From NCBI GenBank assembly GCA_949284445.1, contig CASDVP010000005.1, positions 1-64,000 of the forward strand: a DNA stretch of 64,000 nt, in the 5' to 3' direction. The notes beneath the pieces were generated by a model. It was not told the origin of the DNA. It saw only the letters and a list, made by a program, of their open reading frames with translations, and did not search any database. Source of the DNA: an uncultured Bacillota bacterium (GTDB lineage: Bacteria > Bacillota_I > Bacilli_A > RFN20 > CAG-288). Shown here in pieces: positions 1 through 64,000 of the stretch. How positions within the stretch are numbered: the stretch's first letter is position 1; each line of letters starts with the position of its first letter. The position numbers and the translations under genes are program-made.

Positions 1-43
1 AGATAGTTTGCAAATCATTTTTCCCCGTCCCTTCTATGCGTGT

Positions 44-559
44 TTACTTCTTTAAATCAGTTAGATCAGCTTTGAAGCAATTGCGATAATAGAGCATCAT
101 GCCCATTATGTTTTCTTCTACAATAGTGTGATACAAATTCTTAAAATATTCTTCTTTAGAACTATATATTTGCATCTCTGGTGTAATTAAAAAATCAAAA
201 TCAATAATCTCACCTTTTGCTTTAATAACTCTCATTTGTTCAAAGGTTGGATATTCGAATGTCTTATAACCAAAACTAGTAATCATTTTACGCATATCTC
301 GATTTACCGTGTCAGTTAAAGAATCTATGCCGTGTTGATTGATAAATTCTATAGGAAGCACTAACACAATTGTATACATATTGACTTGATCTAGCTTTTC
401 CTTTTGCTGAATCTCAACACTATACTCTTTTTCCTTTTTCAAATTCATTTCTTTTTTTAGTTTCATTTTCTTTATAAAATCTAGTCCATAAACTAAAAAT
501 AAATATGCCAAGACAACTGCTACTATAGTTACAAGCAAGACTATTATAGTTGCGTTCAT
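44..559 (-). CDS. Hypothetical membrane-anchored protein, 171 aa
   Basis: The first ~27 residues form one hydrophobic segment, followed by a run of lysines and glutamates (about 30-50), so the protein looks membrane-anchored with a cytoplasmic soluble part. The soluble part (about 60-171) is a mixed alpha/beta sequence with no motif I recognise. The ATG at 559 has a clear AGAGGAGGTCG ribosome binding site. It lies downstream of a 65 aa gene on the same strand (29 bp gap), so the two may be co-transcribed. Function unknown; the real-gene call rests on the ribosome binding site, codon use and the membrane anchor. Confidence 0.6.
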   Translation of the reverse strand: MNATIIVLLVTIVAVVLAYLFLVYGLDFIKKMKLKKEMNLKKEKEYSVEIQQKEKLDQVNMYTIVLVLPIEFINQHGIDSLTDTVNRDMRKMITSFGYKTFEYPTFEQMRVIKAKGEIIDFDFLITPEMQIYSSKEEYFKNLYHTIVEENIMGMMLYYRNCFKADLTDLKK

Positions 560-587
560 ATTCGACCTCCTCTATCCAAGTTTAAGG

Positions 588-785
588 TTATTTGTTGATT
601 AAATTTTGAAGTTTATTTTTGTCAATATCATTTCTGATAAGTTCTTTAATATATCCGTTTTTAGATGGCTGTTTTTCTAGTTGTTCTATAACGTCTTTAG
701 CAGATGTTTTATTCAAAAGGAAAGTTTTAATATTCTTTTTTCTCCATTTGTTAATAGCTCTTAGCTCCGCTTTAGATTTAGCCAT
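588..785 (-). CDS. Hypothetical small basic protein, 65 aa
   Basis: A 65-residue lysine/asparagine-rich, probably all-helical protein. It has a good AAGGAGA ribosome binding site 7 nt before the ATG. No enzyme motif is visible. Small basic proteins like this are common in phage- or plasmid-derived patches, and it sits next to two toxin-like loci, so accessory DNA is likely; that is inference. The + strand promoter proposed for the antisense RNA at 821 begins just upstream of this gene's start codon, so the two transcription units are divergent and tightly packed. Confidence 0.55.
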   Translation of the reverse strand: MAKSKAELRAINKWRKKNIKTFLLNKTSAKDVIEQLEKQPSKNGYIKELIRNDIDKNKLQNLINK

Positions 786-786
786 C

Positions 787-814
787 TTGATTTTCTCCTT
801 TTATTAACTAAAAT
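787..814 (+). promoter_or_regulatory. Putative promoter of small antisense RNA A
   Basis: TTGATT (787-792), 16 bp spacer, TAAAAT (809-814). The predicted start near 821 coincides with the first base of the closing stem of the structured RNA that follows. Confidence 0.45.
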
Positions 815-820
815 ATAGAT

Positions 821-895
821 AGAGGCCACCGAGGTAGCTTGATACCTCCAGTAATTAGTTATGCGTGTGACTAATTATTATCGGCCTTTTTTATT
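821..895 (+). ncRNA. Putative ~75 nt antisense RNA A of a type I toxin-antitoxin-like locus
   Basis: The sequence folds as a three-way junction. An outer stem AGGCC (823-827) / GGCCT (883-887) is followed by a T-run. Inside are two perfect hairpins: GAGGTA/TACCTC (831-848) and TAATTAGT/ACTAATTA (852-877). It starts right after a promoter-like pair and ends in the T-run at 887-892, so it looks like a self-contained terminated RNA. It runs opposite to the 30-codon ORF at 878-970 and overlaps its 3' end, the same layout as RNA II versus RNA I in Fst/par systems. That it is transcribed and pairs with the mRNA is inference. Confidence 0.5.
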
Positions 896-970
896 TTGGT
901 TGTCATCATCTTTCTTTGTTTTGTTTAGAAGAAGTAAGAGAATAATTAAGATAAGAATAATTTCTTCCAT
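878..970 (-). CDS. Small hydrophobic toxin-like peptide A, 30 aa (Fst/par-like type I toxin candidate)
   Basis: A 30-codon ORF starts MEEIILILIILLLLLNK, a single hydrophobic helix of ~13 residues, followed by a charged tail (TKKDDDNQNKKGR). That is the usual shape of small membrane toxins of type I systems. It has a very strong ribosome binding site (AAAGGAGG, 4 nt before ATG), but the site lies in the 3' arm of a perfect 8 bp hairpin. A -10-like TATAAT lies on this strand at about 1040. The stop codon sits inside the opposing RNA's outer stem. The Fst family motif (PxxxGxxxxLFxxWL) is not present, so this would be a different toxin family with the same layout. A homologous peptide lies at 1349-1477. 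Confidence 0.5.
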   Translation of the reverse strand: MEEIILILIILLLLLNKTKKDDDNQNKKGR

Positions 971-971
971 A

Positions 972-994
972 TAGCCTCCTTTCTCTGGAGGCTA
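972..994 (-). promoter_or_regulatory. Hairpin hiding the ribosome binding site of peptide A
   Basis: On the mRNA strand TAGCCTCC (994-987) pairs perfectly with GGAGGCTA (979-972) across a 7 nt loop. The 3' arm is the Shine-Dalgarno sequence itself, so translation would be blocked unless the hairpin opens. Confidence 0.6.
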
Positions 995-1220
995 CCAAGA
1001 CCCTAGTGGATTCATCTTTTTTTAAGGACGTATATATTATATAAGAAAACAATGTTGTTCTAACTAAATAACAATATATATTAATTATATTAAATTGCTT
1101 ATTTTTTATATTATTATTTTTGTCAAGTTTTATTGAGACAATAATATTATAATAGTCTTATAACTTCTTTGAACTGGATTTTATTTGGTCACTTATTTAT
1201 AAACTCGTTTAAATCTGTGT

Positions 1221-1270
1221 CTAACTCTCTTTTTATTGGCTTTTAGTTAGCAGCATTTATAGCTCCTATT
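1221..1270 (-). pseudogene. Possible decayed third copy of the toxin-like locus
   Basis: On the - strand AGGAGCTATAA precedes an ATG (1256) that opens only 7 codons (MLLTKSQ) before a stop at 1233. The ribosome binding site resembles AGGAGGCTAT of locus A, and CTAACT/AGTTAG (1221-1250) resembles the inner stem of locus B. This looks like a remnant, but the region is short and AT-rich, so chance is possible. Confidence 0.25.
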
Positions 1271-1309
1271 ATTGTTTTTTGAATTCTGGTTGACTAATAT
1301 AAAGTCGAT

Positions 1310-1388
1310 AGGTCACAGAGCTTGAGTAGAAGCTCCCTAACTCACTTGTTATGCTAGAGTGGAAGTTGAGTTAGTGACCTTTTTTTGG
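1310..1388 (+). ncRNA. Putative ~78 nt antisense RNA B of the second type I-like locus
   Basis: It has the same three-way-junction design as RNA A with different sequence. The outer stem AGGTCAC (1310-1316) / GTGACCT (1374-1380) runs straight into seven T. The inner hairpins are GAGCTT/AAGCTC (1318-1335) and CTAACTC/GAGTTAG (1337-1374). A TATAAA -10 box at 1298-1303 places the start at about 1310, again at the first base of the outer stem. It overlaps the 3' end of the 42-codon ORF on the other strand. Confidence 0.5.
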
Positions 1389-1477
1389 TCATTATCTTTT
1401 TTCTTTTCTTTAGACAGATTATTAAGCTCATAAAGTATTAGAAGAAGGAAGATAAGAATTAGAAGGATACTTTCCAT
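1349..1477 (-). CDS. Small hydrophobic toxin-like peptide B, 42 aa
   Basis: The 42-codon ORF begins MESILLILIFLLLILYEL, a single hydrophobic helix, and continues with a highly charged stretch (KEKKKDNDQKK) and a polar end. It parallels peptide A (MEEIILILI...) in start, helix and lysine/aspartate tail. It has an AAGGAGG ribosome binding site 6 nt before ATG, again buried in a stem. A promoter-like pair TTGTTT-16-TATAAC lies upstream on the same strand at about 1570-1540. Two tandem loci with the same layout make a real system more likely than a chance ORF. The family is not one I can name. Confidence 0.5.
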   Translation of the reverse strand: MESILLILIFLLLILYELNNLSKEKKKDNDQKKVTNSTSTLA

Positions 1478-1481
1478 TGGG

Positions 1482-1510
1482 TTACCTCCTTTCTAGTGAG
1501 CAGGAAGCAA
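1482..1510 (-). promoter_or_regulatory. Hairpin hiding the ribosome binding site of peptide B
   Basis: On the mRNA TTGCTTCCT (1510-1502) pairs with AGGAGGTAA (1490-1482) over 9 positions, two of them G-U, with an 11 nt loop. The Shine-Dalgarno sequence is inside the stem. The base pairs differ from locus A, so structure is conserved while sequence is not. Confidence 0.5.
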
Positions 1511-1775
1511 CTCTCCGTCAGTAACGTATCAGTCCTTAGTTATAAAAGGCAGATATATCGAAACAAATTATTTAGTTTTTTATAAAAGTTGTTTATACAA
1601 AGAAATTCCTAGTGGCTATCACACTGTCTTTTGACATTGCCAACCTGAGCAAATATTTTTTGTCTTACATTGAATTAGTTTTTGGTTCAAATTTTATTGG
1701 GTATATGAAAGATATTAGAAAGCAATATAAAAATAATATATAATATTTTTACGTTTTATCTTTCTTTTTCTAATG
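1511..1775. other. AT-rich non-coding stretch
   Basis: Apart from the promoter-like pair for peptide B, I see no gene, repeat or convincing structure here. Confidence 0.5.
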
Positions 1776-1804
1776 TTGAAATCAATTAAGAAAGGGGCTA
1801 TTTA
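1776..1804 (+). promoter_or_regulatory. Putative promoter of the nucleotidase lipoprotein
   Basis: TTGAAA (1776-1781), 17 bp spacer, TATTTA (1799-1804). The predicted start near 1811 would leave only ~13 nt before the ATG at 1824, with no ribosome binding site in it. Confidence 0.4.
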
Positions 1805-1823
1805 TTAGCTTAGATAGTGTCAA

Positions 1824-3308
1824 ATGAAAATAAAATATATTTTACCTATCACTTTATTCGTGGTATTAGTGACTAGCTGTTCTGCACCGACTTCTTCTAG
1901 TGGTCATGTAGCTTTACCAAATACTGGAAATTCTTCTAATACCCTTACTAGCAGCAGTTCTTCAAGTGATATAGAATCAGATGGTATCGTCTCAATTTAT
2001 AGCGTCAATGACTTTCATGGCAAAGTCGAAGCTACTGATAATTATATGGGACTTGCTGCTTTACAAGGCGGAATATTAAATAATACCTATTATGAGCCTT
2101 CTTCAATCATCATCTCTGCTGGTGATATGTGGCAAGGAAGCTATATTTCTGGTTACGATAAAGGAAAATCAACTACTGAATTGATGAACAACTTTCCTTT
2201 TGAAGCGATGGCTTTAGGCAATCATGAGTTTGATTGGGGAATCGATATCATCAAACAAAATCAAGATACGGCTGATTTTCCATTTTTATGTGCAAATCTT
2301 ATCGATCAGAGCAGCGGTAAAAGACCTGACTTTATCCGAGACCATGTCATTCTTGAAGCAGAAGGATATAAGATTGGTGTCGTAGGTGCTATCGGTGCTT
2401 ATTTAGAAGATGATATTTCTTCAGAGATGATCAAAGGTTATGAGTTTTCTGATGATTTAAGTATTTTACAAACTGCATATGATTCTTGTATCAATGAAGG
2501 AGCTGATGTTGTATTACTCGCTTTACATGATGATCAAGATTCTACTTATACTGATGACATACAGTATTCAGGAATTCCTTTTATTGGCATTTTTGGTGGT
2601 CATTCTCATCGTTTTCAAAATGATGATATTCCTCCTATACCTTATGTCCAAGGCGGTAGAGATGGTGAAGGATATTCATGCATGGTGATAAATTTTAATA
2701 CAAAATCGTTAGAATCATTTAGATATGAATATATAAACTATGGTGACGAGAATTATGCGGATCAAGACTTTGTGAAGGCTGTCAATGATCTGATAGCCAG
2801 TAGGCCGCCTGAAACTGTTGGATATTTACAAGGAAATTGGAATAAAACCAATTCTGGCAATTTAGTCACTAGAGCGATGTTTGAGATGGCGAAAAAGTAT
2901 TTTCCAGATAAAGAATATGATGAGACCAATCTGTTAGCATACCATAATTCAGGAGGTATAAGAGGCTCATATCCTTCCTCTTCTGAACCTTTGCTGATCA
3001 CGATGGCTGATATTCAAATCGTATCACCATTTGATAACCGCGTTGTTCTTTTACCAGAAAGAAATGTGCGAGAATCTTATATCAGCAGTGGTGTCTTTTA
3101 TCCGAAAGAAATCTCATCTAGCATAAGAGACATCATCACTATCAACTATGTGATAGATGACAGCAGTGATATCTTCTATTCAGAAGGCAGTCAAACTTTA
3201 GAAAACAGCGATGGTAGTGAGTATATAATCTATGATTTGATCGCTGATTATATCAGGGAAAACTCTTCAGAAACTTCTCCGCTCAAAGCCGAATATTTTA
3301 ATTATTAG
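1824..3308 (+). CDS. 5'-nucleotidase/UDP-sugar hydrolase family lipoprotein
   Basis: A 494-residue secreted metallophosphoesterase of the 5'-nucleotidase (UshA/YfkN-like) family, which removes phosphate from extracellular nucleotides. The N-terminus is a lipoprotein signal peptide ending in LVTSC (Cys19), then a Ser/Thr-rich linker to about residue 50. Metal-site motifs follow in family order: NDFHG (about 62-66), GDMWQG (about 101), GNHEFDWG (about 133) and GHSHRF (about 258). The C-terminal half (about 330-490), with NSGGIRG, matches the nucleotide-binding domain of the family. The protein is at the short end for the family but looks complete. It probably salvages nucleosides at the cell surface. 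Family membership is firm; substrate is not known. Confidence 0.85.
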   Translation: MKIKYILPITLFVVLVTSCSAPTSSSGHVALPNTGNSSNTLTSSSSSSDIESDGIVSIYSVNDFHGKVEATDNYMGLAALQGGILNNTYYEPSSIIISAGDMWQGSYISGYDKGKSTTELMNNFPFEAMALGNHEFDWGIDIIKQNQDTADFPFLCANLIDQSSGKRPDFIRDHVILEAEGYKIGVVGAIGAYLEDDISSEMIKGYEFSDDLSILQTAYDSCINEGADVVLLALHDDQDSTYTDDIQYSGIPFIGIFGGHSHRFQNDDIPPIPYVQGGRDGEGYSCMVINFNTKSLESFRYEYINYGDENYADQDFVKAVNDLIASRPPETVGYLQGNWNKTNSGNLVTRAMFEMAKKYFPDKEYDETNLLAYHNSGGIRGSYPSSSEPLLITMADIQIVSPFDNRVVLLPERNVRESYISSGVFYPKEISSSIRDIITINYVIDDSSDIFYSEGSQTLENSDGSEYIIYDLIADYIRENSSETSPLKAEYFNY

Positions 3309-3309
3309 T

Positions 3310-3885
3310 TTATAAAACCCCTTCTAAAAGGATCTTTAAACCGACTGCGATAAAAATAATTCCTGAGATCAAGGAAGAATATTTTTCAAGTTTATCACCG
3401 AACAGTCTACCGGTTATACCGGTTATGAAACTTAAAACTAATGTCGTGATTCCGATTATTCCAAAGACAAGAAGCGCTTGGAAGACTGGTAAGTTTAAAT
3501 AAACAAATCCGATGCATAAAGCATCGATCGAAGTTGCTACTCCTTCAAGCAAGATGGTTGGGACACTAACTTTTTTGATCTCTTTAACGCCCTCTTCCTT
3601 GCTTTTTAATAAGTCACGTATAAATGAAATAATCGATTTTACTCCTAGTAAAAGAAGCAGGCCAAAAGCGATCCAAGGAATGTATAATTCTAATTCTTTT
3701 TGGAAGCTGAATCCTATGAAGTAACCGATCACGGGCATCAAAAATTGCATGATGCCGAAAACAACAGCTGCGAAGAGCAATTTTTTGATGTTGATGTTTT
3801 TTTCGGAAATGCCGTTTGTAGCATTGACAGTCATGGCATCAGCAGCCATCGATAAGGAAACTAAAATAATGTCTAAAGCGTTCAT
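3310..3885 (-). CDS. mntP: Putative manganese efflux pump MntP
   Basis: A 191-residue integral membrane protein with six predicted helices and two internal halves, as in MntP/YtaF (DUF204). The N-terminal SMAADAMTVNATNG corresponds to the conserved Asp-containing metal motif of helix 1, and the second half repeats it as ATSIDALCIGF (about residue 115). Length fits the family (about 180-200). It ends 1 bp after the nucleotidase, which converges on it. No ribosome binding site is visible before ATG 3885, and it follows the terminator at 3900-3921. I saw no yybP-ykoY manganese riboswitch upstream. Confidence 0.8.
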   Translation of the reverse strand: MNALDIILVSLSMAADAMTVNATNGISEKNINIKKLLFAAVVFGIMQFLMPVIGYFIGFSFQKELELYIPWIAFGLLLLLGVKSIISFIRDLLKSKEEGVKEIKKVSVPTILLEGVATSIDALCIGFVYLNLPVFQALLVFGIIGITTLVLSFITGITGRLFGDKLEKYSSLISGIIFIAVGLKILLEGVL

Positions 3886-3899
3886 TTTACATTAAAAAA

Positions 3900-3927
3900 G
3901 GACCTGATTATCGCCAGGTCCTTTTCC
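3900..3927 (-). terminator. Rho-independent terminator
   Basis: GGACCTG / CAGGTCC (3900-3921) with an 8 nt loop and T-runs on both sides. On the - strand it ends the 189 aa gene upstream of mntP. Confidence 0.8.
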
Positions 3928-3936
3928 TCTTTTTAT

Positions 3937-4506
3937 TTATTCTTTAGGTCCAAGGAAAGTAGCGATGAGCATTGAAATCGCACTCAAGCCGCTAGCTGCT
4001 CCTGAGATGATAGCTCCATATCCTAAAGCGTTATTCGTCAGTTTATATGAATCAACTTTAATCTCTTCAATACCGCTTAAGGGTAAGCTGACGAAGAAGA
4101 GAATCGCGGCTACAGCTAAGACTAAAACGCTGATCCCACCGATGAATTTTTTAATTTTAACGCCTTTATGTCCCCAGCAGAAGATTAAATAGATGATCGA
4201 TAATAAAACACCTGCAAATAAGAGATAGATACCTATCTGAGTGCCAATAGCTTTATTATCAAGAGTTGAAGTGCTTGAGAGCTCTTCGATGATCTCACCA
4301 TTTCTATAAATGGCGGCTAATCCTTCTCCATTAAATGCTAAATTGAAACCAGAGATTGAAAAGGCGGCAGTTAAACCGAGAAATTCATCAGAAGTAGAAG
4401 TGACGAAAGGTCCGAATAAAAAGCCGACAGCGACGATCGCTAATACGACAGCTGCTAAAGAGAAAATCAATTTGAAGAAATTCCTAAAAAAACGTGATTT
4501 TGCCAT
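3937..4506 (-). CDS. Hypothetical membrane protein, 189 aa
   Basis: Four hydrophobic segments are visible (about 12-32, 88-108, 118-140, 160-182). The stretch between the first and second (about 33-85) is probably outside the membrane. There are no recognisable motifs. It begins MAKSRFF with a basic N-terminus and ends at its own terminator. No ribosome binding site lies directly before the ATG; an AGGAGGG is ~40 nt upstream, separated from the start by a small GCGC inverted repeat. Function unknown. Confidence 0.6.
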   Translation of the reverse strand: MAKSRFFRNFFKLIFSLAAVVLAIVAVGFLFGPFVTSTSDEFLGLTAAFSISGFNLAFNGEGLAAIYRNGEIIEELSSTSTLDNKAIGTQIGIYLLFAGVLLSIIYLIFCWGHKGVKIKKFIGGISVLVLAVAAILFFVSLPLSGIEEIKVDSYKLTNNALGYGAIISGAASGLSAISMLIATFLGPKE

Positions 4507-4574
4507 AAAATATAAGCGCCTATTTATGCGCCCTCCTAGTAAATATTATTCTAGCATAAAAAGCATCGATGAAA

Positions 4575-6230
4575 TCATAATTTTTCAAAAAGGCCAATCA
4601 AAGATTCAGCCCCTTGATATGGACCTTTCTTTCTATCTAAAGAAAGTCTGGTGTAGAGTTTACCGATAGGGATATGATCATCAAAAAGCTTATTAAAATA
4701 TTTATTGATATAAGAATGGACCTGTTCTTTTCTTTGTAAAGGTCCGAAAGGATTAGCAAAATAAGTCGATACTAACCCTTTCTCATTAGTGGTGTTTAAG
4801 GCGACTCTTTCACCTTTTTCAAAATCGCGAATCGCCGTCTCGACATCTTTATAAATCTCGATACCTTTGACAGTATCGGTGTAATTATCTGCTAATAAAA
4901 AGGCATCTACTTTATGGAGAGTATAAGTCATTTCAAAGTCTTCGATCGGGATGACCACACGTGAATTATCTTCATCAATATTCAAATAAACTGCGCGATC
5001 AGCAGATCTCAAAGAATAGCCTTGGTCTAAATCATCTAAACGGACAAAGGCACCGATCTCAGTTCCAGTCGCATATACACCATCTTTTAATAGGTGGAAA
5101 GTACCCATGTCATCAAAGATGGTTTCGACTTGATACTTTTTCTTATATAGCAGTCTAATGGCTTCTAATGTTTCGCTCTTACCAGCGCCTGAATCACCTA
5201 AGAAGAACAGATTTTTGGTTTTATCACCGCGTCTGATCCTGATACCGGCACCATGAATCGGAAGAAGTTTTCTATCGATCATGACCAAATTAAAAAGGGT
5301 CAAAATCATTTTTTTAGCATAGCCGAAATAATCGATTTTCGCTTCTTTAGGACAGACACCTATATAAGTGTTTTTGTCTTTGTAATAATAACATTTATCA
5401 CCTGAATTCTCAGTTCCGAAGAGGAGGATGAATTCGAAAGGTTTCTTGTCGCTATCACAGTCATAAGGCTCGACTTGGAAGAGATTTCCTAGTGCTACTA
5501 AAAATCCTAGATAATCTTTATGAATGATAACTAAACCGCGAGTATCAAAGATATTTATGCATAAAGCATAACAATTTTCCTGATCGAGCTGTTCAGCAGT
5601 GATGGGTTTATCTAACTCAAAAAAGATACCTTTTCTTTTGTTCTCTTTAGTTTTGATGATAAATGGTGGCTGAGTCACTAGAGATTCTAAAACCGGAACC
5701 GATTTTAAGTAGTTTAAAGATTCTGGAACCTGTAATTCTTTTTTGTTGAGAAGAATACCAGCATTACCACCCGATGGTAAGACGCGATAGATCGTCTGTT
5801 CACGTCCGAGTATTGTTTCATATATGGTTCGATAGAAAGTGATTATGTGATCCGCAAATTGATTGAATTTATGAATGAATTCCTGATGACTGATTTTTTT
5901 ATCGCTTGAATTATCAAAGAAAACATAACGATTTAATCTTCTCCAATAATCGTATAAGGAATCCACTAAATTTAACAATTCATCCTGTTTGTGCTTGGGA
6001 AGATTTTTTATCCTTTTTAAGGTTTCTTCATCTTTTTGCAATATTCGTTTGAAAAAACTGCGGATCGATTTAGCCTCATAATCGTGGAAGAAGGAGGAAT
6101 TAGGCTGTTCGAAACGTTTTGATTTACGATAATACTGTTTAAGAAAATTAAAAAAATCTTCGCTTTTTAATATTTCATAAGGCGTCAAATCATCGGGAAT
6201 CGAATTTAAAGAAACTGTATAATTACTCAT
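4575..6230 (-). CDS. HPr kinase/PEP carboxykinase-like P-loop protein, 551 aa
   Basis: The C-terminal half carries a nucleotide-binding loop LGDSGAGKSET (about 342-352), preceded by HGAGIRI. This is the arrangement of HPr kinase/phosphorylase (HG...GxSGxGKSE) and its structural relatives, the PEP carboxykinases. FDDMG (about 370) would be the metal-binding acidic motif. A 340-residue N-terminal region has no motif I know. It is much longer than HPr kinase (about 310) and similar in size to ATP-dependent PEP carboxykinase, but the standard PckA loop (GLSGTGKTT) is absent. It overlaps the aminotransferase by 8 bp and follows a 2-hydroxyacid dehydrogenase, so the three form one operon. Enzymatic role unknown. 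Confidence 0.65.
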   Translation of the reverse strand: MSNYTVSLNSIPDDLTPYEILKSEDFFNFLKQYYRKSKRFEQPNSSFFHDYEAKSIRSFFKRILQKDEETLKRIKNLPKHKQDELLNLVDSLYDYWRRLNRYVFFDNSSDKKISHQEFIHKFNQFADHIITFYRTIYETILGREQTIYRVLPSGGNAGILLNKKELQVPESLNYLKSVPVLESLVTQPPFIIKTKENKRKGIFFELDKPITAEQLDQENCYALCINIFDTRGLVIIHKDYLGFLVALGNLFQVEPYDCDSDKKPFEFILLFGTENSGDKCYYYKDKNTYIGVCPKEAKIDYFGYAKKMILTLFNLVMIDRKLLPIHGAGIRIRRGDKTKNLFFLGDSGAGKSETLEAIRLLYKKKYQVETIFDDMGTFHLLKDGVYATGTEIGAFVRLDDLDQGYSLRSADRAVYLNIDEDNSRVVIPIEDFEMTYTLHKVDAFLLADNYTDTVKGIEIYKDVETAIRDFEKGERVALNTTNEKGLVSTYFANPFGPLQRKEQVHSYINKYFNKLFDDHIPIGKLYTRLSLDRKKGPYQGAESLIGLFEKL

Positions 6231-7401
6231 CAGTCAATCTCCTTTTGAGTTCAGCGATTTCAGAAAGATTTAATCCAGAAACAGCGATGCGAATATGCTT
6301 ATCATCGATAGGAGCAAAATAGATATCTTTGCGCTCTAATTTTTGACAGAAACTGAGACTATCTTCCACTTCAAAAGTCAAATAAAATCCACCTTTATAT
6401 GGATGATGAGCGATGTTTAAATCATCTAAAACGTGAACAAGGGCTGTTCCTATGATTTTTAGTCTTTGACTCTCTTTTAAAAGCTTTTCACGGACTTGTT
6501 TTTTAGCGTTTTCATCATTAAAAAAGATCGACATCGGACCCATAGCACCGTTATTGGCACAACTATATGTGCCTCTGGCATAGGCTCTCATATCTTCTAG
6601 ATGATGGTTTATATTGCTTCCTTTAGGTAGCAAAGATATCAATGCTCCAAGACGAAGCCCATATAAACCAAAAGATTTAGAACAAGAGAATATCAAGTGG
6701 ATAGGAAAAGTAGCTGAGTTGTGCAAGATATGGTTGATATAGAACTTTTCAAGCGGATCGTAATCGATGTAGGCGATATCTAAAACGAGTGATACTTTGC
6801 CAGCATATTTTGATAGTAAATCAAAGAGTTTTTGATAATCTGTGTCGCTCATACAATATCCTAATGGGTTATGGCATGGGTCATTTATTATTAAAAGGAT
6901 ATTGTTATATTTGATGAGATCTTCATCAATTTTAGCTCTAATGCTTTCAATATCTAAACTACCATTTTTAATAAAAGTATATAAATCAAATGGTAATCTA
7001 TTCTCTTTAGCAATAGTGTCATAATTAGGCCATCTGATGTCTGAGAATAATGCTAAGCCACCATTATCAGCTGTTTGATGGAAGATCATCGATAAAGCAC
7101 CAGTTCCACCTAATGTCACACCAAAGGCGATATCATATAGTTTCTTAATTGCATCAATCCGATCTTGGAATAGCCAGTCTAAAACACCATCTTGATATTC
7201 TTTAGAACCTAAGACAGCAGGGTAAGACAAGTAATCGACGAAATTATTTTTAATTTTCTCATTTACTTCTGCATACACACAGAGTTTTTTGTCATCGTGA
7301 AAAAGCATTCCGGCACAGCCATTGATCACTTTATGACCGTTTTTTTGGCTCGCAACTGCTCTTTCTTGAATCGACAGGATGTCATACTTTAAGTCGCTCA
7401 T
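6223..7401 (-). CDS. PLP-dependent aminotransferase, class I (aspartate/aromatic type)
   Basis: A 392-residue fold-type I aminotransferase. Motifs in order: GGTGAL (cofactor phosphate region, about 100), NDPCHNPLG (about 190, the conserved Asn), DIAYIDYD (about 220, the Asp that binds the pyridine nitrogen), SCSKSFGLYGLR (about 238, with the cofactor lysine) and HIRIAVSG (about 372, the carboxylate-binding Arg). SKSFGLYGLR resembles the AspC/TyrB subgroup. The start has an AGAGGTTTAAT ribosome binding site. It sits 9 bp behind a 2-hydroxyacid dehydrogenase, suggesting amino acid to 2-oxo acid to 2-hydroxy acid conversion; the substrate is not shown by the sequence. Confidence 0.85.
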   Translation of the reverse strand: MSDLKYDILSIQERAVASQKNGHKVINGCAGMLFHDDKKLCVYAEVNEKIKNNFVDYLSYPAVLGSKEYQDGVLDWLFQDRIDAIKKLYDIAFGVTLGGTGALSMIFHQTADNGGLALFSDIRWPNYDTIAKENRLPFDLYTFIKNGSLDIESIRAKIDEDLIKYNNILLIINDPCHNPLGYCMSDTDYQKLFDLLSKYAGKVSLVLDIAYIDYDPLEKFYINHILHNSATFPIHLIFSCSKSFGLYGLRLGALISLLPKGSNINHHLEDMRAYARGTYSCANNGAMGPMSIFFNDENAKKQVREKLLKESQRLKIIGTALVHVLDDLNIAHHPYKGGFYLTFEVEDSLSFCQKLERKDIYFAPIDDKHIRIAVSGLNLSEIAELKRRLTDE

Positions 7402-7410
7402 ATTAAACCT

Positions 7411-8352
7411 CTATAAATTGATAAGTTTCAGATTATTTTTAATAGTTTCAGCCGATCGTTTTAATAGTTTCAGTTCAGAGTCATCGAGGGGATAATCAGT
7501 GACTATTTCAATACCTTTACTAGAAATTCTAGTCGGAAGTGAGATCGCTAATTCGCCGAGATGATATTCATCGCTAACAACAGTTGATAAAGGTAATATA
7601 GTTTCTCCATCACTTTCTAAAGCTTCGATGATAGTTGCGATTGTATTTCCGATACCATAATAGGTTGCTCCTTGAGTTGAAACGATATCAAAGCCGATCT
7701 TTTTAACTTCATCGTTGATTTCTGAAATAAAAGCATCATAAGGAATGTTTTTTTGCTTGAGATATGAACTTAAACTTTCATTTGAGACAACAGTTTTAGA
7801 ACCGACGATAAATGAACTTTCACCATGTTCACCTAATACTGGACCAGAGATCTTTTGAGAATCGATGTTAAACTTCTCAGCAAGGATAGAATGATATCTC
7901 ACGGTATCTAATAAAGTGCCTGTTCCGATGATCTGTTTTTTTGATAGATCAGAGTATTTCCAAAAAGCATATGTCATCAGATCTAAGGGATTTGAAGCTA
8001 TTATCACATAACCTTTATAGCCTGAGTTCTTGAAATTATCAGCGATTGTTTTGACGATTTGATCTGCTTTCTTTAAACCGTTTAAACGAGTAGCACCACC
8101 AGCTAAACTTTGACTAGGCCCAGCTGTGATGATCACATAATCATACTCGTTAAGATTTTCATAGGTTCCTTTATCGACTTTGATATCTTGAAATATTGCT
8201 GAATGTCTTAAATCATTTATAGCACCGAGCAATAAAGTCTCGTTGACATCTAACAAATGAATTTCCTGAACTAATTTTTTTAATATCAATGAATAAGCAG
8301 CAGTGCTGCCGACATGGCCGCAACCGATGACCAATGCTTTTCTATTTTTCAT
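7411..8352 (-). CDS. L-lactate/2-hydroxyisocaproate dehydrogenase family protein
   Basis: A 313-residue NAD-dependent L-2-hydroxyacid dehydrogenase. It has the Rossmann motif GCGHVGSTA (about 10), NPLD (about 127), GTGTLLDTVR (about 148, with the catalytic Asp and the substrate-binding Arg) and GEHGES (about 174, the catalytic His). The loop that sets substrate specificity reads PSQSLAGGATRL, longer and glycine-richer than QKPGETRL of typical lactate dehydrogenases, so lactate may not be the substrate. GTGTLLDT resembles 2-hydroxyisocaproate dehydrogenase. I chose ATG 8352 over the in-frame GTG/ATG at 8358/8355 because it is best spaced from GAGAGG. First gene of a three-gene operon. Confidence 0.8.
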   Translation of the reverse strand: MKNRKALVIGCGHVGSTAAYSLILKKLVQEIHLLDVNETLLLGAINDLRHSAIFQDIKVDKGTYENLNEYDYVIITAGPSQSLAGGATRLNGLKKADQIVKTIADNFKNSGYKGYVIIASNPLDLMTYAFWKYSDLSKKQIIGTGTLLDTVRYHSILAEKFNIDSQKISGPVLGEHGESSFIVGSKTVVSNESLSSYLKQKNIPYDAFISEINDEVKKIGFDIVSTQGATYYGIGNTIATIIEALESDGETILPLSTVVSDEYHLGELAISLPTRISSKGIEIVTDYPLDDSELKLLKRSAETIKNNLKLINL

Positions 8353-8424
8353 CATCACCTCTCTAGATTACAATATATTTTACGCAATTTAACTCGTTGT
8401 TGCATCAAGAAAGTGCATTGATGT

Positions 8425-8453
8425 TTGAAACTTATATTTACTAAAAATATAAT
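8425..8453 (+). promoter_or_regulatory. Near-consensus promoter giving a leaderless mRNA
   Basis: TTGAAA (8425-8430), 17 bp, TATAAT (8448-8453), then 7 nt and the ATG at 8461. Transcription would begin at the start codon itself, with no 5' leader. Confidence 0.75.
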
Positions 8454-8460
8454 AAAAGCT

Positions 8461-8958
8461 ATGAAAATACTTGTTATCAGTGATTTGCATAATGATGTAA
8501 AGCGGACTGAGGAAATCCTAAGCTACTATGTCGATCAAAAATTTGATAATTTGTTCGTCCTTGGTGACATAGGTTATCTTTGTGTCAACAGTTTGAACAG
8601 ATTTGCTAAAGATATAACAGCAGTATTAGGTAATAACGACGAATATGGACCGACTGTTGAAAGCGCAGATTTTCCATTACCATACGTCAACTATGCGTAT
8701 AGATTTAATAAATTATTCGTTTTGACCCATGGGCATCGATATGATGAATATAATTATTCAAAGCCTTTTGATATCATGCTGATCGGACACACTCATGTGA
8801 AAAAACTCTATCAAGATTACCAAGGACATATCATTGCGAATCCTGGCTCGATCACTTACCCTAGAGATGATTGCCCTTCATTTATGACTATCGACGAGAA
8901 AGGAATTAAATTACATGATTTCATCACTAAAAAGGTCTTGAGTGAATTAGTATTTTAA
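8461..8958 (+). CDS. YfcE/MJ0936-type metallophosphoesterase (first of two)
   Basis: A 165-residue calcineurin-like phosphodiesterase. It has the metal-site motifs SDLHND (about 6), LGDIGY (about 41), GNNDE (about 62), THGHR (about 93) and GHTHVKK (about 111). Proteins of this family hydrolyse phosphodiesters with two metal ions, natural substrate usually unknown. The start is ATG 8461; the longer frame to TTG 8425 would begin inside the -35 box. There is no ribosome binding site. A paralogue follows 18 bp downstream and is probably co-transcribed. The pair is divergent from the dehydrogenase operon. Confidence 0.8.
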   Translation: MKILVISDLHNDVKRTEEILSYYVDQKFDNLFVLGDIGYLCVNSLNRFAKDITAVLGNNDEYGPTVESADFPLPYVNYAYRFNKLFVLTHGHRYDEYNYSKPFDIMLIGHTHVKKLYQDYQGHIIANPGSITYPRDDCPSFMTIDEKGIKLHDFITKKVLSELVF

Positions 8959-8976
8959 AATTGAGGGGAGAAACAT

Positions 8977-9513
8977 ATGAAATTATTAATCGGTTCAGAT
9001 ATTCACGGTTCCTACTATTATTCTTCATTATTCTTTAAAAAAGTTGATGCTTATCAACCAGATAAAATCATTTTATTAGGAGATTGTTATTATAACGGAG
9101 CTAGAAATGATCCGCCTATGGAATATGCTCCGAAGAAAGTCGTGCAATTATTGAATGAGTACTCGGATAGAATCTTGGCTGTCAAAGGAAATTGTGAATC
9201 AGAAGTTGATCAGATGGTTTCTGATTTCACCTTTTTTGAAAATTTATGTGTGTTCGCTTTTAATAAAGTCATAACTTGCACTCATGGTTACCATTTGAAT
9301 TTTGAAAACCTTCCAAAAAAGCCTGGAGATATTTTCTTACAAGGACATACGCACATCGGTCGATTGGAGAAAAAAGATGGTTTGATCTTGGCTAATCCCG
9401 GTTCTGTCTCATTGCCAAAAGATGGTCATCATTCATATATGACGATGGATGATAAAAAGATTCAATTGATCGATTTATTAACTGGTGAAATATTAAAAGA
9501 ATTATATTTTTAG
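8977..9513 (+). CDS. yfcE: YfcE-family phosphodiesterase (second of two)
   Basis: A 178-residue metallophosphoesterase closer to E. coli YfcE in length and pattern: GSDIHGS (about 6), LGDCYYNG (about 35), KGNCESE (about 70), THGYH (about 99) and QGHTHIG (about 120). It has a GAGGGGAG ribosome binding site, unlike its upstream neighbour. The two share the fold and ending (NPGS...P...SYMT/SFMT) but differ widely in sequence, so they are an old duplication or independent family members. It converges on a VTT-domain membrane protein gene 3 bp away. Confidence 0.85.
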   Translation: MKLLIGSDIHGSYYYSSLFFKKVDAYQPDKIILLGDCYYNGARNDPPMEYAPKKVVQLLNEYSDRILAVKGNCESEVDQMVSDFTFFENLCVFAFNKVITCTHGYHLNFENLPKKPGDIFLQGHTHIGRLEKKDGLILANPGSVSLPKDGHHSYMTMDDKKIQLIDLLTGEILKELYF

Positions 9514-9516
9514 TTA

Positions 9517-10293
9517 TTAGTTCTTTGACTTTTTCTTATTTAACAAGCCTTTTGTTAAGTAATAAATCGGTCCTTCTTCTTTCGCACGCAAATATTGGTA
9601 GTATCTGTAGCTGATAAAGGCGAAAATGCTAAAAACAATAATGGCTACAACGATGATAGTGATCCACATCCACCATGTGAATTGACTGTAATCGAAGAAA
9701 TCAGTTCCTAAAACACATATAGTTAATGCGCCGATATTTCTAAATATTAATGTGCAAACTAAATTGTATAAAAAACTCATATTTGTCATACCGACTACTA
9801 AAGCTATAGTATCATCGGGGAAAAACGGTAAAAGATAAGCGGCTGGTAATAGTGCTTTACCACCAGCTGTTAAGAGTTTTTTAGTTTTTTCACTGACATC
9901 TTTACCTATAATCCAATCAACAAGCTTTTTTCCACCATATCTTCCGATTAAAAACATCAAAGAAGAAGTCAAGGTGATCGATGCTGCGCATAAACCGAAT
10001 GCCTTTAACATACCAACCGTAGTCTGATCGTTGAACATAAGATTTGCCAGCGTGATGAAAAACATCGAAGAAATTCCGGGTATTAGATTGATGATTGGGG
10101 AAAGTGTGAGAAATAAAACTACCGCAAGAACTGTATTCTTTTCAGCCCATTCCTGGAAGAATCCTGTCAATTTTCCTTCACCCGAAAACATATTGAAAAT
10201 ATATGCAGCTACTAAAACGATTGTCAAAATGACCATCACTACGACAATTGCTTTAACAAGTACCTTTTTCCAGGTTTTTTCTTTTTTTTCCAT
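9517..10293 (-). CDS. TVP38/TMEM64 (VTT domain) membrane protein
   Basis: A 258-residue polytopic membrane protein of the VTT/DedA-like superfamily. A helix near the N-terminus (about 15-37) is followed by the VTT region (about 60-190) with LSPIINLIPGISSMFF, GRYGGKKLVD and LLPFFPDDTIALVVGMT, which match the re-entrant-loop motifs of TVP38 proteins. The C-terminus has a further helix and a basic tail. The reading frame is open upstream into the tRNA-Leu gene, so I chose ATG 10293, only 13 nt after the tRNA 3' end and without a ribosome binding site. Members are thought to move lipids or small solutes; this one is uncharacterised. Confidence 0.75.
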   Translation of the reverse strand: MEKKEKTWKKVLVKAIVVVMVILTIVLVAAYIFNMFSGEGKLTGFFQEWAEKNTVLAVVLFLTLSPIINLIPGISSMFFITLANLMFNDQTTVGMLKAFGLCAASITLTSSLMFLIGRYGGKKLVDWIIGKDVSEKTKKLLTAGGKALLPAAYLLPFFPDDTIALVVGMTNMSFLYNLVCTLIFRNIGALTICVLGTDFFDYSQFTWWMWITIIVVAIIVFSIFAFISYRYYQYLRAKEEGPIYYLTKGLLNKKKSKN

Positions 10294-10306
10294 AAATATA
10301 AAAAAA

Positions 10307-10392
10307 TGCCGACGACAGGACTTGCACCTGCACGGAATTTTACTTCCAAGAGGTTCTAAGCCTCTCATGTCTGCTGATTCCATCACGTCGGC
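10307..10392 (-). tRNA. tRNA-Leu (anticodon TAG)
   Basis: An 86 nt cloverleaf with acceptor stem GCCGACG/CGTCGGC, discriminator A, anticodon loop TTAGAAC, a long variable arm (class II) and T-loop. The CCA end is not encoded; six T follow directly. Confidence 0.9.
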
Positions 10393-10433
10393 AAATAAAG
10401 CTTAGTTATTATATCAAACTAAAATTGAAAACA

Positions 10434-10736
10434 CTATTTTGTTTTATCAAATTCTTGGCCTTTATCAGTGCTGTTCGCTCTATTTTTGGCATAATTAGAG
10501 GCTAGTGTCATAAGAAGAACCGAAAATAATAAAATCACAAGAATGATGCCACCAGTGATCGTCAAAGGAATAGCAGCAGGAATAGTTTCTTTATTAGGTG
10601 GTAAGAAAATAACACCAGTCAAAAACATGCCAGCAGCAATCAAAAATAATACTGTGGTGGTTATGCAATAAATGATGATACCTTTTTTACTGATGTTGGC
10701 GATTTTGACTAAAAATTTGTTAAGTAGTTTTTTCAT
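10434..10736 (-). CDS. Hypothetical two-helix membrane protein, 100 aa
   Basis: It has a basic N-terminus and two hydrophobic helices (about 18-43 and 52-77) joined by a short loop with PPNKET. The C-terminal tail is polar and charged. There are no motifs. It lies between two tRNA genes (Leu upstream in coordinates, Arg on the other side), 9 bp from the tRNA-Arg, so it could share a transcript with the tRNA. No clear ribosome binding site. Function unknown. Confidence 0.5.
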   Translation of the reverse strand: MKKLLNKFLVKIANISKKGIIIYCITTTVLFLIAAGMFLTGVIFLPPNKETIPAAIPLTITGGIILVILLFSVLLMTLASNYAKNRANSTDKGQEFDKTK

Positions 10737-10745
10737 AGATCATTC

Positions 10746-10820
10746 TGTGCCCGAAGGGATTTGAACCCTTGACACTAAGCTTCGGAGGCTTATGCTCTTT
10801 CCGAACTGAGCTACGGGCAC
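10746..10820 (-). tRNA. tRNA-Arg (anticodon CCG)
   Basis: A 75 nt cloverleaf: acceptor GTGCCCG/CGGGCAC, D-arm GCTC/GAGC, anticodon loop CTCCGAA, T-arm GGGTTCAAATCCC, discriminator A. CCA not encoded. Confidence 0.9.
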
Positions 10821-10895
10821 AAATCAATAGTTAACATACGCTAGGAAAGAGAAAAAAGCAAGAAATATCAATTGTTTGGCTGGTTTTAAAAAAAA

Positions 10896-10970
10896 CGCTC
10901 CCAATCAGATTTGAACCGATGACCTACCGCTTAGGAGGCGGTCGCTCTATCCAGACTGAGCTATGGGAGC
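10896..10970 (-). tRNA. tRNA-Arg (anticodon CCT)
   Basis: A 75 nt cloverleaf: acceptor GCTCCCA/TGGGAGC, anticodon stem ACCGC/GCGGT with loop CTCCTAA, discriminator G. CCA not encoded; the gene is followed by a T-run. Confidence 0.9.
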
Positions 10971-11053
10971 AGTAGGAAAAGTATACCATATCTTTTTTTG
11001 CACTGAACAAAAAAACTCAAAATTGCTAATGTTAAGTGAGGGGAGCTTAAAAT

Positions 11054-12886
11054 ATGAAAATTTTTAAATCTTTATTTTTAATAACACTCTTATTGCCATT
11101 AGGAGCGAGCATACCACAAATCACCAAGGTGAGTAAAAAGAGACTTCTTGAATATGATGGCGATTATAAGAGTGTCTGTGTCAATGGAAATCTTAAATAT
11201 GAATCACAACACAATTTTTTGCCACAAGGTTTTTATGGCAATTATCCTGATTCAGGAATTGTTGAAATAGGTGGAAAAGCTGGTGATATCAATGGAAAAC
11301 CCATACCGCAATTAACCTGGTCAAAAAGTGGCAGATTTATGGCATCTATTCAATTTGAGAAAGATCCTCATCAATTTAATACAGCTGAATATATTGGTAA
11401 ATTAGGTTTTGAAATGTCAGTCGAGATACCAGGACAAGGTGATCTGATCGTCAATAATTTTGTTCAGGCTAAATCCTTTGATGATATTTTTATAAAAAAT
11501 GATGATGTTTATTCCTTTCCAGCTAATTATCCTTCCAGCTTAATCTCACCATTTATGACGTTTTGGACTGAGGCACATGCTGTTTTATTCACTTTCAATA
11601 TGTATGAAGGGTATAAATTGAATTATATACGTTTGATTTATGGAGATTGCCCAGAAGCGATCCTTAATGCCAGCATTTTTGAAGAAGTGAATAATCCAAT
11701 TCCCTTGATCAATGAAAAATATACAAAAAATGATTGTAGTAGAGAAAACTATACTGTCAGTGTCGGTACTAGTCCGGTTTATAATTTAGTCAGCCAATAT
11801 GGAACAGTCTATTCGAAGGATTTTTTGCTAAACGCTTTTGCATTTCGAGACGAATATGATGGCGAATGGCACCACATCACTGAGGTGGAAGATCCTGACA
11901 ATTATTTCACATATGGTGCTAAAGCAGATATAGGTAGTAAATTTACCATCTATTTGGTCGCAAGAGATAAAGCTGAAAACATCTCAAAAATAACTATAAA
12001 TTTCACTGTCCTTGATAAAAGAGCACCGACAGTACAAGCTATTGATAAAAAAGTTAAAAAGGTATCATATACCACTGATTTGAATTCAAGAGAATTTATC
12101 GATCGCTATTTTTTAGTGAAAGATAATTATGATCAAGAACTTTCGATAAAGGTAAAATTGCAGTCGGGATTAGATGTACCAACAGGTCAAATAGGTTCTT
12201 TTCCTTGTCGACTTATCGTCAGCGATAGTTTTCAAAATATAACGACACTAGATTTTGATTTAGAGCTTTATGATGATGTTTGTCCGATCATCGAGTCCGC
12301 ACAAGATGAAATGATCTTATCACCGACTAAAAGCGTTAGCGAAACATATATAAAAAGTTTATTTACTGCTTATGATGAAATAGATGGAGAGTTAGAAGTC
12401 GAAATCACTACGAATGAATATTCAGGTCATGAGAATGAAATAGGATCACATTTAGTAGAGGTTAAGGCGACCGATTCTTCAGGAAATATTGCAACTAAAA
12501 AGATAATCATCCTTGTTCAAGATAATGAGGGGCCGATTTTCTATGCTAAAGAATCATTTTTAACCGTTACACAAGGCGATGTGCCTTCCCTTGACGAAAT
12601 CACAGAATCATTGATCAGACAAGGATTAATCCCTAATAAAAACTACATGACTAAAGAGATTATCGAAGGTGAGGATTTGACAGATGATTTATCAGTCGGA
12701 TTATACCAGATGAAATTACATTTGGTAGCTGATGATCAAAGCGAAGAACTTGTTATGTTGACGATAAAAGTTATTGAGAAAGAAGATATCAATGTCATTG
12801 ATAAGTCTATCAGCTTTTGGGAAGCCATCATTCAATTTTTCATCAATATCTGGAATAAAATTGTTGAATTTTTCACTGGGAAATAG
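11054..12886 (+). CDS. Secreted multidomain protein with Ig-like (DUF5011-type) repeats, 610 aa
   Basis: The N-terminal signal peptide (KSLFLITLLLPLGAS, residues about 5-19) indicates export. Residues about 30-230 form a beta-rich domain I do not recognise. From about 250 onward there are at least three Ig-like units of the DUF5011/HYR kind, shown by repeats such as DKRAPTVQAID, DDVCPIIES and DNEGPIFYA at domain starts and ATDSSGNIATKK at a domain end. The last ~25 residues (FWEAIIQFFINIWNKIVEFF) form an amphipathic or membrane-associating helix. No LPxTG sorting signal is seen. Ribosome binding site GTGAGGGGAGC. Probably a surface protein; ligand unknown. Confidence 0.7.
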   Translation: MKIFKSLFLITLLLPLGASIPQITKVSKKRLLEYDGDYKSVCVNGNLKYESQHNFLPQGFYGNYPDSGIVEIGGKAGDINGKPIPQLTWSKSGRFMASIQFEKDPHQFNTAEYIGKLGFEMSVEIPGQGDLIVNNFVQAKSFDDIFIKNDDVYSFPANYPSSLISPFMTFWTEAHAVLFTFNMYEGYKLNYIRLIYGDCPEAILNASIFEEVNNPIPLINEKYTKNDCSRENYTVSVGTSPVYNLVSQYGTVYSKDFLLNAFAFRDEYDGEWHHITEVEDPDNYFTYGAKADIGSKFTIYLVARDKAENISKITINFTVLDKRAPTVQAIDKKVKKVSYTTDLNSREFIDRYFLVKDNYDQELSIKVKLQSGLDVPTGQIGSFPCRLIVSDSFQNITTLDFDLELYDDVCPIIESAQDEMILSPTKSVSETYIKSLFTAYDEIDGELEVEITTNEYSGHENEIGSHLVEVKATDSSGNIATKKIIILVQDNEGPIFYAKESFLTVTQGDVPSLDEITESLIRQGLIPNKNYMTKEIIEGEDLTDDLSVGLYQMKLHLVADDQSEELVMLTIKVIEKEDINVIDKSISFWEAIIQFFINIWNKIVEFFTGK

Positions 12887-13027
12887 CTAAAATTAGAATT
12901 TCTATAAATACGGCAATTTTTAAATCATAATATAAGATGTGTAAAATTTGATAATAAAAAAATTGTTTACAATTCTAATAGATTTATTTGTAAAACTTGT
13001 CATTTTATATTATATTTATTAATTGCT

Positions 13028-13107
13028 GGGGTTATGGCGGAACTGGTAGACGCGCTAGATTCAGGTTCTAGTGAGCAATCATGAGAGTTCGAATCTCTTT
13101 AACCCCA
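13028..13107 (+). tRNA. tRNA-Leu (anticodon CAG)
   Basis: Acceptor GGGGTTA/TAACCCC, anticodon stem CTAGA/TCTAG with loop TTCAGGT, extended variable region, T-arm GAGAGTTCGAATCTC, discriminator A. CCA not encoded. It is shorter (80 nt) than the other tRNA-Leu. Confidence 0.88.
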
Positions 13108-13164
13108 TTTTTTCTTTGCTTATATTTTGCTGACGCTTTCGAGATTATTGAATAAAGCTTGTCA

Positions 13165-14268
13165 TTAATATTCTATTCCTGTGACGATTCGTTTAATGTT
13201 TTCATCACTTAAAAAAACCATCAATTGATCTTCATTAGTGATCACTACATCTTTAGTGGCTTGATAGAATAAATTGATCAAACGATCTTCTTCAGTTTCG
13301 GCAGTTTGATAGTTTGTATCATCAAAGCCCATCAATGACTCGTTGATCAAAGTTAATAAATATCTTCTGATCAGGCATAAAATATCAGTCTCTATCCAAT
13401 AAGAGAATGTTGAAGAGCTTAAACGATCAGCATATTTTTTGGCTTTTATGTAAAGTGGTAATGCTTCTTCGGCACTGTGATAGATATCAAAGAAAATATA
13501 ATTGAATTCAGAATTATCTTTTAGTGAACTTAAATATTCGAAGGCATCAGCTTTTATGACTTTGATCTTGTCAGTTTGCATCTGAGGAGCAATTTTCTCA
13601 TTGAACAGATCGATCACAGCTTGTTCTTTTTCAATAACGATGACTTCAGTGACATCAGATTTTAAAGCTGCTCGGTATGGAAAATAACCTAAACCTAATC
13701 CTAATGCCAAAACTTTGCCCTTGCTCATAGTGATCGCATTCTTCATGGTGTTGATCTCATGAGGCGTGATCAGCATGAAGACTTCGTTATTATGTAGAAC
13801 TTCTAAGTATGGGAAATTTTCTGTGAAAAAGCCAAGAGAAGAAATTTCCGCATAGTTTTTACCGGTTTTCAGAGAGTCGAAAATAAAGCCTTCAAAAGGT
13901 TCGTAAAAATTATATTTGATCTCCCATTCACCTTTTTTAGAAATATGCGGATGAATATTCTTTATATATGGGTCTGATAAATAGTCATCAGGATTTAATT
14001 TATATACTTTTGAGAATTGGCAAGAACTTTCAATAGCAGCAAGTTCATCGGGATCGTTGATTTCTAGCACGTTTAGAAATGATTGATAAAAAGCGTCTTC
14101 TAAATCGCTGCCATCGCTTTTGATATCATCTATCATCTTCTTATCAATATAGTTATAACGGTCTGTCAAATAAATGTTGTACAAATCGCTAGCCTCTTGA
14201 TTCAACTCAAGCTGTCGCATTAATTGGTTGATGCGTTCATTTAATTTGTGATTATTTATGATTTTCAT
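13165..14268 (-). CDS. Spermidine-synthase-like SAM-dependent methyltransferase family protein, 367 aa
   Basis: The middle of the protein has a class I methyltransferase core: LALGLGLGYFPY (about 189-200, SAM-binding loop), VIVIEKE (about 213, acidic end of strand 2), IKVIKADAFEYL (about 237) and FNYIFFDIYH (about 255). Order and spacing resemble spermidine-synthase-like proteins. A ~170-residue N-terminal region is unknown. The acceptor substrate cannot be told. The start lies within 40 bp of the first S10-operon promoter, facing away. Upstream TTGGTG-17-TATTAA ends 10 nt before the ATG and no ribosome binding site is seen, so the mRNA may be nearly leaderless. Confidence 0.65.
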   Translation of the reverse strand: MKIINNHKLNERINQLMRQLELNQEASDLYNIYLTDRYNYIDKKMIDDIKSDGSDLEDAFYQSFLNVLEINDPDELAAIESSCQFSKVYKLNPDDYLSDPYIKNIHPHISKKGEWEIKYNFYEPFEGFIFDSLKTGKNYAEISSLGFFTENFPYLEVLHNNEVFMLITPHEINTMKNAITMSKGKVLALGLGLGYFPYRAALKSDVTEVIVIEKEQAVIDLFNEKIAPQMQTDKIKVIKADAFEYLSSLKDNSEFNYIFFDIYHSAEEALPLYIKAKKYADRLSSSTFSYWIETDILCLIRRYLLTLINESLMGFDDTNYQTAETEEDRLINLFYQATKDVVITNEDQLMVFLSDENIKRIVTGIEY

Positions 14269-14292
14269 GCTTTATATTTTAATATTTTCTGA

Positions 14293-14298
14293 TATAAT
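14293..14298 (+). promoter_or_regulatory. Possible distal -10 box of the S10 operon
   Basis: TATAAT at 14293-14298 with a weak -35. Its predicted start near 14305 falls at the first copy of the duplicated leader element (14307). Confidence 0.35.
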
Positions 14299-14306
14299 TG
14301 TCACCA

Positions 14307-14335
14307 AGAAACGCCGTCAAGGGTTGTAAACGTTC
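14307..14335 (+). repeat. First copy of a duplicated leader element
   Basis: GAAACGCCGTCAAGGGTTGT and the bases that follow match the element at 14450-14480 at about 22 of 27 positions. Both copies can pair GAA..CG with CG..TTC. Confidence 0.55.
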
Positions 14336-14373
14336 ACTAATAATATAATATATAGAAAAAAATAAAAAAAGTG

Positions 14374-14402
14374 TTGACTTATATGAGACATAAGAGTAAA
14401 CT
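14374..14402 (+). promoter_or_regulatory. Main promoter of the S10-spc-alpha operon
   Basis: TTGACT (14374-14379), 17 bp, TAAACT (14397-14402). It is the best promoter ahead of rpsJ and gives a leader of about 130 nt. Confidence 0.6.
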
Positions 14403-14409
14403 TTTCTTC

Positions 14410-14529
14410 GCTGAATGCCATTTCAGCCCGTATTGACGTGTGAAGTTGCCGAAACGCCGACAGGGGTTGTCGACGTATTCGGGTAATTCATACCGAACGG
14501 ATGCCTAAACAAGATCTTAGGCAAGGAGG
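14410..14529 (+). promoter_or_regulatory. Structured S10 operon leader RNA
   Basis: Three well-formed elements follow one another. GCTGAA/TTCAGC is at 14410-14427. A long hairpin at 14449-14482 pairs CCGAAACG with CGTATTCGG around an inner CGACA/TGTCG; this is the second copy of the duplicated element. GCCTAA/TTAGGC (14503-14522) ends directly against the AAGGAGG of rpsJ. In Bacillota and Proteobacteria S10 operon leaders can mediate feedback by L4; whether L4 binds here is inference. Confidence 0.5.
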
Positions 14530-14539
14530 AAACCAACAT

Positions 14540-14851
14540 ATGGCAGAAAACAAAAACATTCGTGTCCGTCTCAAGGGCTATGACCACAAAGTCCTTGATC
14601 AAGCAGTCAGCAAAATTGTTGAAGCTGCTAAAAGAACTGGTGCTACAGTCGTAGGTCCGATTCCCTTACCGACTGAGAAACAGATCTTCACTATCTTACG
14701 TTCTCCGTTCGTCGATAAAGATTCACGTGAACAGTTCGAAATCAGAACTCACAAGAGACTTATCGACATCAACCGCCCGACTAAGCAGACTATCGATATT
14801 CTCAAGAATCTCGATCTTCCCGCTGGAGTCGATGTTGAGATCAAGCTTTAA
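14540..14851 (+). CDS. rpsJ: 30S ribosomal protein S10
   Basis: 103 residues, normal for S10. It contains [15 protein letters not shown] near the N-terminus, [22 protein letters not shown] and THKRLIDI, all S10 signatures. The ATG at 14540 is chosen because AAGGAGG lies 10 nt before it; the frame is open upstream into the leader. S10 also acts in NusB-dependent antitermination. First gene of the ~15 kb S10-spc-alpha run. Confidence 0.97.
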
Positions 14852-14871
14852 TTAGGAGGGAGACTCAATTT

Positions 14872-15678
14872 ATGAAATCCATTATCGGAAGAAAGATTGG
14901 AATGACATCTGTCTTCACTGAAGACGGAGCTTGCTATCCAGTCACTGTTGTCGAAGTGCTTCCAAACGTCGTCTTACAAAAGAAAACCAAAGAAAAAGAT
15001 GGTTATGAAGCTCTTCAAGTAGGTTATGAAGACAAGAAGGAGTCCAGAGCTAACAAGTGTGAAATCGGCCTTGCTAAAAAAGCTAACACCGCTCCTAAAT
15101 ATGTCGTCAGAGAATTAGAAGGTGATGAAATTTATTCTAATCACGAAGTCGGTTCCCAAATCGACTGCACCATCTTCAACGTTGGAGATATGGTAGATGT
15201 AACTGGCTTAAGCAAAGGTCATGGTTACTCTGGTATCATCAAACGTTATCATGCTCACATCGGTCCTAAAGGTCATGGTTCTGGTTATCACAGACAAATC
15301 GGTTCTTTAGCTACTAATGGTCGTTGCAACAACCGTGTTCATGCCGGAAAGAAGATGTCTGGTCAATGGAGACCAAAGAGAAGAACTATTCTTCACTTAC
15401 CGATCGTCAATGTTGATAGCGAAAAGAATTGCTTATTGATCAGAGGATCTGTCCCTGGACCGAACCTCTCCATCATCAAGATCAGAACTGCTATCAAGAG
15501 AACTTGCAAGCCGTTCGTCGTCGGCACCATCGTCGATTACACTGCTGAATCCATCAAAGATATTGAAAAGAAGAATGCTGAAATCTTATCTAAGATCGCT
15601 CCTGAAAAAGTTGATATCGGTCAAAAGAAAAACAGCGCTAACAAATCTCTTACCAATTCCGGTAAGAAGAATAAATAG
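14872..15678 (+). CDS. rplC: 50S ribosomal protein L3 with C-terminal extension
   Basis: Begins MKSIIGRKIGMTSVF, typical L3. GKGHGYSGIIKR, then GSGYHRQIGS (the central loop region reaching toward the peptidyl-transferase centre) and HAGKKMSGQWRPKRR are present. At 268 residues it is about 55-60 longer than usual. The extra part (from about 212) is lysine/isoleucine-rich and ends in a polar SANKSLTNSGKKNK tail. Ribosome binding site TAGGAGGGAG. Confidence 0.96.
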   Translation: MKSIIGRKIGMTSVFTEDGACYPVTVVEVLPNVVLQKKTKEKDGYEALQVGYEDKKESRANKCEIGLAKKANTAPKYVVRELEGDEIYSNHEVGSQIDCTIFNVGDMVDVTGLSKGHGYSGIIKRYHAHIGPKGHGSGYHRQIGSLATNGRCNNRVHAGKKMSGQWRPKRRTILHLPIVNVDSEKNCLLIRGSVPGPNLSIIKIRTAIKRTCKPFVVGTIVDYTAESIKDIEKKNAEILSKIAPEKVDIGQKKNSANKSLTNSGKKNK

Positions 15679-15692
15679 GAAGGAGATGCAAA

Positions 15693-16373
15693 ATGTCTAA
15701 CAAAGAAATGATTCTTCCTGTAGTCAATTACGAAGGAAAAGAGGTTGAGAAAATCACTCTTCCTGAAGAAGTATTCAACATCGAAGTCAATCACGCTGCT
15801 ATCCAAAGAGCTGTCAGAACTGATTTAGCTAATCGCCGTGTCAGCACTGCTCACACCTTAGATCGTTCGATCGTTCACGGTTCTAACAAGAAACCTTATG
15901 GTCAAAAACATACTGGTAGAGCTAGAGCTGGTACAACCAATTCACCTATCTGGAGACACGGCGGTGTTGTCCACGGACCGGATGGCAAACAAAGCTTCAA
16001 ATTGAAGATGAACAAAACTGAAGCTTATATCGCCTTCATCTCTGCTTTATCTGAAAAAGCTGAAAATGATGGAATCATTGTTTTAGCTAACGAGGGCTTC
16101 AAATCCGATAAGACTAAAGACTTCGCTAAAGCATTAGCTGCTATCAAAGCAGATGAAAAGAAAAACTTATTAGTCATCTATCCTATTAAAGATGAAAAGA
16201 CTGGTGAATATCACTGGGATGAAAACCTTATCAAAGCTGCTAAGAATCTCTCAAATGTCAAGCTTGTAACTCCTGATAATGTTTCTGTCTACGATATTCT
16301 CAACGCCAACAAGCTCATTCTTACTAAAGAATTTGTCACTGGCGATCAAGATGTTCAGGAGGCTGCTGAATAA
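15693..16373 (+). CDS. rplD: 50S ribosomal protein L4
   Basis: 226 residues. The conserved extended loop is visible (VSTAHTLDRS, KKPYGQKHTGRARAGT, SPIWRHGGVVHGP), as are the C-terminal Rossmann-like region and LNANKLILTKEF. Besides its structural role L4 is the classic autoregulator of S10 operons. The stop overlaps the rplW start by 1 bp (TAATG). Confidence 0.96.
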   Translation: MSNKEMILPVVNYEGKEVEKITLPEEVFNIEVNHAAIQRAVRTDLANRRVSTAHTLDRSIVHGSNKKPYGQKHTGRARAGTTNSPIWRHGGVVHGPDGKQSFKLKMNKTEAYIAFISALSEKAENDGIIVLANEGFKSDKTKDFAKALAAIKADEKKNLLVIYPIKDEKTGEYHWDENLIKAAKNLSNVKLVTPDNVSVYDILNANKLILTKEFVTGDQDVQEAAE

Positions 16374-16840
16374 TGGCTGAAGAATTAAAACAAGAGCTTC
16401 AAACCGAAGCCGAAGAAACTAAAAAAGAAAAGAAGACTAGAGCCAAGAAAACTGAGATAGTTGAAGAGGCTCAACCTGTTGTCACCCCATATCAAACTCG
16501 CCCTGCTATCTTAAAGGACTTCAGCATCTTGAAGCATATCATTGCTACTGAAGAGACTATGGCTCTCAGAGACAAAGAAAATGCTCTTGTCTTCGCTGTT
16601 GATAAGAAGGCTACTAAACTTGAGATCAAAGCTGCTGTTCAAGCTATCTTCCAAGCTAAAGTCAAATCTGTCAACACTCGCAATGTCCAAGGCAAGCAGA
16701 GAAGAGTCGGTCGTTATGTCGGCAAATTGCCCGATTATAAAAAAGCTATCATCAGATTCGATTCCTCTTTCGATTTAGGTAAGATCCAAGACGCTTATGC
16801 TAATGAAGAAAGACAAGCCAATTCTGAAGATAAGAAATAA
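16373..16840 (+). CDS. rplW: 50S ribosomal protein L23 with N-terminal extension
   Basis: The L23 core starts near residue 48 (RPAILKDFSILKHIIATEET) and continues with KLEIKAAVQAIFQAKVKSVN and GRYVGKLPDYKKAIIR. The first ~45 residues are a glutamate/lysine tail not found in typical 95-residue L23. L23 forms part of the tunnel exit where trigger factor and SRP dock, so the acidic/basic tail would project near the exit. Confidence 0.95.
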   Translation: MAEELKQELQTEAEETKKEKKTRAKKTEIVEEAQPVVTPYQTRPAILKDFSILKHIIATEETMALRDKENALVFAVDKKATKLEIKAAVQAIFQAKVKSVNTRNVQGKQRRVGRYVGKLPDYKKAIIRFDSSFDLGKIQDAYANEERQANSEDKK

Positions 16841-16868
16841 ATAAGAAAGCAAATTATAGGAGATAAAT

Positions 16869-17696
16869 ATGGCTATTAAACAATATAACCCGCTCACTCC
16901 GGGTATGAGACATCTCTCTACATTATCATCTAGCGATCTCACGAAAAAAGCTCCTGAAAAAGCATTGTTAAGACCTCTTAGCAAGACTGGTGGTCGTAAC
17001 TTCCAAGGTTACATCACTTGCCGTCACATCGGTGGTGGAAACAAGAGAAAGTATCGTGTTATCGACTTTAAGAGAAGCGGAGAAGAAGTCGCTACTGTCA
17101 AAGCAATCGAATACGATCCGAACAGAAACTGCCGCATTGCTTTAATCGCTAATGAACATGGCGTTAAAAGATACATCATCTGTCCTAAAGGCTTGACAGT
17201 CGGTCAAAAAGTCACCGATGGCAAGACTGGTGAAATCATCACTGGAAACTGCATGGAGATCGGTAGCATCCCTGAAGGTATCATGATTCATAATATCGAA
17301 CTCGAACCTGGCAAGGGTGGACAAGTCTGCAGAGCTGCTGGTACTTCCGCTCAGATTTTAGGTAAGGAAGGCAAATATGCTATCCTTCGCTTGGCTTCTT
17401 CTGAAGTCAGAAAGGTCTTATTGACTTGCCGCGCTACAATCGGTGTTGTCGGTAATGAAGATTTCAACCTTGTTCACAAGGGCAAGGCTGGTAAAACCAG
17501 ATGGTTAGGTGAAAGACCTACAGTCAGAGGTTCTGTCATGAATCCTAACGATCACCCTCATGGCGGTGGTGAAGGTAAATCACCTATCGGTCATGATGCT
17601 CCTAGATCCCCTTGGGGTAGAAGACTTATGGGCGTCAAGACTCGTTCTCGCAAAGCAAGAACCAATCGCCTCATCGTCAGAAGACGCGATAAGTAA
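16869..17696 (+). CDS. rplB: 50S ribosomal protein L2
   Basis: 275 residues, standard length. It has the N-terminal KQYNPLTPGMRHLSTL, GGGNKRKYRVIDFKR, and the highly conserved C-terminal GSVMNPNDHPHGGGEG with the histidine close to the peptidyl-transferase centre. Ribosome binding site TAGGAGATAAAT. Confidence 0.97.
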   Translation: MAIKQYNPLTPGMRHLSTLSSSDLTKKAPEKALLRPLSKTGGRNFQGYITCRHIGGGNKRKYRVIDFKRSGEEVATVKAIEYDPNRNCRIALIANEHGVKRYIICPKGLTVGQKVTDGKTGEIITGNCMEIGSIPEGIMIHNIELEPGKGGQVCRAAGTSAQILGKEGKYAILRLASSEVRKVLLTCRATIGVVGNEDFNLVHKGKAGKTRWLGERPTVRGSVMNPNDHPHGGGEGKSPIGHDAPRSPWGRRLMGVKTRSRKARTNRLIVRRRDK

Positions 17697-17715
17697 TTAG
17701 GAGGGCACTGAATAA

Positions 17716-18012
17716 ATGTCAAGAAGCTTAAAAAAAGGTCCTTATTGTGATCCTAAACTCTTAAAGAGAATTCAAGAACAAAATAAGTCTGGTAAGAAAG
17801 AAGTCATCAAAACTTGGTCTAGACGTTCTACTATCTTCCCCGACTTCATCGAACATACAATTTCTGTTCACAATGGTCGTGCCTTTGTCCCAGTCTATAT
17901 CACTGAAGACATGGTCGGTCATAAATTAGGTGAATTCGTCTTCACTCGCACCTTCACTCACCATCGTTCTGGAGCTGATGCTACCACTGCTGGTGGCAAA
18001 GCCACTAAGTAA
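17716..18012 (+). CDS. rpsS: 30S ribosomal protein S19
   Basis: 98 residues; begins [19 protein letters not shown] and contains [32 protein letters not shown] and GEFVFTRTF, all S19 signatures. The C-terminus ends in a short alanine/threonine/lysine tail. Confidence 0.97.
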
Positions 18013-18026
18013 GGAGAGCTAACAAC

Positions 18027-18488
18027 ATGGCTGAAAATGAAGAAAAGAAAGTGACTGAAGCTGAAGAAGCTGAAAAAGCTCCCAAAGCTAAGTCTGCTAA
18101 AGCTAAAAAGACTAAAGAAGAGGCTAAAGAACAAGAGCCTTTAAGAACTGAAGCCAAAGCTGAACTCAACAATTATGGTGCTACTCCTCGCAAAGTTCGT
18201 TTGGTCATTGACTTGATCAGAGGCAAAGACATCGATGAAGCTTATGCTATCTTAGATAACACCAGCAAAATCTGTGCTCCTGCTATCAAGAAACTCATCA
18301 AATCTTGCGAAGCTAATGCAGTCAATAATTTCCATATGAAGAGAGAAGGACTTTATGTCGCTTCTATCACCGCAAACGATGCGATGAAATTAAAGAGAAT
18401 CTTACCACGTGCTAAAGGTTCTGCTTCAGGATTAGTTAAAAGATGGTCACACATCTATGTGACTTTGAAGAATAGGGAGGCCAAGTAA
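18027..18488 (+). CDS. rplV: 50S ribosomal protein L22 with N-terminal extension
   Basis: The L22 core begins near residue 47 (YGATPRKVRLVIDLIRGK) and includes the tunnel-loop region with ILPRAKGSAS near the C-terminus. The first ~45 residues are an alanine/glutamate/lysine repeat-like tail (EEAEKAPKAKSAKAKKTKEE), making the protein 153 instead of about 110 residues. It is followed 1 bp later by rpsC. Confidence 0.95.
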   Translation: MAENEEKKVTEAEEAEKAPKAKSAKAKKTKEEAKEQEPLRTEAKAELNNYGATPRKVRLVIDLIRGKDIDEAYAILDNTSKICAPAIKKLIKSCEANAVNNFHMKREGLYVASITANDAMKLKRILPRAKGSASGLVKRWSHIYVTLKNREAK

Positions 18489-18489
18489 T

Positions 18490-19250
18490 ATGGGTCAGAA
18501 AGTTAATCCTAATGGATTGCGTTTAGGTATCAACCGCGACTGGTCCAGTCATTGGTATGCTGATAAAAAATCTTTTTCCGTCTATTTGAAAGAAGATATC
18601 GATATCCGCAGTTATTTAGAGGCTAAATTAGATAAGTTAGGCGCTGGTCTCTCTCATATCGATATTGAAAGAATCAAAAAGGATATCACTATCAGCATTC
18701 ATGTCTCTCATCCCGCTCTTGTCATCGGCGCTGAATCTGCGACTATCAAAGGCATCAGAGCTGACTTGGTAAAGATTCTCAAGAAGAGTCCTGACAGCAT
18801 CAAGCTCACTATCGTCGAAGTCAAGAATCCTGATTTAGACGCTGTCTTAGTCGCTAAAGATATCGCTAAGCAATTAGAAGAGAGAGGCAGCTACCGCGTC
18901 GTTCAAAAGAAAGCTAGAGCAAAGGTCGTATCGGCGGTGCTGAAATCGCTCGTTATGAAGAATATCGTGAAGGCGTCTTATCCTTACACACCTTAAGACA
19001 ACCTATCGATTATGCTCACGTCGATGCTCACACCACTTATGGTGTCATCGGTGTCAAAGTTTGGATTGCTCTCCCTGATAACTATAAAGAATTGAGAGAT
19101 CGTCGCCCTGATGATAGAAGAAGCCCACGCGCTCGCTTCAACCGTGGTGACAGCCGTCGTCCTTCTCGTCAACAAACTAACAAAACCATCGCTCCTGCAG
19201 TCACTCCAAATGCTAGCAAAGATCAAGCTGATGGCGCGAAAGGAGAATAA
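18490..19250 (+). pseudogene. rpsC: 30S ribosomal protein S3, frameshifted with an internal deletion
   Basis: Frame 1 (18490-18996) gives S3 residues 1 to about 144 (MGQKVNPNGLRLGINRDWSS, the KH domain, then [13 protein letters not shown]) and ends in an unrelated tail. The rest of S3 continues in the -1 frame from about 18921 to TAA 19248-19250: [49 protein letters not shown], then a basic tail. Compared with ordinary S3, about 14 residues of the AIQRTMRAGAQGIKVQVS region are missing at the junction. Both halves are well conserved and the operon is otherwise intact. S3 is essential, so an assembly or sequencing error is the likeliest explanation; true loss is the alternative. Confidence 0.85.
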
Positions 19251-19252
19251 AA

Positions 19253-19675
19253 GTGTTACAACCTAAAAGAACCAAATGGCGCAGAAGCCATTTAATCAGA
19301 CCAAAGGCCAAAGCAAGCCGTGGTAACACCGTCGCTTTCGGCGATTATGGATTAGTAGCTACTGAAGGTGGCTATATCAATAATAGACAGATCGAAGCTG
19401 CCCGTGTCGTTCTTGCTCGTTATACAAGAAAGATCGGCAAATCATATATCCGTATCTTCCCTTACTTAGGCATCACTAAGAAGCCTCTCGAAGTTCGTAT
19501 GGGTAATGGTAAAGGTACAGTTGAGACCTGGTCCGCTGTTGTCGAAAGAGGAACGGTCATGTTCGAAGTTGGAGGTGTCGCTCCAGCTGACGCTATCGAA
19601 GCACTTCACCAAGCTGGCTACAAATTATCAGTGACTTCACGCGTCATTAAGAAAGGCGAGGAGAATAGTTTATGA
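19253..19675 (+). CDS. rplP: 50S ribosomal protein L16
   Basis: 140 residues; starts with GTG at 19253, 8 nt after AAAGGAG. It contains MLQPKRTKWRRSH, FGDYGLVA, IRIFPYLGITKKPLEVRMG and GKGTVETWSAVV. L16 contacts the A-site tRNA and helps final 50S maturation. The stop overlaps rpmC by 4 bp. Confidence 0.97.
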   Translation: MLQPKRTKWRRSHLIRPKAKASRGNTVAFGDYGLVATEGGYINNRQIEAARVVLARYTRKIGKSYIRIFPYLGITKKPLEVRMGNGKGTVETWSAVVERGTVMFEVGGVAPADAIEALHQAGYKLSVTSRVIKKGEENSL

Positions 19676-19878
19676 CAATTGAAGATGTGAGAAAATTATC
19701 CGATAAAGATCTCGCTGATAAAGTCTTCGAACTCAAAGAGAGTCTTCTCTTCTTGAGATTCCAAGCTAAGAGCGGTCAATTAGATAATGGTAAGAAGATA
19801 ACTCAAGTTCGCAAAGACATCGCTAAATGTCTCACTGTCGAAAATGAGCGTAAGAGAGCTAAGGCTCAAGCTGAATAG
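19672..19878 (+). CDS. rpmC: 50S ribosomal protein L29
   Basis: 68 residues; TIEDVRKLSDKDLADKVFEL followed by LLFLRFQAKSGQLDN is the L29 pattern. Two-helix protein near the tunnel exit. Overlaps rplP by 4 bp (translational coupling). Confidence 0.95.
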   Translation: MTIEDVRKLSDKDLADKVFELKESLLFLRFQAKSGQLDNGKKITQVRKDIAKCLTVENERKRAKAQAE

Positions 19879-19889
19879 GAGGTCAAAAA

Positions 19890-20168
19890 ATGGCTACTGA
19901 AAATACAAAGGTCACAAAGACCTCTACAAGAAGACGTCTTCAAGGCACTGTCATCTCTGATAAGATGCAGAAGACCATCGTCGTTCAAACCAGAAACTAT
20001 AAAGCTCATCCGATTTATAAGAAACGTGTTCTCGCCTATAAGAAGTATAAAGTTGATGATCGCGAAGAATTAGCTCATGTCGGCGATGTGGTCATCTTTG
20101 AAGAATGCCGTCCTCTCAGTCATGACAAACGCTTCCGTTTAGTCTCGATTGTGAAGAAGGGAGAATAA
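19890..20168 (+). CDS. rpsQ: 30S ribosomal protein S17
   Basis: 92 residues; [19 protein letters not shown] and [20 protein letters not shown] are S17 signatures (OB fold). A short threonine-rich N-terminal extension precedes the core. Ribosome binding site TAGGAGGT. Confidence 0.96.
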
Positions 20169-20169
20169 T

Positions 20170-20544
20170 ATGGTACAGAATGAAACAAATCTTGTTGTCG
20201 CTGATAACTCTGGCGCTCGCTCTGTGAGAGTCTTCCGCATGTTAGGCGGCAGCTTCCGCAGAAATGCTTCTGTCGGTGATGTCGTCATCTGTGCTGTCAA
20301 AGATGCCATTCCTAACGGCAAAGTCAAAAAGTCTGACGTTGTCAAAGGTGTCATCGTCCGTGTGAAGAAAGCTTATAAGAGAAGAGATGGTTCCACCATT
20401 CGCTTCGATGATAATGCTGTTGTTCTCATCAACGAAGATGGTTCTCCTAAAGGCACTCGTGTCTTCGGTCCCGTCGCTAGAGAGCTTCGTGAAAAAGGCG
20501 AAATGTTCATGAAGATCGTCTCTTTAGCGGTCGAAGTCATCTAA
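20170..20544 (+). CDS. rplN: 50S ribosomal protein L14
   Basis: 124 residues (family about 122). It contains [32 protein letters not shown] and the C-terminal [16 protein letters not shown]. Start is 1 bp after the rpsQ stop. Confidence 0.97.
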
Positions 20545-20563
20545 TCGTTAAGGAGGATTGAGT

Positions 20564-20872
20564 ATGAAAATTAAAACTGGTGATACTGTAATCGTTATCT
20601 CTGGCGAATATAAAGGCAAGACTGGTAAAGTCATCAAAGCTCTTCCTAAGACTGAACAAGTCATTGTCGAAGGTGTCAATGCTCGCAAAAAGCATGTCAA
20701 ACCTAGCCAAGCTAACCCTCAAGGCAGCATCAAAGATATCAACGCCCCTATCCATGTCTCTAACGTCGCTTTCTTAGACGCTAAGACTGGTAAGGGCACA
20801 AAAGTCGGTTATCGCTTATCTGGCGATAAGAAAGTCCGTTATGCTAAAGCTAGCGGCGAAAATATCAAGTAA
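20564..20872 (+). CDS. rplX: 50S ribosomal protein L24
   Basis: 102 residues with the KOW motif ([20 protein letters not shown]) and [18 protein letters not shown] 20564 is chosen over an in-frame TTG at 20558 because AAGGAGG sits 7 nt before it. L24 helps start 50S assembly. Confidence 0.96.
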
Positions 20873-20883
20873 GGAGAAACGAC

Positions 20884-21495
20884 ATGGCTGAAGATAAGAA
20901 AAACGGTGTATCCGTTAAAAAATATCATCATCAAGGTTGTGAGAAAGCTAAAGTCGTCTCTCGCCTTGAGACACTCTATAAAGAAGAAGTTGTCCCTGCT
21001 CTCATGAAAGAGTTCGGCTACAAATCGATTATGGAATGTCCGAAATTAGTCAAGATCATCTTAAATATGCGTCTTGGCGATGCTGGAAGCAATGAAAAGA
21101 ATGTCGAAGAAGCTGTCAAGGAGATGGAAGTCATCTCTGGTCAACATCCGGTTGTCACCAGAGCTAGAAAATCCATCGCTAACTTCAAGCTTCGTGAAGG
21201 TGCTCCAGTCGGTGTTAAAGTCACTTTGAGAAGAGTCAGAATGTATGATTTCTTCGATAAGTTCGTTAACATTGATCTCCCACGTGTTCGTGATTTCCGT
21301 GGTGTCAGCAAAGATTCATTTGATGGCCGTGGAGATTATTCTGTCGGTGTTAAAGAACAATTGATCTTCCCTGAAATCGTCTATGATAAAGTCAATCGTG
21401 TTCAAGGTATGGATATCGTCATCGTCACCTCTGCTAAAACTGATAAAGAGGCATATGCTCTATTAGAGAAATTAGGTATGCCTTTCGCAAAGTAA
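20884..21495 (+). CDS. rplE: 50S ribosomal protein L5
   Basis: 203 residues, about 20 more than usual because of an N-terminal tail ([16 protein letters not shown]). The core has [41 protein letters not shown] and the C-terminal [21 protein letters not shown]5 binds 5S rRNA. Confidence 0.96.
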
Positions 21496-21508
21496 AGGAG
21501 AAGCATCT

Positions 21509-21694
21509 ATGGCAAGAAAAGCATTGATCGTCAAGTGTGCTAAACCTCAGAAATACTCCACACGCAATTATCATCGTTGCTCTCGTTGTGGTCGTGTTCA
21601 CGGCGTCATCAGAAAATTCGGTGTCTGCCGTATCTGCTTAAGAGAAATGGCCTATAAAGGCGAAATCCCTGGCATGCATAAAGCTAGCTGGTAG
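21509..21694 (+). CDS. rpsZ: 30S ribosomal protein S14, zinc-binding type
   Basis: 61 residues, the short S14 type. It has a CxxC-x12-CxxC zinc site: Cys24, Cys27, Cys40 and Cys43 ([19 protein letters not shown]). The C-terminus [11 protein letters not shown] is the standard ending. Confidence 0.97.
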
Positions 21695-21714
21695 GATAGA
21701 AAGGAGAATAGAAT

Positions 21715-22116
21715 ATGGTTAATGATACCATCGCTGATATGCTCACTCGCATCCGTAATGCAAATATGAGCAAACAACCTGAAGTCTCTCTCCCAACTTC
21801 TAAGACCTGCGAACAGATCGCTAGCATTTTGAAGAGAGAAGGCTTCATCAGTGATTACAAAGTCACTGCTGAAGAGAAGAAGTCTTTCAAGACTTTGACT
21901 ATCACTCTTAAATATGATTCTCAAGGCAATCGCATCATCTCTGACTTGAAGAGAATCTCTAAACCCGGTTTGAGAATCACTGTTCCTGCTGATAAGCTTC
22001 CTCGCGTCCTCAACGGATTAGGAATCGCTATCATCAGCACTTCTCATGGCTTATTGACAGACAAAGAAGCTAGAAAGCTCAATGTCGGTGGTGAAGTCAT
22101 CTGCTACGTTTGGTAA
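21715..22116 (+). CDS. rpsH: 30S ribosomal protein S8
   Basis: 133 residues; [18 protein letters not shown] at the N-terminus and [19 protein letters not shown] near the C-terminus are diagnostic. S8 organises the central domain of 16S rRNA and in E. coli represses the spc operon. Confidence 0.97.
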
Positions 22117-22128
22117 GGAGTATCGATT

Positions 22129-22680
22129 ATGTCAAGAATTGGAAGAATGCCTGTCGCCATTCCTGCTGGTGTGACTGCTACCATCGCTGGTAATCTCATC
22201 ACTGTCAAAGGTCCAAAAGGCGAATTACAGAAAGAAATCAACAAACACTTACATGTTGAAATCAAAGATAATGAAATCATCGTCTCTCGCCCTAGCGACG
22301 ATTACAAGATGATTCACGGAACTACAAGAGCTCTTATCCATAACATGGTTGAAGGCGTCACTAATGGTTTCACTAAAGTATTAGAGATCAAAGGTGTCGG
22401 TTATCGTGCTGAGATGAGAGGAAATGATTTGGTCCTTCATATCGGTCATTCCCATGAAGATGTCGTTCATCCTATCGAAGGCGTTTCAGTCTCTGTCAAA
22501 CAAGCTGAAATCACTATCACCGGCATTGATAAACAAAAAGTTGGTCAATTTGCCGCTGTGGTCAGAAGCTATCGTAAGCCTGAATGCTATCATGGTAAAG
22601 GTATCCGTTATAAGGGCGAAAATGTCGTCTTACGTCAACCCGCCTCTGCTAAGAAGCAAGCAGCTGGTGCTGGTAAGTAA
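22129..22680 (+). CDS. rplF: 50S ribosomal protein L6
   Basis: 183 residues with two L6 repeats; MSRIGRMPVAIPAGVTATI, LEIKGVGYRAEMRGNDLVL and KPECYHGKGIRYKGENV are signatures. Located near the factor-binding site. Confidence 0.97.
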   Translation: MSRIGRMPVAIPAGVTATIAGNLITVKGPKGELQKEINKHLHVEIKDNEIIVSRPSDDYKMIHGTTRALIHNMVEGVTNGFTKVLEIKGVGYRAEMRGNDLVLHIGHSHEDVVHPIEGVSVSVKQAEITITGIDKQKVGQFAAVVRSYRKPECYHGKGIRYKGENVVLRQPASAKKQAAGAGK

Positions 22681-22694
22681 GGAGGTGGAGATAA

Positions 22695-23051
22695 ATGTAT
22701 ACAGCTTTTGATAAAAATGCTCAAAGAAAGCATCGTCATATTCGTATTAGAGCTAAGCTCTCTGGCACTGCTGAGTGCCCACGCGTTTCCATCTTCCGCT
22801 CCAACAAATTCATCTATGCTTCGCTCATCGATGATGCTAACAAAAAGACTCTTTGCTCTTCTTCTTCCGCCAAACTCAATTTAGAAAATCCTTCTAATTG
22901 TGCTGCTGCTGCGGCTGTCGGTGAAGATTTAGCTAAGAAAGCTAGTGAGCTCAAGATCACAAAAGTCGTCTTTGATCGTTCTGGTTATCTCTATCATGGA
23001 CAGATCAAAGCTTTAGCTGAAGCTTGCCGCAAAGGCGGATTAGTCTTCTAA
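22695..23051 (+). CDS. rplR: 50S ribosomal protein L18
   Basis: 118 residues; KHRHIRIRAKLSGTAECPRV, SIFRSNKFIYA and VVFDRSGYLYHGQIKALAEA are L18 motifs. 5S rRNA binder with L5. Ribosome binding site AAGGAGGTGGAG. Confidence 0.97.
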   Translation: MYTAFDKNAQRKHRHIRIRAKLSGTAECPRVSIFRSNKFIYASLIDDANKKTLCSSSSAKLNLENPSNCAAAAAVGEDLAKKASELKITKVVFDRSGYLYHGQIKALAEACRKGGLVF

Positions 23052-23063
23052 GGAGGCGCGAAC

Positions 23064-23693
23064 ATGGAAGAAAAAGAAAATATTAAGCCTGAAGTCAAGG
23101 CAGAAGAAGCTAGTGCTAAACCTAGTCCCAAAGGACAACATAGTCGCAATCGTTCCACCAAACGTTCTTCTAGAGGATTCTCTCGTTCTCAAGAAGAGAA
23201 ACTCTTCGAAGAAAAAGTGGTTAAAATCTCTCGCGTCACCAAGGTTATCAAAGGTGGTAAGAGAATGAGATTCTCAGCCCTTGTCGTCATCGGTGATGGC
23301 AAAGGCAGATACGGTTATGGCTTAGGTAAATCAGGTGAAGTTCCTGAAGCTATCAAAAAAGCGATTGCTTCAGCTAGAAAGAACTTAAAGAAGATTGAAA
23401 TCGCTAAAGGCGGAACCATCACTCATCCGATCGTCGGCAAGTTTGGTGCTGCTCAAGTCTTCTTAAAACCTGCTCCTGAAGGTACTGGACTTATCGCTGG
23501 TGGTGCCGTTCGTGCTATACTAGAACTTGCGGGCATCAAAAACATCTATTCTAAAGTCTATGGTTCTCGCACCCAAGCTAATGTTGTTAAGGCCACGATG
23601 GATGGTCTTTCAAAGCTCAAAACTTATTCCGAAGTTTCTCTCTTGAGATTCGGCAAAGCTGTCGAAACTAAGACTGAAGCCGAAGCTAAGTAA
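23064..23693 (+). CDS. rpsE: 30S ribosomal protein S5 with N-terminal extension
   Basis: The S5 core starts near residue 48 (EEKLFEEKVVKISRVTKVIK) and includes GKGRYGYGLGKSGEVPEAI and PAPEGTGLIAGGAVRAILEL. The first ~45 residues are a lysine/serine/arginine-rich tail, giving 209 residues instead of about 166. The usual rpmD (L30) is absent between this gene and rplO. Confidence 0.96.
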   Translation: MEEKENIKPEVKAEEASAKPSPKGQHSRNRSTKRSSRGFSRSQEEKLFEEKVVKISRVTKVIKGGKRMRFSALVVIGDGKGRYGYGLGKSGEVPEAIKKAIASARKNLKKIEIAKGGTITHPIVGKFGAAQVFLKPAPEGTGLIAGGAVRAILELAGIKNIYSKVYGSRTQANVVKATMDGLSKLKTYSEVSLLRFGKAVETKTEAEAK

Positions 23694-23704
23694 AGGAGGA
23701 ACTT

Positions 23705-24229
23705 ATGGCTTTACACAATTTAACTATTGTCGAAGGTTCTCGTCATGCTCCTAAGAGAGTCGGTCACGGTATCGGCTCTGGTATGGGCAAGACTTCAACT
23801 CGCGGTCAAAAAGGTCAAGGCGCTAGACAAGGCAGAAAAGTGCCTGTCGGTTTTGAAGGCGGTCAATTACCTTTATATCGTCGTCTTCCTAAACATGGCT
23901 TTGTCAATCACGGTCGCATCAGCTACCAAGTCATCAATTTAAAAGACTTGGAATCCCGTTTCGCTGATGGTGCTGAAGTCTCTAATTTGACATTGATGTC
24001 TTGTGGTCTCATCCACAATCTCAATGCTCCTGTTAAGATTTTAGGCACTGGCGAACTGACTAAGAAATTGAACGTTTCTGTTCAAGCTTATTCGGAAAGC
24101 GCCAAGACTGCTATCGAAGCTAAAGGTGGTACTTGCACTGTCACTTCTTTAAAAGATGCCAGAATCGCTCTCAAAGGTAGCAAAGGTCACTGCGAACATT
24201 GTTCTTGCGAACATCACGAGGATAAATAA
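23705..24229 (+). CDS. rplO: 50S ribosomal protein L15 with Cys/His-rich C-terminus
   Basis: The core is normal L15: HAPKRVGHGIGSGMGKTSTR, GQKGQGARQGRKVPVGFEGG and NLKDLESRF. It is 174 residues rather than about 146. The last ~15 residues, GHCEHCSCEHHEDK, contain three Cys and four His within 13 positions, which looks like a metal-binding tail. The stop shares its last base with the secY ATG. Confidence 0.96.
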   Translation: MALHNLTIVEGSRHAPKRVGHGIGSGMGKTSTRGQKGQGARQGRKVPVGFEGGQLPLYRRLPKHGFVNHGRISYQVINLKDLESRFADGAEVSNLTLMSCGLIHNLNAPVKILGTGELTKKLNVSVQAYSESAKTAIEAKGGTCTVTSLKDARIALKGSKGHCEHCSCEHHEDK

Positions 24230-25569
24230 TGAAAAAGCTAGCCGCGTTTTTCCATAACAAGGATGTCTTAAATCGTATTCTCTTCACTTTTGCAGTTTTC
24301 CTTGTCTTCAGAATCGGTTCGGCTATCACGGTGCCAGGTGTTTCTGTCAATGAAGACATTTGGTCTGACACCACCAATTCCTTCTCTATACTTAACATGA
24401 TGGGTGGAGGTGCCTTACAGAATTTCTCAATTTTGGCTTTAGGCGTGTCTCCTTACATCACGGCATCCATCATCATTCAACTGTTATCAATGGATGTCCT
24501 TCCATCTCTCACGCAAATGACGAAGGAAGGCGAATCCGGTCGTAAACGTCTGAATGTAGTCACTCGTATCCTCTCTTTGGTGTTAGCGGCAGTTCAAGCA
24601 TATGGTATCATCGTCGCCCTCTCTAACAGCGATGGAATCACTCTCAGTGATGAAGGTCCCTGGGGTTATACCAAGATCATCATCTTCATGGTCGCTGGTA
24701 CGATGATGCTCAATTGGTTAGGTGATCAGATCACCGATAAAGGTATCGGCAACGGTATATCAATGCTCATCTTTGCCGGTATCATCTCTTCATTACCTTC
24801 ACAAATCACTTCAGCTTTCAGCGAATTCTTAGGCAGCCGTCTCACCACTGGTGATCCTGCCTTGATCCTTGAAGGTTCAGTTCAAATATTCATCTATCTC
24901 TTAGCTTTCTTCCTCATCATCGTCTTCGTCACTTTCATCGAAAAATCAGTTCGTAAATTACCTGTCAGTCACTCTAATACCAGCCAATCTAACGAACTCA
25001 CTTCTCAACAATCTTCATTCTTACCTATCAAAGTCAATGCTTCTTCAGTTATGCCTGTCATCTTCGCTTCATCCATCATGGTGGCTCCTTCGATTATCGT
25101 CGCTCTTTTCTCTAATGGTGAACCGCCTGCTTGGACTGAAACGTTAGAACAGGTCTTCAACTTCCAAGCTATGACTCAGATGACTGATTCCTTCTCATTC
25201 CCTTGGGGTCCGATCATCTATGCTGTCTTGATCATTCTCTTCTCTTATTTCTATTCACAGTTGCAGATCAGCCCTGAAAGAATCGCTGAAAACTTCCAGA
25301 CTTCCGGTACTTATATCACCGGTATTAAGCCAGGTGCAGAGACCGAGAGATATGTCACTAAAATCTTAGCTAGAATCACTTTTATGGGTGCTTTAGCTCT
25401 CACTGTCATCGCTTTATTACCCGTCATCCTCTCGTTGAGCGGCGCAGTTCCTTCCTCCTTATCATTAGGTGGAACAGGTGTCATCATCGTCGTCGGTGTC
25501 GCCCTTGAAATCAGCAACCAGATATCTGGTATCATGGCTGGAAACGGATATGCGGAGAGTGAACTCTGA
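24229..25569 (+). CDS. secY: Protein translocase subunit SecY
   Basis: A 446-residue membrane channel protein with ten hydrophobic helices. Family motifs are RIGSAITVPGV (helix 1), GALQNFSILALGVSPYI (plug and helix 2b region) and NWLGDQITDKGIGNGISMLI. The cytoplasmic loops contain LPIKVNASSVMPVIFASS and the C-terminal GAETERYVTKILARITF. It is translated from the rplO stop and ends 1 bp before adk, the usual spc order. Confidence 0.97.
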   Translation: MKKLAAFFHNKDVLNRILFTFAVFLVFRIGSAITVPGVSVNEDIWSDTTNSFSILNMMGGGALQNFSILALGVSPYITASIIIQLLSMDVLPSLTQMTKEGESGRKRLNVVTRILSLVLAAVQAYGIIVALSNSDGITLSDEGPWGYTKIIIFMVAGTMMLNWLGDQITDKGIGNGISMLIFAGIISSLPSQITSAFSEFLGSRLTTGDPALILEGSVQIFIYLLAFFLIIVFVTFIEKSVRKLPVSHSNTSQSNELTSQQSSFLPIKVNASSVMPVIFASSIMVAPSIIVALFSNGEPPAWTETLEQVFNFQAMTQMTDSFSFPWGPIIYAVLIILFSYFYSQLQISPERIAENFQTSGTYITGIKPGAETERYVTKILARITFMGALALTVIALLPVILSLSGAVPSSLSLGGTGVIIVVGVALEISNQISGIMAGNGYAESEL

Positions 25570-25570
25570 T

Positions 25571-26257
25571 ATGGAAAAACAGGAATTAAACATCATTTTG
25601 ATGGGGCCTCCAGCATCTGGAAAGGGCACACAATCTGAACTCATCTGTAAACAATATAACATCCCTCATATCTCTACTGGTGATATGTTTAGAACTGCGA
25701 TATCGATGAAAACCGAATTAGGATTAGAAGCCTCTAAATATATCAAAGATGGTCTTCTCGTCCCTGATGAGGTCACCATCAGTTTGGTCAAAGAACGACT
25801 GCATGCCGCCGATTGCAAAAAAGGCTTCTTGCTCGACGGCTTCCCTCGCACTATTGCACAAGCTGATAGTTTAGAAGAGCTGTTAGCTTCCGAAAATCGT
25901 CATCTCTCTTTAGTCATATTGTTAACTGCTGATGATGATGAGCTCTTATCAAGAATCAGCAATCGTCGTGTTTGTAATTATTGTGGTGCTTCTTACAACC
26001 TCAAAACTAAGAAACCGAGGATCGATGGCGTCTGTGATATCTGTTCTCATCAATTGATTCAAAGATCGGATGATCGACCGGAAAGCTTTAAAGTACGTTT
26101 AGACGATTATGAGAAGAAAACTCTTCCACTAGTGGAATATTATCGTAAGAAAGGTCTCTTGAAAGAGATACCTGCACTGAACGATATTCAAACTGTCTTC
26201 CAAGATATTCAAAAGAGTATTGCTAGTATATATGATCATTATCAAGAACAAATCTGA
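25571..26257 (+). CDS. adk: Adenylate kinase
   Basis: 228 residues; balances AMP + ATP and 2 ADP. P-loop GPPASGKGTQ (about 13-22), STGDMFR and LLDGFPRTIAQA are conserved. The LID carries a four-Cys zinc site (CNYCGASY and VCDIC), as in Gram-positive long-type enzymes. The frame is open back into secY; ATG 25571 is right for MEKQELNIILMGPP. Overlaps map by 26 bp. Confidence 0.96.
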   Translation: MEKQELNIILMGPPASGKGTQSELICKQYNIPHISTGDMFRTAISMKTELGLEASKYIKDGLLVPDEVTISLVKERLHAADCKKGFLLDGFPRTIAQADSLEELLASENRHLSLVILLTADDDELLSRISNRRVCNYCGASYNLKTKKPRIDGVCDICSHQLIQRSDDRPESFKVRLDDYEKKTLPLVEYYRKKGLLKEIPALNDIQTVFQDIQKSIASIYDHYQEQI

Positions 26258-27032
26258 GCAAGAAAAAATGAAAATCGTCGGGCAAAAGCTTGGGCAAGTC
26301 TTCGATCGGCTTGCTCAAGAAATCAAGCCTGGCCGATCCACTTACGAGATTTCCAAAAAAGCTGAAGAGTTTTTGCGGGAAGTCGGTTGCCGTCCCACCT
26401 TTAAAGGATATGAAGGATTCTCTGGGGCTGTATGCACCTCAGTGAATGATATCCTCATTCACGGCATCCCTTCTAAGCATGTCATCTTAAAGGATGGCGA
26501 TATCCTCTCGATCGATATGGGTAATGTCGATGAAAGCGGATATCAAGGTGACGCTTGTCGCACCTATGCAGTTGGAAGTATCTCCGATGAAGCGAAAAGG
26601 CTCATCCGCTGCACCGAAGAATGCTTCTTTGAAGCCTTAAAAGTCTGTTATGTCGGAAGACATCTCTATGAGATATCGATGGCCATTCAAAAAGTCGCTG
26701 ATAAATATGGCTATAAATTAGTCAAAGACTTCGGCGGTCATGGATTAGGAAAAGAGATGCATGAGGACCCATTCATCTATAACTACTATTCACCTGAATT
26801 AGGCTTAGGTCCCTTCCTCAGAGCAGGCATGTGTTTGGCTATCGAACCGATGGTCATGAGCGGAAGTGATGAATATATCACTTTACCTGATGGTTGGGGA
26901 ATACAATCCCGCGATCATCGACTCAACGCTCATTATGAGAATGATGTTCTCATCACTGAGAATGGACCGGTCATCCTCTCAGTGGATAACCAAGTAAAAA
27001 TGAGACTGAAAGATTTGGAGAAACAAGCATGA
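26232..27032 (+). CDS. map: Methionine aminopeptidase, type I
   Basis: 266 residues. The five metal ligands of the pita-bread fold are visible: two Asp in [16 protein letters not shown], His in [13 protein letters not shown], Glu in AIEPMVM and Glu in [10 protein letters not shown] chose ATG 26232 ([14 protein letters not shown] matches the family start MIICKTPRELEIMR). It starts inside adk, and its stop overlaps infA by 4 bp. Confidence 0.95.
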
Positions 27033-27250
27033 GCAGAGAAGATTTCATCAAGATGGAAGGTGTCGTCGTTGAAACATTACCGGCTGAAAAGTACTCGGTA
27101 AAACTTGAAGGCGGTGGTGCTGTGATCAGAGCGCGCATATCCGGAAAGATGCGTATGAACAAGATTCGTATCTTACCAGGCGATCGTGTCACAGTTGAAA
27201 TCTCTCCCTATGATGTCACCAATGGTTGCATAGTTTACCGATATAAATAA
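27029..27250 (+). CDS. infA: Translation initiation factor IF-1
   Basis: 73 residues with an OB fold; [40 protein letters not shown] and the end [15 protein letters not shown] are the IF-1 signatures. It overlaps map by 4 bp (ATGA). Confidence 0.97.
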
Positions 27251-27262
27251 GGAGAAAAGACT

Positions 27263-27376
27263 ATGAAAGTAAGAGCTTCTGTCAAGCCTATCTGCGATAA
27301 ATGCAGAGTTATCAAACGTAAGGGACGTGTTATGGTCATCTGCTCCAACCCTAAACATAAGCAGAGACAAGGTTAA
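27263..27376 (+). CDS. rpmJ: 50S ribosomal protein L36
   Basis: A 37-residue [23 protein letters not shown], then [17 protein letters not shown]. The zinc ligands (CDKC, C27 and H32) are all present. Ribosome binding site AAGGAGAAAAG. Between infA and rpsM, the standard place. Confidence 0.97.
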
Positions 27377-27393
27377 GGAAAGGATATAAGAAT

Positions 27394-27768
27394 ATGGCTA
27401 GAATTGCTGGCGTTGATATTCCTAATGATAAGCAACTCGTTTATTCGCTTCGCTATATCTATGGAATCGGATTAACAACTGCTAAAAAGATTTGCCTCGA
27501 TGCTAAAGTTGATGGCACTAAGAGAGTCAAGGATTGCAGTGAGGAAGAACTCACCGCTATCCGTAATCAAGTCTCTCACTATGTTGTCGAAGGTGATTTA
27601 CGTCGTGAAGTCTCGATGAACATCAAGAGATTAGAAGAAATCGGTACTTATCGCGGTCAAAGACATAAGAGAAATCTTCCTTGCCGTGGACAAAGAGATA
27701 AGACCAATGCAAGAACTTGCAAAGGTCCTAGAAAGACTGTTGCTAACCACAAGAAAGCAACTATGTGA
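27394..27768 (+). CDS. rpsM: 30S ribosomal protein S13
   Basis: 124 residues; [32 protein letters not shown] and the C-terminal [20 protein letters not shown] match S13, which contacts the P-site tRNA. Confidence 0.97.
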
Positions 27769-27779
27769 GGTGAGAAAAA

Positions 27780-28196
27780 ATGGCTGATAAGAAAACTACC
27801 GCTAAAAGCGGAAAGAAGACTACTATTAGAAAGAAGAAGAGCAAACTTAATTTCACTAAGGGTGTCGCTCATATTCACGCATCTTATTCCAACACTATCG
27901 TCTCTATTTCTGACGAGACAGGTAAAGTTATCGCTTGGGCTTCCTCTGGCACCTGCGGTATGTCTGGCTCCAGAAAATCCACTCCTTTCGCCGCTCAAGT
28001 CGCTGCATCCACTGTTGCTAAGAGTGTCTTAGATAGAGGTTTAAAGAGTGTTGATGTCGAGATCAAGGGACCTGGTCCGGGTCGTGAAACAGCTGTCAGA
28101 GCTTTAGAAGCTAGCGGCTTAAAGGTCACTTCCATCTCTGATGTCACTCCGATTCCTCACAATGGCTGCCGTCCTCCCAAGAGACCTCGTGGTTAA
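27780..28196 (+). CDS. rpsK: 30S ribosomal protein S11
   Basis: 138 residues; [39 protein letters not shown] and the end [13 protein letters not shown] are S11 signatures. A short lysine-rich N-terminal tail precedes the core. Confidence 0.97.
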
Positions 28197-28216
28197 TAAA
28201 ATAAAGGAGAACTTAT

Positions 28217-29185
28217 ATGAGAGAATTTAGAAAACCATCATTTACGATCGATAAATCTGATGTCACTTCTACTGTTGGCAAATTCGTCATTTCTCCTCTT
28301 GAACAAGGATATGGTATCACTATCGGTAACGCTCTAAGAAGAGTCATGTTATCTTCTTTACCGGGTGTCGCTGTCTCCTCTATTCAAGTCGAAGGTGCTA
28401 CACACGAATATTCACCTTTAGAAGGCGTTGTTGAAGATCTAACTCAAATCGTCCTCAACATCAAAGATTTGGTTTTGCATGATGGTTTAGATACTGATCA
28501 TGAAATTCCACCTTTGAAATTAGACGTTAAAGGCAGTGGCAAGGAAGTCAAAGCTGGTGATATCGTTTGTCCTGACATGATCGAAGTTGTCAATAAAGAC
28601 TTAATTTTATGTCATTTAGCCGAAGGTGGTCATATCAAGATGACTCTTCGCGCTACCAAAGGACGCGGCTTTGTCACCGCTGAAGAGAATAAGACCAGCG
28701 ATATGCCTGTCGGCACTATTCCTGTTGATTCTAACTTCTCTCCGATCATTAAAGTCAAGACTGATATTGAACCTGATCGTGTCGATCGTGATTCCTCTTA
28801 TGAAAAATTGGTTTTAGAAGTCACCACCAATGGTTCGATGGCTCCTCAAAATGCGATCGCTTTAGCTTCTAAAATCTTAGACGAGCACTTCAAACTCTTC
28901 GAGGACTTAGATGAAGCTGTCAAACAAGCAACCATCATGACAACCACTGAAGAAAAACCTGAAAAGAGCTATAGCACAGTCTCTTTAGAAGATTTAGATC
29001 TCTCTGTCCGTTCTTATAACTGCTTGAAGAGAAATGGTCTTAAAACTGTGCAAGATCTCTGCAATATGAAAGAATCTGAGCTGATGACCGTTCGTAATTT
29101 AGGTAAGAAATCTTATAAAGAGATCTTAGATAAATTAGCTAGTATCGGACTCTCGCTCCAACATGATGACAACATCAAAAAGTGA
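28217..29185 (+). CDS. rpoA: RNA polymerase alpha subunit
   Basis: 322 residues. The N-terminal assembly domain has PLEQGYGITIGNALRRVML and SPLEGVVEDL. The C-terminal domain (from about 250) has SVRSYNCLKRNGLKTVQDL and LGKKSYKEI, the helix-hairpin-helix that contacts UP elements and activators. Confidence 0.97.
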   Translation: MREFRKPSFTIDKSDVTSTVGKFVISPLEQGYGITIGNALRRVMLSSLPGVAVSSIQVEGATHEYSPLEGVVEDLTQIVLNIKDLVLHDGLDTDHEIPPLKLDVKGSGKEVKAGDIVCPDMIEVVNKDLILCHLAEGGHIKMTLRATKGRGFVTAEENKTSDMPVGTIPVDSNFSPIIKVKTDIEPDRVDRDSSYEKLVLEVTTNGSMAPQNAIALASKILDEHFKLFEDLDEAVKQATIMTTTEEKPEKSYSTVSLEDLDLSVRSYNCLKRNGLKTVQDLCNMKESELMTVRNLGKKSYKEILDKLASIGLSLQHDDNIKK

Positions 29186-29196
29186 GGTAACAAATT

Positions 29197-29604
29197 ATGA
29201 GTACTATCGGTAGAAAAAACGTCCATGGTAAGGGCGGTGTCCGCTTCAAGGCGGGCTATACCTCTGATAAAGAGAAAAATATGTTGAGAAACGTCGTCTC
29301 TCAACTCATCATTTCTGGACAAGTCGAAGTCACTTTGACAGTCGCTAAAAGAGCTCAACAAGAAGCTGAGCGTTTAGTCACTTATGCTAAGGTCGGCGAT
29401 TTGCATAACCGTCGCTTAGCGGCTAGCTTTGTCAGACCAGAGGGATTTGTCGATCCTAAGACCAACAAAGATGCTTTGCAAAAGCTCTTTGATGTCTATG
29501 GACCTAAATATCGCAATAGAAATGGTGGTTACACCCGCATATTGAAGACCTTCAATCGTCGTGGTGATAATGCACCCATGGCTATCTTAGCTTTCGTTGA
29601 TTAA
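29197..29604 (+). CDS. rplQ: 50S ribosomal protein L17
   Basis: 135 residues. L17 motifs are MLRNVVSQLIISGQVEVTL, the AKRAQQEAERLVTYAK helix and GGYTRILKTFNRRGDNAPM. The first ~20 residues differ from the usual MRHRKLGRTSAHR start. Last gene of the operon; a terminator follows. Confidence 0.96.
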   Translation: MSTIGRKNVHGKGGVRFKAGYTSDKEKNMLRNVVSQLIISGQVEVTLTVAKRAQQEAERLVTYAKVGDLHNRRLAASFVRPEGFVDPKTNKDALQKLFDVYGPKYRNRNGGYTRILKTFNRRGDNAPMAILAFVD

Positions 29605-29610
29605 TTTAAA

Positions 29611-29645
29611 AAAAGAGGTGGCTTCTAAACCACCTCTTTTAGTAT
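29611..29645 (+). terminator. Terminator of the S10-spc-alpha operon
   Basis: AAAAGAGGTGG / CCACCTCTTTT with an 8 nt loop (29611-29640), T-rich on both strands, so it also serves the tRNA-Thr gene on the - strand. Confidence 0.85.
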
Positions 29646-29655
29646 TTTCATCAAT

Positions 29656-29728
<73 letters not shown>

Positions 29729-29757
29729 AGCAAAAAATATCATAACAAATATAATGT

Positions 29758-30363
29758 ATGAAAGACAATGATTTAACCGATTTTTTATTAAAAATCGAGG
29801 AGTTGACCAAAGCTGGTCTCAAGTATTCGAAAGATGAGTATGCTATCGATAACTATCGCACTCTTGAAAAAGAAGTCAAAAGATATTTAGCTTTAAAAAA
29901 TATCACTTTCGAAGGGGAAAATATTTTTAAACGCAATATTTATCCGACGCCTTCAGTCTCAGTCAGAACGGTTATTTTTAGCGCTGATAGAAAGAGTGTT
30001 CTGTTAGTGAAAGAAAGGCAAGACGGTTTATATTCTCTTCCAGGTGGTTTTGCTGAACTCTCTTTATCTCCTTCTGAATCCGCTTTGAAAGAAGTCTATG
30101 AAGAAGCTGGTGTGCAAGCTAAGATTATCTCCTGTGTCGCTATCCTGGATAGATATCGTCATCAAGCAACTAAAAGCGCGCCTGAATATATCATCGGTTT
30201 TGAAGGTGAAATCATTTCGGATTATCATGAGCCGTGTTTTGAGATCATCTCTCGAGATTATTTCCCCATAGATTCTTTACCTGAATTTTCTCATAAACAT
30301 GATCCGGAACAGATGAAAAAAATAATCCGTGCTGCCAAAGATAAAAAGATGATCTTTGATTGA
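29758..30363 (+). CDS. Nudix hydrolase with N-terminal accessory domain
   Basis: 201 residues. The first ~60 are a helical domain of the kind fused to YjhB-type Nudix proteins. The Nudix domain follows: PGGFAEL (about 98) and KEVYEEAGV (about 116), the REUXEEXGU core of the Nudix box. The first Glu of the box (G-x5-E) appears to be Leu (GFAELSL), which may alter metal binding. Such enzymes cleave X-diphosphate compounds such as ADP-ribose; the substrate is not evident. A TATAAT ends only 2 nt before the ATG, and no ribosome binding site is present. Confidence 0.8.
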   Translation: MKDNDLTDFLLKIEELTKAGLKYSKDEYAIDNYRTLEKEVKRYLALKNITFEGENIFKRNIYPTPSVSVRTVIFSADRKSVLLVKERQDGLYSLPGGFAELSLSPSESALKEVYEEAGVQAKIISCVAILDRYRHQATKSAPEYIIGFEGEIISDYHEPCFEIISRDYFPIDSLPEFSHKHDPEQMKKIIRAAKDKKMIFD

Positions 30364-30412
30364 TGATTTTTGCTTGATATATAAACTATAATATTTAGAA
30401 AGGAGGTTTGTC

Positions 30413-30808
30413 ATGGAAAATAAAAGCCGTGTTATAAAGTATGCCGACTTACGAAAACAAATCTCCAATATGGATGTTTATTCTTTCGAAGATACTTCTA
30501 CCACTAAGAAAAAGCTGCCTGAGAGCTCTGCTCACAGCGCTAATTCACAAATGATTGAGAAAAAGAATGTCGATGGCATCAAGCGCAACACCCTCTCTCT
30601 ATCTATCGATGAATTGGTCAAAGAACATGAATCATATGATTCAAATAGTCAAAGAAAAGAAACTAAACATCGTTATAAAGCGATGAAAAAAGGCGAACAC
30701 AAATCTTTTTCTTTTTCGATGAGCAATCTCGCTTGGTTGATCCTCATCGTTTTATGTCTAGTCATTGCTGCTCTTATAGTTCTTGTTTTCACAGGAGTTT
30801 TTAAATGA
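30413..30808 (+). CDS. Hypothetical tail-anchored protein, 131 aa
   Basis: About 100 hydrophilic, low-complexity residues precede one strong hydrophobic helix near the C-terminus (WLILIVLCLVIAALIVLVF), so the protein is tail-anchored with its bulk in the cytoplasm. It has an excellent AAAGGAGG ribosome binding site. The stop overlaps the cmk start by 4 bp, so it belongs to the cmk-der-gpsA operon. I do not recognise a family. Confidence 0.65.
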   Translation: MENKSRVIKYADLRKQISNMDVYSFEDTSTTKKKLPESSAHSANSQMIEKKNVDGIKRNTLSLSIDELVKEHESYDSNSQRKETKHRYKAMKKGEHKSFSFSMSNLAWLILIVLCLVIAALIVLVFTGVFK

Positions 30809-31494
30809 AAAAGTTTTACTCTATAGCCATAGATGGTCCCGCAGCTAGCGGTAAATCCACAGCTGCTAAAGGTGTTGCTAAAAGATTGCATTTTTTATAT
30901 ATCGATACTGGTGCGATGTATCGAGCTTTCACTTATCACATGCTTGAAAATAACTTAGAGCCTAAAAGTGAAGAGGATGCGAAGACTCTTTTACCTTCGC
31001 TCTCTTTAAAAGAGGATAAAGAAGGACATATCTATCTCAATGGGAAAGATGTTTCTTCTGAAGTGAGAAGCTTAGAAGTCACTAATAATGTCTCCTACGC
31101 TTGCGCCCATCTATCGGTGAGAGAGAAATTAGTCGCTTTGCAACAAGAGATGGCTAAAAGTGAAAATGTTGTCATGGATGGCAGAGATATCGGCACGGTG
31201 GTTTTGCCTGAAGCCGATTTGAAGATTTATCAGATCGCATCTGTCGATGCACGTGCTAAAAGAAGATGCGATGAATTTGTGAGCCAAGGTTTAAAAGTCA
31301 CTTATGAGGAGATCAAACAAGATTTGATCAGAAGAGATTATATCGATTCTCATCGTGAGCATTCACCTTTAAAACCGGCAGCTGATGCTATCGTACTGGA
31401 TACTTCTTTTATGAGCATCGAAGAAGAAATAGAGGCGATAATTAAGCTTTTTTATAAGAAAGTTGGTGATTTATGGAACAATACGGAAAAGTAG
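30805..31494 (+). CDS. cmk: Cytidylate kinase
   Basis: 229 residues; phosphorylates CMP/dCMP. It has the P-loop DGPAASGKSTAAKGVA (about 10-25), YIDTGAMYRAFTY and VMDGRDIGTVVLPEADLKIY, all diagnostic. Overlaps the upstream gene by 4 bp and der by 22 bp. Confidence 0.95.
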   Translation: MKKFYSIAIDGPAASGKSTAAKGVAKRLHFLYIDTGAMYRAFTYHMLENNLEPKSEEDAKTLLPSLSLKEDKEGHIYLNGKDVSSEVRSLEVTNNVSYACAHLSVREKLVALQQEMAKSENVVMDGRDIGTVVLPEADLKIYQIASVDARAKRRCDEFVSQGLKVTYEEIKQDLIRRDYIDSHREHSPLKPAADAIVLDTSFMSIEEEIEAIIKLFYKKVGDLWNNTEK

Positions 31495-32804
31495 CTTTGA
31501 TTGGTTCTCCTTCTAGCGGTAAATCTACTCTCTTCAATCGTTTGACCGATTCGAGAAAAGAGATCACCGGTAAACAGCGCGGTATCACTCGCGATCGCAA
31601 TTACGGTGAAGGACATTGGTTAGACAAAACATTCACCCTCATCGACACGGGCGGTATAACTGGTGAAAACATTCCTTTTCAAAAAGAAGTTCAGGCACAA
31701 GTCGAGTTAGGATGCGAAGAAGCTGATGTCATCTTATTCGTCGTCGATGGGCGTGCCGGTCTCACTAATAGCGATTATTATGTCGCTAAGAAGCTCTATC
31801 CATATAAAGATAAAGTTTTATTATGCGTCAATAAAATCGACGATAACACTCTGATCAATAATTCCTTTGAATTTTATTCATTAGGATTCGGTAATCCCTT
31901 TCCGATCTCTGCTGAGCATGGATTAGGATTGGGCGATCTTCTTGACGAAGTGATCAAAAGACTTCCTAAAGCGAAAAAGAATCCCTACGAAGGTGCTTTG
32001 ACATTCGCCCTTTTAGGAAGACCGAATGTCGGTAAATCTTCGTTAGCAAATAAAATCCTCGGCTATGAGCGCGTCATCGTTTCACCGCTTTCTGGAACCA
32101 CTAGAGATAGTGTTGATATCCAATTCACACGTGATAAAAAGCGTTATGTCATGATCGATACCGCTGGTATTAAAAGACCTGGTAAAGTTGCTGAAGACTT
32201 GGATAAGTTTGCTGTCATTCGCAGCGCTGATGCTTGTAAAAGAGCTGACATCATCTTATTACTGATCGATGCTGATGAAGGCTTGGTCAGCCAAGATATT
32301 CATGTCTCATCGTATGCGATAGATAATAATAAGCCGATCATCATCATCGTCAACAAATGGGATTTGCATTCGCATGAACCGGATGCTCAGTTGAAATTCA
32401 CAAAAGAGATCAAGACTTATTTTAAGTTCTTAGATTATGCACCTGTCGTATTTTGTTCGGCTAAAAATGGCACTAATATCCATCGCATCTTTAATGCTCT
32501 TAATGAAGTCGAAGCTAATATGCATAAAAAAGTCCCGTCATCTTTGCTCAATTCAACGATCTTAAAGGCCCAAATGGATAATGAAGCCCCTGATTTTAAC
32601 GGCGGCAGATTGAGAATCTCTTATTGCACACAAAGCGATGAAGTACCTCCAACTTTTATTCTCTTTTGTAACAATCCAAATTATTTTCATTTCTCATATC
32701 AAAGATATTTAGAAAATGTCATAAGAGAAACTTTTGGTTTTGATAATTGCCCGATCAAATTGATTATCCGCGGAAAAAGAAATGGTTTAGAGGAACTAAA
32801 ATGA
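31473..32804 (+). CDS. der: Ribosome biogenesis GTPase Der (EngA)
   Basis: 443 residues with two GTPase domains in tandem and a C-terminal KH-like domain. The first domain has G1 GSPSSGKST, DTGG and NKID; the second has GRPNVGKSS, DTAG and NKWD. The first loop is less standard than the usual GRPNVGKS. Der assists 50S assembly. It starts inside cmk and its stop overlaps gpsA. Confidence 0.96.
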   Translation: MEQYGKVALIGSPSSGKSTLFNRLTDSRKEITGKQRGITRDRNYGEGHWLDKTFTLIDTGGITGENIPFQKEVQAQVELGCEEADVILFVVDGRAGLTNSDYYVAKKLYPYKDKVLLCVNKIDDNTLINNSFEFYSLGFGNPFPISAEHGLGLGDLLDEVIKRLPKAKKNPYEGALTFALLGRPNVGKSSLANKILGYERVIVSPLSGTTRDSVDIQFTRDKKRYVMIDTAGIKRPGKVAEDLDKFAVIRSADACKRADIILLLIDADEGLVSQDIHVSSYAIDNNKPIIIIVNKWDLHSHEPDAQLKFTKEIKTYFKFLDYAPVVFCSAKNGTNIHRIFNALNEVEANMHKKVPSSLLNSTILKAQMDNEAPDFNGGRLRISYCTQSDEVPPTFILFCNNPNYFHFSYQRYLENVIRETFGFDNCPIKLIIRGKRNGLEELK

Positions 32805-33799
32805 TGAAAATCACTACTATCGGTGCCGGTGCTTGGGGAACAGCATTGAGCAATCTTTTAGCTAATAAAGGCTATGATGTTTATATCTATGACAAAAATC
32901 CTATCTATCAAGCCATCAATGAAAGTCACCATAATCCGCTTCACTTCTCAGAAATAGAATTGGCGACTACTTTACATTTTGTTCCTTCACTTCAAGATGC
33001 TATTGCAGATGCTGATGTTATTATTTTCTCTTTACCTTCTAAATTCTATCGTCAAATGGCAAAAGATATTTCGGATTTATTAACCAAAAAAGTTTACTTA
33101 GTCTCAACAGCTAAAGGTTTTGATCCTCTCACATTTAAGCGTTTATCGCAAGTTTTAAGAGAAGAGATCTCACAAGAAAAACGTCATGAGATCGTTTCAT
33201 TATTAGGACCTTCTTATGCTGAAGAAGTCATCAGAAGAAAGCTGACTTGCATCTCAGCGAGTTCGACATCTTTAGATGATGCTCAATTTATTCAACATCT
33301 TTTCTCTGGTCCTGAATTCCGCGTTTATACTAATTCTGATGAAACTGGTGCGGAAATCGCTGCTGCTTTAAAGAATGTCATCGCTATCGCTTCAGGCGTT
33401 TTGCTCGGACTCGGGGAAGAAGAAAACGCTAAAGCTGCACTCGTCACCAGAGGAATCGCTGAGATCATGCGTTTTGGAATGGCGTTCGGTGCTCGTCCAG
33501 AGACTTTTTTAGGCCTCTCTGGTATCGGTGATTTATCGCTCACATGTAATTCCTTAAAGTCTCGTAATTGCTCTTTAGGCTACGCAATCGGAAAAGCTGA
33601 TTCAGCTGATGTGGTCTTAGCTAATAACACCATGACGGTTGAAGGTGTTTATACTTCTAAGTATGTACATGAGATCGCTAAAGAAAAAAATATTGAAATG
33701 CCGATCACTGAAGCGATATATCAAGTGCTATTTTTGAATGCTAAACCCAGTGATATTTCTAATCGTTTGATGTTGCGCTCTCTTAAAAGCGAAAGCTAA
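32801..33799 (+). CDS. gpsA: Glycerol-3-phosphate dehydrogenase [NAD(P)+]
   Basis: 332 residues; makes sn-glycerol-3-phosphate for phospholipids. Motifs are GAGAWGTALSNLLA (dinucleotide binding), STAKGF, GPSYAEEV, the catalytic Lys in ALKNVIAIASG and GLSGIGDLSLTC. The frame is open upstream within der, but the NAD motif fixes the start at the double ATG 32801/32804, overlapping the der stop. Confidence 0.95.
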   Translation: MMKITTIGAGAWGTALSNLLANKGYDVYIYDKNPIYQAINESHHNPLHFSEIELATTLHFVPSLQDAIADADVIIFSLPSKFYRQMAKDISDLLTKKVYLVSTAKGFDPLTFKRLSQVLREEISQEKRHEIVSLLGPSYAEEVIRRKLTCISASSTSLDDAQFIQHLFSGPEFRVYTNSDETGAEIAAALKNVIAIASGVLLGLGEEENAKAALVTRGIAEIMRFGMAFGARPETFLGLSGIGDLSLTCNSLKSRNCSLGYAIGKADSADVVLANNTMTVEGVYTSKYVHEIAKEKNIEMPITEAIYQVLFLNAKPSDISNRLMLRSLKSES

Positions 33800-33825
33800 A
33801 AAAGTTCGATTTCATCGATATTTTC

Positions 33826-33854
33826 TTGCATTCAAAAATCTGCTGTGGTATTTT
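33826..33854 (+). promoter_or_regulatory. Putative promoter of the HU gene
   Basis: TTGCAT (33826-33831), 17 bp, TATTTT (33849-33854). The predicted start near 33861 leaves a ~19 nt leader that opens with the ribosome binding site GAAAGGTGG. Confidence 0.55.
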
Positions 33855-33879
33855 ATTCTTGAAAGGTGGAATTGTTCAT

Positions 33880-34185
33880 ATGAATGATCAAAAGACAATA
33901 ACTAAAGATGATTTAGCTACTCAGTTAGCTCAAGAAGGTCGTATGCAAAAGGGCGAAGCTCTCAGAGCAGTTGAAATGATTTTTGCTCTTATTGCTAACG
34001 GTTTAATCAGTCCTGAATATGGAACAGTTAAAATCGCTGGTTTTGGTACTTTCACACTTACTGAAAGACAAGCTCGTGAAGGTGTCAATCCTTCTGATCC
34101 TGGTAAGAAGATTCAAATTCCAGCCAGCAAAGCTGTTAAATTCAAGCCTTCTAAGACCCTCAAAGATATCATCAATAATAAGTAA
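33880..34185 (+). CDS. hup: HU-family DNA-binding protein
   Basis: 101 residues (HU about 90). It has the helical dimerisation part (TKDDLATQLAQEGRMQKGEA) and GFGTFTLTERQAREGVNPSD, the beta-arm entry, then KIQIPASKAVKFKPSKTLKD. ATG 33880 follows GAAAGGTGG; upstream open frame lies in the promoter. A nucleoid protein that bends DNA. Confidence 0.9.
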   Translation: MNDQKTITKDDLATQLAQEGRMQKGEALRAVEMIFALIANGLISPEYGTVKIAGFGTFTLTERQAREGVNPSDPGKKIQIPASKAVKFKPSKTLKDIINNK

Positions 34186-34206
34186 TTAAATCAATATAGA
34201 ATGGAT

Positions 34207-34235
34207 GGAGCTGCTTGACTAGCAGCTCCTTTTTA
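34207..34235 (+). terminator. Terminator after the HU gene
   Basis: GGAGCTGC / GCAGCTCC with a 7 nt loop followed by TTTTTT. Confidence 0.85.
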
Positions 34236-34248
34236 AACGAGGTGAAGC

Positions 34249-34893
34249 ATGACGATCACTTTTAATGATATGGATTGGAAAAATGTTTTATTAAAAAGAT
34301 ACCAAAATTATGGTCTTAATGAACTAGATGTAATGGTTTTATTCATTTCTGATCTCATTTTAAATTTAGAAGAAGAAACGATCATCACTTGTGATATTTT
34401 GTCTTCTTATATGAGCGCTAAAAAAGAAGATTTGGATGTCTCTTTGAATAAATTGTTAGAAAAAAGATATTTGGTTTTGGATGAAAAAAGCATGCGCTTC
34501 TCCTTATCTTCTTTTAAGTTGAAATTATTTGAAGACTTAAAAAAAGACTTATATTTACATTCTTCTACTCTAGATAAGCATCAAGTAGATGATTCTTTAT
34601 ATGATTATATCGAAAAGTTCGTTGGTAGAACCCTTTCACCGATCGAAAGAGATATGGTTTCTAATTGGTTGAAAGAAGGTGCCTCCGAGGAACAGATCAA
34701 AGAAGCTTGTCAAAAAAGCCTTACCAAGTCAGGCGACATCTCGTTTAAAAGGGCTGACAAAATCATTCTTGAACTTGAGAGAAGTCAGAGTCGAAAAGCT
34801 ATCGGTACTTCGACAGTCAATGAAGATACACGAAAGCAAGATAAGATTCGTGATATTTTGAATTATGACTGGACGAATAACTTTAACAGCTAG
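34249..34893 (+). CDS. dnaD: DnaD-domain replication initiation protein
   Basis: 214 residues. The N-terminal ~90 look like a winged-helix domain. The C-terminal part (about 120-185) is a DnaD domain: YDYIEKFVGRTLSPIERDMV, then NWLKEGASEEQIKEA and adjoining helices (here YDYI takes the place of the common YxxxE). The next gene is nth, overlapping by 29 bp, the classic dnaD-nth order of Bacillota. DnaD acts with DnaB/DnaI in helicase loading at the origin. Confidence 0.8.
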   Translation: MTITFNDMDWKNVLLKRYQNYGLNELDVMVLFISDLILNLEEETIITCDILSSYMSAKKEDLDVSLNKLLEKRYLVLDEKSMRFSLSSFKLKLFEDLKKDLYLHSSTLDKHQVDDSLYDYIEKFVGRTLSPIERDMVSNWLKEGASEEQIKEACQKSLTKSGDISFKRADKIILELERSQSRKAIGTSTVNEDTRKQDKIRDILNYDWTNNFNS

Positions 34894-35509
34894 AAAAGAA
34901 CTCGTTTATTCGGAACTAGAAAAATTATATCCGACCACCACCTGCTTTTTAAATTATAGCAAAGATTATGAGTTGTTATTGGCAGTGATTTTATCTGCTC
35001 AATCGACAGATAAAGCTGTCAATCAAGCGACAAAAGTTTTGTTTGCAAAGTTTCCGACTTTAGAGTCTTATCAAGAGGATAAGAAAAAAGAAATCATCGA
35101 TTGTATCAAAAAGGTTGGACTAGCTAATAATAAAGCTGAGTTTCTTATTCAAGCAAGCAAAAAGTTGTTGCTTGATTTTGGAGGCAAAGTCCCTGCAGAT
35201 CGTTCAGAATTATTGAAATTTAAAGGCGTTGGAATCAAAACCTCAGCGGTTGTTTTAGGTGAACTTTATGATCAAAAATACATTCCTGTCGATACTCATG
35301 TCCATCGTGTCAGTCAAAGATTAGGTCTTGTCAAAAGTGGGACTGATCCTGAAGAAACGGAAATCATTCTTGAAAGATTATATAAAGATAAGGGCGATAT
35401 CAATTTCCATCGCCGCCTGATACTCTTTGGACGTGAAATCTGTATGGCTAAGAATCCTCATTGTTCAGCTTGTCCCTTAAGTGCGATTTGTAAATCAAAA
35501 AAACTATGA
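34865..35509 (+). CDS. nth: Endonuclease III
   Basis: 214 residues; a DNA glycosylase/AP lyase for oxidised pyrimidines. It has the helix-hairpin-helix FKGVGIKTS with the catalytic Lys, VDTHVHRVSQRLG with the catalytic Asp, and the 4Fe-4S loop C-x6-C-x2-C-x5-C (CMAKNPHCSACPLSAIC) near the C-terminus. Starts within dnaD. Confidence 0.95.
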   Translation: MTGRITLTARKELVYSELEKLYPTTTCFLNYSKDYELLLAVILSAQSTDKAVNQATKVLFAKFPTLESYQEDKKKEIIDCIKKVGLANNKAEFLIQASKKLLLDFGGKVPADRSELLKFKGVGIKTSAVVLGELYDQKYIPVDTHVHRVSQRLGLVKSGTDPEETEIILERLYKDKGDINFHRRLILFGREICMAKNPHCSACPLSAICKSKKL

Positions 35510-35556
35510 TCTGATCCGATATCATCACTGATATTAGTCATAATCATAGTTTTTTT
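35503..35556. terminator. Bidirectional terminator between nth and clpB
   Basis: The outer stem ACTATGAT/ATCATAGT (35503-35550) encloses an inner ATATCA/TGATAT hairpin, with a T-run after it on the + strand and an A-run before it. Confidence 0.75.
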
Positions 35557-35561
35557 TATTT

Positions 35562-38117
35562 TTACTTGATGATCAATTGATGACCATCACTAGTCAGATT
35601 GATCACATCGTGTTGAGCGTTAGAAAGTATCAAGGTTGCGATCGGAGTTTCCACATGGTTTTGTATATACCTTCTTATCGGTCTAGCACCATATGTCACA
35701 TCGAATGAATTTTTGTGTATGAATGCAATAGCTTTATCATCATAGATGAGATTGATATTTTTATTCATTAATTTATTCTTAAGTATTTCTAAGAATTTCA
35801 CAATGATCTTATCAATGACATCTTCTGTTAAAGAATTGAACATGACAATTTCATCGATACGGTTTAAGAATTCCGGTTTGAAAGTCATCTTCAATAGCTT
35901 ATTGACTTGTTCTCTTTCTTTAGGAGTGTTTCCGTTTAACAAGAATTCCGATCCTAAATTTGAGGTCATGATGATGATTGTATTTGAAAAGTCAACAGTT
36001 CTTCCTTGACCATCAGTCAAACGACCATCATCTAATACTTGTAATAAGATATTAAAGACATCGGGATGGGCTTTTTCAATCTCATCAAACAAAACGATTG
36101 AATATGGTTTTCGTCTGACCGCTTCAGTCAGCTGACCGCCTTCTTCATAGCCGACATATCCAGGGGCAGCACCGACTAATCGACTGACAGACTCCTTTTC
36201 CATATATTCTGACATATCGATACGAACTATCTGTTTTTCAGAATCAAATAATTGTTCTGCTAAGGCCTTTGCAACCTCGGTTTTACCAACACCAGTCGGA
36301 CCTAAGAACATGAATGAACCGATCGGTCTATTCTGATCTGAAAGTCCAGCACGTGAACGAATGATCGCGTTTGAAATTTGTGTTAAGGCTTCATCTTGGC
36401 CGATAACTCTCTTTTGAAGTTCGTTCTTTAAAGAGAGCAATTTTTGTGATTCTGTCTGTGTTAATTTGCTCACCGGTATTCCAGTCCAAGATGAGACTAC
36501 TTCAGCGACAGTTTCAGTCGTGACTTCATCAGAAAGCATGGTGGCTTGTTTAGTGTTGCTCGCGGCTTGTTTAAGTTTGGCTTCTAATTCAGGGATATCT
36601 TGATTTTGCAATTTAGCAGCTGTCAGATAATCAGCATCTGCCATCGCTTTTTCAAGATTTAGCTTAGCAACATCCAACTGCTTTTTAATAGCTTTCTGTT
36701 TTTCAGCATCTTGTTTTTCAGCTTTCCAAGTGGCTGTTAAACTATCTTTTTTCTGCTTGAGTTCAGCTATTTCTTTCTCCATGTTTTCGAGACGTTTTTT
36801 AGCTGTTTCAGAATCATCTTTGCCAAGAGAAACTTTTTCAATTTGTAGTTGCATCAGTTTTCTTGATACTTCATCTAATTCCTCAGGCATCGTATCGATT
36901 TGCATACGTATTTTAGCGCATGCTTCATCGATCAAATCGATCGCTTTATCAGGTAAGAATCTATCAGTGATATATCTTTTTGATAAAGTGACAGCAGATA
37001 TCAAAGCATCATCAGTGATATCTACGCCATGATGTTGCTCATAACGGTCTTTGATACCTCTTAAAATAGCAATAGTATCTTCTACTGTTGGTTCATCGAT
37101 CAAAACCTTTTGCATACGTCTAGCAAAAGCGGGATCTTTTTCGATATATTTACGATATTCATTGACAGTTGTTGCACCGATACAATGCAATTCACCTCTT
37201 GCTAACATCGGTTTTAAAATATTAGCTGCATCAAGTGAGGATTCACCACCTGAACCGGCACCGATAAGGGTGTGAATTTCATCAATAAATAGAATTATTC
37301 TACCATCGCTATCGGCGACTTCTTTCATGACTGCTTTGATACGCTCTTCAAATTCACCACGGTATTTTGCACCAGCGATAAGTGAACCGACATTAAGCTC
37401 AAAAATAGTTTTATCTTTAAGTGTTTCAGGAACATCACCTTTAAAAATTCTCCAAGCCAATCCTTCGACCACAGCTGTTTTACCGACACCAGGATCACCA
37501 ATTAAGACAGGATTGTTTTTACTTTTTCTAGATAAAATTTCCATCACACGACGGATTTCATTATCTCTTCCGATAACTGGATCTATTTTTCCAGATGCGA
37601 CATCACTGACCAGATCTCTACCATATTTTTTTAATGCCTCATATTGAACTTCTGGATTATCACTAGTCACGTGATTATTACCTCTGATCGCTAAAATGGC
37701 TTTGTTGAAGGATGCTTTATTGTAATTCGGTATTGATGTCAATTTATTGATCAAGGAATGTTTGCAATCAAATTGAGCTAAAAGCAGATGCTCAACTGAC
37801 ATATATTCATCGCTCATCTGTTTCTCATATTTGCTTGCTGAATATAAAATATTCTTAACATCACTTGAAAAGTCAGGTTCAACATTAGAAGTTGTCTTAA
37901 CAGAATCGTTCAAATAAGAACCAATAATTTGCGAAATTTCTTTAGGATCAATTTCTAATCTCTTTAAAATATTGACATAAAAACTATCCTCTTGATCATA
38001 TAAGGCTCTCAAAAGACAAGGAACATCGACACTTGGTAGATGATAGTCTTTCGCTATCTGAGCACTTTTGTTGATAGCTTCTACTACTCTAGTTGTATAT
38101 TTTTGTTCTTCAGACAT
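35562..38117 (-). CDS. clpB: ATP-dependent chaperone ClpB
   Basis: 851 residues. In order: Clp N-domain (about 5-145), first AAA+ module with GDPGVGKT (about 202), coiled-coil middle domain (about 400-515, heptads of K/E/L), and second AAA+ with GPTGVGKT (about 598). It has a coiled-coil M-domain and no ClpP-binding IGF loop, which fits ClpB and not ClpC/A. It disaggregates proteins with DnaK. I chose ATG 38117 (MSEEQKYTTRV) because AAGGAGG is 9 nt upstream; the frame is open beyond it. Regulation by HrcA is indicated by the CIRCE operator just upstream. Confidence 0.95.
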   Translation of the reverse strand: MSEEQKYTTRVVEAINKSAQIAKDYHLPSVDVPCLLRALYDQEDSFYVNILKRLEIDPKEISQIIGSYLNDSVKTTSNVEPDFSSDVKNILYSASKYEKQMSDEYMSVEHLLLAQFDCKHSLINKLTSIPNYNKASFNKAILAIRGNNHVTSDNPEVQYEALKKYGRDLVSDVASGKIDPVIGRDNEIRRVMEILSRKSKNNPVLIGDPGVGKTAVVEGLAWRIFKGDVPETLKDKTIFELNVGSLIAGAKYRGEFEERIKAVMKEVADSDGRIILFIDEIHTLIGAGSGGESSLDAANILKPMLARGELHCIGATTVNEYRKYIEKDPAFARRMQKVLIDEPTVEDTIAILRGIKDRYEQHHGVDITDDALISAVTLSKRYITDRFLPDKAIDLIDEACAKIRMQIDTMPEELDEVSRKLMQLQIEKVSLGKDDSETAKKRLENMEKEIAELKQKKDSLTATWKAEKQDAEKQKAIKKQLDVAKLNLEKAMADADYLTAAKLQNQDIPELEAKLKQAASNTKQATMLSDEVTTETVAEVVSSWTGIPVSKLTQTESQKLLSLKNELQKRVIGQDEALTQISNAIIRSRAGLSDQNRPIGSFMFLGPTGVGKTEVAKALAEQLFDSEKQIVRIDMSEYMEKESVSRLVGAAPGYVGYEEGGQLTEAVRRKPYSIVLFDEIEKAHPDVFNILLQVLDDGRLTDGQGRTVDFSNTIIIMTSNLGSEFLLNGNTPKEREQVNKLLKMTFKPEFLNRIDEIVMFNSLTEDVIDKIIVKFLEILKNKLMNKNINLIYDDKAIAFIHKNSFDVTYGARPIRRYIQNHVETPIATLILSNAQHDVINLTSDGHQLIIK

Positions 38118-38142
38118 AGGATTTTGCCTCCTTGCAGATATT

Positions 38143-38170
38143 ATTATAGTTAACAAATTAGCACTTTCAA
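38143..38170 (-). promoter_or_regulatory. clpB promoter
   Basis: On the - strand TTGAAA (38170-38165), 16 bp, TATAAT (38148-38143). The -35 box lies inside the CIRCE operator. Confidence 0.65.
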
Positions 38171-38184
38171 GTGTAGAGTGCTAA
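38158..38184. promoter_or_regulatory. CIRCE operator (HrcA binding site)
   Basis: TTAGCACTT-N9-GAGTGCTAA, matching the CIRCE consensus TTAGCACTC-N9-GAGTGCTAA at 17 of 18 positions. It overlaps the -35 of clpB, so HrcA would block RNA polymerase until heat shock. Confidence 0.92.
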
Positions 38185-38232
38185 TTTCTTCTCCTTTTAT
38201 ATATTTCTCTTTATCTTCGATTGCTTTCTGAT

Positions 38233-38238
38233 TATAAT
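38233..38238 (+). promoter_or_regulatory. -10 box of a probable leaderless transcript
   Basis: A perfect TATAAT lies 6 nt before ATG 38245; a weak -35 (TTTATC, 38210-38215) is at 17 bp. No ribosome binding site is present. Confidence 0.5.
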
Positions 38239-38244
38239 TAGCAC

Positions 38245-39285
38245 ATGGAAACTTGGGGTATTGTCTTAATTGTTATCATTCTTATATGCCTGTTATACTT
38301 GCTGTTATGCTTTGCAATTCTATTTCTTGTTTGCAAAAAACTTTTTTGGGTTCGGGGAACAGATCCAGATAATCCATGTTATTTACGGTTTGAAGATTAT
38401 CCGTTTCTCAAAAGGGAAGAATATGTTTGCGGATATTATGGAAAAGCGATTCGCGGTTATCTCTATTCTGATAAAAATGTCATAAATCCAAAAGGTTTTA
38501 TCATTTTATCACATGGTTTTTTTGGAACCCATGTGCAATACTTACTTGATATTTCAATGCTTGCTAAAGCAGGCTATTTAGTTTTAGCTTATGATCAATA
38601 CGGATGTGGTTTGAGTGATGGTAAGAATCAAGATAACCTTTCCGTTGCTATATTTGTCTTAGAGAATGTCATTCATGATGTTAATAAACGTCATCTCAAC
38701 AATGACTTACCAATATATTTATATGGTCATTCTTGGGGAGGCTATGCAGTTTCTGGAGCTTTGAAAAATTATGGAGATATAGTCAAGAAAGCAGTTGTCA
38801 GATCTGGCTTTGTATCCCCTGTAAAAGCTGGTCTCAATCTTTTGAAAATGAAATTTCCAAAGTTCAGTATATTTATCAGTCCGGGAATTTATATCTCATA
38901 TTTTTTCTTTTTCGGAACTAAAGGTTTTACTAAAGGAACAAGCGGTTTAAAAAAGAATCATAAGACAGAAGTTCTTTATATATATGCCAAGAATGATAAG
39001 ATGATCGACAACAAGAATTCATTGACTACTTACTATGCTAGACATCATCATAAAAATGCTGAATTATTTGTCACTGAAACTGGTGCTCACAATTCTTTGC
39101 TTTTAGAAGAGGGACAAGAAAATTATCATAAGCTGGTGAACACTTATAAAAACATTCAGCAGGAATCTGATGAGGTGTTAAGAAAAAAGAAGGAAGATGA
39201 CTTCCTTCTCAATCTCAATCGCGTTCAACAATATCCGTATTGTGATGAAGTTAAAAATGAAATACTCAGTTTCTTGGATGATTAA
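38245..39285 (+). CDS. Membrane-anchored alpha/beta hydrolase
   Basis: 346 residues. A hydrophobic N-terminal helix (about 5-27) anchors an alpha/beta-hydrolase domain. Motifs: HGFFGTH (oxyanion strand, about 92), LYGHSWGGYA (nucleophile elbow with the catalytic Ser, about 165), an acidic residue in AKNDKMID (about 253) and TGAHNSLL with the likely catalytic His (about 275). Serine lysophospholipase-like proteins have this layout. The last ~50 residues are charged and helical. Its end overlaps the convergent tyrS by 4 bp. Substrate unknown. Confidence 0.75.
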   Translation: METWGIVLIVIILICLLYLLLCFAILFLVCKKLFWVRGTDPDNPCYLRFEDYPFLKREEYVCGYYGKAIRGYLYSDKNVINPKGFIILSHGFFGTHVQYLLDISMLAKAGYLVLAYDQYGCGLSDGKNQDNLSVAIFVLENVIHDVNKRHLNNDLPIYLYGHSWGGYAVSGALKNYGDIVKKAVVRSGFVSPVKAGLNLLKMKFPKFSIFISPGIYISYFFFFGTKGFTKGTSGLKKNHKTEVLYIYAKNDKMIDNKNSLTTYYARHHHKNAELFVTETGAHNSLLLEEGQENYHKLVNTYKNIQQESDEVLRKKKEDDFLLNLNRVQQYPYCDEVKNEILSFLDD

Positions 39286-40529
39286 TATTGAAGAACAGCG
39301 TATAATTTTTTGCCACGTTTAACAAAAATATAACCGTTTAATGCGCTATCTTTTGTGATCACAGAATTTAAATCTGTGCACTTGGTGCCGTTTAATTTAA
39401 CCGCACCATTTGTGACAAACTCTCTAGCTTCTCTTTTTGAGGAGGCTAATTTTAATTGAATCAAAGCGTCTACAATAGGTAAATCATCTTTTGCTTCGAC
39501 AACGACTAAGCCTTCAGTCAACTGTTCTAATTCTTCTGCGGTCAAGCCATTGAAGTCTTCGCGGAAAAGGGCTGTCGACATTTTTTCACATCTGATAGCG
39601 ACACTTTCACCATGTAAACTAGTGACGATGACTTTAGCTAATTCTTTTTGACCATTTCTCAGTTCTGGATGCTCCAAATGCTTTTTATATATTTCATTGA
39701 TCTCTTCAATAGGTCGCTTATCAAAAATGTAAAGATATTTCAATACATCACTATCAGAAACATTCATAAAATATTGATAGATTCTGTATGGCGAAGTCAT
39801 GGTTGGATCGAGATATAAAGCACCATTTTCGGATTTACCAAATTTCTTACCATTAGAATCGGTGATCAATTTGAAAGAGAAAACTTCAGCTTCAGCATCG
39901 GACCCCTCTTTTTTACGTAAGTAATCTAAAGCAGTAGTTAAATTACCCCATTGATCACCACCGCCAAATTGCATGGTACAATGATATTTATTGTAAAGAA
40001 TATCAAAGTCACCTGCTTGAAGAATCATATAAGAGAATTCAGCGTATGAAATTCCAGCTTCCAAACGTGATTTGACTATTTCTTTTGACAACATATAGCC
40101 TATTTGGAAGTATTTTCCAAATTCGCGTAAATAAGTTAATACATTGATATCTTTCCAATTATCAAGGTTATTAATTATCAAACCTTTTTCTGGATCTGAT
40201 GTATCTATATACTTTTCAAGTTGACTTTTAATCGCTTCAGCGTTTTGTTTGACTTGTTCAGTGCCCAAAAATTGGCGTTCAGCTTTTTTACCGGATGGAT
40301 CACCGATCATACCAGTAGCACCACCTAAAACAGCGATAACACGATGACCAGCTGCTTGTAAACGTTGAAGGATGGTGATCATGATAAAATTACCTAATTG
40401 AAGTGATTTGGCACTCGGGTCGAAGCCACAATAAATAGTTTGCTTAGTTTCTAGCATTTTTCTTATTTTTTCTTCATCAGAAAAATTATCCAATAAGCCA
40501 CGTTTTTCTAAATCATCTAAAATATTCAT
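39282..40529 (-). CDS. tyrS: Tyrosyl-tRNA synthetase
   Basis: 415 residues, class I synthetase. It has the HIGH-like PSAKSLQLGNF (about 38), the tyrosine-site region YMILQAGDFDILYNKY, the KMSKS-type loop KKFGKSE (about 230) and a C-terminal S4 RNA-binding domain (about 350-415). Ribosome binding site CGAGGTGACAT. No T-box leader is seen in the short gap upstream. Confidence 0.95.
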   Translation of the reverse strand: MNILDDLEKRGLLDNFSDEEKIRKMLETKQTIYCGFDPSAKSLQLGNFIMITILQRLQAAGHRVIAVLGGATGMIGDPSGKKAERQFLGTEQVKQNAEAIKSQLEKYIDTSDPEKGLIINNLDNWKDINVLTYLREFGKYFQIGYMLSKEIVKSRLEAGISYAEFSYMILQAGDFDILYNKYHCTMQFGGGDQWGNLTTALDYLRKKEGSDAEAEVFSFKLITDSNGKKFGKSENGALYLDPTMTSPYRIYQYFMNVSDSDVLKYLYIFDKRPIEEINEIYKKHLEHPELRNGQKELAKVIVTSLHGESVAIRCEKMSTALFREDFNGLTAEELEQLTEGLVVVEAKDDLPIVDALIQLKLASSKREAREFVTNGAVKLNGTKCTDLNSVITKDSALNGYIFVKRGKKLYAVLQY

Positions 40530-40581
40530 ATGTCACCTCGTATTTTGGTTTTAACGTGTCTTAGTATATAACTTTTTCAGT

Positions 40582-40878
40582 TTAAATTCGATAAAAAACA
40601 TACTCTTTTTCCAGATATTGTGAAGATAGATTAAGCGGGGTAGTGTCCCTTAAAATATAACTCATATATGATGAATCGATATCTTGATAACAACCTGAGA
40701 TGCAAATAAATTTTAATTCATTGTTTAAAACAGTGCTTGGCGCGATTTCCTCTTCTAACGCTCTTTCAATTATAGGTTCATATTTATTTAGTTTAATCTG
40801 AAATTCGTTTAGGGTGATGATATCGCGATATATCGGATTCAAAATGACAAAAATTACGCTAAACTTTATGAGATTCAT
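40582..40878 (-). CDS. Hypothetical protein, 98 aa
   Basis: It has a short hydrophobic N-terminus (about 5-17), then a helical stretch and a mixed C-terminus with two Cys (FICISGC). It starts by a 4 bp overlap (ATGA) with the stop of the membrane protein gene upstream, so it is the third or fourth gene of an unknown operon. A pseudopilin-like or exported protein is possible given its membrane-protein partners, but nothing in the sequence proves it. Confidence 0.45.
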   Translation of the reverse strand: MNLIKFSVIFVILNPIYRDIITLNEFQIKLNKYEPIIERALEEEIAPSTVLNNELKFICISGCYQDIDSSYMSYILRDTTPLNLSSQYLEKEYVFYRI

Positions 40879-41492
40879 TTTAAAGAAAATGCCAATGTAA
40901 AAGACAATAGATAGATCGCTAAAATAATATTGGTCGATTGGAAATTTGAAATCTCTAGCATCTTCAATTCATCTTGTTTTTGGTCTATTAAATTTTTAAG
41001 GCGTTCAATCGTGTTATAATCAGTTTCTTTCTTTTCATGAATAGTAAAATATAAGATATCTATTATCTCGTTTTCTACTAATGAATTTGTATCTTTTATG
41101 GGTATTTTGCCTTCAAAGTCAGCTTCTTGATAATTCAAAAGCGAATCCTTTAATTCGGATATATTCAGTGAGGCTATCGCTTTATTAAAACCGATCAAAT
41201 AATCGTTTTCTAATGTTGAATAAATCAGAAACGATTTATAGAATTTGATTTTTCCGGTCTCATATTCTTTGTCTTTTAAAGTCTTTTTGTTCAATGAAAA
41301 GCCATCAAAAGAATAGTAGAGCAAAAAGAAACTGGATATGCCAGCTATCAATGCTAATAGCAATTCATATGTAAAAATCAAAATTATAAGAAATATTGCT
41401 ACACTGACGCTTGAAATGATTATCAGACTATAGTTTTTGGAGCTGCTTTTGGCTTTTTTGGCCTTAAATTTTAATGATATATTTTTAAACAT
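40875..41492 (-). CDS. Hypothetical membrane protein, 205 aa (distantly GspF/TadB-like layout)
   Basis: It has a basic N-terminus, two adjacent hydrophobic helices (about 22-62), a ~115-residue charged helical cytoplasmic segment, and a final helix (about 185-203). This order of helix pair, helical cytoplasmic block and helix resembles TadB/TadC or GspF platform proteins, but it is small and no motif confirms it. The gene lies 1 bp after its neighbour, which has the same layout, so the two may form a complex. Confidence 0.5.
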   Translation of the reverse strand: MFKNISLKFKAKKAKSSSKNYSLIIISSVSVAIFLIILIFTYELLLALIAGISSFFLLYYSFDGFSLNKKTLKDKEYETGKIKFYKSFLIYSTLENDYLIGFNKAIASLNISELKDSLLNYQEADFEGKIPIKDTNSLVENEIIDILYFTIHEKKETDYNTIERLKNLIDQKQDELKMLEISNFQSTNIILAIYLLSFTLAFSLK

Positions 41493-41493
41493 A

Positions 41494-42168
41494 TTAAATC
41501 CTCTTTAGTTTCAAATAATAATCATAGATGATCGCTGGATAAAATAATGAAGTCGATATCAGGCCTAAAATGTTATAGATAGGGCAGTTCAATTTATTCA
41601 TAATCACTGTTGAAAGATTTATTATCAATGCTAAAATCAGCAGCAAAAATAACAGCGCTAATTGTGTTTTATGCATATGATTTTTTGCTTTGATAAGCGA
41701 TGATTTAATCGTTGTATTCTGATTGTCTAAATCTTCGATCAACGTATGATAATTCAACAGATGTATTTCATTGCTTTTTTCTTTTTCACACAGATAATTC
41801 AGAATCTTCTGATTTTGCTCATTCTCAACCAATGTTAAGCCTTCATCGATAAAGTTATCATAATTTTTGACTTCTAAATGTCCTACTAAATATTTGGAGG
41901 CTGACTCATAGCTTTCCTTTGCGCCTTTATTATTTTCTAAATTGGTGAGGAAGGAAAAGAGAAAACTCGAACATGCCAGTTTATTTTCTTTAGTAGTTTT
42001 TAATTCAAAAGATTTTTTGAGCAATATTAAAGAAAAGAGAATACTTAAAAGACAGGCTATCAATGACAATAGCATATCAGTGAAGAGAAAAAAACAAAAA
42101 AGAGAAGAAAGTAAAAGACCGATTGAGATAGCTTTATCTTCTTTTAACAGTTTTAATATATCATTCAT
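41494..42168 (-). CDS. Hypothetical membrane protein, 224 aa (same layout as its neighbour)
   Basis: Helix pair near the N-terminus (about 15-52), a long charged helical middle (about 55-160), and a helix pair at the end (about 165-210). I placed the start at ATG 42168 because GAGAGGTG lies 5 nt upstream; a longer frame to 42183 would contain that site. It precedes the 205 aa membrane protein and follows a 134 aa soluble protein. Function unknown. Confidence 0.5.
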   Translation of the reverse strand: MNDILKLLKEDKAISIGLLLSSLFCFFLFTDMLLSLIACLLSILFSLILLKKSFELKTTKENKLACSSFLFSFLTNLENNKGAKESYESASKYLVGHLEVKNYDNFIDEGLTLVENEQNQKILNYLCEKEKSNEIHLLNYHTLIEDLDNQNTTIKSSLIKAKNHMHKTQLALLFLLLILALIINLSTVIMNKLNCPIYNILGLISTSLFYPAIIYDYYLKLKRI

Positions 42169-42220
42169 TCTGACACCTCTCATTTATTATTAGATGAGAA
42201 GTGTCAGTTTGTTCAGCAGT

Positions 42221-42625
42221 TTAATAATTTTCTAAGAGCATATTTATGAAAATCACAGCTGCTTTATATTTGATCCTATAATAGCTTGATTTTGAGAACT
42301 TTAAACGCCAACTATTATCATGAATACCACGGAAATAAGATTTCCATAGAAGATTACCATAGATCGATTCTATTGAATTAAGAATAAAAATGACCGATAA
42401 GATATAGCGGGTTTTATCATTCTCCTTTTCTAGAATACCGCTTCTCATAAAGGTCACGGCTTTTTTAATAGTTGGAATGGCATCATCTTTCCCATCGAAT
42501 AGTATCGCCATTTCTTGCGGATAAGAGATGAACAGATAATTACAAACAGCAATGTAACAGTCTCGGATCTTCTTCATACTTTTCATCGGATTAGATTCTT
42601 GTTTTAGTTTTTCTAAATCTATCAT
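42221..42625 (-). CDS. Hypothetical protein, 134 aa, possibly MG284/MPN403-like
   Basis: An all-helical protein ending SSYYRIKYKAAVIFINMLLE. A C-terminal SxYYRxKxKA helix is what I associate with the MG284/MPN403 family of Mollicutes and with ArpU-like phage regulators; this match is from memory and weak. The ribosome binding site GAGAGG begins at the foot of a long hairpin (42638-42686). Probably the first gene of the operon with the two membrane proteins. Confidence 0.45.
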   Translation of the reverse strand: MIDLEKLKQESNPMKSMKKIRDCYIAVCNYLFISYPQEMAILFDGKDDAIPTIKKAVTFMRSGILEKENDKTRYILSVIFILNSIESIYGNLLWKSYFRGIHDNSWRLKFSKSSYYRIKYKAAVIFINMLLENY

Positions 42626-42637
42626 TTATAATACCTC

Positions 42638-42686
42638 TCTAGAAGAATTAAAGGACTCGGGACTTCAATCCTTTGATTGTTCTAGA
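42638..42686 (-). promoter_or_regulatory. Long hairpin directly before a ribosome binding site
   Basis: The arms at 42638-42655 and 42669-42686 pair over 18 positions with one G-G mismatch, around a 13 nt loop. No T-run follows on the - strand, so it is not a standard terminator; the GAGG of the next gene begins at its base. Confidence 0.55.
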
Positions 42687-42758
42687 AGCACATTAAAAAT
42701 AGAGACTCTCCAAGTTCTATATTCGTGACATATTTGATAGAAAGTAAAAAAAATAAAA

Positions 42759-43847
42759 TTAGGAAACTAAATTAAGAAATATCGTGTCTAAGATGTAAAA
42801 ATATTGAGTTTTAACTGCTATGTGGTCATTTTTTATAGTTATATAATCTTTTTCCTTTATGAGATTATGCTGATATTTTTTTAGGAAATCAACTTTGAAT
42901 CTCTTTTGATATTCGATCAGCGATAATCCTTCTTTTAAACGTAGATTCAGCATAATAAATTCGAATTCCTCATCGTTTTTTGATATTGTCTCCGTCGAAT
43001 AACTCCATTGTTTATCTAAGTATTTTTTCATTGATAGCGTGTTTGTTTTTCGTAAATTTCCGATATAACTGCTCGCTCCTAAACCGGCTGCGTAATATTG
43101 TTCATCATGCCAATAAGTCAAATTATGTTTGGATTCAAATCCAGGTTTTGCAAAATTAGATATTTCATAATGGATGAACCCATTTTTTTCTAAAGTATCG
43201 CTGATAAAAGAATACATATTTGCAAGTTCGTCATCACTGGCAGTTTTTGTTTTATTGATGTAAAGAAAGGTATTTGGTTCGATTTGAAGTGAATAAAACG
43301 ATAAATGTTGAGGATTGAGAGATAATGCCAACTGCAAGTCTTTGTTCACATCATTTAAAGAAGTGCCATCTAGCCCATATATGAAGTCTAAATTGAGATT
43401 GTTGATGCCAACTTTTTTTATATTGTTTATTACTGCGATTACATCGTCATTGGTATGATGACGCCCTAATTTTTGCAAGATCTTTTCGGAACTGGATTGA
43501 ACACCTAATGAAATTCTATTGATACCATGATTTTTTAGTAGTACTAGCTTTTCATAGGTTAAGCCATCGGGATTAGCTTCTATAGTAAATTCTTCAGTAA
43601 TTGGAAAGCGAGAATTTAAATATTTGAGTAATTTTTCTAGTTGTTGTAAAGAAAGAGATGTTGGAGTACCACCACCTATATAAATCGTTCTTAACTGATT
43701 ATCAGGGATGTTTAGACTGTCGATTTCTTCGATTAAAGCCGTCAAATAATCATCAGTATTAGAATATTTGATCAGCTGCTTTGGAAAATCACAATAGGCG
43801 CATATATGATCACAGAAGGGAATATGGATATATAAGGAATTTATCAT
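42759..43847 (-). CDS. hemW: Radical SAM protein HemW (coproporphyrinogen III oxidase-like)
   Basis: 362 residues. The radical-SAM cluster motif is CDHICAYC (Cys12, Cys16, Cys19). It also has GGGTPTSL, EANPDG and RISLGVQSS, all typical of HemW/HemN. HemW is a heme chaperone, not a true oxidase. It overlaps the 105 aa gene by 4 bp (ATGA). Confidence 0.88.
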   Translation of the reverse strand: MINSLYIHIPFCDHICAYCDFPKQLIKYSNTDDYLTALIEEIDSLNIPDNQLRTIYIGGGTPTSLSLQQLEKLLKYLNSRFPITEEFTIEANPDGLTYEKLVLLKNHGINRISLGVQSSSEKILQKLGRHHTNDDVIAVINNIKKVGINNLNLDFIYGLDGTSLNDVNKDLQLALSLNPQHLSFYSLQIEPNTFLYINKTKTASDDELANMYSFISDTLEKNGFIHYEISNFAKPGFESKHNLTYWHDEQYYAAGLGASSYIGNLRKTNTLSMKKYLDKQWSYSTETISKNDEEFEFIMLNLRLKEGLSLIEYQKRFKVDFLKKYQHNLIKEKDYITIKNDHIAVKTQYFYILDTIFLNLVS

Positions 43848-44161
43848 TTATAACTATCCTTGATGTCTTGTTTTAATTGAATCAATAGGCTGTCGATATC
43901 AACATCAGTGAAGATTATGTTCAATTCTTTTTCCTTCTTTGTCAAATATACTTGCAACTCATCATCGCTAGGTATGACATGACTCGGCTTGACTACAAAT
44001 GTATCGACGTTTTCTTGTGCAAAATCTTTGGGCTCTTTATTTTCTTTCTTTGGACGTAGACTCGGTATGAAGTAGATTAGAGCGATAATTAATCCAACTA
44101 GTACGACCAAAACGATTAAAATAATACTCCAGGTCGGCATCGTTACTAAAAACATGTTCAT
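43844..44161 (-). CDS. Hypothetical single-helix membrane protein, 105 aa
   Basis: A hydrophobic helix at about 10-33 is followed by a polar, probably cytoplasmic, region of ~70 residues with an acidic centre. Overlaps both neighbours by 3-4 bp (fic-like gene upstream, hemW downstream). The start may be ATG 44161 or 44155; both follow AAAGGAGA. Function unknown. Confidence 0.55.
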   Translation of the reverse strand: MNMFLVTMPTWSIILIVLVVLVGLIIALIYFIPSLRPKKENKEPKDFAQENVDTFVVKPSHVIPSDDELQVYLTKKEKELNIIFTDVDIDSLLIQLKQDIKDSYK

Positions 44162-45432
44162 TCTCCTTTAATCGGTATAGGCGTATAGATGAATTTCTTG
44201 AAGTGCTTCTCTTTTTTGTAAAATCCTTTATTTGCTAAATCTTCCATTGAAGTTCTAGCTGTTTCATAAACAGTTTTTTCAGTCTCTTTAAAATCATTAA
44301 CAGTATAGTGAAGACCGATTGTGCAATGACCAGCATAGAAATGAGCTTGCTTCTTTTTTAATGTAGGATAAGTCTTAAGAAGTTTATCGGTGATCTCATC
44401 TATCTCATCCTGGCTATTTGAAAGAGGAAAAACAGGTAAAGCAACATCATGTGATTGCTCTACTAAAATATCATTGTTATTTGTATCTTTATAGTTGGAT
44501 TCAAGCTCAGCAATTTTATCTTTTAGATTTGAAAATTGTTGTTCGAAAAATTTCAAATAAGAGAAACACGCATACGTTAAATCATCATTATCTTGACTAG
44601 TTTTAAGTTTATCAAAAACTAATTTTGATTTTGAAAATGCTAGGGATTCAAAATCCAAAAGAAAAGATGTGTTTTTTAAGCCACAAATATTCAGAAAAGC
44701 TTTTGCAAATATGCTAGCTGTTTCTTCATTTGAAAATTCAAACGGTCTTGCCGATAAAAAGAAATAGACGATGATAAAACTTCTTAGAAGCACAGGAATG
44801 ACTTCATCGTTTAACGTATCGATCAACGAATTTAAATGTGATTGGATTTTATCTGTAGATATCGGGATGAGTGGATTATTTAAATTTTCAATATTTCCAG
44901 TTCGGAATTTGCTTTCGGTTGAGTCATCATCCATGATCAGATGTTTATTGATTTGGCAAATCGAGTTTAAGGATATTTCATGCAAATTTTGTGCAAATGA
45001 ATAGGTATTCGAATAAGCTTGAATGATATAGAGTTCAGTTGGTAAAGAGGATAAAGAATCGCTGACTATTTTTCTCAGTGTGCTCTCATGTGGGTTGACA
45101 CCGACATTTTTGGAACAAGCAGATAAAGCCTGCAGTTTATATGAAGATTTCAACTCCTGTAAAATATTTGGTGAGATTTGAAGTAATTTAAGCTCTAATC
45201 GCATCAATTGTCGTTCCAGCTTGTAGGCAGAACTCAATATCGGTTTAGTTAAACAGAGGTTATAAAAACTATCATCTATAGTTCTTAACGGGGTTTCATA
45301 ATCAAAATAGCTTCGATAATCTTTGACTTTTCTGATGATGTCATCCACATTGCTTTTGTTATAGAAACTAGAGATTTCGTTTTTTGTAGCATAATTGAAG
45401 TCGGTGAATCTTATTCCTTCTTCAGTTTTCAT
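44158..45432 (-). CDS. Degenerate Fic-like domain protein, 424 aa
   Basis: The middle of the protein resembles a Fic fold: ICQINKHLIMDD...KFRTGNIENL (about 160-185, where Fic proteins have the IH..L....G.fR pattern) and then YFFLSARPFEFSNEETASIF (about 222-241), in the place of HPFxDGNGR. The catalytic His is Arg, and the Gly-Asn-Gly-Arg is lost, so AMP transfer is unlikely. A C-terminal domain follows (about 290-424). ATG 45432 is preferred to TTG 45438. It is tightly linked to lepA (3 bp gap). Confidence 0.5.
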   Translation of the reverse strand: MKTEEGIRFTDFNYATKNEISSFYNKSNVDDIIRKVKDYRSYFDYETPLRTIDDSFYNLCLTKPILSSAYKLERQLMRLELKLLQISPNILQELKSSYKLQALSACSKNVGVNPHESTLRKIVSDSLSSLPTELYIIQAYSNTYSFAQNLHEISLNSICQINKHLIMDDDSTESKFRTGNIENLNNPLIPISTDKIQSHLNSLIDTLNDEVIPVLLRSFIIVYFFLSARPFEFSNEETASIFAKAFLNICGLKNTSFLLDFESLAFSKSKLVFDKLKTSQDNDDLTYACFSYLKFFEQQFSNLKDKIAELESNYKDTNNNDILVEQSHDVALPVFPLSNSQDEIDEITDKLLKTYPTLKKKQAHFYAGHCTIGLHYTVNDFKETEKTVYETARTSMEDLANKGFYKKEKHFKKFIYTPIPIKGE

Positions 45433-45434
45433 AG

Positions 45435-47252
45435 TCAATTATTCCCTTCATCCACAGTTAACATAGCAATGAATGCTTCTTGTGGAACCTGAACTTTACC
45501 AAATTCCTTCATACGTTTTTTACCACGTTTTTGTTTTTCGAGCAATTTCTTTTTTCGGGTGATATCTCCGCCATAGCATTTAGCTAAAACATCTTTTCTG
45601 ACGGCTTTAATATCTGATCTAGCGATAACTTTATTACCTAAAGAAGCTTGAACAGGGATTTCAAATTGCTGACGAGGAATGACATCTTTTAATTTATCGA
45701 CGACAGCTCTAGCACGTTGATAAGCAGTTCCTCTAAAGACAACAGTCGTAAGCGCATCGACTCCTTCACCATTCAATAAAATATCCATTCTTTCGACATC
45801 CGATTTTTCATAACCGATGAGTTCATAATCTAAAGATGCATATCCTTGTGAAACTGATTTTAATTTATCAAAGAAATCGAAAACAATCTCGCTTAATGGC
45901 ATTTTATATTCGAGTGTGACACGAGTTTCATCGATGTAGCTCATATTTTGATATTCACCACGTTTGTTTTGACATAATGTCATAATATTGCCGACGAAAC
46001 TCTTTGGTGTCATGATTTCCACTTTAGCAAATGGTTCATAAGTTTCTTTTATTTTAGTACGATCTTTAGGAAAATCAGCAGGATTCTGAATGAACTCATG
46101 TCTACCATCTGTGAAAACGACTTCATAGACGACAGATGGGGCGGTGCATACCAAGTCTAAATCGTATTCATCTTCTAATCTCTCCTGGATGACTTCCATG
46201 TGGAGAAGACCTAAAAAGCCACATCTAAAACCTGAGCCGAGAGCGACTGAAGTTTCGGGCTCATACACTAATGCCGAGTCATTTAAAGCTAGCTTATCTA
46301 AAGCGTTATGAAGATTTTCAAAGTCTTTATTATCGCTTGGATAAAGGCCAGCATAAACCATCGGTTGTGTCTTTCTAAAACCTTTCAACGGACTGGTTGT
46401 AGGATTGTCATCTAATGTGATCGTATCACCGACAAAAACTTCTTTAATATTTTTGATCGACGCACAGAGATAACCGACTTCTCCGGCTTTTAAAGAATCC
46501 ACCTTTTGTTCTTTCGGTGTTCGGATTCCGAGCTCTGTCACTTGAAATACTTTTCCATTAGACATCAAACGGATCTTATCTCCGGTTTTTACTGTTCCAG
46601 AAAAGACGCGCAAAAGAACAATAACACCGCGATAAGAATCAAATTTAGAATCGAAAATCAAGGCTTTAAGAGGTTTGTTTTCATCACCGGTCGGTGCTGG
46701 TAGGTCATTTACGATGTGCTCTAATAATTCCTCGATACCAAATCCAGTTTTCGCCGAGACACGTAAACATTTATCGGGATCTATTGCTAAAGTATCGATC
46801 AACTCCAATTGACATCTCTCAACATCTGCGGAAGGTAAATCCACTTTGTTTATGACAGGAATGATCTTTAATCCGTTATCAATTGCGAGATAACCATTAG
46901 CTAGAGTTTGAGCCTGAACCCCCTGTGTGGCATCGACAACTAATAAAGCACCTTCACAAGCGCTCAATGATCTTGAGACCTCATAAGTGAAATCGACATG
47001 TCCAGGTGTGTCGATTAAGTTAAATAGATAAAGCTCTCCATTTTTAGCTTTATAAGTCACATTGACAGCATTGAGTTTGATCGTGATTCCACGTTCACGT
47101 TCAATGTTCATGTCATCTAAAAACTGTGGTAAAAGAGAGCGAGTCTCAACAGCTCCTGTCTTTTCTAAAATGCGATCGCATAAAGTCGATTTACCATGAT
47201 CGATATGGGCGATGACACAAAAATTTCTGATGTGTTGTTTATCAAAGTTCAT
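45435..47252 (-). CDS. lepA: Elongation factor 4 (LepA)
   Basis: 605 residues, standard length. The GTPase domain has [17 protein letters not shown] and NKVD; LepA-specific parts are [20 protein letters not shown] and the C-terminal [20 protein letters not shown]. It back-translocates or clears stalled ribosomes. It overlaps the helicase gene by 11 bp. Ribosome binding site GGAGGAC. Confidence 0.96.
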
Positions 47253-49674
47253 TGGTGTCCTCCTCTTGAAAGAAGCGTGTTAATGTTGCTTTTACTTGAC
47301 TAGGGGAAATAGCTTTTATAGCTTGTGGATAAATTTCTTTGATGATATCCCTATAGATTTTATAATTAAATCTTTGATCAATAAAGAAAATAAAGCCTTT
47401 ATCTGTCTGTGTTCTGATAACACGCCCAGCCGCTTGTAACACTCTGTTAAATCCAGGATATGCATAAGCGTATAAATACCCCTTTTGTGGGTTTTGTTCA
47501 TCTTGATAATACGATTTGATTTTGTCGCTTTCATAATTGATTTGTGGAATGCCGACAGAGATGATAATGCTGCCAATCAAGCGATCGCCGATGAGGTCAA
47601 TACCTTCCGAGAATACGCCTCCTAAGACTAAAACACCGACCGTAGTTTTGATATTATCTTCTCTGAATGAGCTTAAAAATATATCTTTGTCTGTATCTGA
47701 CATTTGTTTTGTTTGATAAAAAATATCGATATCTAAGTCGTCATTTTCAAAATAAGTTCGCAGATCATTCAAATATTCATATGAAGGGCAATAAACAAAA
47801 TAATTACCTTTTTTAGCAGAGATACTTGCTTTGATCAGTTCATAGATAGAAGCCATATTTTGCTTTCGATATTCATATTTCAAAGAGTGATTAGTATCGA
47901 TAAGAACCTTACACCGCTCTTTTGGAAAAGGTGATTCTAGTAACAGAATATCGTAGGTGTCATCTTTATCCCCACCTAGCAAATCAATGTAATACTCTTT
48001 AGGTGAGAGGGTTGCTGAAAAGAAAACAGCTGATTTGAAATTTTGTAATGTCTGTTTGATATATGGCTTGCTAGCGATATTTGCGATACGTAAAACGGTC
48101 GGTTCAAAGTCAGAATTCAAAATGAAATAAACACAGAAATTTTTACTGTTTTCTTCATCAGATGAAATGGTATATATATCATCAAAATCCATCAATTTGT
48201 AGAAAAAATCCATCAACTTATCGTCGACAGGTTCATATTTTGAGCCATCAGGATTAGGATTCTTTTTAAGTATAGCTTTAAAATCAGTTAAGATATCGCA
48301 TAATAAATCTGAAATATTTAATGGGACTTCTTCAACTTCAAAAACATTTTCTTTATTTTTCTTGATATTATCCATATCGATTGGAAAATTTAAAAATGCT
48401 TTTTTTAATTTGTTAAGTTTGCGATGAATTTTCTTTAAATATTCACCTGAAGTTAAATGATATGCTTTTTTGATATCATCAATCGTTATTTCAACGGAGT
48501 AGATATCTCTGACACGATCTGGTAAATTATGACATTCATCGATTAAAAGATAATCATTGCCCCTAATAGTGTCATCAAGAAATTTTAACGTTGTCGAATA
48601 ATTGAAGATGTATGAGTAATCGCAGATGAGCACATCAGAATATTTAGCTAATTCAAATTGAAAATAATATGGGCAGATCTGCTTTTCATAACAGATCTGT
48701 TTTATAGCACTTTTATCAAGCATCTCATTTGAATATAAAGCATCGAGGACAGAGGTTAATATTTTGTCATAAAAAAATTGTGCAAAAGGACATTCATCTG
48801 GATTACAATGTCCTACCTTATCATTGAAACAGATATTTTCTTTGCTTGTAAATTCTAAACAGCGGGCTTTAGATCCTAAAAGTGTAAATAACTTCAATGT
48901 TTGAACAGCGATTTTTTTAATCGAATTTTTACTAGTCAAATAAAAAATATGATCTGCTTTGTCATCAACAAAGCGTTTTAAACTAGGATATAAAACTGAA
49001 ACAGTTTTACCGATACCAGTCGGTGCTTCGATATAAACATTTCTTTCTTCATCTTGGGCCTTTTTTACAAAGTCAATCAGGCGTTTTTGACCTTTTCGAT
49101 ATTCTTCAAATGGAAAAGGTATGTTTTTCCATGACTCGTTTCTTTCCTCTTTTAGCTTTTTAATTTTTTTGATGAAATTGACATAACGAATCATCAAGTC
49201 ATTTATGTAATTGCTGACTTCATCAAAAGTGTACAGCTTAGTTATGCGCTTCTGTTTAGAAAAATTATTTTGACTGATATATGTCAATATCACTTTTATT
49301 TTGTCCAAAGCTTGTTGCTTAGCAAAAAAATAAGCGTAAAACATAGCTTGACCTAAGTGCCATTCGCTTTGACTAGAAATAAACGAATCCAAATCTGAAT
49401 TTGTTGTTTTTATTTCTTCTATACACCAATATTTATTATCGAAAAAAATGCCATCAGCTTTTCCCGAGACTTTACAAAGAAAATTATCGATTTGAAAAAC
49501 TCCACCAAGCGGTATTTCTGATTGGTATGTTTCACTTTGTTGATCTTGATATATACGATGGAGTGATGAACCTTCATTCATACTAGCTTGATTAAAGATT
49601 CTAGTATCTAAATGACCTCGTCTAAGAATAGTATCAACAACTTCATGTACTGAAATATTTAATTCATAATTCAC
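47242..49674 (-). CDS. DinG/XPD-type DNA helicase fused to a PD-(D/E)XK nuclease domain
   Basis: 810 residues. N-terminal domain (about 1-170): KADGIFFDN then CIEEIKTT matches a Cas4-like PD-(D/E)XK core (D...E-x-K). Helicase: motif I APTGIGKT (about 220), iron-sulfur Cys region [15 protein letters not shown] (about 285) with ICPYYFQ, motif II DECHN (about 381), motif [16 protein letters not shown] near the C-terminus. Rad3/XPD superfamily 2 helicases unwind 5'-3'. Starts with GTG 49674; TAAAAT lies 7 nt before it with no ribosome binding site. Confidence 0.85.
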
Positions 49675-49716
49675 GTCTAATATTTTACCATTTTATTACT
49701 AATTTTATGATGACAT

Positions 49717-50793
49717 TTATTTTAATAATGATGGTAAATATTCTTCTGCATATTTAAGGGCATCATCATTTTTTCTTGCGATGGCTCTTTTTAAATAGAA
49801 TCTTGCTGTCTTATCCTCTTTGATCGACTTGTAATATTTAAAAAGCAAAAAATCTGCTGCGTTATCTGTTTTTGCAATCGATTTAAGAATTTCTGCGCCT
49901 TTCCGACTGGTTTTAGGATTTTCTAATAAAGCGACTGCGTATTTTTTAGCCCCAGCTCCTTTGAGAAAAGCTTGATAATAATAATTTAGGTAATCTTCAT
50001 TTTCACTTTTTGCGATATCGCCTAATAGTTCTAGCGCATATTTGTTATCTTTAGCACGCTTTAAATAATTTTTAGCGATTTTTCTGTGATATTCATTATC
50101 GCTGTGATATAAAAGAAATCCAGCTTTATAATGGCATCTTTGTTCACCCAAATCTGATCCTGTCCGGTAAAACAAAAGTGCCTTTTCATAATTTCTAGAT
50201 TGCTCATTGATAAGGCCTAAATAATAGAAGCTTTCGATTTCTTCACAAGCATTTGCTTCATTTAATAATTTGATGCCTTGTTTGTTATGTTTGCAATAAT
50301 AGATATAGCCAAGATATGTTTTAGCTTTATTGTTATCCAGATTTTGCTTTAGATATGATTCTGCTAAATCAAAATTGACATCAATACCGATACCATTAAA
50401 ATAGCATCGCCCTAGCTCAAAACTAGCCTTTTTATAACCTAATTTATATGCTTCATAATACAAATTAAAAGATTTAGATAAGTTTTGACCAAAAGGAAGC
50501 AATCCTTTTTCATAGATCACTGCTTGTAGAAATAGGGCACGCGGATCTTTGTTCTTACATAAGTTGATCAAATCATAAGAAAGGGAGTGTGGTATTTCTG
50601 AGTCTTTATCTAGTAAGCATAGTTCAATATATGAGATCACTTCATCTCTAGTTAAAGTCACTTTTTGACTTAAAGTGATTTTAAATCGTAACCTTTCAAA
50701 AGCACATAAAACATTTTCTATAGGAAGTTGTTCTAATAATTTGTGCTTTAAATAGTCGTCGCCGCTTAAATATGTGCTTATTTTTTCTGACAT
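49717..50793 (-). CDS. Sel1-like repeat protein, 358 aa
   Basis: From about residue 85 the sequence is a series of ~36-residue helical pairs with A-x-x-x-LG-xx-Y/C patterns: SFELGRCYFNGIGIDVNFDL, AKTYLGYIYY, CHYKAGFLLY and others, that is Sel1/TPR repeats. The N-terminal 80 residues differ. The last repeat region has KTARFYLKRAIARKNDDALK. Solenoid proteins of this kind bind other proteins. Ribosome binding site GAGGTAATTTTT. Confidence 0.75.
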   Translation of the reverse strand: MSEKISTYLSGDDYLKHKLLEQLPIENVLCAFERLRFKITLSQKVTLTRDEVISYIELCLLDKDSEIPHSLSYDLINLCKNKDPRALFLQAVIYEKGLLPFGQNLSKSFNLYYEAYKLGYKKASFELGRCYFNGIGIDVNFDLAESYLKQNLDNNKAKTYLGYIYYCKHNKQGIKLLNEANACEEIESFYYLGLINEQSRNYEKALLFYRTGSDLGEQRCHYKAGFLLYHSDNEYHRKIAKNYLKRAKDNKYALELLGDIAKSENEDYLNYYYQAFLKGAGAKKYAVALLENPKTSRKGAEILKSIAKTDNAADFLLFKYYKSIKEDKTARFYLKRAIARKNDDALKYAEEYLPSLLK

Positions 50794-50924
50794 AAAAATT
50801 ACCTCTTTATATTTAATGTAGTTAAAAAAGTTGTAAAACCAAATTTGCCCCCTGCAAAAAGTCTCAATTTATTATCAAAAATGTCCCTAAATTCTCATCA
50901 AAAATTTTTTTAAAAATAAAATGC

Positions 50925-50953
50925 TTGCAACAAAATAATGTTTGTATTAGAAT
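50925..50953 (+). promoter_or_regulatory. Promoter of tRNA-Phe
   Basis: TTGCAA (50925-50930), 17 bp, TAGAAT (50948-50953), 20 bp before the tRNA. Confidence 0.6.
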
Positions 50954-50973
50954 AACAAAGCGCGTTTCAAAAC

Positions 50974-51047
50974 GGCCCGATAGCTCAGCTGGTAGTAGCA
51001 AAGGACTGAAAATCCTTGTGTCGGCGGTTCGACTCCGCCTTGGGCCA
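50974..51047 (+). tRNA. tRNA-Phe (anticodon GAA)
   Basis: 74 nt; acceptor GGCCCGA/TTGGGCC, anticodon stem AGGA/TCCT with loop CTGAAAA, T-arm GGCGGTTCGACTCCGCC, discriminator A. The D-arm is irregular (GCTCAGCTGGTAGTAGC instead of the usual ...GGTAGAGC), with one extra base and a stem mismatch. CCA not encoded. Confidence 0.88.
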
Positions 51048-51177
51048 TTCTTAAAATTAAATGATCTGTCATCTCAATAGGTGCCAGATTTTTTTGATTT
51101 ATTAAACAATTAAAATGGATGATGGTTGATATATACGAGGAAATAGTATATTTTAAACTTTATTGAAGGAATCAGAA

Positions 51178-51636
51178 ATGACTGAAAATCAATTTGAAAA
51201 ATTCTCTCTTGCAATTGGAAGAATCTATAGATATTGGCATGAAATTGCTGCAAATGAATTAAAGCCATATAAATTAAAAGGGACTCATGCTCTTTATTTA
51301 ACGCTATTATATAATCATCCTGAAGGTATTTCTAAAGTCGGTATATGTAAGGAATTGCGCAAAGATAAAGCTGACGTCACTAGAATGATCGATATTTTAA
51401 GCGAGAATAAATTAGTGAAGAAATATGGTCAATATCGTGGAAAATATATATTGACTGCAAAAGGGCGCAAGACAGCAGTGATCGTATTAAATAAAGCTAA
51501 TAAAGCAGTTGAATTAGTCAGCAAAAACCTCAACGAAAAGGATATCGATTCATTTTATGCTACATTGAATATCATCGTTGAAAATCTTAATCAAATAAGC
51601 GACGTAGCCTTAGAAAAACAAGAGCCTATCTTATAG
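51178..51636 (+). CDS. MarR-family transcriptional regulator
   Basis: 152 residues. The winged helix-turn-helix is visible: GTHALYLTLLYNHPEGISKV, GICKELRKDKADVTRMIDIL and then KYGQYRGKYILTAKGRK (wing), with long helices at both ends for dimerisation. Start ATG 51178 follows AAGGAATCAGAA; an upstream in-frame TTG is less likely. Convergent with the YoaK gene. The target genes are unknown. Confidence 0.8.
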   Translation: MTENQFEKFSLAIGRIYRYWHEIAANELKPYKLKGTHALYLTLLYNHPEGISKVGICKELRKDKADVTRMIDILSENKLVKKYGQYRGKYILTAKGRKTAVIVLNKANKAVELVSKNLNEKDIDSFYATLNIIVENLNQISDVALEKQEPIL

Positions 51637-51690
51637 TTTTAAGTTCTATTAAATCAAACTTAATTTAGACTTACAGATTGGAATAGAAAA

Positions 51691-52395
51691 TTATTCTTTT
51701 GTTTCTGCTTTATTTACGCGATAAACAGGATAGATTATTGCTAATAATATAAAAATCGGTATCAGAAGAGTTAACTTTATTTGTTCACTATTATTTAAAT
51801 TCACGATAAAGGCATAAACGGTTATTGCCCCTGAACAAAAGAAGATGAGAATACTTAGATAATCCAAACAGGTTTTTCCATATGACTTATCTTTAAATTT
51901 GATGAAATCAGCAAAGTTTTTAGCTAAATTTGATAAGAGATTCGTCATCATTGTTGTCGCATATGTGTGACCATGCAATTCTCTAAAAGTAAAATACTGA
52001 AATGCGCTAAACAGTGTCAATAGGGCGCTACATATATAATGGATAGGTAATGGGCTACTTTCTATCTTTTGCACTTTTATAAAGAGCAATGGTAATAGCA
52101 AAATTATTTGTATAGTAATAGAGAATAGTTCAACTCTTATTTTTTTCTTGAGCAAAACTAATTTTAGGAATTCAGCTAAAAGAATACCGATAAAAAATAT
52201 TAAAATCATCAGAGCGTGATAGCCGGCTGATACTAGGTCTCCATCGATCAAATCTGTCATTGTGTAAATCAAATTACCAGTTTGCATACCGGAAAATACG
52301 CCAGATAGTTGAATTGAATATAATTCGATAAAACCCCCTATGAATGATAGTAAAATTGCGATGATGAGTTCTAATACACTTTTATTTTTAGTCAT
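51691..52395 (-). CDS. YoaK-family (DUF1275) membrane protein
   Basis: 234 residues with six hydrophobic helices. The conserved N-terminal SFIGGFIELYSIQLSGVFSG, then MQTGNLIYTM, matches DUF1275 (GGxxDaxsyl..g.FvanMTGNtv). The mid-protein RELHGHTYATTMMTNLLSNL is the second family motif. Start at ATG 52395, not the upstream TTG: TTGTTT-17-TATACT ends 6 nt before it, so the mRNA is probably leaderless. Function of the family unknown. Confidence 0.78.
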   Translation of the reverse strand: MTKNKSVLELIIAILLSFIGGFIELYSIQLSGVFSGMQTGNLIYTMTDLIDGDLVSAGYHALMILIFFIGILLAEFLKLVLLKKKIRVELFSITIQIILLLPLLFIKVQKIESSPLPIHYICSALLTLFSAFQYFTFRELHGHTYATTMMTNLLSNLAKNFADFIKFKDKSYGKTCLDYLSILIFFCSGAITVYAFIVNLNNSEQIKLTLLIPIFILLAIIYPVYRVNKAETKE

Positions 52396-52401
52396 AAACA
52401 A

Positions 52402-52430
52402 AGTATAGTGCTATAAAAAAATTAAAACAA
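52402..52430 (-). promoter_or_regulatory. Promoter giving a leaderless yoaK-type mRNA
   Basis: On the - strand TTGTTT (52430-52425), 17 bp, TATACT (52407-52402), then 6 nt and ATG 52395. Confidence 0.65.
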
Positions 52431-52490
52431 CTTTTTAAATTAGTAATTTCAATGCTGATTTAATATAATAAATGCAAAGGGGTAGGAAGT

Positions 52491-53189
52491 ATGAAATCAA
52501 AATTGTATCAAGTTTCGACGATGAAAGCCTTGATGATGGGCGATTATTTTGGCGGGATCACTATCAAAGAAGTTTTGATGAAGGCTGATGTGGGCATCGG
52601 AACTTATGAGGACTTAGATGGAGAAGCTATTCTGTATAAAGGAAAGGCGTATAGCTTTCGAGCCGATGGTAAAAATTCACCTGCTAATTTAAGCGATAAG
52701 CTAGCATTCTTTTCTGGTGCAAAGATGGATATCCGTGCTAAAAAAGAGCCGATCACATTTAACACCTATGCGAATCTAAAGAAACAATTATTATCACACA
52801 TTGATAAAAACTATTTTTATCTGATAATTTTAGAAGGGAGATTCACCTTAAAAACCAGAACCTGTCCCAAACAGAAAAAGCCATATAAACCTCTTTATCA
52901 AGTTGCCGAGGAACAAGTCACTTTTGATTATCAAGATGTTGATGGTGTAGTTTTAGGCTTTTATTGCCCAGAATATTTTGATGGCATCAATCTAAAAGGT
53001 TTCCATTTCCATTTCTTGTCATCTGATCTGAACAAAGGCGGTCATGTTTTAAAACTATCTTCTAAGAAATGCACCTTTAGAATTTCAAAACTAAATAACT
53101 ATCAATTACGCTTACCACAAGATACTCTCTTTAATAAGATGAATCTGATGAAAGATCTCTCTTCTGAAACCCAAAAGACGGAAGGATAA
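52491..53189 (+). CDS. budA: Alpha-acetolactate decarboxylase
   Basis: 232 residues; converts 2-acetolactate to acetoin. The family start LYQVSTMKALMMGDYFGGIT is present, followed by GIGTYEDLDGEAILYKGKAY. The zinc site H-x-H-x10-H is visible as FHFHFLSSDLNKGGHVL (about 178-194), and the conserved Glu and Arg of the active site are in place. No acetolactate synthase is next to it. Strong ribosome binding site AAAGGGGTAGGAAG. Confidence 0.9.
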   Translation: MKSKLYQVSTMKALMMGDYFGGITIKEVLMKADVGIGTYEDLDGEAILYKGKAYSFRADGKNSPANLSDKLAFFSGAKMDIRAKKEPITFNTYANLKKQLLSHIDKNYFYLIILEGRFTLKTRTCPKQKKPYKPLYQVAEEQVTFDYQDVDGVVLGFYCPEYFDGINLKGFHFHFLSSDLNKGGHVLKLSSKKCTFRISKLNNYQLRLPQDTLFNKMNLMKDLSSETQKTEG

Positions 53190-53321
53190 GAAATATTTGC
53201 AATATTAAGCGATAATAAATGCAAGCACTTTCATAGAAAAAAAGAAGCTCATGGATTATTGACAAACTATAATTAAGTTGTTTTTGATCATTAAAACAAA
53301 CATGTTGGAGGAAAAAATATT

Positions 53322-53780
53322 ATGGTTCAAAGAAAACGTACAGTGAAAAAATTAGATTTAGCCCATCTTCCAGATGGCGTATATTTTGATGAGAAAGCTT
53401 TTGGAAAAGTTCATCTCATGGAAGTTAATAAATCTATATTCGGTGTTGATGAATATGTTTATAAAGGAAAGATTCATAAAGGTCGCTGCGGATTCTTAGG
53501 CGGTGTTCAACTTTCTGAACAAGCTCCACGCCCTGAAGATAGAGATCATGGCTATACTCTTGAAGGATTAGCTAAAGAGATTTTTGAAGTTGATAATGCT
53601 TTGATCATACACAGTGATAAGGAAAATAGAACTTTTTGTTATACAAATAGCAAATCAGCTCTCAAGTTTATCGGTGATCCTAGTAAAAAATATGAACTAT
53701 ATGTTCGTATTTATGAAAATGCCTACGGTATTGAAAACTATCGTTGGGTAGTCATTTGGGCTCAATATCCTAATGATTAA
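53322..53780 (+). CDS. Hypothetical protein, 152 aa
   Basis: A soluble, beta-rich protein, with a basic N-terminal stretch, two Cys (GRCGFLGG, TFCYTN) and a C-terminus rich in aromatic residues (ENYRWVVIWAQYP). No known motif. It stands alone with a good TTGGAGGAAAA ribosome binding site and its own terminator, so it is very likely a real gene. Function unknown. Confidence 0.65.
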   Translation: MVQRKRTVKKLDLAHLPDGVYFDEKAFGKVHLMEVNKSIFGVDEYVYKGKIHKGRCGFLGGVQLSEQAPRPEDRDHGYTLEGLAKEIFEVDNALIIHSDKENRTFCYTNSKSALKFIGDPSKKYELYVRIYENAYGIENYRWVVIWAQYPND

Positions 53781-53782
53781 TC

Positions 53783-53813
53783 AAAAAGCTCAGAGAAACT
53801 CTGAGCTTTTTCT
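53783..53813. terminator. Bidirectional terminator
   Basis: AAAAAGCTCAGAG / CTCTGAGCTTTTT around a 3 nt loop; serves the 152 aa gene (+) and the rubredoxin gene (-). Confidence 0.88.
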
Positions 53814-53840
53814 TTGCTGTTTGAAGTAAAGTTATAGATA

Positions 53841-53978
53841 TTAATCTATCTGCTCAAACTGATCAGGTCCGACACCGCATAACGGGCAAACAAAATCATC
53901 AGGCAATTTTTCGTCTGAAGTTTCATAGACATACCCGCAAACGAGGCATCTGAAGTGGTGTAATTTTTTCTCTTCCAT
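53841..53978 (-). CDS. Rubredoxin
   Basis: A 45-residue ORF with the two rubredoxin knuckles: [10 protein letters not shown] (Cys11, Cys14) and VCPLCGVG (Cys31, Cys34), with LPDDFVCP before the second. This gives a mononuclear iron site used in electron transfer, often to oxygen or peroxide reductases in anaerobes. Slightly shorter than the usual 52 residues. Ribosome binding site GGAGGTTAATTAAG. Confidence 0.9.
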
Positions 53979-54043
53979 CTTAATTAACCTCCAGGGTACC
54001 TATATTTTATCATTATGAGTCTGCCTATAAAAATGAAATGCTC

Positions 54044-54071
54044 TTGATTTTTGTTTAAAAAGCTTTACAAT
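54044..54071 (+). promoter_or_regulatory. queT promoter
   Basis: TTGATT (54044-54049), 16 bp, TACAAT (54066-54071). The start near 54078 coincides with the 5' edge of the leader structure. Confidence 0.55.
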
Positions 54072-54073
54072 GC

Positions 54074-54131
54074 TAATGTTCATCGCGTGGGTCTTCCCAT
54101 GAAACCCCACGTAAAACATTAACAGGGGGCT
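54074..54131 (+). promoter_or_regulatory. Candidate preQ1-type riboswitch leader of queT
   Basis: Stem CGTGGG/CCCACG (54086-54111) has a 14 nt loop and is enclosed by TAATGTT/AACATTA (54074-54121). The ribosome binding site AGGGGG at 54124-54129 can instead pair with CCCC (54105-54108) or the CCC in the loop (54096-54098), so two exclusive states are possible. queT genes are known targets of preQ1 riboswitches. I could not match it to class I, II or III from memory. Confidence 0.5.
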
Positions 54132-54137
54132 TTTTTA

Positions 54138-54725
54138 ATGACAAATTTAGAAAACAATGAGCAATTATCTTTAGGGCAGCGATTGAAAAATTATTTTTCT
54201 CTCTATAAATTGAAAACTAGAGATATTGCTACCAATGCAATCGTCGCTGCTTTGTATGTCGCTTTGACTTATGCGTTTTATTGGTGCTCATATGGAATGA
54301 TACAATTTCGGATATCTGAATTTTTGATTCTTTTGGTATTTTTTAATCCTAATTATATTTATGGACTGACAATAGGTTGTGCCTTAGCAAATATTTATTC
54401 AGTCTCTATGGGATTGACACCATTAGATATCGTTTTTGGAAGTCTAGCGACATTGATATCCTGTCTATTGATGTCTCCTATGAGGCATATGTTCATCGCA
54501 AGTTTGATTCCAGCACTGATGAACGGTCTGATCGTCGGTGCCGAATTAACCTTCTTAATGGGCGGAAATGGTGCGTTTTTCTATGTCAATTTCGGATGGG
54601 TGTTTTTAGGCGAATTTGTCGTCATCAGTCTTTTTAGCTATTCCTTGTTCTTCGTATTGATGAAGAAGAATGCCTTATTTCCAAAACTGATTAATGCTAA
54701 ACGCAATCTACAATTTAGATTTTAG
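54138..54725 (+). CDS. queT: Queuosine precursor transporter QueT
   Basis: 195 residues with five to six hydrophobic helices after a ~25-residue polar N-terminus. GMIQFRISEFLILLVFFNP, YGLTIGCALANIYS and LDIVFGSLATLISCLL are the QueT (COG4708) pattern. QueT is a substrate-binding component that takes up preQ1/preQ0 for tRNA queuosine. Its 3' end overlaps the convergent rarA by 18 bp. Confidence 0.88.
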   Translation: MTNLENNEQLSLGQRLKNYFSLYKLKTRDIATNAIVAALYVALTYAFYWCSYGMIQFRISEFLILLVFFNPNYIYGLTIGCALANIYSVSMGLTPLDIVFGSLATLISCLLMSPMRHMFIASLIPALMNGLIVGAELTFLMGGNGAFFYVNFGWVFLGEFVVISLFSYSLFFVLMKKNALFPKLINAKRNLQFRF

Positions 54726-55970
54726 TCTTTTAGCTTTTTCAATATCGGTTGTTCTTTCAATCTGATTTAATTTTTCCAATTGCTGAGCAAGAGCTCTTTC
54801 ATATTTGCCTGTGAGTGTTGGATTATAAAAATGATAATCTTCCAATCCTTCAGGCATGTATTGTAATTTTGGCCAGACGTCTGGACGATCGTAGGGATAT
54901 TTTACCGGACTATCAGCTTGTTTTAATCTCAGATATGATCTGACGCGTATGGGCTTGTTATCGATCATTGCTGAGGCTTCTTCAATAGCAGTACAAGATG
55001 ATTTTGATTTAGGAGATAGTGCCAGATCAACGATTGTGAAACCTATAGGAATCATCGCTTCTGGAAGACCGACTTCTTTAGCGACTTGGCAAGCGTTATA
55101 GCATCTATCAACAGCCTGTGGATTAGCTAGTCCTACATCTTCATAAGCAGTAACTAATAGACGACGAACTAATCCGTCTAAATCGCCTGATTTAAGCAGT
55201 TTAGCAGCATAATAGATAGCCGCATCTACTTGACTTCCTCTGATGGATTTTTGTAAAGCCGAAACAGTGTCATAATGTTCGTCTTCGTTGAGATCAGCAT
55301 AATAATTAGGAACATTAGCGATATCTTTGGCATCCTGTAATGTTATCAGATGGTCTTTTGTAAAACTCAGTGTGATCGCTTCTAATTGGTTATAGGCAAA
55401 TCTCAAATCACCTGCTGAAATGCTTGCTAAATAATCTATTGCATCATCAGAAAATTTTCTAGAATTATTCAATCCTTTTTCTGAAGAAATTGCACGCAAT
55501 AAACCGGATTTTACTTCATCTTTAGACAATTCTTCTGTCGCTAGCAAACGGCAGCGTGAGCGGATAGCAGGTCTTATTGAAATCAATGGATTAGCTGTGG
55601 TACAACCGATTAAGTAAAAATCACCATTTTCTAAATGGGGTAATAATAAATCTTGTTTGGCTTTATCTAAACGATGAATTTCATCGATGATGACAATAGT
55701 AGGGTAAAACCGAATCGCTTCTTCAAATGTAGCTTCCATCTTCTCTTTTTTATCGATCACTGCATTTAAAGATAAACAATTAGCATTGAACGATTTGCTA
55801 AAGGCTTTTGCTAAAGTTGTTTTTCCTGTTCCAGGCGGTCCATAAAAAATTATGGAAACGAGAGAAGAATTCGAGATGAGATTATTCAAAAAATCTTTGA
55901 TTTTGTTTTGTCCGATAACTTGATCTAAATTATCAGGGCGCATCCTATAGGCTAAAGGTTTATTGATCAT
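54708..55970 (-). CDS. rarA: Replication-associated recombination protein RarA
   Basis: 420 residues, AAA+ clamp-loader-like. LAYRMRPDNLDQVIGQ at the start, Walker A YGPPGTGKTTLA (about 45), Walker B IIDEIHR, GCTTANP and the C-terminal helical part with RGSQVDAAIYYAAKLL and ASAMI are diagnostic of RarA/MgsA. Acts at stalled replication forks. Overlaps punA by 11 bp. Confidence 0.94.
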   Translation of the reverse strand: MINKPLAYRMRPDNLDQVIGQNKIKDFLNNLISNSSLVSIIFYGPPGTGKTTLAKAFSKSFNANCLSLNAVIDKKEKMEATFEEAIRFYPTIVIIDEIHRLDKAKQDLLLPHLENGDFYLIGCTTANPLISIRPAIRSRCRLLATEELSKDEVKSGLLRAISSEKGLNNSRKFSDDAIDYLASISAGDLRFAYNQLEAITLSFTKDHLITLQDAKDIANVPNYYADLNEDEHYDTVSALQKSIRGSQVDAAIYYAAKLLKSGDLDGLVRRLLVTAYEDVGLANPQAVDRCYNACQVAKEVGLPEAMIPIGFTIVDLALSPKSKSSCTAIEEASAMIDNKPIRVRSYLRLKQADSPVKYPYDRPDVWPKLQYMPEGLEDYHFYNPTLTGKYERALAQQLEKLNQIERTTDIEKAKRLKSKL

Positions 55971-56790
55971 GAGAAATTTTTATGGCCTCTTTCAATAAGG
56001 TTTTGAGATTATTTTCGTTCGTTTTAGCTTCTTCGATCACTTCTTCATCTGTTATCTTTCTTTTGCTCATACCACAAGCCAAATTAGAGATGAAGGAAAT
56101 ACCCACTGTTCTGATATTCATATGATTTGACACGATAGCTTCGATAACAGTCGACATACCGACAGCGTCTGCTCCAAGAGTTCTAAAAGCTTTGATCTCA
56201 GCTTTAGATTCAAACTGTGGACCAGGAAATTGTAAATAAACACCTTTTTGCATCGGTAGATTTAACTCTAAACCGCGATGATATATTTTTTGTGTTAACG
56301 CCTCGTCATAAATATTAGACATGTCTGGGAATCTTGTTCCGAATCCATCAATATTTTGCCCTCTAAGGGGAGAGGGAACAAATGCTGAGATATGGTCTTC
56401 AATCATCATAAAATCGCCAGGTTTAAAGGCAAAATTAACACCGCCAGCTGCATTGGTCAAGATCAGAGTTTTAATTTTTAGCAATCCTAAGATACGAATA
56501 GGAACCGTACAGGTTTGGGTTGAATAGCCTTCATAATAATGTATTCTTCCTTTCATTAAAACCACTTTTATTCCGTTGAGATATCCAAAGATAAGTTCCC
56601 CAGAATGATTGCTGTTTGTCGGTTTAGGCATTTTAGATAAGTGAGAATAAGGTATTATTTTTTCGACTTGTATCTCTTTTGCAAAATCACCTAATCCGGT
56701 TCCTAAGACGACGCCGATCTCTGGCTGAAAATCAGTGTATTGTCTTATTTCCTTTAAGATTGTCAAATAGTCTTGATACGTGAGTTCCAT
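55960..56790 (-). CDS. punA: Purine nucleoside phosphorylase
   Basis: 276 residues of the trimeric (PNP-I) type. GVVLGTGLGDF (about 26), HSGELIFGYLNGIKV with the phosphate-binding His, RIHYYEGYS, TNAAGGVN and GPQFESKAEIKAF and GADAVGMSTVIEAI are all present. Splits inosine/guanosine to base and ribose-1-phosphate; pairs logically with the surface nucleotidase at 1.8 kb. First gene before rarA. Confidence 0.92.
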   Translation of the reverse strand: MELTYQDYLTILKEIRQYTDFQPEIGVVLGTGLGDFAKEIQVEKIIPYSHLSKMPKPTNSNHSGELIFGYLNGIKVVLMKGRIHYYEGYSTQTCTVPIRILGLLKIKTLILTNAAGGVNFAFKPGDFMMIEDHISAFVPSPLRGQNIDGFGTRFPDMSNIYDEALTQKIYHRGLELNLPMQKGVYLQFPGPQFESKAEIKAFRTLGADAVGMSTVIEAIVSNHMNIRTVGISFISNLACGMSKRKITDEEVIEEAKTNENNLKTLLKEAIKISHDQ

Positions 56791-56826
56791 ATGATCCCCT
56801 TCTTTTATTTTTATTATAGATATAAG

Positions 56827-56832
56827 TATAAT
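56827..56832 (+). promoter_or_regulatory. -10 box of a probable leaderless dtd transcript
   Basis: A perfect TATAAT lies 6 nt before ATG 56839; the -35 is weak (TTTATT at 17 bp). Confidence 0.5.
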
Positions 56833-56838
56833 ATAAAT

Positions 56839-57294
56839 ATGAAAATTTTAATTCAAGAATGTCTTAAAGCTTCTGTTCTCATCGATGGTAAAACAGTTGG
56901 TTCGATTGATCGTGGTGAGGTTGTTTTTGTTGGCTTTACACAGTCGGATAACTTTGAATTAGTTGATAAAATGGTAGATAAATTGTTGAAGTTACGTATT
57001 TTTCCTGATGAAAATAATAAAACAAATTTAAATTTGAGTCAGATTTATGGTCAACTTTTAGTAGTTTCTCAATTCACTTTATATGCTGATCTATCACAAG
57101 GTAATAGACCTTCTTTTGTCAATGCTTTATCTGGTGAAAAATCAGTTGTTTTATATGATCATTTCGTAGAACAGTTAAAAAAGCATTTTCCTGATTTACA
57201 GACAGGGGTATTTGGTGCTGATATGAAGGTTGAGCTCATCAATGATGGACCATTTACTATTTTGCTTGATTCAAAGGAAATATATCATGAGTAA
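56839..57294 (+). CDS. dtd: D-aminoacyl-tRNA deacylase
   Basis: 151 residues. The start MKILIQECLKASVLIDGK aligns with the family's MKVVLQRVSRASV. SQFTLYADLSQGNRPSF contains both signature motifs (SQFTL, NRPSF). It removes D-amino acids from tRNA. The frame is open 66 bp upstream but that part is not conserved. Overlaps mnmA by 8 bp. Confidence 0.93.
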   Translation: MKILIQECLKASVLIDGKTVGSIDRGEVVFVGFTQSDNFELVDKMVDKLLKLRIFPDENNKTNLNLSQIYGQLLVVSQFTLYADLSQGNRPSFVNALSGEKSVVLYDHFVEQLKKHFPDLQTGVFGADMKVELINDGPFTILLDSKEIYHE

Positions 57295-58429
57295 AAAAGT
57301 TTTATTAGGTCTTTCTGGCGGAGTCGACAGTGCTATCGCCGCATATTTGCTAAAACAAGGTGGATATGATGTGACTTGTTGTTTTATGAGAAATTGGGAT
57401 TCCATAACGAATAATGATATTTTAGGTAATCCTACATTATCTGGATCTAAATGTTCTCAGGAACTTGACTATGATGATGCGGTTGACACAGCTTTTGAAT
57501 TAGATCTTCCGATCATCAGAAAAGATTTTATCGAAGAATATTGGAAAGAAGTTTTCAGCAATTTTTTAGAGACTTATCAAAAGGGATTTACTCCAGATCC
57601 AGATGTCTTTTGCAATAAATACATCAAATTTGGTCATTTTTATAAATATGCTAGAACTCTTGGATTTGATACAATTGCGATGGGTCATTATGCCAAAAGA
57701 ATAGATGAAAATGGTGAAGCGCATTTATATAAAGCCTTTGATTTAAATAAGGATCAATCCTATTTTTTGGGGCAGATCAGTTCAGAGCAATTATCCCATG
57801 CCTTATTTCCACTGAGCTCGATGACTAAAGTAGAGGTTAGAAGATTGGCCGAAGAATTAAATCTTTCTGTCGCAAAAAAGAAAGATTCCACTGGTGTTTG
57901 TTTTATTGGCGAAAGAAACTTTAAACAATTTTTATCAAATTATTTACCAGCACAAAAAGGACCTATTATTGATATTGTCAGCGGAAAGCAAATCGCTACT
58001 CATGATGGTGTTTTATACTATACTGTGGGTCAGCATCGCGGATTGAATATCGGCGGAATTAAAGGATATACATGCGATCCGTTTTTCGTGGTTGGGAAAG
58101 ATGTAAAATCGAACATTCTTTATGTAGCACAAGAAGCAGGAAACGAATTTCGTTTCTCTTCGAGATGTTTGATCGATAATTTGAACTGGATAGGTAGTGA
58201 TTTGCCACTCGAACAGATTTCTTGTAATTGCAAATTCAGATATCGTGGTAAAGATTTACCGGTTCAATTTTCTTTGAGACCTGATAGAAAGAGCTCCTGG
58301 TTGACTTATGATAATTATGAATATATCACTAAAGGACAAGTCGCATGTCTTTATTTGGGCTCTCGTCTTTTAGCAAGCGGTATAGTGATCAAAACTTATG
58401 ATAAGAATTATCAAGAAATACCTTATTAA
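57287..58429 (+). CDS. mnmA: tRNA-specific 2-thiouridylase MnmA
   Basis: 380 residues; makes s2U34 in tRNA. PP-loop LSGGVDSA (about 8), FMRNWD, DVFCNKYIKF with the first catalytic Cys (about 106), KKKDSTGVCFIGERNF with the second Cys (about 204), and GQHRGLNIGG. The start is ATG 57287, within the end of dtd. Earlier in-frame ATGs lie in dtd sequence. Confidence 0.95.
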   Translation: MSKKVLLGLSGGVDSAIAAYLLKQGGYDVTCCFMRNWDSITNNDILGNPTLSGSKCSQELDYDDAVDTAFELDLPIIRKDFIEEYWKEVFSNFLETYQKGFTPDPDVFCNKYIKFGHFYKYARTLGFDTIAMGHYAKRIDENGEAHLYKAFDLNKDQSYFLGQISSEQLSHALFPLSSMTKVEVRRLAEELNLSVAKKKDSTGVCFIGERNFKQFLSNYLPAQKGPIIDIVSGKQIATHDGVLYYTVGQHRGLNIGGIKGYTCDPFFVVGKDVKSNILYVAQEAGNEFRFSSRCLIDNLNWIGSDLPLEQISCNCKFRYRGKDLPVQFSLRPDRKSSWLTYDNYEYITKGQVACLYLGSRLLASGIVIKTYDKNYQEIPY

Positions 58430-58498
58430 TTTTTTCTTGTAATCAGTTATTAATTAAGCTAAAATATCCCACGGCATTAAGAAATAGAGGTGATAATA

Positions 58499-58669
58499 TT
58501 GCCAAAGACACTTGTCAGAGATGGTGAGACTTTAGATGATGCAATGAAGAGATTCAAGCGTCAAGTCAATAAAGCTGGCACTATCGCGGACTATCGTAAA
58601 CATGACTTCTTCTTAAAGAAAGGTCTTAGACGTAAACTTAAGTCCGAAAACGCGAGAAGAAAGCACTGA
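58499..58669 (+). CDS. rpsU: 30S ribosomal protein S21
   Basis: 56 residues starting with TTG: MPKTLVRDGETLDDAMKRFK, then RQVNKAGTIADYRKHDFFLK and a basic tail. Ribosome binding site AGAGGTG, 8 nt spacing. S21 helps early steps of initiation. Confidence 0.95.
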   Translation: MPKTLVRDGETLDDAMKRFKRQVNKAGTIADYRKHDFFLKKGLRRKLKSENARRKH

Positions 58670-58682
58670 TTATTAGCTTTCG

Positions 58683-58707
58683 AGAGAGGTGTGAACCTCT
58701 CTTTTTC
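58683..58707 (+). terminator. Terminator after rpsU
   Basis: AGAGAGGT / ACCTCTCT with a GTGA loop, followed by a T-run. Confidence 0.88.
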
Positions 58708-58716
58708 AAATTATTT

Positions 58717-59922
58717 ATGAAATCATTAAAAGAATTACTCATTGTCGGTCCTGGACCATCTTCCTCTCATACAATCGGTCCTTATCGAATTTGCTTAGAT
58801 TTTTTGAGGAACACAAACATTGAAAATCTCGACCATATCATAGTTATTTTGTACGATTCTTTAGCATTGACGGGTAAAGGTCATGGGACAGATAAAATCA
58901 TTTTAAATGCCTTGAAACAATTCGATGTGAAAATTGTTTTTGATACCGAAACCGTTGACATTCCACATCCTAATACTATGCGTATCCAAGCATTTTATAA
59001 GACCGGTGAAGTCATTTCTAAAGTATATTGTTCAATCGGTGGTGGAGCCTATCAAGTCGTTGGTGAAAACAGCAAAACTATCGATACGTATCCCTTTAAT
59101 ACTTTTGATGAGATGAAAAAAATTCTCCCAAATTTCAATAACGATATCTACTCTCTGATCGAACATTATGAAGGAAAAGATATTTTTTCGTATGCACAAA
59201 ATCTTTTATTAAAATCTTTTGATACAATTAAAAAGTCGTTAAAAACTGAAGGCTTACTTCCCGGACCATTAAAATTAAAAAGAGTCAGCCATGAAATTTA
59301 TACTCGAGCTAATGAGCTTGAAGGACTAGAAGAAAAACGTGCCCTTTTACTGACTAGTTATAGCTATGCTACTAGTGAAGCTAATGCAGCCTCTGAAATG
59401 ATTGTCACTACTCCGACGTGTGGTGCTTCAGGTGTGGTTCCAGCTATTTTGTATTATCTATATAAAGATTTAAGAGGCAATTTACATAAGCTAACTAAAG
59501 CGTATTTAGTCGGTGCATTGATCGCTGATTTCATCAAACAAAACGCCTCGATCTCCGGCGCTGTTTTAGGTTGCCAAGCTGAGATAGGTTCGGCTGCCTC
59601 CTTTGCTTCGGCTTCGTTAGCATATTACAACAATTTGTCTATCTATCAGATAGAATACGCCGCTGAGGTCAGTATGGAGCATTTTTTAGGTTTGACTTGT
59701 GACCCCGTGGATGGGTATGTTCAAATCCCATGTATTGAAAGAAATGCTGTCGCTTGTGTTCACGCTTACGCGGCGTATATATTGAGCAAGAATGTCGCCA
59801 TTTATCGACATAATAAAGTTTCTTTTGATGATGTCATTTTAGCTATGAAAGAGACTGGTAAGCAATTACCATCTGATTTAAAAGAGACTAGTAAAGGCGG
59901 TTTAGCAAAGATTATCTGCTAG
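58717..59922 (+). CDS. sdaA: L-serine dehydratase, iron-sulfur type, single chain
   Basis: 401 residues, beta and alpha parts fused. GPGPSSSHTIGPYR at the N-terminus (about 11-24) and VTTPTCGASGVVPAILYYLY (about 228) with GCQAEIGSAAS and CDPVDGYVQIPC carry the conserved Ser/Thr and the Cys ligands of the 4Fe-4S cluster. Deaminates serine to pyruvate. It begins only 10 bp after a terminator with no ribosome binding site. Near-full read-through or an unseen promoter must supply it. Confidence 0.93.
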   Translation: MKSLKELLIVGPGPSSSHTIGPYRICLDFLRNTNIENLDHIIVILYDSLALTGKGHGTDKIILNALKQFDVKIVFDTETVDIPHPNTMRIQAFYKTGEVISKVYCSIGGGAYQVVGENSKTIDTYPFNTFDEMKKILPNFNNDIYSLIEHYEGKDIFSYAQNLLLKSFDTIKKSLKTEGLLPGPLKLKRVSHEIYTRANELEGLEEKRALLLTSYSYATSEANAASEMIVTTPTCGASGVVPAILYYLYKDLRGNLHKLTKAYLVGALIADFIKQNASISGAVLGCQAEIGSAASFASASLAYYNNLSIYQIEYAAEVSMEHFLGLTCDPVDGYVQIPCIERNAVACVHAYAAYILSKNVAIYRHNKVSFDDVILAMKETGKQLPSDLKETSKGGLAKIIC

Positions 59923-60998
59923 AAATCTATTTCTGAATTTTCGACAGATATGCTAGTTATAGTATCTGCTGAGACATTTAATGGCAGTAACTTTTGAACC
60001 AGGATTTCATCTGCAAATTCGACAGTCACTTGAATACCACCACCTTGGCTATAAGCTTTATGGTATATATCGATAAAATAGTTAAAATTGATCGTTGATT
60101 CAGCATATACATCTTGATAGGTGTGCATGGCAACAAACTCATAGGTCAATAATGATTTTAGTTTTGCTAGATCAAAAATTTGATCTGAGCTGACAGTCGG
60201 CAATAAGAATAGATAACCTAGCACTCTTGATTTCATATCTTTCATCAACAGATCTGTGTCGGTGTAACTTTGACCATTATATTTAAAATTCGAGCTATAA
60301 ATGCCTACTGTAGAAACACCGGTAAAATAATCATCCCAATCATAATCAGCAGTTTTGATGAAACGTGTATAACTATTAAAACCAGTAGTGGGAGCTCGTT
60401 CACCTTTTGTACCGATTGAATAGACAGGTAATGTAGTGTCAATTTTCATCGATTGGTTTGGAGTAAAGCCATCATAACCGATAGTTGCAGTTGCCTTTTG
60501 AATCTCACGACGATTATAGTTGATCTTTATTGAAGCGTTAGTATTTGGGTCATCTTTTGAGCTTAATGTGAAAATGATTTCTGTTCCGAATGGCTGATAG
60601 CAATTGAACGTTAATGTTTTATTTTCACCATCTAATTGATAATCTACATAATCAAGAACATTTTTATCAATATACCAATCTTCGCTTTCAAATGAATCTT
60701 CGTATGTCATGTTCCAGTTGATAGCGGCGTTAAGATTGTTATAATCGGCTGTCGATGGTTCAATCGTAAACTTCACTTGTTTTTGTATTGTTCCATCCGA
60801 AAGAAGATTTTCTGTGACCTGTGAAAATCGAATGTTGTTTATTTCTTCGACTTCAAAAGCGTCTTCTTCCAGATTAGCTACAAAATTGTCGGGATTAAAG
60901 TCAGTGAAACCATTTGTCATCACTGCCGCACCTGATATCAAAATCAGTCCACTTAAAATAGAAGATAGAATAATGATCGTCTTTTTTCGTTTTGTCAT
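59919..60998 (-). CDS. Hypothetical secreted or membrane-anchored protein, 359 aa
   Basis: The N-terminus KRKKTIIILSSILSGLILIS is a signal anchor; no lipobox Cys is seen. The rest is a mostly beta-strand exterior region, with Tyr/Asp-rich stretches and a block VNGFTDFNPDNF just after the helix. I see no enzyme motif. ATG 60998 follows GAGGGGAG, so the 36 bp upstream frame is dropped. Converges on sdaA with a 4 bp overlap. Function unknown. Confidence 0.6.
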   Translation of the reverse strand: MTKRKKTIIILSSILSGLILISGAAVMTNGFTDFNPDNFVANLEEDAFEVEEINNIRFSQVTENLLSDGTIQKQVKFTIEPSTADYNNLNAAINWNMTYEDSFESEDWYIDKNVLDYVDYQLDGENKTLTFNCYQPFGTEIIFTLSSKDDPNTNASIKINYNRREIQKATATIGYDGFTPNQSMKIDTTLPVYSIGTKGERAPTTGFNSYTRFIKTADYDWDDYFTGVSTVGIYSSNFKYNGQSYTDTDLLMKDMKSRVLGYLFLLPTVSSDQIFDLAKLKSLLTYEFVAMHTYQDVYAESTINFNYFIDIYHKAYSQGGGIQVTVEFADEILVQKLLPLNVSADTITSISVENSEIDF

Positions 60999-61080
60999 AA
61001 TGACTCCCCTCTTCGCAGATTTATCTGCTTTCACTTATTATTGAGAGAAAGTCATCGTTTTGTTCGAGCTTTTATTAAAT

Positions 61081-63057
61081 TTAATCTTGGACCGGAAAAT
61101 CTTTTAAAATTCGATCAGCGATTTGCTCAGGAGTGAAATTAAAGGCTTTTATGACTTCTTCGGCTGGAGCTGAAAGACCAAAGGTATTGATATCATATAC
61201 ATGTTTAGCATATTTATATAAGTTATCTGATTTAGCCATCTCAATGAATATTCTTTTATCATATGGATTAGCTAAAACACTTTCTTGATATTCTTTCGGC
61301 TGCATATCAAAAAGCTCTAAGCAAGGCATGGAAACCACACGGACATCGAGCCCGTTTTCTAATAATATCTTTTGAACTTGGCAAGCTAAATCGACTTCAG
61401 AACCAGAAGCCATAATAGTTAAATCAGAGTGTTCAGATTCCTCTGAAATAACATAACCGCCTTTTAGAGCACCATTAAAGGAAGCGCCATCATGTTCGGT
61501 TAAATTTTGGCGTGATAATAATAAACAAGTCGGATGATTAATAGATGAAAAAGCGAAATGATAACTAGCAGCTGTTTCAGTTCCACATGCAGGTCTGAAT
61601 ACGAAATTATTCGGAATGCTTCTGAGCATCGCGATTTGTTCAATCGGTTCATGTGTAGGTCCATCTTCACCCACAGCGATAGAATCATGACTGAATAGAT
61701 ATACTGCTGGTATTTTCTCCATTGCGGACATTCTGATAGCAGGCTTCATATAATCAGCGAAAACTAAGAAGGAACCGACATAAGTTCTTACGCCTTTATG
61801 TAATAAAATACCGTTTTGGATCGAAGCCATTAAAAATTCACGAATGCCGAAATTGATATTATTTCCTTTTCTATTTTCGGGTGTAAAGTCAGAAAATTTC
61901 TTGACTTTTGTTTTGACCGAAGAAGCGACATCAGCGCTACCACCTAGGAGGTCTGGGATTTCATCAGCAATCAGATTTAAAAGACTTTGGCTTTCATTTC
62001 TGGTGCTATCGGAGTGATTCTTTTCATAAATCGGACCTTGTTTAAATATGAAAGGACGAACATCATTAGTGCACATCATTTCGAATTGTTGATATTCTTT
62101 CGGATGTGAAGTTTTATATTCTTCGACTTGTTTTAAATAAGAAGCGTGGGCGAGCTCGCCGCGTTTGATAAAACTATTCTTATAAATCTCTTTCGTTTCG
62201 GATGGGATTTCAAAAGCTTCGTAGGAATAGTTTAAATTGTTTTTTGTCTTCAAGACTTCTTCTGGTGAAAAAGCTTTTCCATGACTAGCGGCTGTCCCTT
62301 CAAGAGGTGAACCATAACCGATTTTAGTATGGACAATAATGATAGTCGGCTTTTCTTTGGCAGCTTTAGCGATTGTGATGGCACGGTCGATTTCATCTAC
62401 TTCATTGCCGTTTTTCACTTCGAGAACATTCCAATTAGAAGCTTCAAAACGTAATCTGATATTTTCATTTGAAGAATTGGATAAGGGACCATCTAAAGTG
62501 CAATCATTTCTGTCGTACAAAAGAATGAGCTTGTTTAATTTTTGTAATCCTGCAAATGATATCGCTTCTTGAGAGATACCTTCTTCTAAGCAACCATCAC
62601 CGGTTAAAACATATGTGTAGTGATTGATGAGTTTCTCACCGTCAACATAAAAATTACGTAAGTGTTCTTCACAAACTGCCATACCTATTGCCTGTGCGAT
62701 ACCTTGTCCTAATGGACCAGAGGTAGCATCAACACCTGGGGTATGACCATATTCTGGATGCCCGGGAGTTAAAGAACCGAGCTGACGGAATTGTTTCAGC
62801 TGTTCAAGAGGAAGAGGATAACCACATAGATGCAAGTTCGCATACAGCAAAGCGGAAACATGACCAGCCGATAAGACGAATCTATCACGGTTTATCCAAT
62901 TGGAATCGTTATGATCTGCGATAAGATGGCGAGTGAAAAGAGTATAGATGATCGGGGCGCTAGAAAGAGCCATTCCCGGATGTCCGCTTTTAGCTCTGGA
63001 AATCATATCTAAAGATAATGCGCGTAGAGTATTGACGGCTAAGTTATCATTTTTCAT
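61081..63057 (-). CDS. tkt: Transketolase
   Basis: 658 residues. RAKSGHPGMALSSAPIIYTL (thiamine diphosphate region), GPLGQGIAQAIGMAVCEEHL, TGDGCLEEG (the GDG...N metal motif region), VGEDGPTHEPIEQIAMLRSI and FRPACGTETAASYHFA are standard. Links glycolysis and the pentose phosphates. Ribosome binding site AAAGAGGTATAAC. It lies right after a terminated ncRNA gene. Confidence 0.95.
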   Translation of the reverse strand: MKNDNLAVNTLRALSLDMISRAKSGHPGMALSSAPIIYTLFTRHLIADHNDSNWINRDRFVLSAGHVSALLYANLHLCGYPLPLEQLKQFRQLGSLTPGHPEYGHTPGVDATSGPLGQGIAQAIGMAVCEEHLRNFYVDGEKLINHYTYVLTGDGCLEEGISQEAISFAGLQKLNKLILLYDRNDCTLDGPLSNSSNENIRLRFEASNWNVLEVKNGNEVDEIDRAITIAKAAKEKPTIIIVHTKIGYGSPLEGTAASHGKAFSPEEVLKTKNNLNYSYEAFEIPSETKEIYKNSFIKRGELAHASYLKQVEEYKTSHPKEYQQFEMMCTNDVRPFIFKQGPIYEKNHSDSTRNESQSLLNLIADEIPDLLGGSADVASSVKTKVKKFSDFTPENRKGNNINFGIREFLMASIQNGILLHKGVRTYVGSFLVFADYMKPAIRMSAMEKIPAVYLFSHDSIAVGEDGPTHEPIEQIAMLRSIPNNFVFRPACGTETAASYHFAFSSINHPTCLLLSRQNLTEHDGASFNGALKGGYVISEESEHSDLTIMASGSEVDLACQVQKILLENGLDVRVVSMPCLELFDMQPKEYQESVLANPYDKRIFIEMAKSDNLYKYAKHVYDINTFGLSAPAEEVIKAFNFTPEQIADRILKDFPVQD

Positions 63058-63095
63058 TTGTTATACCTCTTTGGAATATTTTAACATAGAACCTA

Positions 63096-63265
63096 AAAAA
63101 ACGGGCAATGAATGCCCGCTTCACCTAGATTCTTTCAATTTCCCTTTTAATAAAGAGGAGACCGCAGCGAGTGCTTGGGATTCTGATTCGATGATCAGCT
63201 TTCAACGCTACACTGGCGATATAGGTCTCAAAAAAATATGTGTCGGAAACGCGCCATGTCTAGGT
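63096..63265 (-). ncRNA. Free-standing structured ncRNA (~170 nt), possibly 6S-like
   Basis: The - strand has its own promoter (TTGCTA at 63300-63295, 17 bp, TATAAT at 63277-63272) and a terminator at the other end (CGGGCA/TGCCCG, 63118-63102, then seven T). The first transcribed bases ACCTAGA (63265-63259) pair with TCTAGGT (63129-63123), closing the molecule. Inside are TTTCC/GGGAAA, then a large internal loop, GAGACC (63229-63224) / GGTCTC (63163-63158), a 6 bp stem with one mismatch and a terminal hairpin CTGAT/ATCAG. This is a rod with a central bubble, like 6S RNA. No long ORF is present on this strand. Naming it 6S is inference. Confidence 0.6.
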
Positions 63266-63271
63266 AAGATA

Positions 63272-63300
63272 ATTATATGTTTCTATCTAGCTTTTAGCAA
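63272..63300 (-). promoter_or_regulatory. Promoter of the structured ncRNA
   Basis: TTGCTA-17-TATAAT on the - strand; predicted start 63265 coincides with the closing stem. Confidence 0.6.
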
Positions 63301-63302
63301 TA

Positions 63303-63812
63303 TCAATGCATCAAAAAATCTTTGCCTTTAATTGTTTCAGTCAGTGATAATGATGAAAAATGCTGCTGTCTTTTTGCTTCGCTTAAAATTATGCTGACTG
63401 AGTCAGAAAGATTTAAAGACCTTGCGTTGATCGCCATCGGAATACGGATGGTTTTATCGATGTGCTCTCTTAAGATATTGTGTGGTATACCGGTGGATTC
63501 TCTACCAAACATAAAGAAATAATCTTTTGTTTGATCAGAATAGTCCATTTCTGAATAGACATTCTTAGAATATCTTGTCACGAAATAGCCATCCCAATTT
63601 TTATATTTATTTAAAAATTGTTCTATAGTATCAAAACGTTCAATCTCAAAATTTATCGCATAATCCATATGTGCTCTTGACAATGCTTTATCATCGAGTG
63701 AGAAGCTCAAAGGACCGATGATTGTCAATTTTGCGTCTAAAGCCATGCACGTCCGGATTATATTGCCGGTGTTGGCTGGCTTTTCCGGCTCAAATAAGAC
63801 GATTCTGTTCAT
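63303..63812 (-). CDS. trmL: tRNA (cytidine/uridine-34-2'-O)-methyltransferase TrmL
   Basis: 169 residues, SPOUT family. The N-terminal RIVLFEPEKPANTGNIIRTC, FMFGRESTGIP and the knot motif IPMAINARSLNLSDSVSIIL near the C-terminus are diagnostic. Methylates the wobble base of tRNA-Leu. Its ATG overlaps the previous stop by 4 bp. Confidence 0.93.
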   Translation of the reverse strand: MNRIVLFEPEKPANTGNIIRTCMALDAKLTIIGPLSFSLDDKALSRAHMDYAINFEIERFDTIEQFLNKYKNWDGYFVTRYSKNVYSEMDYSDQTKDYFFMFGRESTGIPHNILREHIDKTIRIPMAINARSLNLSDSVSIILSEAKRQQHFSSLSLTETIKGKDFLMH

Positions 63813-64000
63813 CTTGTAATCTCTTTTGTCTGTTCTTTTAAGTAATCTTTTAGTTCAGGATCATCGATATGTGGAGATAAGGTGTTATAAACAAGTGCAT
63901 TATAGTCGTTTAACCATTTCAGTTCATCATCAGTTAACATTGTGACATCGATCGCTCTTCTGACGTATGGACAATAAGTTATAGTCTTGAATTTATAGAA
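63809..64000 (-). CDS. Aminopeptidase P (Xaa-Pro aminopeptidase) C-terminus, partial
   Basis: The last 63 codons of a gene that continues beyond the window. TITYCPYVRRAIDVTMLTDD, ELKWLNDYNALVYNTLSPHI is the C-terminal pattern of M24B aminopeptidases P (T.CP...I...LLT..E..WLN.YH..V...L.P). The metal-binding residues lie outside the window. Stop TGA at 63811-63809 overlaps trmL by 4 bp. Confidence 0.75.
   Translation of the reverse strand, partial: FYKFKTITYCPYVRRAIDVTMLTDDELKWLNDYNALVYNTLSPHIDDPELKDYLKEQTKEITR

Follow-up and report, generated by a model that had tools for sequence, protein, structure and literature searches.

A predicted leaderless yfcE-type gene and recurring leaderless-type starts in a lineage of uncultured gut bacteria

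Loading of the ribosome on a 5'-terminal AUG is known from leaderless mRNAs of other bacteria, and sigma-A promoters start transcription about 7 nt after their -10 element. According to the passages of Zheng et al. (2011; PMC3160421) that deal with Firmicutes, 56 of 209 genomes of this group contain predicted leaderless genes, which average 4.2% of genes and come mostly from Lactobacillales and Mycoplasma. The parts of two other reports that list such transcripts give measured 5' ends lying exactly on start codons for nine transcripts of Mycoplasma gallisepticum (PMC4245973) and for nine genes of Mesoplasma florum (PMC7745072).

Leaderless genes with TAtAAT signals have already been predicted in some Firmicutes, and the yfcE-type gene starting at ATG 8461 of the window (the whole stretch of 64,000 nucleotides that was analysed) adds to them. 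In view of the survey figures quoted above, the statement of an earlier note on this DNA that leaderless mRNAs are rare in well-studied Bacilli has to be softened. For the lineage studied here, a literature search found no paper on leaderless genes, the name of its order not being established for such a search.

Promoter and start codon of a yfcE-type operon

The gene heads a two-gene operon whose features, all on the forward strand, are as follows.

8402..8431, +: block upstream of and over the -35 element, GCATCAAGAAAG(T/C)GCATTGAT(G/A)TTTGAAAC, conserved in G014, the closest relative, apart from two changes counted by eye
8425-8430, +: -35 element TTGAAA, 5 of 6 consensus positions; TTTGAAAC kept in G014
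8425..8460, +: in-frame extension of 12 codons from TTG 8425, considered spurious and untranslated
8431-8447, +: spacer of 17 nt between -35 and -10
8448-8453, +: -10 element TATAAT, 6 of 6, 17 nt past the -35
8454-8460, +: discriminator AAAAGCT, 7 nt from the -10 to the ATG
8461-8463, +: start codon ATG
A8461 or within about 2 nt, +: putative transcription start, from the promoter/ATG geometry
8461..8958, +: YfcE/Metallophos_2 phosphoesterase, 165 aa, predicted leaderless
8963..8970, +: Shine-Dalgarno sequence (SD) GAGGGGAG of the second gene
8977..9513, +: second YfcE paralogue, 178 aa, of leadered/SD type, downstream in the same operon

The arrangement TTGAAA-17-TATAAT-7-ATG without ribosome binding site, described in the earlier note, was found at exactly these coordinates, and no SD-like motif is present in the stretch from 18 to 5 nt upstream of ATG 8461. 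The promoter matches 11 of the 12 hexamer positions, and its 17-nt spacer lies within the 16-18 nt expected for sigma-A (sigma-70). Its hexamer score alone is ordinary: a loose scan of positions 5000-12500 gave 33 sites against 30.5 in shuffles, TTGAAA-17-TATAAT at 8425 being one of two 11-of-12 matches. The whole composite, TTGAAA-17-TATAAT-7-ATG, has a single exact occurrence in the window. When up to three mismatches are allowed, it is found 23 times in the window versus a shuffle mean of 11.7 (sd 3.3), and none of 100 shuffles reached 23. Over the whole 1.47-Mb genome, TTGNNN-(16 to 18)-TATAAT-(6 to 8)-ATG gives 9 matches against 1 for the reversed pattern. The unusual feature is the promoter combined with an ATG at 7 nt, not the hexamer pair alone.

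The mRNA of this gene very probably starts at its start codon or next to it. A housekeeping sigma-A-type promoter would adjoin the gene, and RNA polymerase would begin on or beside the A of ATG 8461, so that the message would begin with AUG, with a leader of 0 to about 2 nt, and enter the leaderless route of translation. The ribosome would load directly on this 5'-terminal AUG, in the manner of other leaderless mRNAs, and continue into the second gene of the operon, which has its own SD.

The product and its first residue can be placed by comparison with protein families. The 165-aa protein scores above the curated cut-offs of Pfam PF12850 (78.6 bits, cut-off 27) and of NCBIfam TIGR00040 (68, cut-off 56.25), and both alignments run from residue 1 of the protein that begins at ATG 8461. 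For the phosphodiesterase equivalog PRK09453, whose cut-off is 117, it stays below with 88 bits, while the downstream paralogue reaches 179.6. Residues D8, H10, G35, D36, G57, N58, D60, H90, H110 and H112 are invariant in 15 orthologues, G109 and M1 being nearly so. The metal-ligand motifs of the superfamily are DxH, GDxx, GNxD and GHxH. Furthermore, a profile of the protein finds E. coli YfcE (1su1) and MJ0936 (1s3l/2ahd) among solved structures. Judging by these profiles and residues, the product is a YfcE-type metal-dependent phosphodiesterase and ATG 8461 is the family start.

The paralogue pair is adjacent in 14 of the 15 orthologous loci (all but L015). Upstream, a divergent lactate-dehydrogenase-like gene adjoins the 8461 gene; among relatives, in loci that include at most about 1.5 kb of flanking DNA, it is adjacent only in G014. 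The block at 8402-8431 contains CATCAA-9-TTGATG, possibly an operator between the two divergent genes, although no operator is claimed. A search for a corresponding regulon in 14 genomes of the genus found the exact core only in the own genome (G000) and in G014, and in none of the other 12; the other matches have one or two mismatches and look scattered.

Conservation of the arrangement among orthologues

Orthologues were searched in the 23 genomes of the family; 15 of them, the own genome included and all of the same genus, have a match at E<=1e-25. Upstream of the aligned start, a strict -10 hexamer was read as one with T, A and T fixed and at least 5 of 6 positions matching. In 10 of the 15 loci (L001, L003, L004, L005, L006, L009, L010, L011, L012 and L015) such a hexamer precedes the same ATG by 6-9 nt and no SD is found; the more GC-rich genome G006 (GC of 0.49 in its sample) is represented among them. 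L007 would be an eleventh case, with a weaker hexamer. The signal that marks a leaderless or "TA-led" gene is kept at its distance in these orthologues, ten strictly and one weakly. The length of the gap varies among the ten and the flanking sequence has diverged; the arrangement is kept, its surroundings are not. Gaps of 8-9 nt, seen in L004, L005, L006, L011 and L015, would give a leader of about 1-2 nt rather than zero. It should be stressed that these orthologues are related and that 10 of 15 does not represent as many independent events.

The strict hexamer is absent at 6-9 nt from L007, L008, L013, L014 and L016. Neither hexamer nor SD is seen in L008 and L014, and SD-like motifs are present in L013 and L016. 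The trait is therefore not fixed in the genus. The geometry and the ten conserved loci nevertheless support the claim of the earlier note that ATG 8461 would be the first transcribed codon.

The same orthologues bear on the upstream TTG. As called mechanically, the ORF spans 8425-8958, and its first codon is an in-frame TTG lying within the -35 box. Translation could in principle start there, from a promoter located further upstream, TATAAT 8448 then being a chance product of an AT-rich coding stretch. The frame from TTG 8425 is indeed open in both the own genome and G014, and a promoter-like site matching 9 of 12 positions lies at 8346-8374. However, the TTG is present only in these two genomes (L001 and L003) and absent from the other 13 orthologues, and four of the 15 (L007, L009, L011 and L015) have a stop codon no more than 5 codons before the ATG, which rules out an N-terminal extension there. 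In addition, no SD precedes the TTG in the sequence examined, the family profiles begin at ATG 8461, and the 12 extension codons differ between the own genome and G014 mostly at amino-acid-changing sites (by eye). These observations make a start at TTG 8425 quite improbable and agree with the earlier note, which had regarded this TTG as spurious; the extension is probably not translated. Gene callers that expect an SD miss or misplace leaderless starts, and the in-frame TTG would here add 12 false residues.

Leaderless-type starts elsewhere in the genome and the lineage

Further starts of the same type in the window are as follows.

14266..14304, -: GTGACA-17-TAAAAT-7-ATG 14268, leaderless-type start of a 367-aa protein without family match; TAGAAT-7-ATG in G014
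38233..38247, +: TATAAT-6-ATG 38245, leaderless-type start of an alpha/beta hydrolase; kept in G014
49672..49690, -: extended -10 TGG-TAAAAT-7-GTG 49674, leaderless-type GTG start of a DinG/Rad3-type helicase; kept in G014
52393..52407, -: TATACT-6-ATG 52395, leaderless-type start of a DUF1275 protein; kept in G014

An in-frame TTG (52401) lies just upstream of the last of these starts and sets the same trap for gene callers as TTG 8425.

To count such starts, a 464-kb sample of the own genome (the window plus 400 kb) was used, with ORFs of at least 100 aa taken from their first ATG, the start being chosen without -10 information. The 119 ORFs without SD have 20 hexamers starting at -14 to -12, versus 5.25 expected from positions -40 to -17, and the 224 SD-bearing ORFs have 4. 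To some extent this contrast is circular, as an SD does not fit where a -10 occupies that place, and the count was therefore repeated over all ORFs against neighbouring positions. For the 343 ORFs of the own genome, 24 hexamers lie 12-14 nt before the ATG versus 7.5 from neighbouring positions (p=1.3e-6), or 20 versus 5.1 when the window is excluded. The same count gives modest excesses in G014 (15 versus 8.4, p=0.025) and G006 (8 versus 3.6, p=0.031), and a very strong one in G063, a genome of family f5 with a GC content of 61% (14 versus 0.3, p=4e-19). The values are 3 versus 5.7 in G031 (family f3) and 7 versus 4.5 in G029 and G034 together (family f8, p=0.17). Against a broader background, from -40 to -18, which includes real leadered promoters, no excess is significant except that of G063. 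The loose genome pattern TANNNT-7-ATG, with 1409 matches, was discarded as too unspecific.

In G063 (loci L137-L140 and L171-L180), a GC-rich genome, the -10 peak is very sharp and lies at -12; it concerns 13 of 75 ORFs without SD, often with TATAAT, then 6 nt ending in GC, and then the ATG. The 14 different products of leaderless-type genes include a helicase, hydrolases, HAD phosphatases, NAD synthase, IspE, ATP-grasp and ABC transporter proteins as well as unknowns, and no common functional theme was found among them.

In the sample, 99 of the 343 ORFs have neither an SD nor a near -10, which means that other kinds of non-SD initiation must exist in this genome. The yfcE-type gene could thus use ATG 8461 on a longer leader, made from another promoter, and be translated without SD by S1- or structure-based initiation. 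This is unlikely, since a -10 that was not used would hardly be expected to be selectively retained at 6-9 nt across the genus and to recur at the same distance before other genes.

Comparison with the sister species G014 gives further indications. Among 89 start-aligned orthologue pairs, taken at 60-95% identity, conservation is 6 of 6 for hexamers at -14 to -12 and 41 of 69 for those at -60 to -15 (one-sided p=0.053). With the GTG-start helicase at 49674 added, the arrangement is conserved in G014 for each of the seven leaderless-looking genes that are informative. Two pairs of L100 genes, 98-99% identical, were set aside as uninformative, and the matches of L106, L110 and L111 and the second match of one L100 gene were not counted, being distant paralogues with 30-41% identity. 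The base before the ATG is also biased: with G000, G014, G006 and G063 pooled, 45 of 55 leaderless-type starts have a pyrimidine there, versus 197 of 339 other starts without SD (p=4e-4), although taken singly the excess is significant in G006 and G063 only (p=0.13 in G000, p=0.39 in G014). A pyrimidine at this place fits a Y-R start site in which transcription would begin on the A.

The distribution of the arrangement in the order was studied by comparing TATAAT-(6 to 8)-ATG with TATAAT-(12 to 14)-ATG on both strands of 196 genomes, the counts being those of motifs anywhere and not at annotated genes. The main control was the 12-14 nt spacing rather than the reversed pattern, since a promoter is always located upstream of its gene. 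The shorter spacing is in excess in genus g1 (1192 versus 913; 13 of 15 genomes higher), in the rest of family f1 (613 versus 520; 8 of 8), in f5 (13376 versus 10040; 132 of 141) and in the one genome of f7 (192 versus 130). Differences are not significant in f2 (412 versus 368) and f6 (221 versus 211), and no excess is found in f3 (2878 versus 2919; 9 of 18), f4 (602 versus 654; 0 of 4) and f8 (985 versus 1012; 2 of 4). In the same way, 105 further genomes that belong to the class but not to the order show no overall excess (21015 versus 21589). The only clear one there is that of family f25 (10 genomes; 1873 versus 1624), and it is uneven among members: it is strong in G270 (121 versus 67), G276 (150 versus 62) and G300 (135 versus 99), and others lack such an excess. 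The records of the members of the order come from rumen and gut samples.

By this crude count, the own genome alone shows almost no excess (119 versus 112), and its case therefore rests on the gene-level and conservation tests. That figure, like the shuffle-level number of loose promoter matches, is what would be expected if an AT-rich genome sometimes placed TATAAT near an ATG by chance. Chance is nevertheless an extremely improbable explanation, given that the arrangement is kept in two thirds of the orthologues, G006 included, that the exact composite occurs only once in the window and that the hexamers peak over neighbouring positions.

Besides promoters, tRNA genes may provide nearly leaderless messages. 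On the reverse strand, the SD-less ATG 10736(-) of a 100-aa membrane ORF lies 8 nt past the 3' end of tRNA Arg-CCG (10745-10821), and the SD-less ATG 10293(-) of a VTT-domain protein lies 12 nt past that of tRNA Leu-UAG (10306-10393). The longest ORF of this VTT-domain gene, 9517-10386(-), starts at GTG 10386 and crosses the tRNA-Leu gene; ATG 10293 is more likely its real start. The same tight junctions, of 8 and 10 nt, are seen in G014 (L122), and in the sample of the own genome 5 of 26 tRNAs have an ORF of at least 80 aa starting within 40 nt. Processing of the tRNA 3' end would leave nearly leaderless mRNAs at such junctions, an arrangement comparable to the tRNA punctuation of mitochondria.

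Taken together, the sequence comparisons suggest that, in this lineage of uncultured gut bacteria, genes with leaderless starts form a minor class that recurs. With slightly better than even confidence, families f1 and f5, whose GC contents range from about 35 to 61%, can be said to carry a stable leaderless class of roughly 5-7% of ORFs that most relatives of the same class lack, tRNA-to-ATG junctions of 8-12 nt being a second source of nearly leaderless messages. If so, leaderless expression would be a trait of whole lineages, which acquired or retained it within a class that otherwise uses SDs. As the trait varies between families, and as within one genus the same gene has it in some genomes and lacks it in others, these bacteria lend themselves to natural comparisons of how leaderless expression is gained and lost in SD-using Firmicutes.

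Comparison with described systems

The product belongs by sequence profile to the same fold family as the YfcE-family structures 1su1 and MJ0936 (1s3l/2ahd), with the DxH, GDxx, GNxD and GHxH motifs invariant or nearly so. Unlike these, it is encoded here by the first, predicted leaderless, member of a tandem of diverged paralogues.

As regards expression, the -10-adjacent ORFs of Deinococcus-Thermus, as presented in the part of PMC12340547 concerned with them, are alike in that their leaderless mRNAs arise from a -10 box immediately before the ORF. They represent about 30% of ORFs there, versus an excess that is estimated here at about 5% of the ORFs in the sample, and in contrast to that mode the 8461 gene also has a good -35. 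The leaderless transcripts of Mollicutes were established experimentally and in another lineage, and no yfcE case is seen in the relevant parts of PMC4245973 and PMC7745072; the present ones are predicted from sequence.

The closest likeness is with the TA-led genes of the Firmicutes passages of PMC3160421, which have a TA-like -10 about 10 bp before the start (TAtAAT in low-GC Firmicutes), lack an SD and make up a few percent of genes. The 8461 gene likewise has a -10-like signal about 10 bp upstream and no SD. However, the Firmicutes cases of those passages belong to Lactobacillales and Mycoplasma, whereas those described here belong to families of an order of uncultured gut and rumen Bacilli and were traced gene by gene across species.
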